Below are positions 1 to 35,195 of a stretch of 35,195 bases of DNA, piece by piece. Made by a program: the position numbers and the translations under genes. Origin of the DNA: Bacteroidales bacterium (GTDB taxonomy: Bacteria > Bacteroidota > Bacteroidia > Bacteroidales > P3). The DNA lies in contig JAKSMP010000023.1 in the NCBI GenBank assembly GCA_024400505.1, positions 1 to 35,195 on the forward strand, in the 5' to 3' direction. The notes under the pieces were generated by a model. That model did not search any database. It saw nothing but the letters and a program-made list of their open reading frames with translations, and had not been told where the DNA came from. Each line of letters opens with the position of its first letter. Within the stretch, counting starts at the first letter, position 1.

Positions 1-141
1 ACCAAGTTAGTGACCAAGTCAGTGACCAAGTTAGTGACCAAGTTAGTGACCAAGTCAGTGACCAAGTTAGTGACCAAGTCAGTGACCAAGTTAGTGACCA
101 AGTTAGTGACCAAGTTAGTGACCAAGTCAGTGACCAAGTTG
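1..141 (+). repeat. 12-bp tandem repeat inside a coding region
   Basis: About twelve head-to-tail copies of a 12-bp unit, gtgaccaagttA or gtgaccaagtcA, with the last copy ending in ttg. The array starts before the window edge. Read in the frame that stays open to position 413 it encodes a Val-Ser-Asp-Gln tetrapeptide. The only recurrent difference between copies (T or C) falls at the third codon position (gtt/gtc, both Val) in that frame, so copies differ only synonymously there. In the frame starting at position 1 the same change would alternate Leu and Ser. This supports the Val-Ser-Asp-Gln frame as the coding one. Confidence 0.95.
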
Positions 142-413
142 GTGACACCTTACAGATTAGGCTTAGTCCTAATCAAAAGAAACTGCTACAACTCATAAAA
201 GGCGATGTCGCCATGGCTGAAATGATGTCATTTCTTGGTTTGGCAAGTCGCAGTTATTTCCGCCAACATATCCTATCACCGCTTATTAAAAACCAGTTCA
301 TCACGCCCACACAGACTGACAAACCTAATAGTTCCAAACAGAAATACCGGCTTACCCCACAAGGCAAAGTCATATCCGATAAATTAAAACGCTCAAATAA
401 CACGAAGCCATGA
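1..413 (+). CDS. C-terminal fragment of AlbA_2- or Fic-type protein with winged helix (5' end outside window)
   Basis: The gene enters the window from the left, reading in the frame whose first complete codon is at position 3. The visible part is a Val-Ser-Asp-Gln repeat linker followed by about 85 residues that look like the winged-helix tail found at the C-terminus of Bacteroidetes ATP-binding AlbA_2/Schlafen-like (RecG-related) regulators and of some Fic proteins. Supporting marks are a helix beginning LSPNQKKLLQLIKGD, a recognition-helix-like stretch with SYFRQHILSPLI, and a wing with KQKYRLTPQGK. The catalytic or ATP-binding part is not visible, so the parent family cannot be decided. 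Its stop overlaps the next start (ATGA at 410-413), which suggests translational coupling to the following cassette. Confidence 0.7.
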   Translation, partial: QVSDQVSDQVSDQVSDQVSDQVSDQVSDQVSDQVSDQVSDQVSDQVGDTLQIRLSPNQKKLLQLIKGDVAMAEMMSFLGLASRSYFRQHILSPLIKNQFITPTQTDKPNSSKQKYRLTPQGKVISDKLKRSNNTKP

Positions 414-1003
414 TAATCATAGAATCAAAAAGAAAGAAAATAGAGACGCTGCAGAAGCTTTACCCAGGGGCTGTGATTGCTGACGTGACAAGCAAGTCGG
501 ACAATGCACAGTTGGTGAAGCTGAGTCCTTTCTACCCCCATGGTGGCATACCTGTGCCCAACTCGCATGGGGTGAAAGCCGCTTGTGTGGAAGCCATCTG
601 GCAGGGGCTGAAGGTGTTTGAATCGTACGGGGTGGATGTGACGATGTTTGGCAACGACACGATGAAGAACATCAAGCGCACTGTGCGCAAATACGGCAAG
701 CCCCTAGGCCACCAGTACGGCTTGGACAGCATCGAGCTGCTAGACTATATCACGGCACGTAAGAAGATTTATATCCCCGCCTATCAATGGGTGCTGGAGA
801 ACAAGGTGCAGGACATCATAGCCCGACTGCGGGAGGCCTCGAAGACCAAGACCATAGTGCTGCTGGACTATGAAACCAACGCCGATGTAGATAACCCCAA
901 GAAACCCTTATCACATGCCGCCTTGATAAAGGCTTATGTGGAAGGCACATATCCCTTTGGACAGAAAACCAAAGACATCAACCAACTGAACCTATTCAAC
1001 TAA
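410..1003 (+). CDS. DUF6939-like protein, possibly NADAR-like
   Basis: A 197-residue soluble protein with no signal peptide. I recognise it from memory as similar to the uncharacterised family DUF6939. Seen in the sequence: an LSPFYPHGGIPVP stretch at residues 38-50, then VEAIWQGLKVF at 60-70, an RTVRKYGKPLG segment at 90-100 and a C-terminal helix ending near residue 178. The order S-x-FYP, then V-E-x-x-x-Q-x-x-K, then a Lys/Arg-rich KxxG segment resembles the core of NADAR (YbiA-like) ADP-ribose glycosidases, some of which act as antitoxins of DarT toxins. That link is inference. It matters because the next gene carries a DarT-like domain. The start overlaps the previous stop by four bases, and the next gene begins 12 bases after its stop. 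Confidence 0.6.
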   Translation: MIIIESKRKKIETLQKLYPGAVIADVTSKSDNAQLVKLSPFYPHGGIPVPNSHGVKAACVEAIWQGLKVFESYGVDVTMFGNDTMKNIKRTVRKYGKPLGHQYGLDSIELLDYITARKKIYIPAYQWVLENKVQDIIARLREASKTKTIVLLDYETNADVDNPKKPLSHAALIKAYVEGTYPFGQKTKDINQLNLFN

Positions 1004-1015
1004 TACTATTATAAT

Positions 1016-2482
1016 ATGAACAAACGCAGTAACTGGGAGGAATTCAAAGCCATCCTCGACCAACACCATATCACCAAGTTGTATCATTTTACAGACCGAG
1101 ACAACTTGGAGTCCATCATCAAGCATGGTGGCTTGTTCTCGTGGGGCGACTGCCAAGACCAAGGCATCAGCATAGCCAAGCCCGGCGGTGGCGGCCCCGG
1201 TTCGCTATCGTGGGGACTGGACCAGCGGGCAGGGCTGAGCCATTATGTGCGGGTGAGTTTCACCACCCAGCACCCCATGATGTATGTGGCCATGAACGAG
1301 GGCCGCATCAGCAACCCCGTAATCTTGGAGATTGACCCCAGCGTGATATACGACACCGAGACCCGCTATGCCAACATGAACGCCACAAGAGGCGAAGCGA
1401 ATGTGGGTAATACGTTGAACGATTTCAAGAGCATACATTTCAACTCGGTGAAGGCTCGCAAGCACTTTGACTTGGATGCCGACGAGCAGCCCTACTTCCA
1501 GGCCGAGATATTGGTGAAGGGCAAGATACCGCTGTCGGCTATCACCAACATTGGCAATTTCGGCATACCCATTCCCAATCAGCCTCAGGCATTGCAGAGC
1601 AAGAACGCCTACACCGCCCGCATTGACCGTGAGCATCCCACGGCATTTATCTTCTTGGTGGATCAGAGCGTGTCGATGAAGCGACTGACAACCTTCAACG
1701 GCGAGGATATGACTATGTCGGAAGCTGTGGCCAGAATTGTCAATGGCCAAATAAACGAGTTGATACAACGCTGCGTGAAGAGCGACGAGACAAGGCACTA
1801 CTTCGACATTGCCGTGATAGGCTATGGCGAGGAGGCTTACTCGGCATGGCAGGGCGACTTGGCGGGGCGCGACTTCGTGACTCCACAAGAAATCAGAGAC
1901 AACCCCTACCGCAAAATAACGGTGCGCGAAGAGGTGCGCACCCGCAAGGGTATCAGTGTGAAAGAGGTGGAGAAAAACCAATGGATAGGTGCACGGCACG
2001 ACGGCTCGTGGACACACATGCACCTGGCCTTCCGCAAAGCACAGCAGCTACTGGAGGTATGGATGGCAGACCATGCCGACAAAGACTGCTATCCGCCCAC
2101 CATCATAAACATCACCGACGGCCAGTACAACCATGTGAGCCACGATGAGATGGCACAGGTGTCGAATGAGTTGAAGAGCCTCTTTACCAATGACGGCAAT
2201 CTGCTGCTATTCAATGTGCATATTGTAGAAGGCAACAGCGAGGCTGTGGCGTTCCCCGCCACCGCAGGCGAGCTGAACGGCAACGGCTATGGCGAGAAAC
2301 TGTTCAATATGTCAAGTCTGCTGCCATTGAACTATAATGAGCAAATCCGCCAGTTGTTTGGAGATGACAAGCAAGCCGATATACGCTATCGCGCCATGGG
2401 CGTAAACACCGGCATGGAGCACTTGGTGAAGATGATGAAGATTGGCACCCTGTCGAGCACTTGGGTAAACAACAACCAATAG
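1016..2482 (+). CDS. DarT-like ADP-ribosyltransferase fused to von Willebrand A domain
   Basis: A 488-residue protein without signal peptide or membrane segments. Residues about 20-185 match the layout of DarT (DUF4433) DNA ADP-ribosyltransferases: YHFT at 23-26, DNLESIIKHGG at 29-39, an Arg at 71 before a HYVRVSFTTQHPMMY block at 76-90 (compare DYVPFYFTPFSPML in E. coli DarT), and QAEILVKGKIP at 162-172, where Glu164 sits at the catalytic glutamate position. Residues about 205-480 form a vWA domain with an intact metal site: DQSVS at 216-220, Thr333 in SWTHM, and NITDG ending at 369. Such vWA domains normally pair with partner proteins, and the next gene is a PP2C phosphatase as in TerY-type modules. 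No DarG macrodomain antitoxin is visible. The DarT assignment is fairly secure; activity and target are unknown. Confidence 0.75.
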   Translation: MNKRSNWEEFKAILDQHHITKLYHFTDRDNLESIIKHGGLFSWGDCQDQGISIAKPGGGGPGSLSWGLDQRAGLSHYVRVSFTTQHPMMYVAMNEGRISNPVILEIDPSVIYDTETRYANMNATRGEANVGNTLNDFKSIHFNSVKARKHFDLDADEQPYFQAEILVKGKIPLSAITNIGNFGIPIPNQPQALQSKNAYTARIDREHPTAFIFLVDQSVSMKRLTTFNGEDMTMSEAVARIVNGQINELIQRCVKSDETRHYFDIAVIGYGEEAYSAWQGDLAGRDFVTPQEIRDNPYRKITVREEVRTRKGISVKEVEKNQWIGARHDGSWTHMHLAFRKAQQLLEVWMADHADKDCYPPTIINITDGQYNHVSHDEMAQVSNELKSLFTNDGNLLLFNVHIVEGNSEAVAFPATAGELNGNGYGEKLFNMSSLLPLNYNEQIRQLFGDDKQADIRYRAMGVNTGMEHLVKMMKIGTLSSTWVNNNQ

Positions 2483-2484
2483 TC

Positions 2485-3285
2485 ATGAGCAAAGGAATGA
2501 CCCTGGCCAAGCCCCGCGAACATCTGGCCAACGAAGATGCCATATTGGTGGCAGAGAACTGCATAGCCGTGTCGGACGGCGCAGGAGGTTGCGGCGTGTT
2601 TGCCAATGAGTGGTCGGCATATCTGTTGGCCAACCTGCCGCAAGACAGACCTTTGACCAAATACGAAGAACTGAACGAATGGATAGACCAGATATGGGAA
2701 CCATTCTACGAAGCACATGAGGAGAAGGCCAAGCTGGGCGATGCAATGCTGGTGCAGAAATACTACAATGAGGGCTCTTTTGCCACCTTGGCTGCGGCAT
2801 GGAAGATAGACGAAAAGCATTGCCGTTGGATGAGCTATGGCGACAGCGTGGTGTTTCATTATTCATCCAAGAACAAGACTTTGGAGCACAGCTTCACCCA
2901 GTTGGCAGATTTCTCAAAGCCACCGCATCTGATTAATTGCAAAGACCCTTTAGCCGAAGAAGGATTTCGCTCAGGTGTGTTTGAATTAGATGAAACATCG
3001 ATGGTGTTTGCGGCAAGCGATGCGCTGTCGCACTACATCTTGATGTGCTATGAATTGGTACATTGTGGAGACTATTACGAAGAACTGATAGCCGAGCGGA
3101 ATAGCGGCACTACCAATGGGCAGTTGCTGGCTGTGGCTGAGCAGATGCCGATGGATTTTGACAAAATGCTGGAAGATTTGTTGGCATCGGTAGAGTCGGT
3201 CGAGATGTTTGACTTGTATCTGCTAGCATTGCAGGAGAAAGGGGTGCTGGATAGAGACGATTATTCGTTGGTGATGATGGGATAG
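2485..3285 (+). CDS. PP2C-type Ser/Thr protein phosphatase
   Basis: A 266-residue PP2C-family protein, counted from the ATG at 2485, two bases after the previous stop. An in-frame TTG at 2461 would overlap the upstream gene and is less likely. PP2C motifs are in order: NEDA at 16-19, SDGAGG at 30-35, GSFATLAAAW at 97-106, YGDS at 118-121, AASD ending at Asp179, and DRDDYSLV at 256-263. The metal-binding aspartates of motifs 1, 2, 8 and 11 therefore appear present. The neighbouring vWA protein and near-zero spacing suggest the two act together, as vWA and PP2C proteins do in TerY-P modules. No partner kinase is present in the window. Dephosphorylation of a phosphoprotein is the expected reaction; the substrate is unknown. 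Confidence 0.8.
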   Translation: MSKGMTLAKPREHLANEDAILVAENCIAVSDGAGGCGVFANEWSAYLLANLPQDRPLTKYEELNEWIDQIWEPFYEAHEEKAKLGDAMLVQKYYNEGSFATLAAAWKIDEKHCRWMSYGDSVVFHYSSKNKTLEHSFTQLADFSKPPHLINCKDPLAEEGFRSGVFELDETSMVFAASDALSHYILMCYELVHCGDYYEELIAERNSGTTNGQLLAVAEQMPMDFDKMLEDLLASVESVEMFDLYLLALQEKGVLDRDDYSLVMMG

Positions 3286-3359
3286 GAGGAAACAAGCCTC
3301 AGAATCAGCTTATAAGAAGCCACTAGAAAAGTTTATTTTTATATATGAAATATTTTTCT

Positions 3360-3367
3360 TAACTTTG
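3360..3367 (+). promoter_or_regulatory. Predicted -7 promoter box for glnS
   Basis: taactttg matches the Bacteroidetes TAnnTTTG -7 consensus exactly and lies about 60 bases before the glnS start, in an AT-rich 142-base gap. A clear TTTG -33 box is not visible at the usual spacing. Confidence 0.5.
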
Positions 3368-3427
3368 TTGAGTTTAAGTGCTATGCACTATTGTTATTAA
3401 GTAAATAATAATGAATATTTTATAAAG

Positions 3428-5119
3428 ATGGAAGAAAATACATCTCTTAATTTTTTGGAAGAAATTATCGAACAGGGATTGAACGAAGGTACTTACAAGT
3501 CCATTCTCACCCGCTTCCCTCCCGAACCCAACGGCTATCTGCACATCGGCCACTGTAAGTCGATTTGCCTTAACTTTGGCTTGGCCCAAAAATATGGCGG
3601 CAAGACCAACTTGCGCTTTGATGACACCAACCCCGTGAAGGAAGACACCGAGTATGTGGATTCTATCCAGCAGGACATCCGCTGGCTGGGCTTTGAATGG
3701 GCCAGCGTGCATTATGCCAGCGATTATTTCGACCAGCTGTATCTGTGGGCTGTAGAGCTTATCAAGAAGGGCCTTGCTTATGTTGACGACCAGACGCAGG
3801 AGCAAATACGCCTGGGCCGAGGCACTGTGACCCAGCCCGGCACCAACAGCCCCTATCGCGACCGTTCGGTGGAGGAGAACTTAGACCTCTTTGAGCGCAT
3901 GAAGAATGGCGAATTTGCCGATGGAGAGAAAGTGCTGCGCGCCAAGATTGACATGGCTCACCCCAATATGCAGTTCCGCGACCCCATCATGTACCGCATC
4001 CTGCACGCCGAACATCACCGCACTGGCAACAAGTGGTGCATCTACCCCATGTATGACTACGCACACGGCCAGAGCGACTCTATTGAGAATATCACCCACT
4101 CAATCTGCACCCTTGAATTTGACATTCACCGCCCGCTGTACGACTGGTTTATCGAGCAACTGGGAATCTGGCCCAGCCACCAATATGAGTTTGCCCGCCT
4201 GAACATCAACTACACGGTGATGAGCAAGCGCAAACTGCTGCAGCTGGTGAAGGAGCATTATGTGAGCGGATGGGACGACCCCAGAATGCCCACTATCTGC
4301 GGTTTCCGCCGCAGAGGCTATACCCCTGAGAGCTTGCGCAACTTCTGCGAAGATATAGGAGTGGCCAAACGTGACAACATCATTGACTATGTGCGCCTGG
4401 AGAACAGTTTGCGCGATCACTTGAATAAGGTGGCCCAGCGCCGCATGGCTGTGCTGAACCCTGTGAAGCTGGTGATTGACAACTATCCCGAAGGCCAAGA
4501 GGAATTCCTCACCGCCATCAACAACCCCGAGTGCGAAGCCGACGGCACCCGCCAGGTACCTTTCAGCCGCGAGCTGTACATCGAACGCGAGGACTTTATG
4601 GAAGAGGCTCCCAAGAAATACTTCCGCCTGTCGCTGGGCAAAGAGGTGCGCTTGCGCTACGCCTACTTTGTTACCGCACAGAGCGTGGAGAAAGATGCCG
4701 AAGGCAACATCACCTGCATCCACTGCACCTACGACCCCGCCACCCGCGGAGGCGATTCGCCCGACGGCCGCAAGGTGAAGGGCACCCTGCACTGGGTGAG
4801 CGCCAAGCACGCTGTGGATGCCGAGGTGCGCATGTTTGACCGCCTATTTGCCACCGAAGCTCCCGACGATGTGGAAGAGGGAAAGACTTTCTTGGACAAC
4901 CTGAACCCCGACAGCCTAAAGGTGCTGCAGAACTGCAAACTGGAACCTGCTCTGGCCGAGGCTCACATGGTGGTGAACGAGAAAGGCATAGAAGAGCCCC
5001 AGCGTTTCCAGTTCGAGCGCATGGGCTACTTCTGCACCGACCGCGACTCGAAAGACGGACACCTGGTGTTCAACCGTTCCTGCAGCCTGAAGGACACTTG
5101 GGCAAAAATAAATGGTTAA
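3428..5119 (+). CDS. glnS: Glutaminyl-tRNA synthetase
   Basis: This cytoplasmic class I aminoacyl-tRNA synthetase charges tRNA-Gln with glutamine using ATP. The protein is 563 residues, the usual length. The ATP-binding HIGH signature is at residues 39-42 inside [12 protein letters not shown], and the KMSKS-type signature appears as VMSKR at 264-268. The FDDTNP stretch near residue 66 and the GFRRRGYTP segment near residue 295 are typical of GlnRS rather than bacterial GluRS. The C-terminal half has the anticodon-binding beta-barrels. The start follows an AT-rich leader with a predicted promoter at 3360-3367. pheT follows 93 bases downstream, but pheS is not in the window. I see nothing unusual in the sequence. 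Confidence 0.97.
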
Positions 5120-5212
5120 TGGTGAGGAGTGAAAGGTGAACTGAGAAGAGAGAACGAACAAATCACCAGCCACCTAATAACTCCTAAATCTATAAAATCT
5201 AAACATAGAAAC

Positions 5213-7699
5213 ATGAAGGCTTCATATAAATGGTTACGTGAGTATGTCGATACCGAACTCACTCCCAACGAACTAGACAATCTTTTGACATTCAGTGGTC
5301 TCGAAATCGAGGGCGTGGAAAAGGTTGAAAGCATCAAGGGCGGACTTGAACATGTGGTGATTGCCCAGGTGCTCACCTGCGAGAACCACCCCGACAGCGA
5401 CCACCTGCACCTGACCACCGTGGATGTGGGCGGAGACCGTCCATTGGAAATTGTGTGTGGTGCGCCCAATGTGGCCGCCGGACAGAAAGTGGTGTGCGCC
5501 ACCATCGGCACCAAGATATACACTTCCGATACCGAATTCTATGAAATCAAGAAAGGCAAGCTCCGCGGCAAGGTGAGCGAGGGTATGCTTTGCGCAGCCG
5601 ACGAGTTGCAGCTGGGCTCCAGCCACGACGGCATCATGGTGTTGCCCGACGATGCACCCGTGGGAATGCCCGCCAAGGAATACTTCCACTTGGAGGAAGA
5701 CTATACACTAGAGGTGGCTATCACCGCCAACCGCAGCGACGCTACCAGCCACATTGGTGTGGCTCGCGACATTGTGGCCGTGCTGAATACTCGCGAGGGT
5801 GCCAATAAGAAAATCAACTGGCCCGAGGTGGCTGACCTCTCACAGGCAGCCGATACCACTGCCAACCCCATCAAGGTGACTGTTGAACGTCCAGACTTAT
5901 GCCCCCGTTACACCGGCATCACTATGGAGAATGTGAAGGTGTGCGATTCGCCAAAATGGTTGCAAGACAAGCTCCGCACCATCGGCATCCGCCCCATCAA
6001 CAACATTGTGGACATCACCAACTTTGTGTTGATGGAAGTGGGACAGCCTATGCACGCTTTTGATGCCGACAAAATTGCCGGGAATCACGTAATTGTGAAA
6101 ACTTTGCCCCAGGACACTCCTTTTGTGACCTTGGACGGAGTGGAGCGCAAACTGGATGAACGCGACTTGATGATTTGCAACGAGCAGGAAGGCATGTGCA
6201 TTGCCGGCGTGTTCGGCGGTGAGAAGAGCGGCATCACTAACCAGACCACACGCGTGTTCTTGGAGAGCGCATACTTCAACCCCATGTCGATACGCAAAAC
6301 TTCCAAGCGCCACACTTTGAAGACTGACGCTTCGTTCCGCTACGAACGCGGTTGCGACCCCAATATCACTATGTGGGCACTGCAACGCGCAGTAAAGTTG
6401 ATGCAAGAGCTGGCAGGCGCTACCGTGGCATCAAAGGTGGTGGATGTTTATCCCCAAGAGATCAAACGTGCCGAAGTGGATATCAACTTCGACCGCATCA
6501 CCCGTCTGGTGGGACAGGAGATTCCTGTGGACGCTATCCGCACCGCACTCACTTCGCTGGACATTGAAATTGCTAGCGAGACTGCCGAGGGTATGCATAT
6601 ACTCATCCCCACTTGCAAGGTGGATGTATATCGCGAGTGCGACGTGGTGGAAGAGATTATGAGAATATATGGATACAATAATATACATGTGGACGAGCGC
6701 ATCAGCAGCTGCCTTTCATTCGGCCAGAAGCCCAATCCCCGCCGTCTGCAGAATATCGTATCAGACTTGCTGACCGACAACGGATTCAGTGAGATCATGA
6801 ACAACTCACTCACCAAAGCAGAGTATTTCGAGAACAATCCCGATTTCGACCCTGCCAACAGCATTCAGATACTCAACCCCTTGAGCAAGGAGCTGAACGT
6901 GATGAGACAAACACTGCTTTACAGCGGTATGGAATGCGTGGTGAGAAACCTCAACTACAAGATTCAGAACCAGAAGCTCTACGAGTTTGGACGCACTTAT
7001 CAGCGTGCCATGAATGTGGCTGACATTACCGAGGAGCACAAAGTGACCGATAAATTTGCCGAGGTGCAGCACCTTTCCATCTTTATGACAGGCAACATGA
7101 CCTCTGAAAGCTGGATGGGCAAGCCCGCTCCCGTGGACTTCTATCAGTTAAAACTCTTTGTGATGAACATCATGCGTCGTATGCGTATGAACATCACACG
7201 CCTGGAATTTGTGCCTGCCAAGGAGAAATTCTATGCCGAAGGTATTGATATCGTGTTCCGCGACAGCAAGAAACAGCTCTGCTCTATGGGACGCCTGAGC
7301 AAAGATGCCCTGAAACGCATGGACTGCAAACAGGATGTGTATTATGCCGACTTTGACTGGACCCTATTGCTGAAGAGCTACCCCTCGAAGGAGGTGATGT
7401 ATGCCGAGGTGCCCAAGTTCCCCGAAGTGCGCCGCGATTTGGCACTCATCCTCGACAAAAAGATCACCTTTGCTGAGATTGAACGTGTGGCCTATGCCAC
7501 CGAGAAGAAACTGCTGAAGCGTGTGAGCCTCTTCGACGTTTATGAAGGCAAGGGTATCACCGAGGGCATGAAGTCGTATGCTGTCAGTTTCATTCTGCAG
7601 GATAAGGAGAAAACCCTCAACGACAAGCAGATTGAAACCGTGATGGCTAAGCTGCAGAAGAACCTTGAAAGCCAGCTGAACGCACATATCAGACAATAA
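5213..7699 (+). CDS. pheT: Phenylalanyl-tRNA synthetase beta subunit
   Basis: The beta chain of the (alpha-beta)2 phenylalanyl-tRNA synthetase, which charges tRNA-Phe. I chose the ATG at 5213 because the family N-terminus MKASYKWLREYV begins there; an upstream in-frame ATG at 5129 would add 28 residues unlike the family. This gives 828 residues, the normal size. Domains in order: a tRNA-binding OB fold at about 40-155 (VIAQVLTCENHPDSDHLHL), B3/B4 editing and B5 domains in the middle, the catalytic-like core, and a C-terminal FDX-ACB anticodon-binding domain starting near FPEVRRDLALILD. It is not adjacent to pheS here, so the two subunits are encoded separately. Confidence 0.97.
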   Translation: MKASYKWLREYVDTELTPNELDNLLTFSGLEIEGVEKVESIKGGLEHVVIAQVLTCENHPDSDHLHLTTVDVGGDRPLEIVCGAPNVAAGQKVVCATIGTKIYTSDTEFYEIKKGKLRGKVSEGMLCAADELQLGSSHDGIMVLPDDAPVGMPAKEYFHLEEDYTLEVAITANRSDATSHIGVARDIVAVLNTREGANKKINWPEVADLSQAADTTANPIKVTVERPDLCPRYTGITMENVKVCDSPKWLQDKLRTIGIRPINNIVDITNFVLMEVGQPMHAFDADKIAGNHVIVKTLPQDTPFVTLDGVERKLDERDLMICNEQEGMCIAGVFGGEKSGITNQTTRVFLESAYFNPMSIRKTSKRHTLKTDASFRYERGCDPNITMWALQRAVKLMQELAGATVASKVVDVYPQEIKRAEVDINFDRITRLVGQEIPVDAIRTALTSLDIEIASETAEGMHILIPTCKVDVYRECDVVEEIMRIYGYNNIHVDERISSCLSFGQKPNPRRLQNIVSDLLTDNGFSEIMNNSLTKAEYFENNPDFDPANSIQILNPLSKELNVMRQTLLYSGMECVVRNLNYKIQNQKLYEFGRTYQRAMNVADITEEHKVTDKFAEVQHLSIFMTGNMTSESWMGKPAPVDFYQLKLFVMNIMRRMRMNITRLEFVPAKEKFYAEGIDIVFRDSKKQLCSMGRLSKDALKRMDCKQDVYYADFDWTLLLKSYPSKEVMYAEVPKFPEVRRDLALILDKKITFAEIERVAYATEKKLLKRVSLFDVYEGKGITEGMKSYAVSFILQDKEKTLNDKQIETVMAKLQKNLESQLNAHIRQ

Positions 7700-7711
7700 T
7701 AGCAAAAAGGC

Positions 7712-7777
7712 AGAATGTAGATTGCAGCCATGGGTTGCAGAGCAAATGCAACTCTTAGATGCCACAATCTACATTCT
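7712..7777. repeat. Intergenic inverted repeat, copy 1
   Basis: Perfect 13-bp inverted repeat: agaatgtagattg at 7712-7724 and its complement caatctacattct at 7765-7777, with a 40-base unrelated spacer. It fills the gap between pheT and the next gene and ends 13 bases before that gene's ATG. The right arm plus one base (caatctacattcta) is identical to the right flank of the inverted repeat near 33980-34039, so this is a dispersed element. Confidence 0.8.
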
Positions 7778-7790
7778 ACCATCAAGAATC

Positions 7791-8210
7791 ATGGACAAAG
7801 GCCTTTTGAAATATGATGTGAGAGTGTTGCTGGCATTGCAACAAGCTATAGCAGGAAGTCATGACTTCTTCCGTTGGCTTGTGGATGCACACTATCCAGA
7901 GTTGGCCGCCTTCAGCAACTTTCTGCAAGACGATGGCGAGGCAGAGCAATGGCTTGTGCAGCATCATTTCCACTGGCTTGGTATCATGAGCCATGCCATA
8001 GACGGCGACCAACGCAGCCGAATGTGGATAAAGAACAACTTGCATGAGGCTAACCTGATGTTTGTGCTGGCATGCCGGCAAGACGACAAAGCAATATCAT
8101 GGCTCAAGTTCATGAATCTGGAAATACTCCAGCGCCTGGCACAAGAAGTGGCATCGTTGCGCAACAGGCAAGAGCTGGACACAAGTTTCCCATACAAGAT
8201 GAGATTATAG
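7791..8210 (+). CDS. Hypothetical protein of unknown function
   Basis: A 139-residue protein, counted from the ATG at 7791. A TTG at 7722 would start inside the inverted repeat and is rejected. I do not recognise the family. The composition suggests an all-helical soluble protein rich in Leu, Ala, Trp and His, with no signal peptide, membrane segment or metal-binding motif that I can name. It lies between pheT and the pseudouridine synthase gene on the same strand, 57 bases before the latter. The codon pattern and the uninterrupted frame support it being real, but no role can be assigned. Confidence 0.65.
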   Translation: MDKGLLKYDVRVLLALQQAIAGSHDFFRWLVDAHYPELAAFSNFLQDDGEAEQWLVQHHFHWLGIMSHAIDGDQRSRMWIKNNLHEANLMFVLACRQDDKAISWLKFMNLEILQRLAQEVASLRNRQELDTSFPYKMRL

Positions 8211-8267
8211 GAACTCATTAAACAGATATTCACCTAAGCGGTTCCAAAAGCCGCAAACAAATCATTA

Positions 8268-9452
8268 ATGGAAAAGAAAACAAATCACAGCAGCAAACCT
8301 AATACCCGTGGCAATGGCCGTCGGACAGACAGTCCTAGCCCTCGTTTCAAATCTTCTCGCCCTGGCTTCCGCAGCCAACATGACAAAGAGGATGGTGACA
8401 GTGAACGCGACGAACGTCGCCCCGTCACCCGTGGAGGCAGAACCTTCAATCATTCGGATCAGCGTCCCGCACCTCGCAAAACCAGCGAGAAATCCTTCAC
8501 CCCACGCCGTGATGGCGACGGAAATGCTGCAAATACTCCTCGTTTTGAGAACGAGAACGGCGAGCGCACCACCCGCCGAAATCATCATGGAAAGAGTCAC
8601 AGCAAGCGCACTTTTGCTTCTCGCAACGGGGAAGTAGCCGCACCGAGCACACGTAAAGGTGGAAAACGCTCGGAATCCAAACCCAAGGCTGTTCCTCAGA
8701 AGAAAGAAAAAACTCCCCCACCCACACCCAAACCCTATGATGGAACCACTCGCTTGAACAAATACATCGCCAATGCAGGCATCTGCTCTCGCCGTGAGGC
8801 CGACAAGTTGATTGCCGCAGGTGCTGTGAAGGTGAATGGAAAGATTATCACCGAAATGGGATTCCAAGTGCACGAAGGTGATGTAGTGAACTATGGTGGC
8901 GAAAGCCTCCGCAGCGAACGCAAACGCTATTTCTTACTTAACAAGCCTAAGGGCTTTATCACCACTGTTGACGATCCCCAAGAGCGCGAAACTGTGATGA
9001 TGTTGATGGATGGAGCTTGCTCTGAACGAATATACCCCGTGGGCCGTTTGGACCGCAATACAACTGGACTGCTGCTGTTCACCAACGATGGTGATTTGGC
9101 AAGAAGACTCACCCACCCTTCTACTGGTGTATACAAAATCTATCAAGTGGAACTCGACCGTCCCGTAACCCGAGAGGATATGCGGCAAATGCTCGAAGGA
9201 ATCGAGTTGGAGGACGGTCCCATCCATGTAGATGACGTGCAATATGTGCAAGCCGCCAACGACAAGCGTGTGGTGGGCGTGGAACTGCACAGCGGTAAAA
9301 ACCGCATTGTACGTCGTATATTCGAACATTTTGGATATAACGTGCATAAGTTGGACCGTGTGGTGTTTGCCGGACTCACCAAGAAGGACCTTCCCCGCGG
9401 ACGCTATCGCGAGCTGACGGAGAAAGAAGTTGGCTACTTGATGATGATTTAA
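8268..9452 (+). CDS. rluB: RsuA/RluB-family 23S/16S rRNA pseudouridine synthase with long basic N-terminal extension
   Basis: The protein isomerises a specific uridine in rRNA to pseudouridine. It has 394 residues. Residues 1 to about 155 are a low-complexity, Arg/Lys/Ser/Asn/His-rich, probably disordered tail. An S4 RNA-binding domain starts at TRLNKYIANAGICSRREA (about 160-205), followed by the catalytic domain, with catalytic Asp262 in GRLDRNTTGLLLFTNDGD. The family without the tail is about 240 residues, so the extension accounts for the extra length. Bacteroidetes homologues often have such basic tails. RluB is the likelier paralogue, but RsuA or RluE/F cannot be excluded. The next gene starts 13 bases after the stop, suggesting an operon with the RsmI-like methyltransferase. 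Confidence 0.88.
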   Translation: MEKKTNHSSKPNTRGNGRRTDSPSPRFKSSRPGFRSQHDKEDGDSERDERRPVTRGGRTFNHSDQRPAPRKTSEKSFTPRRDGDGNAANTPRFENENGERTTRRNHHGKSHSKRTFASRNGEVAAPSTRKGGKRSESKPKAVPQKKEKTPPPTPKPYDGTTRLNKYIANAGICSRREADKLIAAGAVKVNGKIITEMGFQVHEGDVVNYGGESLRSERKRYFLLNKPKGFITTVDDPQERETVMMLMDGACSERIYPVGRLDRNTTGLLLFTNDGDLARRLTHPSTGVYKIYQVELDRPVTREDMRQMLEGIELEDGPIHVDDVQYVQAANDKRVVGVELHSGKNRIVRRIFEHFGYNVHKLDRVVFAGLTKKDLPRGRYRELTEKEVGYLMMI

Positions 9453-9465
9453 AAAGAAATCGGAT

Positions 9466-10173
9466 ATGACTCCTGGCAAACTCATCCTTTTCCCTGTGCC
9501 GATAGGTGCCGAAGACATCAATGTGTCGCTGCCTGACTACAACTGCGAATTGCTGAACAGTTGCCGTACGTTTATTGTAGAAGAGTTGCGCACCGCACGC
9601 CGAAATCTGAAGCGGATGGGATATACCACCCCTATCGATGATGTGACTTTCTATGAGTTGAACGAGCACACCGATCGTACCAACATCCAGCACTATCTAG
9701 ACGCTATAAACCGCGGCGAGAACATTGGACTGATGAGCGAAGCAGGACTACCCTGCATAGCGGATCCTGGAGCCCTTATCACATCTATTGCACAAACCAG
9801 AGGCATAGAAATCATACCATTGGTGGGACCATCCAGCATCATGCTGGCCTTGATGGCATCTGGCTTCAACGGGCAATCTTTTGCTTTCCACGGCTATCCT
9901 CCCATCGATGGAGTCAAAAGAGATGCCGCTTTCAAGCGTTATGAAACAGCAGTGTATCGCGACAACCAGACTCAGATACTGATTGAAGCCCCCTATCGAA
10001 ACGACAAACTGCTGGAATATATGGCACGAAAGCTACAGCCAACTACGCGTATTTGTGTAGCCACAGATCTTACGTTGCCAACCCAATATATCCGTACCCG
10101 CCATGCTAGGCAATGGCTGACCCAACCTCCCGAACTGCACAAGCGCCCTACTATATTTCTAATATATAAGTAA
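9466..10173 (+). CDS. RsmI-family SAM-dependent methyltransferase
   Basis: A 235-residue member of the tetrapyrrole methylase superfamily, related to RsmI, which methylates the 2'-OH of C1402 in 16S rRNA. Visible signatures are an N-terminal strand LILFPVPIGAED in place of the family's TPIGN motif, SEAGLPCIADPG at 91-102 and LVGPSS at about 119-124, all parts of the SAM-binding cleft. It is shorter than E. coli RsmI (about 286 residues) and lacks its C-terminal domain. Bacteroidetes usually carry this short form as well as a canonical RsmI, so the exact target is uncertain. It lies 13 bases after the pseudouridine synthase, which fits a shared ribosome-modification role. Confidence 0.85.
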   Translation: MTPGKLILFPVPIGAEDINVSLPDYNCELLNSCRTFIVEELRTARRNLKRMGYTTPIDDVTFYELNEHTDRTNIQHYLDAINRGENIGLMSEAGLPCIADPGALITSIAQTRGIEIIPLVGPSSIMLALMASGFNGQSFAFHGYPPIDGVKRDAAFKRYETAVYRDNQTQILIEAPYRNDKLLEYMARKLQPTTRICVATDLTLPTQYIRTRHARQWLTQPPELHKRPTIFLIYK

Positions 10174-10251
10174 GGATCTCTTGTAGCAAAAGTTATTATA
10201 CTCAAAGAATAAAAATTCATATAAATATCAAACAACTAAATACTAAACATT

Positions 10252-11457
10252 ATGCAAAAATTTGATCCCGCAACCGCTATTCAGCGCCTTGATGGTCGCG
10301 ACGCAAACCGTGGTGTAAACCCCGCTATCTGCGACAGTGCTACATTCACCTTCCCTGAGGCACATCTCATGACCGACACCTTCCATGGTGAGACCGAAGG
10401 ATACTTCCTCTACAGCCGTCATTGGAATCCCTCCAACTTGGCACTCTGCCAGCGCTTGGCTGCAATGGAAGGCACCGAGGCTGCTTGGGTCACCGGTTCT
10501 GGTTTGGCTGCAATCACCAGCGCGCTCATCCACGAAGTGAAAGCTGGCGACCATATCATCAGCTCCATGACCACCTATGGCGGCACCTTCGCTTTCTTGG
10601 CCAACTATCTTCCTAAATTTGGTGTAGAGACCACTTTCGTGAACATGCAGGATCTCGACGCAGTGAAGAAAGCTCTCGCTGAACACCCCAACACCAAGGT
10701 TGTTTACACCGAGACCATGAACAATCCTCTGCTCCGCATCGCCAACGTTCCTGAAATTGCAAAGATGGCTCACGCTGCTGGTGCAAAGCTGATTGTTGAC
10801 AACACCTTCACCCCCATGATTTTCAGCCCCTGCAAACTGGGTGCCGATATCACTGTTTACTCTATGACCAAGTACATCAATGGTACTAACGACTGTGTGG
10901 CTGGTGCCATCTGCGGTTCTGCTGAGTATATCAACAGCCTTATTGACGTGAACAATGGTACTTGCATGCTCCTCGGCCCCGTGCTGGATCCCATGCGCAG
11001 TGCTTCCATTAACAAGAACCTCCACACCCTCCATATCCGCATGAAGAAACACAGCGAGAACGCAATGTATCTTGCTAATCGTTTCAAAGAGGTTGGTTTC
11101 AAATACAATTACCCCGGCCTGCCCGAGCATCCTGACCACGAGCTCTTCAAGAGCATGATGAACGAAGGCTATGGTTTCGGCGGTATGATTTCCATCGACA
11201 TGGGCACTGCTGATCGCGCAAGCAAAATCATGGAATGCATGCAGGATAAAGGCGTGGGTTACCTCGCAGTTTCTCTCGGCTACTTCAAGACCCTCTTCAG
11301 CAACTCTGGTAAGAGCACCAGTTCTGAGGTCCCCGAAGACATCCAGAAGGAAATGGGCATGAGCGAAGGCCTTATCCGCTTCTCCATGGGTCTCGACAAC
11401 GATATCGAAGCCACCTTCCAGCTGATTAAAGAAAGCGTAGATGCTTTCAACAAATAA
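10252..11457 (+). CDS. Cys/Met-metabolism PLP-dependent enzyme (gamma-lyase or transsulfuration type)
   Basis: A 401-residue cytoplasmic PLP enzyme of the cystathionine gamma-synthase/methionine gamma-lyase superfamily. The cofactor lysine is Lys207 in SMTKYINGTND; the phosphate-binding GSGLAAI and the VDNTFTP stretch with the ring-binding Asp are also present. The active-site cysteine that characterises methionine gamma-lyase (in YGCTF) is replaced by Gly111 (YGGTF). Assignment as methionine gamma-lyase is therefore doubtful, and O-acetylhomoserine sulfhydrylase or cystathionine-type chemistry is equally possible. It is transcribed alone, 78 bases after the previous gene, and closes with a strong hairpin terminator. 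Codon use looks strongly optimised towards C-ending codons, as in highly expressed genes. Confidence 0.85.
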   Translation: MQKFDPATAIQRLDGRDANRGVNPAICDSATFTFPEAHLMTDTFHGETEGYFLYSRHWNPSNLALCQRLAAMEGTEAAWVTGSGLAAITSALIHEVKAGDHIISSMTTYGGTFAFLANYLPKFGVETTFVNMQDLDAVKKALAEHPNTKVVYTETMNNPLLRIANVPEIAKMAHAAGAKLIVDNTFTPMIFSPCKLGADITVYSMTKYINGTNDCVAGAICGSAEYINSLIDVNNGTCMLLGPVLDPMRSASINKNLHTLHIRMKKHSENAMYLANRFKEVGFKYNYPGLPEHPDHELFKSMMNEGYGFGGMISIDMGTADRASKIMECMQDKGVGYLAVSLGYFKTLFSNSGKSTSSEVPEDIQKEMGMSEGLIRFSMGLDNDIEATFQLIKESVDAFNK

Positions 11458-11478
11458 TGTCAAACAAAGACATCAATA

Positions 11479-11510
11479 AAAAACAGCCGCTCAAATGGGC
11501 GGCTGTTTTT
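11479..11510. terminator. Bidirectional intrinsic terminator
   Basis: A 12-bp perfect stem (aaaaacagccgc at 11479-11490 with gcggctgttttt at 11499-11510) around an 8-base loop. Both strands end in a T run. It lies between the PLP enzyme gene (plus) and the convergent phosphatase gene (minus) and can serve both. Confidence 0.92.
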
Positions 11511-11530
11511 ATATGAACAACAGCTGTTAA

Positions 11531-12691
11531 TCACACATACAAAAGCGTCACCTCCTTGCCCATGATGCGAAGATTGGCAGCAATGGATTCTACCAGTTTC
11601 AATTTCATTGTGATATCAATATCCAACCCTTGATGAGCTTCGTTGACACTTTGACCAACAAAGAAATGAACATGGGTAGATTGTTCAAACAGAATATCTG
11701 CCAACAAAGATGCGCCATCTCGCTGAGTATAGGTTTTCGGGGTAAGATCGGAAATGGAGATATATTTACGTGACAACTCTAGCAGTCTGCGCAAGGTGAT
11801 TACACCTTCAGTCACTAAGTCAATACCCTTGATATAACCAATAGGCGGTATTTCACGATCAGGAAATTCCAATGAGGTCTTGAGTCGTTCGCCCATGTGG
11901 CGTGCCAATATTTGCGAACTGGTTCCGCCACAAACCACTTTCTTGCCAGGACCCTCTAAGTATCGAGCCACATGAGCCTCATCCTGTTCTTTGTTGACAG
12001 GAGGACCCACCATCACATTCACATCCAACCGACGACGAATGCGCACAGCAGCCACAGTGGTGTCATCAGAAGGCATACCTTCATAAATCTCATTACAGGC
12101 TGAAGCCAGCACACAAGCCGCTGCTCGGGCGGAGTGATCTGCAGTAAGATGATTGTTGAGATATTCTTTAATTTTTTCTCTGGGCCAGCCAAAATTCAGA
12201 ATCATACCGATTCCGGCATGCACAGTGCCGTCACTCATCACCAGCACAATATCACCTTCCTCCAAGTTGAGCTTACTCTTAAACACAGTACGGCCACAAA
12301 CCTCGATTGCCTCTCGATCAAAATCCATTGCTTCTCCGTGATGGTAATAAATGGCTTCGGGATTGTCGAATTCAAAGAGATACCCCTCACCCTGACGGTT
12401 GACATGCACAACAGAGAACGTGGAGTATGCCACCCCTCGAACCTTGCAAACAGGCAAAGTTTCGATGATGGTGGATACACATTCCACTATATCAATGTCA
12501 TTGGACACCATGGTGCATAGAATTTTGGAGGTGAGGGTAGATAGAATGCTGGCTTTCACGCCACTACCCAAACCATCGGCAAGTACCAAGGTGGTATAAT
12601 CGCCATCCACGCAGCTCTCTACATGGTCGCCGCACAACTCCTCGCCTACATGGTTGAGGGATGTGTATCCAGTTTCAAGACATAGTTCCAT
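11531..12691 (-). CDS. SpoIIE/PP2C-type phosphatase linked to sensory hydrogenase
   Basis: A 386-residue protein, counted from the ATG at 12691, one base after the stop of the upstream gene (TAA-T-ATG). A GTG at 12715 would add eight residues by overlapping that gene. Residues 1 to about 210 form a SpoIIE-like phosphatase domain with GDHVES at 21-26, LADGLGSG at 37-44, MSDGTVHAG around Asp154 and PSDDTTV near 200. The remaining roughly 175 residues form a second domain with a GPPVNKEQDE stretch and a CGGTSSQI segment that I cannot name. Phosphatases of this type commonly follow PAS-bearing group C [FeFe]-hydrogenase-like sensors. Here it is the third gene of such an operon and is probably the output module. 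Confidence 0.85.
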   Translation of the reverse strand: MELCLETGYTSLNHVGEELCGDHVESCVDGDYTTLVLADGLGSGVKASILSTLTSKILCTMVSNDIDIVECVSTIIETLPVCKVRGVAYSTFSVVHVNRQGEGYLFEFDNPEAIYYHHGEAMDFDREAIEVCGRTVFKSKLNLEEGDIVLVMSDGTVHAGIGMILNFGWPREKIKEYLNNHLTADHSARAAACVLASACNEIYEGMPSDDTTVAAVRIRRRLDVNVMVGPPVNKEQDEAHVARYLEGPGKKVVCGGTSSQILARHMGERLKTSLEFPDREIPPIGYIKGIDLVTEGVITLRRLLELSRKYISISDLTPKTYTQRDGASLLADILFEQSTHVHFFVGQSVNEAHQGLDIDITMKLKLVESIAANLRIMGKEVTLLYV

Positions 12692-12692
12692 A

Positions 12693-14435
12693 TTACTTAT
12701 CCTCTCTTTGTCCACCTTCTTGCTGCAACATTTTCTTCAGATTGAGCAGAGCCACCTTAGTCTCTGCAGTGGTTTCGCCCAAAAGAGAAGCAATTTCTTG
12801 TGCCACTCGCATTTGCTTCATAATCACTTTATCAGTGGTTTCGATAGTCTCAGCACGCAGGTGTTCGAGCTTTTTCTCATAACTTACTTTATCGGTCACA
12901 TCCTTCATTTGACCAAAAAGGATTTGTTGATCCTTCAGATAGCAGATGGTAATATCAACATATCGATGTGTGCCTGAAATGAACTGGCGATGAACTTCCA
13001 AATTTTTCTGCTGAGAATAAGCCAAAAAGAAATCCAACGAAGAGAAATAGTCATTCAGAGGCCTATGAATGAACTTGTTTGGATTGCCACTCATGCCCAG
13101 CATTTCCATAGCTGTAGCATTGGCATCCACAATGTCCAAATCACCATCAACCAGAATGATACCTTCCGGGCTATTGTGCACAATCTCCACGGCCAGCGAC
13201 TCAGCTTTTTTACGCATATAAGGCAGACACATCTCCACATCGGCATAACCATTGATTACTGCCCAAGCTTTTGCTCTACAGGTACGATAACCGCAGGCAG
13301 AGCAGTTGAGTTCATCCTCTGGGGTGAACTTGTTCATCTTGCGGAGCACTTCTTCAATCTCGCTGGGACTGGCTTTACGGCTGCTGTTAAATATTTGAGG
13401 ATACTGATGTTCGAAACTCACAGTGGTAGTTTCGGGCTGATGAGCTTGTGGGAATTTTGCTTGCTGATTATCAACATAGCTTGCCAATTCAATTTTGGCT
13501 TTAGTTACACCACCCTGGGGCAGACGAGTACAAGGGCCATTGATGCAACCATCAGCACAAAGGTTCATCTCAATAAACACACCTTCGTAGTTTTCAATAT
13601 TTTCAAGCACCTCCATACACCGTTTGGCTCCATCCACGGCCATGTAGAGATAGCCTTGTGGGAGCGTTGAGAAAGAGCCGATTACACCGCTGGTAATAGG
13701 GTAACCTTTGGCTCGTGAGGTGATAAATGAGTCGGATTCGGAATTAATCTGAGGGAAAGGAACTTCAACATCTCCCCATTTGATGGCATGCGTTAGGTTC
13801 TCGCACTCCAATTCTGAAAACGTAAGAACAGCCGAAATCTCGCCGCTATTGGTGGCTTCGCGTTTCTTGGCCAGGCATGGACCTATGAAAACAATTTGGG
13901 CATCGGGGTGTTCCTCATGCAACAGGCGAGCATGAGCCAACATTGGAGACGCAACTGGTGCTAGATAAGGCAGAGCCTGGGGAAAATACTCTTGTATCAA
14001 CCTGTTGGCACCCGGGCAACAAGAAGTGATGAAGTTCTTCATCTTGCCCGTTTTGAGGATTTTGTCATATTCACGAGTCACCCATTCAGCACCACGGGCA
14101 GTTTCTTCGGCATCAAAGAACCCCAAGTTTTTCAACAATTGTTTGATGGGTGTAAAATCATTGAGACCAAAACTAGAGATGAAAGATGGAGCCACACTTG
14201 CAATCACTTTTTTGCCTTCAGCAATCATGCGTTGCACCTTGGGTAGGTCGCCATGCACAATCTTGGCATTTTGAGGGCAAACATGCATGCAATGTCCGCA
14301 GAGAATACAACGATCATCGATAATCTGGGCATGTCCTTCGGCAAAACTAATGGCTTTAACCGGACATTCGCGCAAACAACGATAGCAGTCCTTACACTGC
14401 ACTCGCTTAAATTCAAGATATTGAGAAATGGCCAT
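12693..14435 (-). CDS. hydS: Sensory [FeFe]-hydrogenase-like protein with PAS domain (HydS, group C type)
   Basis: A 580-residue cytoplasmic protein, counted from the ATG at 14435; upstream ATGs at 14468 and 14486 would place coding sequence across a strong hairpin. Residues 10-58 carry two 4Fe-4S motifs (Cys14/17/20/24 and Cys43/46/49/53). The hydrogenase large-subunit domain spans about 75-310 and retains H-cluster cysteines: TSCCPG at 137-142, GPC at 185-187, and Cys293/Cys297 in LCADGC. A further cluster motif follows (Cys378, 381, 386, 403), then a PAS domain at about 415-520 and a C-terminal helix. PAS domains are absent from catalytic hydrogenases. Together with the phosphatase neighbour this points to H2 or redox sensing rather than turnover. 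No catalytic hydrogenase or maturase gene is in the window. Confidence 0.88.
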   Translation of the reverse strand: MAISQYLEFKRVQCKDCYRCLRECPVKAISFAEGHAQIIDDRCILCGHCMHVCPQNAKIVHGDLPKVQRMIAEGKKVIASVAPSFISSFGLNDFTPIKQLLKNLGFFDAEETARGAEWVTREYDKILKTGKMKNFITSCCPGANRLIQEYFPQALPYLAPVASPMLAHARLLHEEHPDAQIVFIGPCLAKKREATNSGEISAVLTFSELECENLTHAIKWGDVEVPFPQINSESDSFITSRAKGYPITSGVIGSFSTLPQGYLYMAVDGAKRCMEVLENIENYEGVFIEMNLCADGCINGPCTRLPQGGVTKAKIELASYVDNQQAKFPQAHQPETTTVSFEHQYPQIFNSSRKASPSEIEEVLRKMNKFTPEDELNCSACGYRTCRAKAWAVINGYADVEMCLPYMRKKAESLAVEIVHNSPEGIILVDGDLDIVDANATAMEMLGMSGNPNKFIHRPLNDYFSSLDFFLAYSQQKNLEVHRQFISGTHRYVDITICYLKDQQILFGQMKDVTDKVSYEKKLEHLRAETIETTDKVIMKQMRVAQEIASLLGETTAETKVALLNLKKMLQQEGGQREDK

Positions 14436-14453
14436 TTGACTAGATAGCGAAAA

Positions 14454-14479
14454 GTGGGTTCTCAACATAGAGAGCCCAC
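14454..14479 (-). terminator. Hairpin (attenuator-like) between NuoE-like gene and hydS
   Basis: A 10-bp stem with one mismatch, 14454-14463 with 14470-14479, around a 6-base loop. On the minus strand it is followed by TTTT. It lies after the NuoE-like stop and just before the preferred hydS start at 14435, so it could partly terminate or attenuate transcription into hydS, or stabilise the upstream message. Confidence 0.55.
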
Positions 14480-14511
14480 CTATCATATAATATTTTGGAA
14501 ATTCTTAGAAA

Positions 14512-14811
14512 TTATTTTAGCAAAGGAAGGACATGCTCAACAAAGATTGCTTCGGCATTCTCAGCAGTGACCTGATGCAACAGAAGACCGTCCTCGATAG
14601 GAGTAGCTGCAGGTGTTTCCTGGGGATGCTTGTCGCCAAATTCTTCGGCAAGCACCGACACACCCTTTGCACAATTACCCACGCAGAAGCAAGCTTGCAA
14701 CTCAATTGCATCCTCTACTTCGTATTTTTTCAAGAGGCCTTTCAGGGATTCAACCACATCATAAGACCCTTTCAGATGGCAAGAACTGCCAACGCATACT
14801 TTGATAATCAT
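14512..14811 (-). CDS. NuoE-like thioredoxin-fold [2Fe-2S] ferredoxin
   Basis: A 99-residue protein of the thioredoxin-like [2Fe-2S] family, related to NuoE and HydA-associated small subunits. Cluster ligands are arranged as Cys6-x4-Cys11 and Cys43-x3-Cys47, with an extra Cys41 (ACFCVGNC). It lacks the N-terminal helical bundle of full NuoE (about 160 residues). It is the first gene of the minus-strand operon, with a predicted promoter at 14848-14855. It probably passes electrons to or from the hydrogenase-like sensor encoded next. The partner is inferred from gene order only. Confidence 0.88.
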   Translation of the reverse strand: MIIKVCVGSSCHLKGSYDVVESLKGLLKKYEVEDAIELQACFCVGNCAKGVSVLAEEFGDKHPQETPAATPIEDGLLLHQVTAENAEAIFVEHVLPLLK

Positions 14812-14847
14812 ATATTTATAAATTTAGTTTTACTTACTATAAAAAAG

Positions 14848-14855
14848 CAAAGATA
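14848..14855 (-). promoter_or_regulatory. Predicted -7 box of the NuoE-like/hydS/phosphatase operon
   Basis: On the minus strand the sequence reads TATCTTTG, an exact TAnnTTTG match, 37 bases before the start of the NuoE-like gene. A -33 box is not clear. Confidence 0.6.
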
Positions 14856-15050
14856 CATTTTTTTTCTCAATGTAACACATATTTTTTCAAATATGACTAT
14901 AAAAAGCATGTATTCTGGAAACAATAGCAACATCACCCCTGCAAGAATTAACAGTAGTAGAATACTAAGAAACAGATAAAGGAAACAATAACACAAGTAT
15001 TGGAGAAAAACCAATTGCATCTTAATTATTAATAATATAAAAAAAAGTCG

Positions 15051-15058
15051 TATCTTTG
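15051..15058 (+). promoter_or_regulatory. Predicted -7 box of the WG-repeat gene
   Basis: tatctttg, an exact TAnnTTTG match, followed by gcaa and the ATG 20 bases later. It sits in the 267-base divergent gap shared with the minus-strand hydrogenase-sensor operon. Confidence 0.65.
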
Positions 15059-15078
15059 CAATCTGAAAAAATAGTACT

Positions 15079-16452
15079 ATGAGAAAATACATCTTTATCT
15101 TAACCACCTTTTGCATGCTGACAGGCAGTGCTTTAGCTCAAACTTTGGCATTCGATGACATCAGCATGAAGTACGGCTACAAAAACAGCAATGGTATCTG
15201 GCAAATTGCACCCAAGTATCAAGTGGCCTTTGCATTCCAACATCTCAATAGAAAATTTGCAGTAGTCAAATATGATGGCCGCTGGGGCTGCATTGACGAA
15301 CAAGGCAACATGATTGTGCGCAATATCTTCCGCACACAAGAAGAAGCCCAAGACGCCGGTGACCAATGGTACACTGCCGAAGAGCCTGGCAAATGGATTT
15401 ACCCTGCCGAAAATCCCGCTGACCATAAATGGGGATATGTAAACTACTACGGCCAATGGAAATACGAACCCGCATACGAGGGTGCTGGCAAGTATTTTGG
15501 CACTGACCCCATGAGTTTTGCTGCTGTGAAGCAAGACGGCCGCTGGGGCTGTATCGATGCCAAAGGCATTTTGATTATCAACAACATTTTTGAATCGCAA
15601 GAGGATGCTGAAGAAGCTGGTCGTCAATGGATTGTTGGCCGCCACTACGACACTTGGCGCATCGCAGTCACCAACCCCAAGAACCCCAACCAATGGGGCA
15701 TTGTGAACTATTTGGGTCGCTGGGTTGTTCAGCCCCAATATGCAATGGTACGCCAATTTGCAGGTGAGCACAATTATATCTATACCCAAGCACTGAAAGG
15801 TGGCCGCTGGGGAAACATCGACCGCAATGGCAATGTAATCAGCGACTTCATCTTCAGCAAGGAGAGCGACTGTGTATATGCTCTATCACAAATCGAACAC
15901 GGACGCGACTTAGATGCTTGGCGTCTGCCTGAAATGAGAACCGACACCGCCCTCTGGGGTTGGGTGAAACCCGATGGCAGCTGGGCTATTGCTCCTACCT
16001 ACCTTGAAGTAAGCAATTTCCCCAACGATACCGGACTCTTTGCCACAGCCAAATGCGAAAATGGTCTTTGGGCAAGTATCCATGAAGACGGCAGACTCCT
16101 CTCACGCCCTGTTTTCATCCTTTCTAGCGAAGCTGCAAAAGCAGGCAAAGAATGGGACGACAACGAGAAAGGCATTGAAGAAGCAGAACTCGGGCACTGG
16201 CTCTGGCCTATCCAAGAGGCTACTGGACACTGGGGCTATGTCGATTTTGAAGGCAACTGGGTTATCCTCCCCCGCTTAGAGGATGCGAAACCTTTCATCA
16301 ACACCTGGAACAACCGCGTGGCTCCTGCTAAACAAGAGGGACGTTGGGGATGCATCGACCACACTGGCCAATTTGTAGTAAAACCCATTTACAACAACTC
16401 AGCAGATGCATACGTGGCTGCTCGCCAATGGGGCGGCAAAAAGAAATTCTAG
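15079..16452 (+). CDS. Exported WG-repeat protein with five tandem blocks
   Basis: A 457-residue protein with a clear signal peptide (MRKYIFILTTFCMLTGSALA, cleavage after ALA), so it is exported to the periplasm or cell surface. The mature part consists of WG (KWG) beta-repeat units. Two motif types alternate in five blocks of about 88 residues. One type has a Gly-Tyr or Gly-Trp strand (near residues 32, 118, 206, 293, 385). The other has an RWGCID-like strand (near 69, 156, 244, 331, 423). Three of the blocks carry a helix-like linker rich in Glu and Ala (TQEEAQDAGDQW, SQEDAEEAGRQW, SSEAAKAGKEW). WG-repeat proteins are thought to be binding or scaffold proteins; no ligand can be named. The gene has its own promoter and ends 110 bases before pyrC. 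Confidence 0.88.
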   Translation: MRKYIFILTTFCMLTGSALAQTLAFDDISMKYGYKNSNGIWQIAPKYQVAFAFQHLNRKFAVVKYDGRWGCIDEQGNMIVRNIFRTQEEAQDAGDQWYTAEEPGKWIYPAENPADHKWGYVNYYGQWKYEPAYEGAGKYFGTDPMSFAAVKQDGRWGCIDAKGILIINNIFESQEDAEEAGRQWIVGRHYDTWRIAVTNPKNPNQWGIVNYLGRWVVQPQYAMVRQFAGEHNYIYTQALKGGRWGNIDRNGNVISDFIFSKESDCVYALSQIEHGRDLDAWRLPEMRTDTALWGWVKPDGSWAIAPTYLEVSNFPNDTGLFATAKCENGLWASIHEDGRLLSRPVFILSSEAAKAGKEWDDNEKGIEEAELGHWLWPIQEATGHWGYVDFEGNWVILPRLEDAKPFINTWNNRVAPAKQEGRWGCIDHTGQFVVKPIYNNSADAYVAARQWGGKKKF

Positions 16453-16476
16453 TCAAAATAGAATCTGAAAAAGAGC

Positions 16477-16509
16477 AAGGGAGCGATGATACCAACAATT
16501 CGTTCCCTT
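16477..16509 (+). terminator. Hairpin between WG-repeat gene and pyrC
   Basis: aagggagcga at 16477-16486 pairs with tcgttccctt at 16500-16509 (ten pairs, one G-U) around a 13-base loop. No T run follows, so it may be a weak terminator, a processing site or a leader structure of pyrC. Confidence 0.35.
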
Positions 16510-16561
16510 CATTCTCAAATCACAATTATCGTATTTACTTTCATTGTAATTCAATTTCAAC

Positions 16562-17902
16562 TTGGACTATATCATCAAAAATGGCACCGTGGTTAATGAA
16601 GGTGTTCTTGAAACTAAGGATATCTTTATTCAAGACGGCAAAATAGTGGCAGCAGACACTGCGATGAAAGATGCACAAATCTACGATGCACAAGGATGCT
16701 ATGTGCTCCCTGGCATTATCGACACCCATGTGCACTTCCGCGACCCTGGTTTTCCTGAGAAAGCGGACTTTGCTAGCGAGAGCCACGCTGCATTGGCAGG
16801 TGGTGTGACATCTATTATCGATATGCCCAACACCAAACCGCAAACCACCTCTTTGGCCGAATTGGAGCAGAAGGAACAGATAGCAGCCCAGAAAAGTGCC
16901 GTGAACTATGGGTTTATGGTGGGTGCCACAAATGACAACATACACGACCTGCTGGACCTACCCCTTGAGCGTTATGCCGCCATCAAACTATTTTTGGGCA
17001 GCAGCACTGGCAATATGCTGGTCAATCGTCCCCAAGCATTGGATCTGTTGTTCAAAGAGAGCAAAAAACTGATTGTAGCGCACTGTGAGAACGAGGACAT
17101 CATCGCAGCCAACACACGCAACTTCCAACTGGAATTTGCTGGCACTGACAGAGAAACTGCTGCATTACACCCTCAGATTCGCAACACAGAAGCCTGTTTC
17201 GTATCTACCTATAAAGCGATTGAACGCGCGCGCACATACGGCACTCGCCTCCATATAGCCCATATAAGCACAGCCACCGAACTGTCGTTGCTAAGCAACA
17301 AAGATCTGGCAGAAAAGAATATCACCGCTGAAGTAACCCCAAACCATCTCTGGTTCGACGACCGCGACTATGAGCAGCTTGGCAACCTCATCAAGTGCAA
17401 CCCTGCCATCAAGAGCAACGACGACCGACTAGGTCTGTGGGGAGGATTGATGGACGGATTGATTGATACGATTGCCACCGACCACGCCCCCCATACATTG
17501 GAAAGCAAACAACAGCGCTACTTCGACGCACCCGGTGGCATTCCCAGCATTCAACATTCGCTGCAAATGATGTTGGAGAGTTTCTTCAATCCTGCCGCAG
17601 TGGAACGCGACGACCACGACGAGGTTATAAAAGACTGGTTGCCTATGATTGTTACCAAGATGTGCCACAACCCTGCCACCATCTTTGGCATTGAGAACCG
17701 AGGTTTTATCCGCCCTGGATACTTTGCCGACTTGGTTATTCTGAAACCAGGCGACTGTCCCGTAACAAAAGATAATCTATTATATAAATGCGGATGGAGT
17801 CCGCTTGAAGGTCAAACTTTCCACACCCAGATATGCCAGGTTTTTCTCAACGGAATGCCTGCAGAAAAAGCAATGGCCCAACCTCTTACCTTTTGCCGCT
17901 AA
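16562..17902 (+). CDS. pyrC: Dihydroorotase (TTG start)
   Basis: This enzyme cyclises carbamoyl-aspartate to dihydroorotate in pyrimidine synthesis. The protein has 446 residues, typical of class I dihydroorotases. Zinc ligands and signatures are HVHFRDPG with His56 and His58, Lys142 in AIKLFLGSSTG (the likely carboxylated lysine region), AHCENED, HIAHIST, and the TDHAPH active-site Asp/His. There is no in-frame ATG: the frame is closed by TAA at 16547-16549, and only four codons separate this stop from the TTG at 16562. That TTG gives the expected N-terminus DYIIKNGTVVNEG, so initiation at TTG is the best reading. The next gene starts 10 bases after the stop. Confidence 0.93.
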   Translation: MDYIIKNGTVVNEGVLETKDIFIQDGKIVAADTAMKDAQIYDAQGCYVLPGIIDTHVHFRDPGFPEKADFASESHAALAGGVTSIIDMPNTKPQTTSLAELEQKEQIAAQKSAVNYGFMVGATNDNIHDLLDLPLERYAAIKLFLGSSTGNMLVNRPQALDLLFKESKKLIVAHCENEDIIAANTRNFQLEFAGTDRETAALHPQIRNTEACFVSTYKAIERARTYGTRLHIAHISTATELSLLSNKDLAEKNITAEVTPNHLWFDDRDYEQLGNLIKCNPAIKSNDDRLGLWGGLMDGLIDTIATDHAPHTLESKQQRYFDAPGGIPSIQHSLQMMLESFFNPAAVERDDHDEVIKDWLPMIVTKMCHNPATIFGIENRGFIRPGYFADLVILKPGDCPVTKDNLLYKCGWSPLEGQTFHTQICQVFLNGMPAEKAMAQPLTFCR

Positions 17903-17911
17903 ATATAACAA

Positions 17912-18745
17912 ATGAAGAAAACTATCTATACAATATTGCTCTTTAGCATCACCTTAGTGAGCTTGACTGGCTGCAATAGAGGAAATGCCAAACTCCGCAA
18001 ACTCATCGACCAGTTGAACAATGAATGTCCCATACCGCTGGGTACTATGGGCTCAATGACAGGAGCTGAATACACCGGCCACACTGTTTATTTTCATTAT
18101 AACATTGTGAACCAATTGGACTTGGACAGGATTTCCGAAAACTACGACCAATTGCAAATGCACGATTTGCTGCTGGAGTCATACGAATCCAACACCGAGG
18201 AGAGTTTTGTGAGAATAATGGAAGCCCTTGTCGAAGCTAAGGTAAATCTGAATGTAGTATTCCACAAAGTAGATGAAATGGACGACCCCTCGCGCAATTC
18301 ATTCTTCCGCCAAAGCCACCATGAGGAAACCCTTTCTGTAGTCTTCACCTGGGAAGAATTGTCATATCACATGCCCCACTACAACCAGGATGCAAATCGT
18401 GCTTTGGAATCGTTGCTACACACCACCGAGCTCCAGCTTCCCTTGTCCATGGGGGATGGCGTGGTTTGTAACCGAGTGAGTCTTGACGACGAGTACTTCA
18501 CCTACATACTGGACTGCGATGAAAGCAAAATCAGTATCAATGAGATGCAAATGTCCATCACCGAGAACTACGATGCCATGCTTGAAATGATACTCACCAG
18601 CGAAGACCCCACAATGATCAACCTCATCGAACTCCTGTCCAGCACTGGCCACTCTTTACGGTATCTCTACGTAGGCCACCACAGTGGCAAAGAGGCAGCA
18701 TTCATTATCGACAACAGAACATTAACCGATTATTATAATAAATAG
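17912..18745 (+). CDS. Lipoprotein of unknown function
   Basis: A 277-residue protein with an N-terminal lipoprotein signal: a basic MKKT start, a hydrophobic core, and the lipobox LTGC with Cys21 followed by Asn-Arg. It is therefore probably anchored in the outer or inner membrane. The mature part is acidic and mixed alpha/beta, with no repeat or motif that I recognise. It starts 10 bases after pyrC and ends 13 bases before the PepSY-like gene, so the three are probably co-transcribed. The close pairing with another exported protein suggests an envelope role. No function is assigned. Confidence 0.75.
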   Translation: MKKTIYTILLFSITLVSLTGCNRGNAKLRKLIDQLNNECPIPLGTMGSMTGAEYTGHTVYFHYNIVNQLDLDRISENYDQLQMHDLLLESYESNTEESFVRIMEALVEAKVNLNVVFHKVDEMDDPSRNSFFRQSHHEETLSVVFTWEELSYHMPHYNQDANRALESLLHTTELQLPLSMGDGVVCNRVSLDDEYFTYILDCDESKISINEMQMSITENYDAMLEMILTSEDPTMINLIELLSSTGHSLRYLYVGHHSGKEAAFIIDNRTLTDYYNK

Positions 18746-18758
18746 AAATAATACCATT

Positions 18759-19187
18759 ATGAAGAAAGTCATTTTGTCTTTTTTGTTTGCCACCATACTT
18801 TTGGTCGGCTCCGCCAACGCTCAAAGCAAGAAGCGCGTAATTGATCCTGACAACCTGCCCAAAGTGGCCACTCAACTAATAGAAAAACACTGGCCATCCT
18901 GCGCCATTGACAACGCTTTCATCAAAGGCAAAGAATACGAAGCACTTCTCACCGACGGCACTATTATCCAGTTCGACTCAAAGGGTGTATGGAAAGAGAT
19001 GAAATGCACCGATGGTCTGCCTGTCACCTTGGTGCCTGTTTATATCACCCGCTACATCGTCAACCGCTATCCCAAACAGCTGATTATCGATTGCGAGAAA
19101 ATGAAAGGCGGCTATGAGGTAATGATCACCAACGGACTGAAGATTCAATTTGACCTCAAGGGCAACGTGACCCACGTGGACGAATAA
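18759..19187 (+). CDS. PepSY-like (PF11396-type) small exported protein
   Basis: A 142-residue protein with a signal peptide (MKKVILSFLFATILLVGSANA). The mature part contains two similar segments, LPKVATQLIEKHWPSCAID...KEYEALLTDGTIIQFDSKG and ITRYIVNRYPKQLIID...GGYEVMITNGLKIQFDLKG. These match the duplicated helix-then-hairpin PepSY-like fold common in Bacteroidetes periplasmic proteins. Its function in the family is unknown; inhibitor or calcium/ligand binding has been suggested for PepSY folds. It is 13 bases downstream of the lipoprotein gene. Downstream lies a non-functional ATP-grasp remnant in the same frame. Confidence 0.85.
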   Translation: MKKVILSFLFATILLVGSANAQSKKRVIDPDNLPKVATQLIEKHWPSCAIDNAFIKGKEYEALLTDGTIIQFDSKGVWKEMKCTDGLPVTLVPVYITRYIVNRYPKQLIIDCEKMKGGYEVMITNGLKIQFDLKGNVTHVDE

Positions 19188-19350
19188 TCGCCAAACAAGG
19201 TACATTCATTCTACTATTTCAGCAGTGTAGGATACGATATCGCCATCACACCCAATGGGCCAGTGATTGTAGAAATCAATACCGGAGTGGGAATTGATGC
19301 TTCACAGATAGGAAAGGCAAAAGGCCTGGCAGACGTATTCCTCCATTCAT
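19188..19350 (+). pseudogene. Decayed C-terminal tail of an ATP-grasp protein
   Basis: After the stop of the PepSY-like gene the same frame stays open for 53 codons to a TAA at 19348-19350, with no ATG. The last part reads YDIAITPNGPVIVEINTG followed by a helix. This resembles the metal-binding strand of ATP-grasp ligases (compare TPDGPVLIEGNTGWG in sugar-transfer-associated ATP-grasp proteins). The rest of such a protein (about 300 residues) is absent upstream. I read it as the surviving 3' end of a deleted gene that still precedes its terminator. Confidence 0.6.
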
Positions 19351-19360
19351 AACGAAAAAT

Positions 19361-19384
19361 AAAAGCCGCCTAAGGGCGGCTTTT
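19361..19384 (+). terminator. Intrinsic terminator for the plus-strand genes
   Basis: aaaagccgcc at 19361-19370 pairs with ggcggctttt at 19375-19384 around a 4-base loop, and is followed by another T. It is also T-ended on the minus strand. Confidence 0.9.
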
Positions 19385-19398
19385 TAGTGCAAAATAAA

Positions 19399-19425
19399 AG
19401 GGTCGCCTTACTATAAGGCGACCCT
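19399..19425 (-). terminator. Intrinsic terminator for the ADP-forming acyl-CoA synthetase
   Basis: A 12-bp perfect stem, 19399-19410 with 19414-19425, and a 3-base loop. On the minus strand it is followed by TTTTATTTTG. It lies 18 bases after the minus-strand stop codon and back to back with the plus-strand terminator. Confidence 0.88.
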
Positions 19426-19443
19426 AATATTATTATAGGGAGA

Positions 19444-21516
19444 TTATTTCTCCAAACGGATACGAGCGTCAACAGCGGTGACATAGCGAGGATTGCCAAG
19501 GAGAGGATTGAGGTCCATCTCAGCAATTTCGGGAGCAGCCTGAACGAGAGCACTCACGCGAGCAATCTGATCGGCATAGAGGTCGATATTGACAGCTTCC
19601 TGACCGCGTACACCCTGAAGAATCTTGTAGCCACGCAGCTTGGTGAGCATCTCCTTAGCTTCGGCAGCGGTGATAGGAGCCAGAGCACTCTGAACATCCT
19701 TCAGCACCTCAATGAAGATACCGCCAAGACCGAAGAAGATCTGATGGCCAAACTTCTCGTCCTTGATAGCTCCGATGTAAACATCGGTACCATCCAGCAT
19801 GGGGTACATCTCCACAGCGTAGGTCTCGGGGATGACGATAAGGCGGTTGAATTCCTTAGCCACGGTCTCAAGGTCTTTCACACCGAGGGTAACACCACCC
19901 ACATCGCTCTTGTGCAGAGGACCAACAACCTTCATCACCAGAGGTACATCCTTGGAGCAGCCAACTTCCTTAGCGAAAGCAATAGCGTCTTCTTCCTTGG
20001 ACACCTCAACGGACTTCTTGCGGCTGATGCCGGCAGCATCGAGGAGTTCGTTATAGTCGGCAATCTCCATGTAGCCGCTCTTGCAGCGGTCAACAGTAGC
20101 ACGGATGCGAGCCACGTCGATAGCGGGCTGCTCAACATTCTCGGGCTGAGGTTTGGGGGTGTTGCACACTTTGCAGATAGCATTGCCAAGCACGCACTCC
20201 TCGGGGAAGTTGATGCGGCCCTTGGCAATAAATTCCTCAATTTCTTCCTTTACATTGATGATAGAAGGCAGCACGGGGAAAATGGGTTTCTTGCAAGTCT
20301 TCATCTTCTCATCCAACAGGTCATAAACTTCCTTGTTGGAGAAAAGTCCGGGAGAGCCGAAAATCACCACAGAGAAATCGATATCGTCATATTCATTCTC
20401 AACGGTGTCGATGATATAGCCAAGCTGCTCGGCAGTACCAGTGGCCAAGAAGTCGATGGGGTTGCCAACGGAGGAACCGCCAAAGAGCTTGCTCAGCAGA
20501 GCGGGGCTAGCAGGATGGTCCTTCAGGCTGGGCACTTCCATGCCACCATTGGAGAGAACATCGGTGAGCATAACTGCGGGGCCACCGGCGTGGGTGATAA
20601 CGGCGCAACGCTTGCCTTTGAGCTCGGGGTGCATGAATACGGAGCACACAGTGGTGAGTTCCTGACGGTTTTGGCAGCGGACGATACCAGCTTTCTGGAA
20701 CAAAGCATCAACAGCAGCATCGTTGGTGGCCAAAGCGCCAGTGTGGCTAGAAGCAGCACGGCTACCGGCAGCAGAACCGCCCGACTTGATAGCAGCGATA
20801 TGGCAGCCTTTGTTGATGAGGCTGCGGCTGTGCTTGAGCAGACGCTGAGGATCGCCAATCTTTTCCATGTAAAGCATAATCACATGACTTGAGGTCTCGG
20901 GGTTGAAAGTCAGGTCAAGATGTTCGAGCACATCTTCAATACCCAGCTGAGCGCTGTTGCCAACAGCCCAAACGCTGTTGAACTTCAAGCCGTTGCTCAT
21001 ACCATATTCTTTGATGAATACGGCGGTAGCACCGGAACCAGTGATGAAATCAACACCCTTGGGGTCGAGGGCAGGAATAGGAGTATCGAAACAGCCAGCA
21101 TAGTTGGTGTTGAGGAAGCCGGTGCAGTTGGGGCCAATCAAAGAGCCGCCTACAGCGTTAATAGCGTCCACAATATGCTTTTCGATAGCAGCACCTTCAG
21201 CATTCTCCTCGGAGAAACCGGCGCTGATGATGATGAAGCCCTTGGTGCCCTTCTGCTGAGTGAGCACATCAACAGTCTGTGAGCAGAATTTAGCGGCGAT
21301 GCAAAGGAGAGCGCAATCCACCTGGGGCAGATCTTCCACCTTGGCATAGCACTTCACGCCCTGCACTTCGGACTCTTTGGGATTTACGGCATAGATTTGA
21401 CCCTTGAAATTGCTATCAAGCAAGTTCTTCAAAGCCTTTCCACCAGGCTTGTGGATATCGGAGGAAGCACCGCAGATAACGATGCTTTTGGGATTGAGAA
21501 GTTCGTTACAAATCAT
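19444..21516 (-). CDS. ADP-forming acetate/acyl-CoA ligase (fused alpha-beta)
   Basis: The enzyme converts acyl-CoA, ADP and phosphate to free acid, CoA and ATP, so it makes ATP during acetate formation in anaerobes. I chose the ATG at 21516, which gives 690 residues starting MICNELLNPKSIVICGASS; an upstream in-frame ATG at 21612 adds 32 Lys/Arg/Pro-rich residues not expected in the family. Order: CoA-binding Rossmann domain (about 1-130), two succinyl-CoA-synthetase-like domains with the phosphorylated His258 in SSHTGALATNDAA, then an ATP-grasp domain (from about 470) containing LVMKVVGPLHKSDVGGV and the terminal MDLNPLLGNP. Family length for the fused form is about 690-700. pepD lies upstream on the same strand. 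The substrate range is not determinable. Confidence 0.93.
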   Translation of the reverse strand: MICNELLNPKSIVICGASSDIHKPGGKALKNLLDSNFKGQIYAVNPKESEVQGVKCYAKVEDLPQVDCALLCIAAKFCSQTVDVLTQQKGTKGFIIISAGFSEENAEGAAIEKHIVDAINAVGGSLIGPNCTGFLNTNYAGCFDTPIPALDPKGVDFITGSGATAVFIKEYGMSNGLKFNSVWAVGNSAQLGIEDVLEHLDLTFNPETSSHVIMLYMEKIGDPQRLLKHSRSLINKGCHIAAIKSGGSAAGSRAASSHTGALATNDAAVDALFQKAGIVRCQNRQELTTVCSVFMHPELKGKRCAVITHAGGPAVMLTDVLSNGGMEVPSLKDHPASPALLSKLFGGSSVGNPIDFLATGTAEQLGYIIDTVENEYDDIDFSVVIFGSPGLFSNKEVYDLLDEKMKTCKKPIFPVLPSIINVKEEIEEFIAKGRINFPEECVLGNAICKVCNTPKPQPENVEQPAIDVARIRATVDRCKSGYMEIADYNELLDAAGISRKKSVEVSKEEDAIAFAKEVGCSKDVPLVMKVVGPLHKSDVGGVTLGVKDLETVAKEFNRLIVIPETYAVEMYPMLDGTDVYIGAIKDEKFGHQIFFGLGGIFIEVLKDVQSALAPITAAEAKEMLTKLRGYKILQGVRGQEAVNIDLYADQIARVSALVQAAPEIAEMDLNPLLGNPRYVTAVDARIRLEK

Positions 21517-21559
21517 TGTATTATTGTTTGGAGTTTTGATGTCTTGAGGTTTTGAAGTA

Positions 21560-21651
21560 GCGAAGTTTTGGCGTTTGCGAGTTGCAAGTGAAGGAAAAGA
21601 TCTATCCATCAATTAACCCAGATAGGGTTCACAAAGCATCCAAAACTTCGC
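21560..21651. repeat. Long-range inverted repeat upstream of the acyl-CoA ligase
   Basis: Perfect 12-bp inverted repeat: gcgaagttttgg at 21560-21571 and ccaaaacttcgc at 21640-21651, with a 68-base spacer. The spacer contains a small aaccc/gggtt palindrome. It lies between pepD and the next minus-strand gene, like the inverted repeats at 7712 and 33980, but with a different sequence. Confidence 0.7.
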
Positions 21652-21665
21652 CAACATCTTAACTT

Positions 21666-23120
21666 TTATTTAATCACGGGCATAGAAGCCAGGGCTTCAA
21701 CCAAATATTCGAAGAAGAGCTTGGTGCTATCAATGTTCACGCGCTCATCGGGGCTGTGAGGGCTGTTGAGGGTGGGACCGAAGGAAATCATTTCCATCTC
21801 GGGATATTTGCCACCGAGCAAACCACACTCCAAGCCGGCATGGATAGCCATCACTTTGGGCTCTTTGTTGTACATGCGCTGATAAGTCTCGCGCATGCTC
21901 TTCAGCAGGCCGCTCTGCATGTTGGGTTTCCAACCGGGATAAGCGCCAGAGAGGAAGCATTTGCCGCCGCACATCTCAGCGATGCACACAAGGCGTTCAG
22001 CCAAAGCATCCTTTGCGGTGTCCACGCTGGAGCGGAGGAGCGCCTTGAGGGTGAAGAATTTGGGAGTGGTCTTGGCAATGGCCAGGTTGAGGGATGTTTC
22101 AACCAGGTCTTCCATATCATTGCTCATGCGCTGCACACCATTGGGGCAAACCATCATGAAGTTGATAATCTTCTGGGTATCGGCGTCGCAAATCACGTTG
22201 CGGGTGATACGCACATTCTCCACATTGTAGCAGAAATCGGGTTCCACCGAGGACAATTCTTTCTTCACCCAGCCATAAACCTTCTCGAATTCCTGCAAGA
22301 TGCAATCCTTATGAGCCTTGGGCATAGCAAAAACCACCTCTGCGTCGCGAGGGATAGCGTTGCGCATATTGCCGCCTTCAACGCTGATGAGACGGATGCC
22401 GCACTCAGCCACCCAGCGGAGCATACGGAACATAATCTTATTGGCGTTAGCACGGCCGGTGTTGATTTCCATACCGCTGTGGCCGCCTTTGAGGCCGCCG
22501 ATGGTAAGTTTCACAGCGCAATAGTCCTTGGGGGTAGGCTCCATGTTGATGGGGAGCTGGATGGTGGCGTCGATACCGCCGGCACAACCCACATACAATT
22601 CACCCTCGGTCTCGCTATCGAGGTTGAGGAGATATCTACCCTTCAGTTCGCCAGCCTTCAGGCCAAAAGCGCCAGTCATGCCAGTTTCCTCATCGGTGGT
22701 GATGAGCACCTCGAGGGGGCCATGCTTGATGGTGCTGCTTTCCAGCACTGCCATAGCGGCAGCCACACCCATGCCGTTGTCGGCGCCCAAGGTTGTGTCG
22801 CAGGCATACACCCAGCCGTCCACAATCTTAGTCTCGATGGGGTCTTTCAGGAAGTCGTGCTGTTTGCCAGCGCGAGCCTGAGGCACCATGTCCATGTGAG
22901 CCTGCAGCACCACAGGAGCCAAATTCTCCAAACCCTTAGTAGCGGGTTTCGACATAATCACATTGCCTACCTTATCCACACGGCAATCAATTTTGTGCTC
23001 TGCAGCCCATTTTACAAGAAACTCGCGCACAACCTCTTCGTGTTTGGAGGGACGAGGGCAACGAGTGAGGAGATAGAAATTCTCCCACAGTGCTTTTGGT
23101 TCTAAATCTCTAATAGTCAT
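21666..23120 (-). CDS. pepD: Aminoacyl-histidine dipeptidase (cytosol non-specific dipeptidase)
   Basis: An M20C zinc peptidase that cleaves dipeptides such as Xaa-His in the cytoplasm. It has 484 residues, as usual for the family. Metal-site residues are visible in order: AHMD with His75 and Asp77, GADNG with Asp114, and DEETG with the catalytic Glu144 and metal-bridging Glu145. Further marks are LNLDSETEGELYVGCAGG, the lid domain beginning with GGLKGGHSGMEI, and the C-terminal GPTLNSPHSPDE with the last His ligand region. It begins MTIRDLEPKALWENF, matching family N-termini. A near-consensus -7 box lies at 23157-23164. The acyl-CoA ligase follows 149 bases downstream. Confidence 0.96.
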   Translation of the reverse strand: MTIRDLEPKALWENFYLLTRCPRPSKHEEVVREFLVKWAAEHKIDCRVDKVGNVIMSKPATKGLENLAPVVLQAHMDMVPQARAGKQHDFLKDPIETKIVDGWVYACDTTLGADNGMGVAAAMAVLESSTIKHGPLEVLITTDEETGMTGAFGLKAGELKGRYLLNLDSETEGELYVGCAGGIDATIQLPINMEPTPKDYCAVKLTIGGLKGGHSGMEINTGRANANKIMFRMLRWVAECGIRLISVEGGNMRNAIPRDAEVVFAMPKAHKDCILQEFEKVYGWVKKELSSVEPDFCYNVENVRITRNVICDADTQKIINFMMVCPNGVQRMSNDMEDLVETSLNLAIAKTTPKFFTLKALLRSSVDTAKDALAERLVCIAEMCGGKCFLSGAYPGWKPNMQSGLLKSMRETYQRMYNKEPKVMAIHAGLECGLLGGKYPEMEMISFGPTLNSPHSPDERVNIDSTKLFFEYLVEALASMPVIK

Positions 23121-23156
23121 AATATTGCTATATTTAATTATTATTATTCTTTTCTG

Positions 23157-23164
23157 CGAAGATA
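23157..23164 (-). promoter_or_regulatory. Predicted -7 box of pepD
   Basis: The minus strand reads TATCTTCG, one mismatch from TAnnTTTG, 36 bases before the pepD start. The rest of the gap is AT-rich. Confidence 0.45.
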
Positions 23165-23313
23165 CGAATAATATTTGGAATAAGCAGTTATTTTATTAAA
23201 ATATTTTAATTATGAATCTAAATATTATATCATTCTCCATTACAGCCCAGCCCCTGCAAAGCAGGCAGTATCCAACACCTGCTGCAGGCGTCAACACATT
23301 GGCCGCCATGCTT

Positions 23314-23625
23314 CTACGAGTGATTCACCCGCTTGCGCAATTGGGCTTGATCTCTGCGGGGCATCACCTCTCTAAACTTGGCTTCATCTTTCAAGTCCTT
23401 CAGCATAGGCCCGCTAGTCCACACCACTTTCACATCGGTGATATACTTTGCCTTGAAATCTTTGGGGTCATCCACTCCCTCTGACGACAGCTGCAAGCCC
23501 AACTCACCCAACCCCACCCGCTTGCCCTCCATCAGCTGCTCTCTCTCACATTCCACCAGCATACTCAACACAGCCTTAATCACCGCCCCCCACCCTATTG
23601 GCCTGCCGTATCCCGCATAATTCAT
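23314..23625 (-). pseudogene. Degraded HU-like DNA-binding protein gene (PF18291 type)
   Basis: The minus-strand frame has about 100 residues. From AVIKAVLSMLVE through EGKRVGLGELG, LSSEGVDDPKDFKAKYI and VKVVWTSGPMLKDL it matches the C-terminal two thirds of the Bacteroidetes HU-like family (HU domain with the arm motif GKRVRLGELG). The expected 50 or so N-terminal residues (basic strand and first helix) are missing: only about a dozen residues precede the second helix, and upstream frames are broken by stops. I therefore call it a remnant with an internal or 5' deletion. A truncated but expressed protein is possible. Confidence 0.55.
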
Positions 23626-23751
23626 AATTGCTCAACGCATTACTATTACCCATGCTAAAGCTCTGCACGCCCACATCAGCAAGCCAATATAGCTTCAACC
23701 CCAGCCCCAACAGTCGATTTCCCGAACCCATTAGCATGCCTTTGCGCATCG

Positions 23752-23818
23752 CATCTTAGATGCATCACGCCGCACATCTTAGATGCATCACGCCGCACAT
23801 CTTAGATGCACACGCCAC
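23752..23818. repeat. 23-bp tandem repeat, about 2.9 copies
   Basis: catcttagatgcatcacgcc-gca occurs at 23752-23774 and 23775-23797. A third, slightly shortened copy starts at 23798. Each unit contains the palindrome gatgcatc, except the third, which is broken. No spacer is present. Confidence 0.85.
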
Positions 23819-24205
23819 ATCCTCTATTACCCTCTTGCCCAAAGGCTAATAATCGCCTTGTCTGTATCATTCTCTATGCTTTCGCGCACCAATAGCCTGG
23901 CTAACAGCCAACTGACACTAGCAGCTATACAGCCACCATACAACCACCCTACTTGCGCCATACTTGCGCCGTGCTTTCGCTTAGGTGCCTCTTGCAACTA
24001 TACAATAACAGCCCCCCCTTGCCAAAACAAGAAAAAAACATATAAAATGGCACTATCAGCCAATGCCCATAAACAGCAAAACCCCATCCCTAAAAAAGCA
24101 AATAACATTTTTTAACACAATCATAAAACAATAATAATCAAACTATTCAACAATCATTAACAATAATTAAAAATAAAATCAGACCAACAAATAAAAAAAT
24201 GAACG

Positions 24206-24213
24206 TATATTTG
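24206..24213 (+). promoter_or_regulatory. Predicted -7 box for the small-protein/lipoprotein pair
   Basis: tatatttg matches TAnnTTTG, 71 bases before the GTG at 24284, inside a very AT-rich leader. Confidence 0.5.
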
Positions 24214-24283
24214 CACGTTTGTTTTTTATCGTAAAGCAACAGCATTATATTAATTCAACAATATATAAACAACATTATCAAAA

Positions 24284-24481
24284 GTGAAAAAAGAATTGAA
24301 AAAAGTTTATTCAAAACCTACAATCAAAGTAGTGTCATTCAACATTGAAAAAGGATTCGCAGGATCGATTACCATGGAAACGCTCCCAATCGAACCCAGC
24401 ACCATTGCCTATGAGCGCGACGCCTCTGGCAACAACTGGGGATGGGGCTGGAACACCGTAACCAACAATAATGGTGAATAA
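24284..24481 (+). CDS. Small protein with KPxIxVVxFxxExGFAGS motif (GTG start)
   Basis: A 65-residue protein, read from a GTG codon. The N-terminus is basic (KKELKKVYSKPTIKVVSF), followed by NIEKGFAGSI and a polar, Trp-rich tail (NNWGWGWNTV). I know this pattern, from memory and unchecked, as a class of short Bacteroidales proteins encoded directly before fimbrillin-like or GLUG-repeat lipoproteins; their role is unknown. No signal peptide or transmembrane segment is evident. It ends 67 bases before the next lipoprotein start and follows the predicted promoter at 24206, so the pair is probably one transcript. It could be a precursor or leader peptide, but nothing shows that directly. Confidence 0.65.
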   Translation: MKKELKKVYSKPTIKVVSFNIEKGFAGSITMETLPIEPSTIAYERDASGNNWGWGWNTVTNNNGE

Positions 24482-24548
24482 CCTAGTTCCCGACTATTTA
24501 AACCGGATGGATACTTTGAAAGTATTACCCAAAACAAAATCTCACGAT

Positions 24549-26741
24549 ATGAAAAGAGCACTCATTTATATCCTGCCTATTTTGGCATTGTTCGGTGCCT
24601 GCCAAAAAGACACCGTATCACTCAACTGCGAGATCGTACCCTTCCAAGGCGACAGCAAGGTGTATATCAACGCCAGCGACATGGCAGCCTTCCAAGCAAA
24701 CGACTACATCAACGTCAACCGCCGTACTTATCGAGTAGAGAAGGTATCAAACAGCTACAAACTCAACGGCGTTGACTACTCCGCCAACGGATACAAAGCC
24801 ATTTATCCTGCCGATGGCAACACCTTGGAAGCAATCACTTTGCCCCAAAACCAAGTTTACACGCCTGTTACCGAAGGCAACAGCGAATACCAACGTGTCA
24901 TAGCCCCCATGGCTGCCCAAGGCACCAGCACCCTTCGTTTCTACAATCTTTGCTCGCTGATGGAAGTGACAGTCACCGCACCTGTGGCCAACTTCACACT
25001 TCGCAGCATCAAAGTCACCTCCGGCACCTATCCTCTCTGGGGCACATTCAGGATGGACTGGGACAGCATCCCCAGCTTGTCCACCCCTGGCACCAACAGC
25101 AGTGCCGACAGCAACTCCGTCACCCTCACCTGCAACTACAAATTCGCCACAGCCAATCAGGCCAAGAGCTTCTTCATCATCCTTCCTCCCTTCAGCAACC
25201 CTCAATCGCTCACCGTGGAAGTTGATGGCATAGCACCTTATTCCGCCGTTGGCAGCAACCACAACGTAGAATATTTCATCAAGAACATCAGCAGCCAGAA
25301 CAACACACTTGCTCCAAGCAAGATCATCCTGGGTCCAACCCTGGCAACAAACGACTACAACAGACACACCGGACATTGGGACCCCTATGAAATCTCCACA
25401 TACGAGGATCTGCTGTTTGCCGCCTCAGTAATCAACTCAGGCGAGGTTGACAATATTTCAGGCTACCGCAACGGCAAAACATGGAAAACTGGCACTTGGA
25501 AAATAATGAACGATATCGATTGCGGAAACAATACTGTCATTCCCCTAGGTGCAGCCAATCTTTTCGAGGGCATACTACAAGGCAACAATCACACCATCAC
25601 ATACAACAAACTGGCCGATGCTACAGGCGACATAGGCCTCATTGGCAGAACTGCAGCAGGTGCTATCATTAAGGACCTTACTGTGGAGGGAAACATCACC
25701 GCTGACCATATCTACGGCAAACAAACAAATGTAATCGCTGGTATCTGCGGTGGTGTTGATGGCGGTGTGACCAGTGGACGACAAAATACAGATACACTTC
25801 CAAACTTTTCCACGAACACCACCTACATCATCAACTGCCACAACAAAGCCAATATCGGCATCTCTACACAAACCGAAGGAGCCTATAATTACGCCACTGG
25901 TAAAGCAGCTCATGCAGCTGGAGTAGTTGGCTCAGTTTGGGGTGGAAGAACGGCTTCTGCTGTTGTTGTGCGCAATTGCTCTAATAGCGGTAATATCAAC
26001 GGCATTATTTCCGACCAACCCAATAGCGGCACTGGTGGCATCGTAGGCCAACACATTCAAGCCATCAGCCTCATCATTGACAACTGCGTAAATACAGGCA
26101 CCATCACCACCAATGCCATTAACAGTGATAGCACCTGTGGAGCAGGCGGCATACTTGGCAATATGTATGGCACTGGTAACACTCCTTCCAAATTACGCAT
26201 TATCAACTGCGAGAACCGAGGAACCATCACCAACGCCAGCAACACCACCAACAATAAAAACGTTGCCCTAGGCGGCATCTGCGGTTTGTGGGGCTATAAT
26301 AATACCGGATTCTATATCGCCAACTGCGTCAACCACGGCACAGTCACCCATAAAAACGGGAATGTTAGCACCACTGGCTATGTGGGCGGTATCCTTGGCT
26401 GTGTGAACAAGGACAAAAGCCTTGTCATCAAAAACTGCTACTCCGACGGCCAATTGAGCGGATGCAACGACAATCGTCGTGGCGGCATCTATGGCAAGAA
26501 CGCAGCCAACAAAACCACCAACTGCTTCTACCTTGCCACTACAGCCAACCGCGAAGGAAACACCAACACTTCAGTAACCGGCAGCACCTTCACCGACACC
26601 GACACCGACTACAGCACACTGCTCAACAATCTCAACACATGGCTTACCCCCGCCAACAATCCTACTGACTATCCTTATGCTATCTGGGTAATGGATAATA
26701 ATGGCAAACCTGCTCCTAGCGGATTGCCCACTGTGCAATAA
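24549..26741 (+). CDS. Fimbrillin-like surface lipoprotein with GLUG-type repeats
   Basis: A 730-residue protein, counted from the ATG at 24549, where the signal MKRALIYILPILALFGAC starts; an in-frame upstream ATG at 24471 would push the signal 26 residues inward. The lipobox is LFGAC with Cys18. Residues about 20-270 resemble the fimbrillin-like N-terminal half of Bacteroidales surface lipoproteins (DSKVYINASD, ANGYKAIYPADG). From about residue 330 there is a beta-helix region with about six GLUG-like units, each pairing a GGI(V/L/C)G turn with an NC(V/E/Y/S)N strand (for example GGIVGQ...NCVNTG and GGILGN...NCENRG). Such proteins are displayed on the outer surface as adhesin or fimbria-like factors. 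The binding target is unknown. Confidence 0.82.
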   Translation: MKRALIYILPILALFGACQKDTVSLNCEIVPFQGDSKVYINASDMAAFQANDYINVNRRTYRVEKVSNSYKLNGVDYSANGYKAIYPADGNTLEAITLPQNQVYTPVTEGNSEYQRVIAPMAAQGTSTLRFYNLCSLMEVTVTAPVANFTLRSIKVTSGTYPLWGTFRMDWDSIPSLSTPGTNSSADSNSVTLTCNYKFATANQAKSFFIILPPFSNPQSLTVEVDGIAPYSAVGSNHNVEYFIKNISSQNNTLAPSKIILGPTLATNDYNRHTGHWDPYEISTYEDLLFAASVINSGEVDNISGYRNGKTWKTGTWKIMNDIDCGNNTVIPLGAANLFEGILQGNNHTITYNKLADATGDIGLIGRTAAGAIIKDLTVEGNITADHIYGKQTNVIAGICGGVDGGVTSGRQNTDTLPNFSTNTTYIINCHNKANIGISTQTEGAYNYATGKAAHAAGVVGSVWGGRTASAVVVRNCSNSGNINGIISDQPNSGTGGIVGQHIQAISLIIDNCVNTGTITTNAINSDSTCGAGGILGNMYGTGNTPSKLRIINCENRGTITNASNTTNNKNVALGGICGLWGYNNTGFYIANCVNHGTVTHKNGNVSTTGYVGGILGCVNKDKSLVIKNCYSDGQLSGCNDNRRGGIYGKNAANKTTNCFYLATTANREGNTNTSVTGSTFTDTDTDYSTLLNNLNTWLTPANNPTDYPYAIWVMDNNGKPAPSGLPTVQ

Positions 26742-26774
26742 TCAACATTGGGGGCATTGCCCTCATCCCTTAAC

Positions 26775-26809
26775 AAGCCACTCAAAAGCCAAGCACTCTT
26801 GAGTGGCTT
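26775..26809 (+). terminator. Hairpin after the GLUG lipoprotein gene
   Basis: An 11-bp perfect stem (aagccactcaa at 26775-26785 with ttgagtggctt at 26799-26809) and a 13-base loop. Only TTT follows, so it is a moderate terminator candidate. Confidence 0.5.
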
Positions 26810-26992
26810 TCGCTAATTTGTAGGGTCTGGGGCTTGTTGCCCTCAATGGCCACAACCCTTTGCCACAAAACCTGATTACCCACCCCATCAGCACAGATTT
26901 TGCCGCCGCATACCAACCTCGGTTCGCTCTAATAGTCAAAGCAATAGCCAACACTCAAAAGAATATATTATTATTATGTGATTTCTTTTTTG

Positions 26993-27000
26993 TATCTTTG
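26993..27000 (+). promoter_or_regulatory. Predicted -7 box of the 7TM-HD gene
   Basis: tatctttg followed by gca, an exact TAnnTTTG match, 25 bases before the ATG at 27026. This is the best-looking promoter in the window and argues against the in-frame GTG at 26978 as start. Confidence 0.7.
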
Positions 27001-27025
27001 CATTTTTAATGCAAACTGTGGTACT

Positions 27026-29047
27026 ATGAACAACGACGACAAAACAACTTTGCAGGGACGCACAAGGCAGACCTTGCACAAGCTGGCACGCTTCCAATCC
27101 AACGCCATCAAGATAGTGATGATGCTGGCCGTTTCGGCCCTTATTCCCCTGATGTTTCCATCAAGCGGACAAAGCTCGCACTACGACTATTCCATTGGCG
27201 GCATCTGGCGCAACAACGACTTGGTGGCTCCCTACGATTTTGCCGTGAGCAAGACCCAGGCCGACATCAGCCATGAGATAGATGAGGCCATGTCAAAATG
27301 CATCCTTTACTACACCGTCAACACTCAAGCCCACAGCCAGGCTGTGGCCAATATGGACTCGCTGGCCAAGCGCCACCCCCAGCTATACAGCAGGCAATAC
27401 CGCAAAACCCTGGACAGCATCTATAACATAGGCTATCTGGAGATGCCTGCCGACATGCCCGACTTCGAAAACCGCAGCTTCATACTCTTGGAAGGCAACA
27501 TGGGCACCGAGTCCTACACGGCTCAATATGTTACACCCATCAGCATCAAAGACACCCTGCTGCGCGACAGCATCTTGGTGCCCGACCTGCAATATGATGC
27601 CACCCGCACCCAGCTGGAGCTCGACTCGCGCCTATCGCAGCTCTCCACCTCGGCCGAGATGATCAAGCAAGGCACACTCATCATTGCCAAAGGCGACCAA
27701 GTGAGCCGCGACCAAGCCAACATCATCGCCGCCCTGGAAGCCGAGAACGACAACCGTTTCCAAGAGAACTTCCACCCCTGGGGCCGATACTTGGGTGCGC
27801 TGATGCTGTGCGTGATTGCTTTCTTGGCGTTGTATATGTTCCTCAAGAATGTGCGCCACGAACTGCTTGACGACAACCGCAAGGTGGCTTTTGTGATGAC
27901 ACTCATCTTGCTCATGTCGGGCATCACAGCCCTTGTCACCGCCCAGGATCCTTCATGGGTGCTGGTGGTGCCGCTGTGCATTGTGCCCATCATGATGCGC
28001 ATGTTTTTCGACATGCGTGTGGCCCTATATGTGCATGTGACAATCATCGTCATCCTGGCCAACATGGTGCCCAACCCCTTTGAGTTCATCTTCTACCAGC
28101 TGATTGCTGGCATGATGTCCATCGTCACCGTGCGCAGCCTCGAACGCCGAAGCAAATTCTTCCTTGTGTGCTTGGTCATCTTCATCACCTATTCGCTCAT
28201 CTACACCTTTGGTGTGCTGAGCCAAGAGAGCACGCTCAACGGTATTTCGTTCAACCGCTACCTGAGTTTCTTCATCAATGCCCTGCTCACCCTCCTCGCC
28301 TACCCGCTCATCTATATCTTCGAAAAGCTGTTCCAGCTCACCACCAACCTCACCCTGATGGAGCTTTCTTCCACCAACAATCCTGTGTTGCGAGAACTCT
28401 CGCGCAAAGCCTCTGGCACATTCCAGCACTCGGTGCAGGTGGCCAACCTCAGCGAAGATGTGGTAAGCGAGCTGGGCGGAAACACGCTGCTGGCCAAGGT
28501 GGGAGCACTCTACCACGATATTGGCAAGCTGAAAGACCCCAACTTTTTCACCGAGAACCAAACCAACGGATTCAACCCCCACGACGACCTGGACAACTAC
28601 GAATCGGCCGAACTGGTGACGGGCCATGTCACCTACGGCCTTATGCTGGCCAAGAAATATAACCTGCCCAGCGATGTGGCCGACTTCATACGCACCCACC
28701 ACGGCACCACCCTCACCGGCTATTTCTACCACCAAGAGAAACAGCTCCACCCCGACGAGGAAGTGCCCACTGCCAAGTTCTCCTACTGCGGTCCCACTCC
28801 TTTCTCACGCGAGACGGCTGTGGTGATGATTGTGGACAGCGTGGAAGCTGCCTGCAAGAGCATCAAAAACTACGAGGAGGAGACCATCAACAAGCTTGTC
28901 GATGCTATTATTGATGGCAAAATTAAGGAGAACCAGTTTGAGAATTGCGACCTCACCTTCGGCGACATTACACGCATCCGCCAAATGCTCAAAGCCAAGA
29001 TGGCAAGCATCTATCACGCTCGCATATCTTACCCCACGACAAAATAA
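27026..29047 (+). CDS. pgpH: 7TM-HD family c-di-AMP phosphodiesterase-like protein (PgpH/YqfF type)
   Basis: A 673-residue membrane protein. Order: a short cytoplasmic N-terminus, one membrane segment at about 32-50, a large extracytoplasmic 7TMR-HDED domain at about 55-255, a bundle of hydrophobic segments at about 265-450, and a cytoplasmic HD domain with the catalytic LYHDIGKL, His497-Asp498, and a second HHG (THHGTTL) downstream. In Gram-positives this family hydrolyses c-di-AMP. In Bacteroidetes the same architecture is standard and is usually predicted to do so, but the activity here is inferred from the family. It has its own promoter at 26993, and the next gene, encoding a secreted protein, starts 14 bases after its stop. 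Confidence 0.9.
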   Translation: MNNDDKTTLQGRTRQTLHKLARFQSNAIKIVMMLAVSALIPLMFPSSGQSSHYDYSIGGIWRNNDLVAPYDFAVSKTQADISHEIDEAMSKCILYYTVNTQAHSQAVANMDSLAKRHPQLYSRQYRKTLDSIYNIGYLEMPADMPDFENRSFILLEGNMGTESYTAQYVTPISIKDTLLRDSILVPDLQYDATRTQLELDSRLSQLSTSAEMIKQGTLIIAKGDQVSRDQANIIAALEAENDNRFQENFHPWGRYLGALMLCVIAFLALYMFLKNVRHELLDDNRKVAFVMTLILLMSGITALVTAQDPSWVLVVPLCIVPIMMRMFFDMRVALYVHVTIIVILANMVPNPFEFIFYQLIAGMMSIVTVRSLERRSKFFLVCLVIFITYSLIYTFGVLSQESTLNGISFNRYLSFFINALLTLLAYPLIYIFEKLFQLTTNLTLMELSSTNNPVLRELSRKASGTFQHSVQVANLSEDVVSELGGNTLLAKVGALYHDIGKLKDPNFFTENQTNGFNPHDDLDNYESAELVTGHVTYGLMLAKKYNLPSDVADFIRTHHGTTLTGYFYHQEKQLHPDEEVPTAKFSYCGPTPFSRETAVVMIVDSVEAACKSIKNYEEETINKLVDAIIDGKIKENQFENCDLTFGDITRIRQMLKAKMASIYHARISYPTTK

Positions 29048-29061
29048 AATTCCAATAGACG

Positions 29062-31440
29062 ATGAAAAAAATATTGTTAATGATGCTGATGATGGCCACG
29101 GCGGCAAACCTTGTTGCCCAAACGGAGCTGAGCACGCTGGGCACCGATTTCTGGGTGGCATTCATGCCCAACTGGCACAACACCGATGTGGACACATACA
29201 CCATCAGTGTGAGTGGTTCGCGCAACTGCTCTGCCACCATCACCAACCCCAACACCGGCTGGTCGCACACAATGAGCGTGACTGCCAATAACGCCACCTC
29301 CTACAATGTGCCTGCTGCCCAATGCTGGCAATCGGGTGCCATGAACACGTTTAATACCGGACTGCACATCACTGCCACCGACTCGGTGCAAGTGTTTGCT
29401 TTCAACCACAGCGGATCCGCTTCCACCAGCGATGCCACCATACTCTATTCCACCCAATCGTTGGGGTTCGATTACATGGTGCAAACTTTTGCCCCAACAT
29501 CCACTTCTACCGACATCCACTCGCAATTCAGCATCCTGGCCGTGGAAGACAACACCGTGGTGGACATCACCTATCAAGGCAATGCCAGCACCTCGGTCAC
29601 TAGCGGTACGACCCAAACCATCACCCTCAACGCCGGCCAGGTGTATCAAGTGCAGGCCAACCAACCAACAGCGGACCTCAGCGGCACCACCATCACGGCA
29701 CGCAACTGTATGCCCATTGCCGTGTTCATGGGTAATTCATGCACCAACGTCCCCTCCACAAACACCACCTCTACCGACCACACTTATTCGCAAGCCCTAA
29801 GCACAAACCTTTGGAAAAGCGAATGGCTATTGGTGCCTCAGGCCTATCACGATATTGACTACTTGAAGATAACTGCCAAAGAAAACGGCACCACCATCAC
29901 GGTCAACGGCACCGTGAGAGCCACCCTCGCAGCAGGGCAAAGCCAAGTATTGGATCTAACTTCGGCTGCCCACGTGGTTGCGTCCCAGCCATGCCTACTG
30001 CAGCAATTCCTCGATAGCCGACACCACTCCAACGAGGGTGGAGACTTTGGCGATGTTGCAGCCTTCCTGCCAAACTCAATTGACTGCAAAAGCAACCATA
30101 CGGTATTCCCATCCTTTGAGCTCAACAACCGCTTCGGCTACACAACCATGTATTATGTGAATGTGGTATTCCCCACCAGCGAAGCCACGCTCCTGAGATT
30201 GGATGGCGCCAACATCACAGACCCAAGCATAGCTATTGCTGGCACCAACTACAGCTATAAGAGAATCATGCTAACCCACGGCACGCACATTCTCTCCACC
30301 ACGGGCTCGGGCTTTATTGCCCATGCATACGGATTGGGAGAGAACTGGGAGGGATATGTCATGTCGTTGGGCGGCACCGATGCTAACATTTCGCCTGTTT
30401 ACAGATTCGGCAACGACACCATCGTTGAGTCTGTATGCGGCAGTTCTTTCACCTTTTATGACACGGTTTACCACCAATCAGGCACATATATTCATACATC
30501 CCCCTGCAACGACAGCATCACCCTCATGCTCACTTTGCACGACAACGACACTCTGGTAATGGATACTGCTATCTGCGGCACTTCTTTCACCTGGAACGAC
30601 CATACCTACGACGTGGACGGAACATTTTTTATAATTGTCGATTCCAACCGATACGGCTGCGATAGCATCATTCACCTCAACCTGCAGTTCCATCCCACCT
30701 ACGATACGGCTTTCAGCATCAGTTATTGCGACAGCACGATCACCCTCTTTGGCAACACCTACCCTATCACGGACAGCACCACCATCAATGCCACCATGCC
30801 CACCATGCATGGCTGCGACAGCTCGTTTCACATCACCATCATACCAGAGGCCGTGGAGGGATTTGAAGAAATCTACAGCTGCGACTCCATTTATTGGCGC
30901 AACGGAAAACAATATCAAGTGCCCAGCGTTGGCATTGACACACTCAAATCGGCCCATAACTGCGACAGCATCGTGACCCTCCAACTGGAGCTAGCCCCCA
31001 GCTATTATTTCCTGCATGAGGACACCGTCATTTCCGGCCAAACCTATCAATGGATCAACGGATACGAGTTTGAAGACTCGGTGGTGGCCACACTCACGTT
31101 CCAGACCATCTATGGTTGCGACAGCACCTATCAACTGATTTTGCACAACATCAAGCCGCCAACCCCTGAGATATGGGCACCCAATGTGTTCACCCCCACT
31201 AGGTCCAACAACCAACTCTTCCGCATCTTCTCAGCCAATATCGATGAAATGACGGTATCTATCTTCCACAGATGGGGCGAACAGATTTGCACCTTCGACG
31301 GATTGCACGAGTCGTGGGATGGCCGATACAAAGGCCACATTTGCCCACAAGCAGCCTATGTGTATAAAATCAATTACCACGCCATTGGCAGCAACGAAAC
31401 GCCAGAGCCTATCGTGGGCACCGTATTACTATTGAGATAA
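29062..31440 (+). CDS. Secreted IgGFc-binding-domain protein with Cys-containing repeats and type IX sorting domain
   Basis: A 792-residue protein with a signal peptide (MKKILLMMLMMATAANLVA). Residues about 22-450 resemble the IgGFc-binding N-terminal fold (LGTDFWVAFMPN, SILAVEDNTVVDITY, GFIAHAYG). Residues about 455-697 contain five repeats of roughly 45 residues, each with a C-x-S/T-x-F/I start and a closing (G/N)CDS(I/T/S) strand, as in Bacteroidetes surface proteins. The last roughly 85 residues, from APNVFTPTRSNNQLFRIFS to the end, are a gliding-motility-associated (CHU_C type) C-terminal domain, the signal for type IX secretion and surface attachment. Type IX components themselves are not in the window. 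It is closely linked to the upstream 7TM-HD gene. Confidence 0.88.
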   Translation: MKKILLMMLMMATAANLVAQTELSTLGTDFWVAFMPNWHNTDVDTYTISVSGSRNCSATITNPNTGWSHTMSVTANNATSYNVPAAQCWQSGAMNTFNTGLHITATDSVQVFAFNHSGSASTSDATILYSTQSLGFDYMVQTFAPTSTSTDIHSQFSILAVEDNTVVDITYQGNASTSVTSGTTQTITLNAGQVYQVQANQPTADLSGTTITARNCMPIAVFMGNSCTNVPSTNTTSTDHTYSQALSTNLWKSEWLLVPQAYHDIDYLKITAKENGTTITVNGTVRATLAAGQSQVLDLTSAAHVVASQPCLLQQFLDSRHHSNEGGDFGDVAAFLPNSIDCKSNHTVFPSFELNNRFGYTTMYYVNVVFPTSEATLLRLDGANITDPSIAIAGTNYSYKRIMLTHGTHILSTTGSGFIAHAYGLGENWEGYVMSLGGTDANISPVYRFGNDTIVESVCGSSFTFYDTVYHQSGTYIHTSPCNDSITLMLTLHDNDTLVMDTAICGTSFTWNDHTYDVDGTFFIIVDSNRYGCDSIIHLNLQFHPTYDTAFSISYCDSTITLFGNTYPITDSTTINATMPTMHGCDSSFHITIIPEAVEGFEEIYSCDSIYWRNGKQYQVPSVGIDTLKSAHNCDSIVTLQLELAPSYYFLHEDTVISGQTYQWINGYEFEDSVVATLTFQTIYGCDSTYQLILHNIKPPTPEIWAPNVFTPTRSNNQLFRIFSANIDEMTVSIFHRWGEQICTFDGLHESWDGRYKGHICPQAAYVYKINYHAIGSNETPEPIVGTVLLLR

Positions 31441-31485
31441 TTCATAGCAAAGCATTTATTCGAAACAAAACAATAATATAATACA

Positions 31486-33972
31486 ATGAAAAGAAACATC
31501 ATCACACATGCCGTTATCGTGGTAGCGCTGCTACTCATCTCTGGCATCTATTTTCTGCCCATCCTTCAAGGCAAGGCGCTCCCACAAGGCGACTTGCAAA
31601 AATACGAAGGCATGGCCAAAGCTCAAAAGGACTATCACCAATCCACTGGCGACTACTCCACCTGGTGCCCCAGCATGTTCAGCGGTATGCCTGGATACCA
31701 GATTACCAACAGTCCTCAACACTCTATATTTACGCCTATTAAGAATGTGCTTACGCTCCAGATTTTTGGCCGTCACAATGATATGGGCATTCTGTTCCTT
31801 TACCTTTTGGGTTTCTATATCGCCCTTGTGGCATTGGGTGTCAGCCCCTGGTTGGCTCTGCTGGGCGGATTGGCATTCGGACTAGGGTCATACAATATTA
31901 TTATTATAGAGGCCGGACATATCACCAAAGCTTGGGCTATGGCCATGATGGCTCCCGTGTTGGCAGGCATGATGCTGTGCTTGAAGGCTGGCAGCATGTT
32001 CAACACCGAACGAGCCAAAGCCATCTCCCATCTTGTGTGGGGCGGCATCCTCTTCACGATTGCGCTGGGGCTGCAGATTGCGCTCAACCACATTCAAATC
32101 ACTTTCTATACCGCTATTGCTTGCGTGGTGATGGGTGTAGTATATTTTATCTATTCCCTTAAGGATAAATACTTCGGTCGCTTGTTGCTCTCCGTGGGCG
32201 TGCTGTTGGTGGGTGTGATGCTTGCATTGGCCTGCAATGTGCGCCACTTGTTCGTCAACCAAGAATATATGCAATACACCATGCGCGGTGGTAGCGAAAT
32301 CACAGTCACCCCGCAAGATGTGTATGGCGAGTCTTATCCCCGCAGCAACAATGCCAACGACAAAGGTTTGGATATCAACTATGCGTTCAGCTGGAGCTAT
32401 GGCATTGGCGAGACTTATACCCTCCTGGTGCCCGGTGCTTATGGCGGAGGCAGCATGGAACCCGTGAGCAAAGAGAGTGCTTCTTATAGCAATTTCCACC
32501 AAGAGAAGATGCCACTCTACTGGGGCAATCAGCCTTTCACCAGCGGTCCTGTTTATTTCGGCGCTATTGTCATCTTCCTTTTCATCTTTGGTCTGATTGT
32601 GGTGAAAGGACCCGAACGTTGGTGGATTTTGATTGCCGCTTTATTGGCCGTGATGCTCTCTTGGGGCAAAAACCTCATGGGTTTCAACGGCTGGATATTC
32701 GACCATCTGCCCCTTTACAACAAATTCCGTACTCCTTCGATGAGCCTTGTGTTGGCCAATGTGCTGGCTGTGCTTATGGCTGTGCTGGGTCTCAAAGAGG
32801 TATTTGGCAAGAATATGGATGCCAAACGCACACTGCGAGCCCTCTATATCTCTGCCGGATCTACTGTAGGCATTATCCTCATAGGTCTGTTGCTTGCCTC
32901 TGGCCTTCCTTTCAGCGGTTCTGCCGATCAGGAAATGGCCAACCAATATGGCGCACAATGGCCCATGATTCAAAGCATCTTTATGCAGGATAGAAGACAC
33001 CTCTTCTCGACCGACTCATGGCGCAGCATCGTATTTGTGGTAATTGCGGCCGCTCTGCTGTGGCTGTACATCAAGAAGCTGGCTTCCAATCCCAAGTCAG
33101 CCATTGCCATTATTGCAGCTTTGGCCATCATCACCGTCATTGACCTGCAGGGTGTCAACAGCCGCTACCTCAATGCCGACAACTATGTGCGCAATGCACG
33201 CCAGCTAGAGATGCAGCCTGCTCAATACGACATGGAAATCGACCAGCAAGCCGCCATGATGGGTGACCACGACTATCGTGTGCTCAATATGGCTGTGAAC
33301 ACTTTCAACGATTCCAAACCTTCTGCTTTCCACAATCAGGTGGGTGGCTATAGCGCAGCCAAGCTTCGCCGCTATCAGGACCTCATCGATTTCTACATCT
33401 CCTACCAAATCAATCCCAACGTTCTCAACATGCTCAACACCCGCTATTATGTCACCAACCAAGGACAGGTGGTGCGCAACCCCGATGCGTTGGGCAATGC
33501 ATGGTTTGTGCGCGAGGTGAAGAATGTGGCCAACCCCAACGAGGCCATCATGGCGCTCAAGGATTTCAACCCAGCCACCACCGCTATTTTTGATGAGATG
33601 GATTTCCATGCCGAGGGACAACCCAACTTCGACAGCACTGCTACCATCGAACTGGAAGCCAAACATCCCGCCGACCTCAACACCCTCACCTATCACACCC
33701 ACAGCAATTGCGGCATGTGGGCCGTGTTCAGCGAGATTTATTATGAGCCCGACTGGAAGTGCTATGTGGACGGAGAACCAACCGAGTACTATCGTGCCAA
33801 CTATGTGTTGCGCAGCATGTATGTGGAACCTGGCGACCACACTATCGAGTTCCGCAACGAGGCACCTACCCTCCACAAGCTGGACAACATCACCCTCATC
33901 TTCTCCATCGTCACCATCCTTGCGATTGGAGGCGTGCTGTTCGTCTATTACCGTCGTAGAAAACAAGAATAA
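31486..33972 (+). CDS. YfhO-family multi-spanning membrane protein
   Basis: An 828-residue integral membrane protein. An N-terminal helix (residues about 5-28) is followed by a loop with SGMPGYQ, typical of YfhO-like proteins. About ten further hydrophobic segments run to about residue 545, and the C-terminal roughly 260 residues are a periplasmic beta-rich domain that ends with one last helix and a basic tail (YYRRRKQE). The family is related to GT-C glycosyltransferases; Gram-positive YfhO takes part in glycosylating lipoteichoic acid. In Bacteroidales the substrate is unknown. A glycosyltransferase follows on the same strand, which fits an envelope glycan role. The start is the ATG at 31486, 45 bases after the previous stop. 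Confidence 0.85.
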   Translation: MKRNIITHAVIVVALLLISGIYFLPILQGKALPQGDLQKYEGMAKAQKDYHQSTGDYSTWCPSMFSGMPGYQITNSPQHSIFTPIKNVLTLQIFGRHNDMGILFLYLLGFYIALVALGVSPWLALLGGLAFGLGSYNIIIIEAGHITKAWAMAMMAPVLAGMMLCLKAGSMFNTERAKAISHLVWGGILFTIALGLQIALNHIQITFYTAIACVVMGVVYFIYSLKDKYFGRLLLSVGVLLVGVMLALACNVRHLFVNQEYMQYTMRGGSEITVTPQDVYGESYPRSNNANDKGLDINYAFSWSYGIGETYTLLVPGAYGGGSMEPVSKESASYSNFHQEKMPLYWGNQPFTSGPVYFGAIVIFLFIFGLIVVKGPERWWILIAALLAVMLSWGKNLMGFNGWIFDHLPLYNKFRTPSMSLVLANVLAVLMAVLGLKEVFGKNMDAKRTLRALYISAGSTVGIILIGLLLASGLPFSGSADQEMANQYGAQWPMIQSIFMQDRRHLFSTDSWRSIVFVVIAAALLWLYIKKLASNPKSAIAIIAALAIITVIDLQGVNSRYLNADNYVRNARQLEMQPAQYDMEIDQQAAMMGDHDYRVLNMAVNTFNDSKPSAFHNQVGGYSAAKLRRYQDLIDFYISYQINPNVLNMLNTRYYVTNQGQVVRNPDALGNAWFVREVKNVANPNEAIMALKDFNPATTAIFDEMDFHAEGQPNFDSTATIELEAKHPADLNTLTYHTHSNCGMWAVFSEIYYEPDWKCYVDGEPTEYYRANYVLRSMYVEPGDHTIEFRNEAPTLHKLDNITLIFSIVTILAIGGVLFVYYRRRKQE

Positions 33973-33979
33973 TAAATAG

Positions 33980-34034
33980 TGTAGATTGTAGAGTTCCGGG
34001 TACGGTTGCCGGCCGCCCCACTCTACAATCTACA
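33980..34034. repeat. Intergenic inverted repeat, copy 2
   Basis: Perfect 15-bp inverted repeat: tgtagattgtagagt at 33980-33994 and actctacaatctaca at 34020-34034, with a 25-base G/C-rich spacer (containing ggttgccggcc). The right arm and its flank share caatctacattcta with the repeat ending at 7778. It starts 8 bases after a stop codon and ends 20 bases before the next start. Confidence 0.85.
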
Positions 34035-34054
34035 TTCTAAAATCTACTATCTTT

Positions 34055-34957
34055 ATGCTTTCCGTAATCATCTGCACATACAACCGCGACAAGTACATCT
34101 ACAACGTACTGCGCAGCATAGCCGAGAACGACTACCCTTATACCAACTACGAGATTGTGCTCATAAACAACAACAGCACAGACCGCACCGAAGCCGAATG
34201 CAAACGTTTCCAGACAGACTTCCCGCAAGTCACCTTTCGCTATTTCGTAGAGACTCAGCAAGGGTTGTCCTATGCCCGCAATTGTGGCATTCACAACTCA
34301 CAAGGCGATTTATTGGTATATGTGGATGACGACGCTCGCGTCAACCCCGAATATTTATCCACCTACGCACGATTTTTCGAAAGCAATCCAGAGGCAATGG
34401 CAGCAGGAGGCCCCATCATTCCTGAATATGAGACAGAAGAACCTGCATGGATGTCGCACTACACACGCCAGCTTGTCACAGGCAAACTATACTTGGGCAA
34501 CCACGAGAAGGAATTCCCTCACGATGCCTTCCCGGGAGGGGGCAACTCATGCTACCGCAAGAGTGTGTTCGACAGGGTTGGACTCTTCAACGTTGAACTA
34601 GGACGCAAAGGCAACAGCCTCATCGGCGCCGAAGAGAAAGACCTGTTCGACAAGATGACCACCTTGGGAATAAAATTCTACTACCTGCCACAAAGCATTC
34701 TATATCATATCATCCCCGAGAAGAAACTCACCCAAGACTATTTTGAACGCTTGACCCACGGTATAGGTGTGAGTGAACGATATCGCACAAAACAAATATC
34801 ACCTAGCAAGTATCGCAACCGCCTATTCAAGGAAGCCATCAAATGGGCAGCCACCCTCGTTCTTTGGACCGGTTTTGCCCTCCGCGGCCAGTTTGCCAAA
34901 GGTAACAAACTAGTAGTCTTCCGCTTTAATGTCTCTAAGGGCCTGCTGGGGAAATAG
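34055..34957 (+). CDS. Family 2 glycosyltransferase
   Basis: A 300-residue GT-A fold glycosyltransferase of family GT2. Order: the nucleotide-binding start LSVIICTYNRDKYI, then INNNSTD, the metal-binding DDDA (Asp91-Asp93) in YVDDDARVNPEY, and an acceptor-site region with GGGNSCYRKS and GAEEKDL. The last roughly 60 residues are basic with a hydrophobic patch that could associate with the membrane. It transfers a sugar from a nucleotide sugar to an unknown acceptor, probably a cell-surface polysaccharide or glycolipid. It follows the YfhO-like gene after an 82-base gap that contains the inverted repeat. Confidence 0.92.
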   Translation: MLSVIICTYNRDKYIYNVLRSIAENDYPYTNYEIVLINNNSTDRTEAECKRFQTDFPQVTFRYFVETQQGLSYARNCGIHNSQGDLLVYVDDDARVNPEYLSTYARFFESNPEAMAAGGPIIPEYETEEPAWMSHYTRQLVTGKLYLGNHEKEFPHDAFPGGGNSCYRKSVFDRVGLFNVELGRKGNSLIGAEEKDLFDKMTTLGIKFYYLPQSILYHIIPEKKLTQDYFERLTHGIGVSERYRTKQISPSKYRNRLFKEAIKWAATLVLWTGFALRGQFAKGNKLVVFRFNVSKGLLGK

Positions 34958-35034
34958 CCCGGGCACAGAGTTATCCCACCATCTATCAAACTCCAAAGTT
35001 TGTAACACCTTTTTCATCTATAAATAACAGACAT

Positions 35035-35065
35035 AATAGGGGTATTCCAAGAGGAATCCCCTATT
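35035..35065. terminator. Hairpin after the glycosyltransferase gene
   Basis: aataggggtattcc at 35035-35048 pairs with ggaatcccctatt at 35053-35065 (13 pairs with one bulged T) around a 4-base loop. No T run follows. Transcription termination or message stabilisation is plausible. The rest of 34958-35195 is AT-rich with no gene seen. Confidence 0.5.
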
Positions 35066-35195
35066 ATCTATATTAGCATACGCCAGCTATCTACAGGAAT
35101 TGCCGTATAGAACCACACAAAAATAGTAAGGAATCAAGAAAAAGTGGATAAAAAAAGGTGGATGTTTCAGTTTTGTTTCGAAAATAAACGAACAA

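What the first reader, a model, noticed from the sequence alone, without database searches (positions are those of the whole stretch)
410..3285. Candidate new system: DUF6939-like + DarT-vWA fusion + PP2C phosphatase
Three tightly packed genes (overlaps or gaps of 12 and 2 bases) combine a DarT-type ADP-ribosyltransferase with a vWA domain, a PP2C phosphatase and a DUF6939-like protein. DarT toxins normally pair with a DarG macrodomain or, in some cases, a NADAR antitoxin. vWA and PP2C proteins pair in TerY-type stress modules. Here the two logics are merged in one cassette. A working model is a nucleic-acid or protein ADP-ribosylating effector that is gated by the vWA/phosphatase pair and reversed by the first protein. 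The family signatures are visible; the model is inference.
Basis: partly seen in the sequence, partly recalled or inferred. Interest (0 to 1): 0.85.

Follow-up and report, generated by a model that had tools for sequence, protein, structure and literature searches.

The report
Kinase-wired DarT toxin cassette
A gut bacterium carries a gene set in which a toxin that probably tags nucleic acids with ADP-ribose is fused to a control domain and flanked by a probable tag-remover, a phosphatase and, very probably just beyond the window, sensor-like kinases, which suggests an immune switch run by protein phosphorylation.

Summary
The three-gene cassette is real: 410-1003 DUF6939, 1016-2482 a DarT ADP-ribosyltransferase fused to a TerY-type vWA, 2485-3285 a PP2C. 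In 18 loci (window included) PP2C follows the fusion in 18 of 18, and DUF6939 precedes it in 17 of 17 whose 5' side is held. In the window's genome two such kinases lie near the end of contig C34, whose last gene runs into the 12-bp repeat with which the window starts. Kinase, vWA and PP2C match PADLOC's STK_OB, TerY and PP2C models. DUF6939 is a distant NADAR relative: its N-terminal half matches DarT1-NADARs (E 5e-6), it keeps an E/K/D motif, and it pairs with DarT in four loci without vWA. Best reading: a TerY-P-type phospho-switch with its own DarT effector and NADAR-like eraser, probably anti-phage.

The parts
1..146 (.). 12-bp tandem repeat (ACCAAGTTAGTG, 12.2 copies) at which the contig starts; the same repeat ends contig C34 of the same genome, which carries two kinase genes
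3..413 (+). 3' part of an SLFN_AlbA_2 / HATPase_c_4 / Fic-like_C gene, overlapping the DUF6939 start by 4 bp; complete in L002; an insertion between kinase and DUF6939 in this lineage, not a conserved member
   Evidence: Pfam Fic-like_C 4.8e-15; whole protein in L002; L003 has a PDC-S02-type gene at this place
410..1003 (+). DUF6939 protein, predicted NADAR-like ADP-ribosyl hydrolase / antitoxin; E61 (590-592), K68 (611-613), D153 (866-868)
   Evidence: PF22075 3.6e-75, PF22397 NADAR-DarT1 8.6e-5 below cut-off; profile match to DarT1-NADARs, N-terminal half; E61/K68/D153 in 18 of 18 rows
1016..2482 (+). DarT-vWA fusion, predicted ADP-ribosyltransferase effector with regulatory vWA
1082..1639 (+). 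DarT domain (residues 23-208); putative catalytic Glu E164 (1505-1507), N122 (1379-1381)
   Evidence: PF14487 8e-40; aligned to E. coli C7 DarT1 8baq
1607..2458 (+). TerY-type vWA domain (residues 198-481); MIDAS D216-x-S218-x-S220 (1661-1675), T333, D368
   Evidence: PADLOC TerY 8.1e-48; these residues in 14 of 14 rows; MIDAS assignment recalled
2485..3285 (+). PP2C-type protein phosphatase
   Evidence: PADLOC PP2C 7.4e-14, Pfam PP2C_2 0.0031 below cut-off; N16-E17-D18, D31-G32, G119-D120, D179, D258-D259 in 14 of 14 rows

Best explanation
The cassette is a phosphorylation-controlled DarT toxin system. One or two Ser/Thr kinases with LRR (BspA-type) or Sel1 repeats act as sensors. Together with the vWA half of the fusion and the PP2C they form a TerY-P-type switch that keeps the attached DarT domain off, or releases it, according to phosphorylation state. 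When released, DarT ADP-ribosylates nucleic acid and stops replication, most likely of an infecting phage or its host cell. DUF6939 acts as a NADAR-type hydrolase that clears stray ADP-ribose and makes the toxin tolerable. Shown here by sequence: gene content, synteny, conserved active-site motifs, purifying selection, DUF6939-NADAR relatedness over the N-terminal half, DarT-DUF6939 pairing outside the cassette. Inferred: sensing by the repeats, phospho-gating of DarT, nucleic acid as target, guanine over thymine, anti-phage role.
For: Order kept in 17 of 17 and 18 of 18 loci; kinase in all 11 loci with about 3 kb or more upstream and in 13 of 18 overall. The gene directly upstream of DUF6939 is a kinase in 9 of 10 loci scanned; the tenth, L002, has the AlbA_2 gene there and the kinase one gene further. 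Best PADLOC model of the two cassette kinases scanned is STK_OB (L002 6.7e-50, L041 7.1e-40). Own genome: two kinases on C34, whose last gene is the same AlbA_2 gene and repeat. Alternative fusion: in G460 a PP2C-like domain with decayed motifs is fused to DarT, beside DUF6939, a separate vWA and a PP2C with these motifs kept. DUF6939 against DarT1-NADAR profiles: E 4.7e-5 (probability 68%), N-terminal half 5e-6; DUF6939 against four unrelated families no better than 0.027, against 20 column shuffles no better than 0.029. DarT-DUF6939 pairs without vWA: L044, L057, L058, L069. DUF6939 fused to a NADAR domain in G602 and beside SIR2, NADAR and ADP-ribosylglycohydrolase in G088. In eight pairs of kinases that I chose, kinase domains are 89-99.7% identical and repeat tails 68-83%, as expected of diverging sensors, though no selection test was made. 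Defence-like genes nest in the locus: PtuA/PtuB-like genes lie between the two kinases of the own genome. TerY-P-like modules are reported as stand-alone anti-phage systems (passages of PMC11090510, and PMC10889362).
Against: The C-terminal half of DUF6939, which holds D153, shows no profile similarity to NADAR on its own (E 0.44-0.75), and a forced global alignment is weak (E 0.0034); NADAR-DarT1 Pfam scores are under the cut-off (22.5 of 27 bits). Outside the full-length fusions, DarT relatives in the order sit beside DUF6939 in only 2 of 9 genomes (G608, G460); G716, G724, G594, G733 and G521 show none in the flank read, and G429 and G760 are cut by contig ends. Position 66 of the fusion is W in 5 of 14 rows, window included, and R in 9; R71 is Q in 2 of 14; the Asp called D54 in E. 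coli DarT1 has no clear counterpart in the window by my alignment, so full DarT1-like activity is not assured. One kinase relative (G646, 48% identity) stands without DarT-vWA in the 16 kb read. The kinase lacks the OB or zinc-ribbon domain of described TerY-P kinases. No kinase was seen in 5 of 18 loci, all cut close upstream. No fusion was found in phages or viral contigs.
Confidence: 0.6

Rival explanations
1. A DarT1-NADAR-like toxin-antitoxin pair that merely hitch-hikes with an independent TerY-P module; the fusion gives co-inheritance or localisation, not gating.
For: DarT-DUF6939 pairs exist without vWA or PP2C beside them (L044, L057, L058, L069); vWA-PP2C-kinase modules without DarT exist elsewhere (L062, L063, L115, L117, L118, L121).
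Against: DarT is fused in frame to vWA in all 18 loci tabulated, which were found by that fusion, and to a PP2C-like domain in G460, two different physical links to the switch; short gaps or overlaps between genes.
Confidence: 0.2
2. A TerY-P stress switch (as proposed for metal or tellurite stress) in which ADP-ribosylation modifies the switch proteins themselves or other proteins, and DUF6939 removes ADP-ribose from protein.
For: TerY-P triads are described as involved in tellurite resistance and hypothesised metal sensing (PMC11090510 passages). DUF6939 also occurs beside ADP-ribosylglycohydrolase and SIR2.
Against: The transferase is of the DarT family, whose studied members modify DNA bases (PMC11543638 passages). 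Whether ter genes lie near these loci was not searched.
Confidence: 0.12
3. The DarT domain of the window's lineage is an impaired, non-catalytic nucleotide or nucleic-acid sensor and the kinase is the effector.
For: W at position 66 in 5 of 14 rows and Q at 71 in 2 of 14; no clear counterpart of D54.
Against: H24, F25, S81, M89, N122 and E164 are 14 of 14; dN/dS of DarT 0.03-0.05.
Confidence: 0.08

Closest known systems
TerY-P triad (TerY-like vWA + PP2C + Ser/Thr kinase)
   Same: All three enzyme types, by PADLOC's TerY, PP2C and STK_OB models; that these three form PADLOC's TerY-P set is recalled, and fits their consecutive accessions
   Different: vWA is fused to DarT; DUF6939 is added; the kinase carries LRR or Sel1 repeats in place of the OB-fold or zinc ribbon described in PMC11090510; sometimes two kinases
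DarTG1 (DarT1-NADAR) toxin-antitoxin
   Same: DarT transferase next to a NADAR-related protein; conserved Glu/Asn/Met/Ser positions match E. coli C7 DarT1
   Different: Antitoxin is DUF6939, below the NADAR-DarT1 cut-off; it lies upstream, whereas in the plasmid DarT loci L082-L084 and L086-L088 the partner lies downstream; DarT fused to vWA; kinase and phosphatase added
DarTG2 (DarT2-DarG macrodomain)
   Same: DarT family toxin
   Different: No macrodomain match among the window's cassette proteins
YarT-YbiA and other ART-NADAR pairs (PMC11125620, passages)
   Same: ADP-ribosyltransferase reversed by a NADAR-fold hydrolase
   Different: Different ART; no phospho-switch mentioned in the passages seen

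Membership tests
TerY-P | TerY-like vWA with MIDAS | tested here: met
   PADLOC TerY 8.1e-48; MIDAS residues in 14 of 14 rows
TerY-P | PP2C phosphatase next to it | tested here: met
   18 of 18 loci; PADLOC PP2C 7.4e-14
TerY-P | Ser/Thr kinase in the locus | tested here: met
   13 of 18 loci, all 11 with about 3 kb or more upstream; not inside the window; in the own genome on contig C34
TerY-P | Kinase C-terminal OB-fold or zinc ribbon | tested here: not met
   LRR_5 repeats in 8 kinases and Sel1 in 1 of 9 scanned; STK_OB match of the L002 kinase stops at model position 271 of 562
TerY-P | Anti-phage activity | not testable with these tools
   needs experiment
DarT | Curated DarT profile over cut-off | tested here: met
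   PF14487 137.1 bits, cut-off 22.5; but NCBIfam DarT equivalog not reached, 51.9 of 150 bits
DarT | ADP-ribosyltransferase fold by structure prediction | not tested
DarTG1 | DarT1 active-site residues E152, N104, M71, R52, D54 | tested here: inconclusive
   E164, N122, M89 in 14 of 14 rows; R71 in 12 of 14; D54 has no clear counterpart in the window; the mapping is my reading
DarTG1 | NADAR-DarT1 antitoxin over Pfam cut-off | tested here: not met
   PF22397 22.5 bits against 27
NADAR superfamily (for DUF6939) | Catalytic Glu-x6-Lys and C-terminal Asp | tested here: met
   E61, K68, D153 in 18 of 18 rows; matched to E88, K95, D171 of E. coli C7 NADAR; D153 by eye only
NADAR superfamily (for DUF6939) | Profile similarity over the whole domain | tested here: inconclusive
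   N-terminal half E 5e-6 and 1.7e-8; C-terminal half 0.75 and 0.44; global 0.0034
DarTG2 | DarG macrodomain partner | tested here: not met
   No macrodomain match in the window's cassette proteins at E up to 1

The most novel reading that the evidence does not exclude
A bacterial immune receptor pathway in which LRR-repeat kinases, duplicated and diverging in their sensor tails, sense infection and by phosphorylation license a physically attached DarT toxin, while a new class of NADAR-like eraser, DUF6939, sets the threshold. DUF6939 would be an antitoxin of a group of Bacteroidota DarT toxins that is plugged into at least two chassis: TerY-P here, and Zorya-like ZorA/ZorB motors elsewhere (L058, L069).
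Probability: 0.4. Interest if true: 0.9.

Novelty: new variant of a known kind. Interest (0 to 1): 0.75.

Why it matters
In the passages seen TerY-P triads are described as phospho-switches, and no effector is named for the stand-alone anti-phage form. Here the switch is fused to an enzyme of known chemistry, so switch state could be read out as ADP-ribosylation. It would also show a way to arm a DarT toxin other than loss of a labile antitoxin, give a function to DUF6939 (no paper in the held library names it), and offer an LRR-kinase immune design in bacteria.

Tried and rejected
Considered and set aside: (1) the three genes as a chance neighbourhood, rejected and by differing flanks (106 flank proteins of 16 of the 18 loci; 7 of 120 locus pairs share any at E 1e-15, three of these being matches among L006, L007 and L014 that I take for LRR cross-matches; held flanks are short in several loci). 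(2) The AlbA_2 gene as a core member: seen only in window/C34 and L002. (3) Fusions outside Bacteroidales: of 390 phylum genomes only the own one matched over the full length; in plasmids no place covered 80% of the fusion; no match in phages and none confirmed in viral contigs. (4) DarT without DUF6939: G716 has a 181-aa DarT remnant (66% identical) without vWA or DUF6939; it breaks off at the start of vWA, so I read it as decayed. In all, 2 of 9 order genomes with a DarT match outside the full fusions have DUF6939 beside it. (5) G646 has the kinase without the rest in 16 kb. (6) DarT tree (31 rows): poorly resolved, 16 of 28 inner branches open; fusions need 1 change, support 59/94; the four DUF6939-linked non-fusion DarTs do not form one group (3 changes); not used as proof. 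(7) PDB profile search with DUF6939 gave no NADAR hit; comparison of the 14-row DUF6939 alignment with one YbiA sequence gave nothing. (8) No RNA family over its gathering score and no tRNA in the window. (9) Paper searches for the combination; no title or abstract start in the listings describes it, but most subscription papers are not held.
Full report
Observation. Pfam and PADLOC identify DUF6939 (PF22075, 3.6e-75), DarT (PF14487, 8e-40) fused to a TerY-type vWA (PDLC02224, 8.1e-48) and a PP2C (PDLC02222, 7.4e-14; Pfam PP2C_2 below cut-off). DUF6939 also matches NADAR-DarT1 weakly (PF22397, 8.6e-5, 22.5 of 27 bits). That PDLC02222-02224 (PP2C, STK_OB, TerY) are PADLOC's TerY-P set is recalled and fits their consecutive numbers.

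Conservation of the cassette. One scan of GTDB contigs gave 15 loci. With the window and two loci from the genome search (G580, G596; G667 is the same locus as L006 and was not counted again), 18 loci were tabulated; all were found by the fusion. PP2C follows the fusion in 18 of 18. DUF6939 precedes it in 17 of 17 whose 5' side is held (L016 starts inside DarT). In L011 the adjacent DUF6939 frame is broken (112 aa, similarity running on beyond it) and a second copy lies between two kinases. Fusion identity to the window ranges from 99% to 58%, while flanking genes mostly differ (16 of the 18 loci). Window against L002 and L003, dN/dS is 0.01-0.15 for all domains; against L005 dS was saturated for three of four.

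The missing kinase. The gene directly upstream of DUF6939 is a Ser/Thr kinase with LRR_5 (8) or Sel1 (1) repeats in 9 of 10 loci scanned; L002 has the AlbA_2 gene there and the kinase one gene further. Over 18 loci a kinase is seen in 13: upstream in all 11 with about 3 kb or more upstream held (L002, L003, L005, L007, L008, L009, L011, L014, L015, L039, L041), and downstream in L004 and L013 (L005 has both). It is not seen in the window, L006, L010, L012 and L016, all cut close upstream; the 5' stretch of L006 reads as LRR repeat. The best PADLOC model is STK_OB for all five kinases scanned, two of them from the cassette (L002, L041). The window is contig C16 of a 73%-complete genome. Its first gene is the tail of an AlbA_2 gene in a 12-bp repeat. 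Contig C34 of the same genome ends in the same gene and repeat; its tail aligns with L002 5214-7124 and the window start with L002 7006-10258. C34 carries two such kinases (683- and 1,070-aa frames) with genes between them whose best PADLOC models are PtuA and PtuB (weaker matches to ATPase_I-A and HNH_I-A). So the window's kinases are very probably just off its left edge. L002, L005, L011, L014, L015 and L039 also have two kinases. In eight pairs that I chose, kinase domains are 89-99.7% identical and tails 68-83% over aligned positions.

How specific is the kinase. In 277 Bacteroidales genomes, 54 match at E 0.001; close relatives (48% identity or more) occur in four: G000, G580 and G596 with the cassette, and G646 without it in the 16 kb read. 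Of the 50 others only a few loci were read (G460, G470, G505, G531, G604).

DUF6939 as an eraser. A profile of 18 DUF6939 proteins (four of them from viral contigs) against seven NADARs downstream of DarT1-like genes gives E 4.7e-5 (probability 68%), and 1.6e-7 (94%) when four large-phage relatives are added. Of the seven NADARs, L075 and L082 were tested with Pfam; the other five were taken by place and likeness. Controls, for the set without phages: DUF6939 against PP2C, vWA, DarT and kinase no better than 0.027; NADAR against the same four no better than 0.26; reversed profile 0.3; 20 column shuffles no better than 0.029. The signal is in the N-terminal half (5e-6 without, 1.7e-8 with phages); the C-terminal halves do not match (0.75 and 0.44), and a global alignment gives 0.0034. 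E61-x6-K68 and D153, invariant in 18 of 18 rows of A2 (14 cassette and 4 viral-contig proteins), correspond to E88, K95 and D171 of E. coli C7 NADAR (passages of PMC11543638); for D153 this is by motif only. Context supports it: DarT-DUF6939 pairs in L044, L057, L058 and L069; a DUF6939-NADAR fusion in G602; SIR2, metallophosphatase, NADAR and ADP-ribosylglycohydrolase beside it in G088, and by likeness a similar cluster in G312; NUDIX and ADP-ribosylglycohydrolase a few genes away, on the other strand, on a Prevotella plasmid. Without an ADP-ribose link in view: the Kitasatospora plasmid and viral contigs L070-L072 (L073 was not read). In the order census 7 of 386 genomes carry DUF6939: four full cassettes (own included), the G460 variant, one DarT pair (G608) and the G602 fusion. 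In the phylum census 4 of 395 do: own, G371 with DarT, G088 and G312. Seen from the DarT side the link is looser: of nine order genomes with a DarT match outside the full fusions, G608 and G460 have DUF6939 beside it; G716, G724, G594, G733 and G521 do not in the flank read, and G429 and G760 are cut by contig ends.

DarT and vWA. The DarT profile finds E. coli C7 DarT1 (1.3e-9) before 7omu (7.4e-6) and 7omv (7.1e-4), which I recall as DarT2-type. H24, F25, S81, M89, N122 and E164 are invariant in 14 of 14 rows of A3 (14 of the 18 loci; L003, L016, L039 and L041 are not in it); W or R at 66 and R or Q at 71 vary. Because the Asn also occurs in 7omu, base specificity cannot be read from it; guanine is only favoured by the NADAR-like partner. 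MIDAS residues of vWA are 14 of 14. In the order 18 of 393 genomes match the fusion, four over its full length; in the phylum sample 21 of 390 match, only the own genome over full length. The vWA-PP2C-kinase loci that I read elsewhere (L062, L063, L115, L117, L118, L121) have no DarT by my profile.

Variant. G460 carries, on a 4.3-kb contig, a PP2C-like domain fused to DarT (NED, DGxGG and GDS motifs decayed; found by my own profile, not by Pfam), DUF6939, a separate vWA and a second PP2C, cut by the contig end, with these motifs kept. A related kinase, interrupted by a stop, lies at the end of another contig.

Known context. PMC11090510 (passages) describes TerY-P triads, kinase with zinc ribbon or OB-fold, and reports TerY-P-like modules as stand-alone anti-phage systems; PMC10889362 (passages) shows TerY-P protection in P. 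aeruginosa. PMC11543638 and PMC11125620 (passages) describe DarT1-NADAR; PMC9503650, PMC7159879 and PMC11833690 (passages) give the wider NAD-ADPr and vWA context. No title or abstract start listed describes a DarT-vWA fusion, and DUF6939 is named in no held paper. Most subscription papers are not held, so this is no proof of novelty.

Verdict. A real, conserved composite: a TerY-P-type phospho-switch with a built-in DarT effector and a NADAR-like eraser. Membership in TerY-P fails on the kinase's C-terminal domain, and in DarTG1 on the antitoxin cut-off; it probably works like both. Mechanism and anti-phage role are inference.

Noticed in passing
L058 6281-10403; L069 4769-8953; L050 4318-9423: A second recurrent DarT system: DarT with a long N-terminal extension, DUF6939 (an ADP-ribosylglycohydrolase at the other end in L050), and ZorA-like and ZorB-like genes (PADLOC matches for L058 and L050; L069 read by eye).
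   Followed up: partly
L074 8122-10139 (C34 of the own genome): PtuA/PtuB-like (Septu-like) genes nested between the two LRR kinases of the cassette.
   Followed up: partly
L003 5920-7002: A PDC-S02-type candidate defence gene sits between kinase and DUF6939, where the window lineage has an AlbA_2 gene: an apparent insertion hotspot.
   Followed up: no
L078, L079, L080, L081: Distant DUF6939 proteins (over the Pfam cut-off) in large phages of Erwinia, Klebsiella and uncultured phages: possible counter-defence against DarT.
   Followed up: partly
L061 933-6549: DUF6939 is the second gene downstream of an Rhs gene on a Bartonella sp. plasmid, in the place of an immunity gene; the Rhs C-terminus has only weak hints (DUF7587 below cut-off, NarE 0.19).
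   Followed up: partly
L114 5814-7070: DUF6939 fused to a NADAR domain in one protein.
   Followed up: yes
L049 4964-7785: A DarT protein downstream of a gene that I read by eye as macrodomain-like; Pfam gave no match for it.
   Followed up: no
window 11531-14486: Phosphatase-like gene next to an iron-sulfur, hydrogenase-like gene, both read by eye; not scanned.
   Followed up: no
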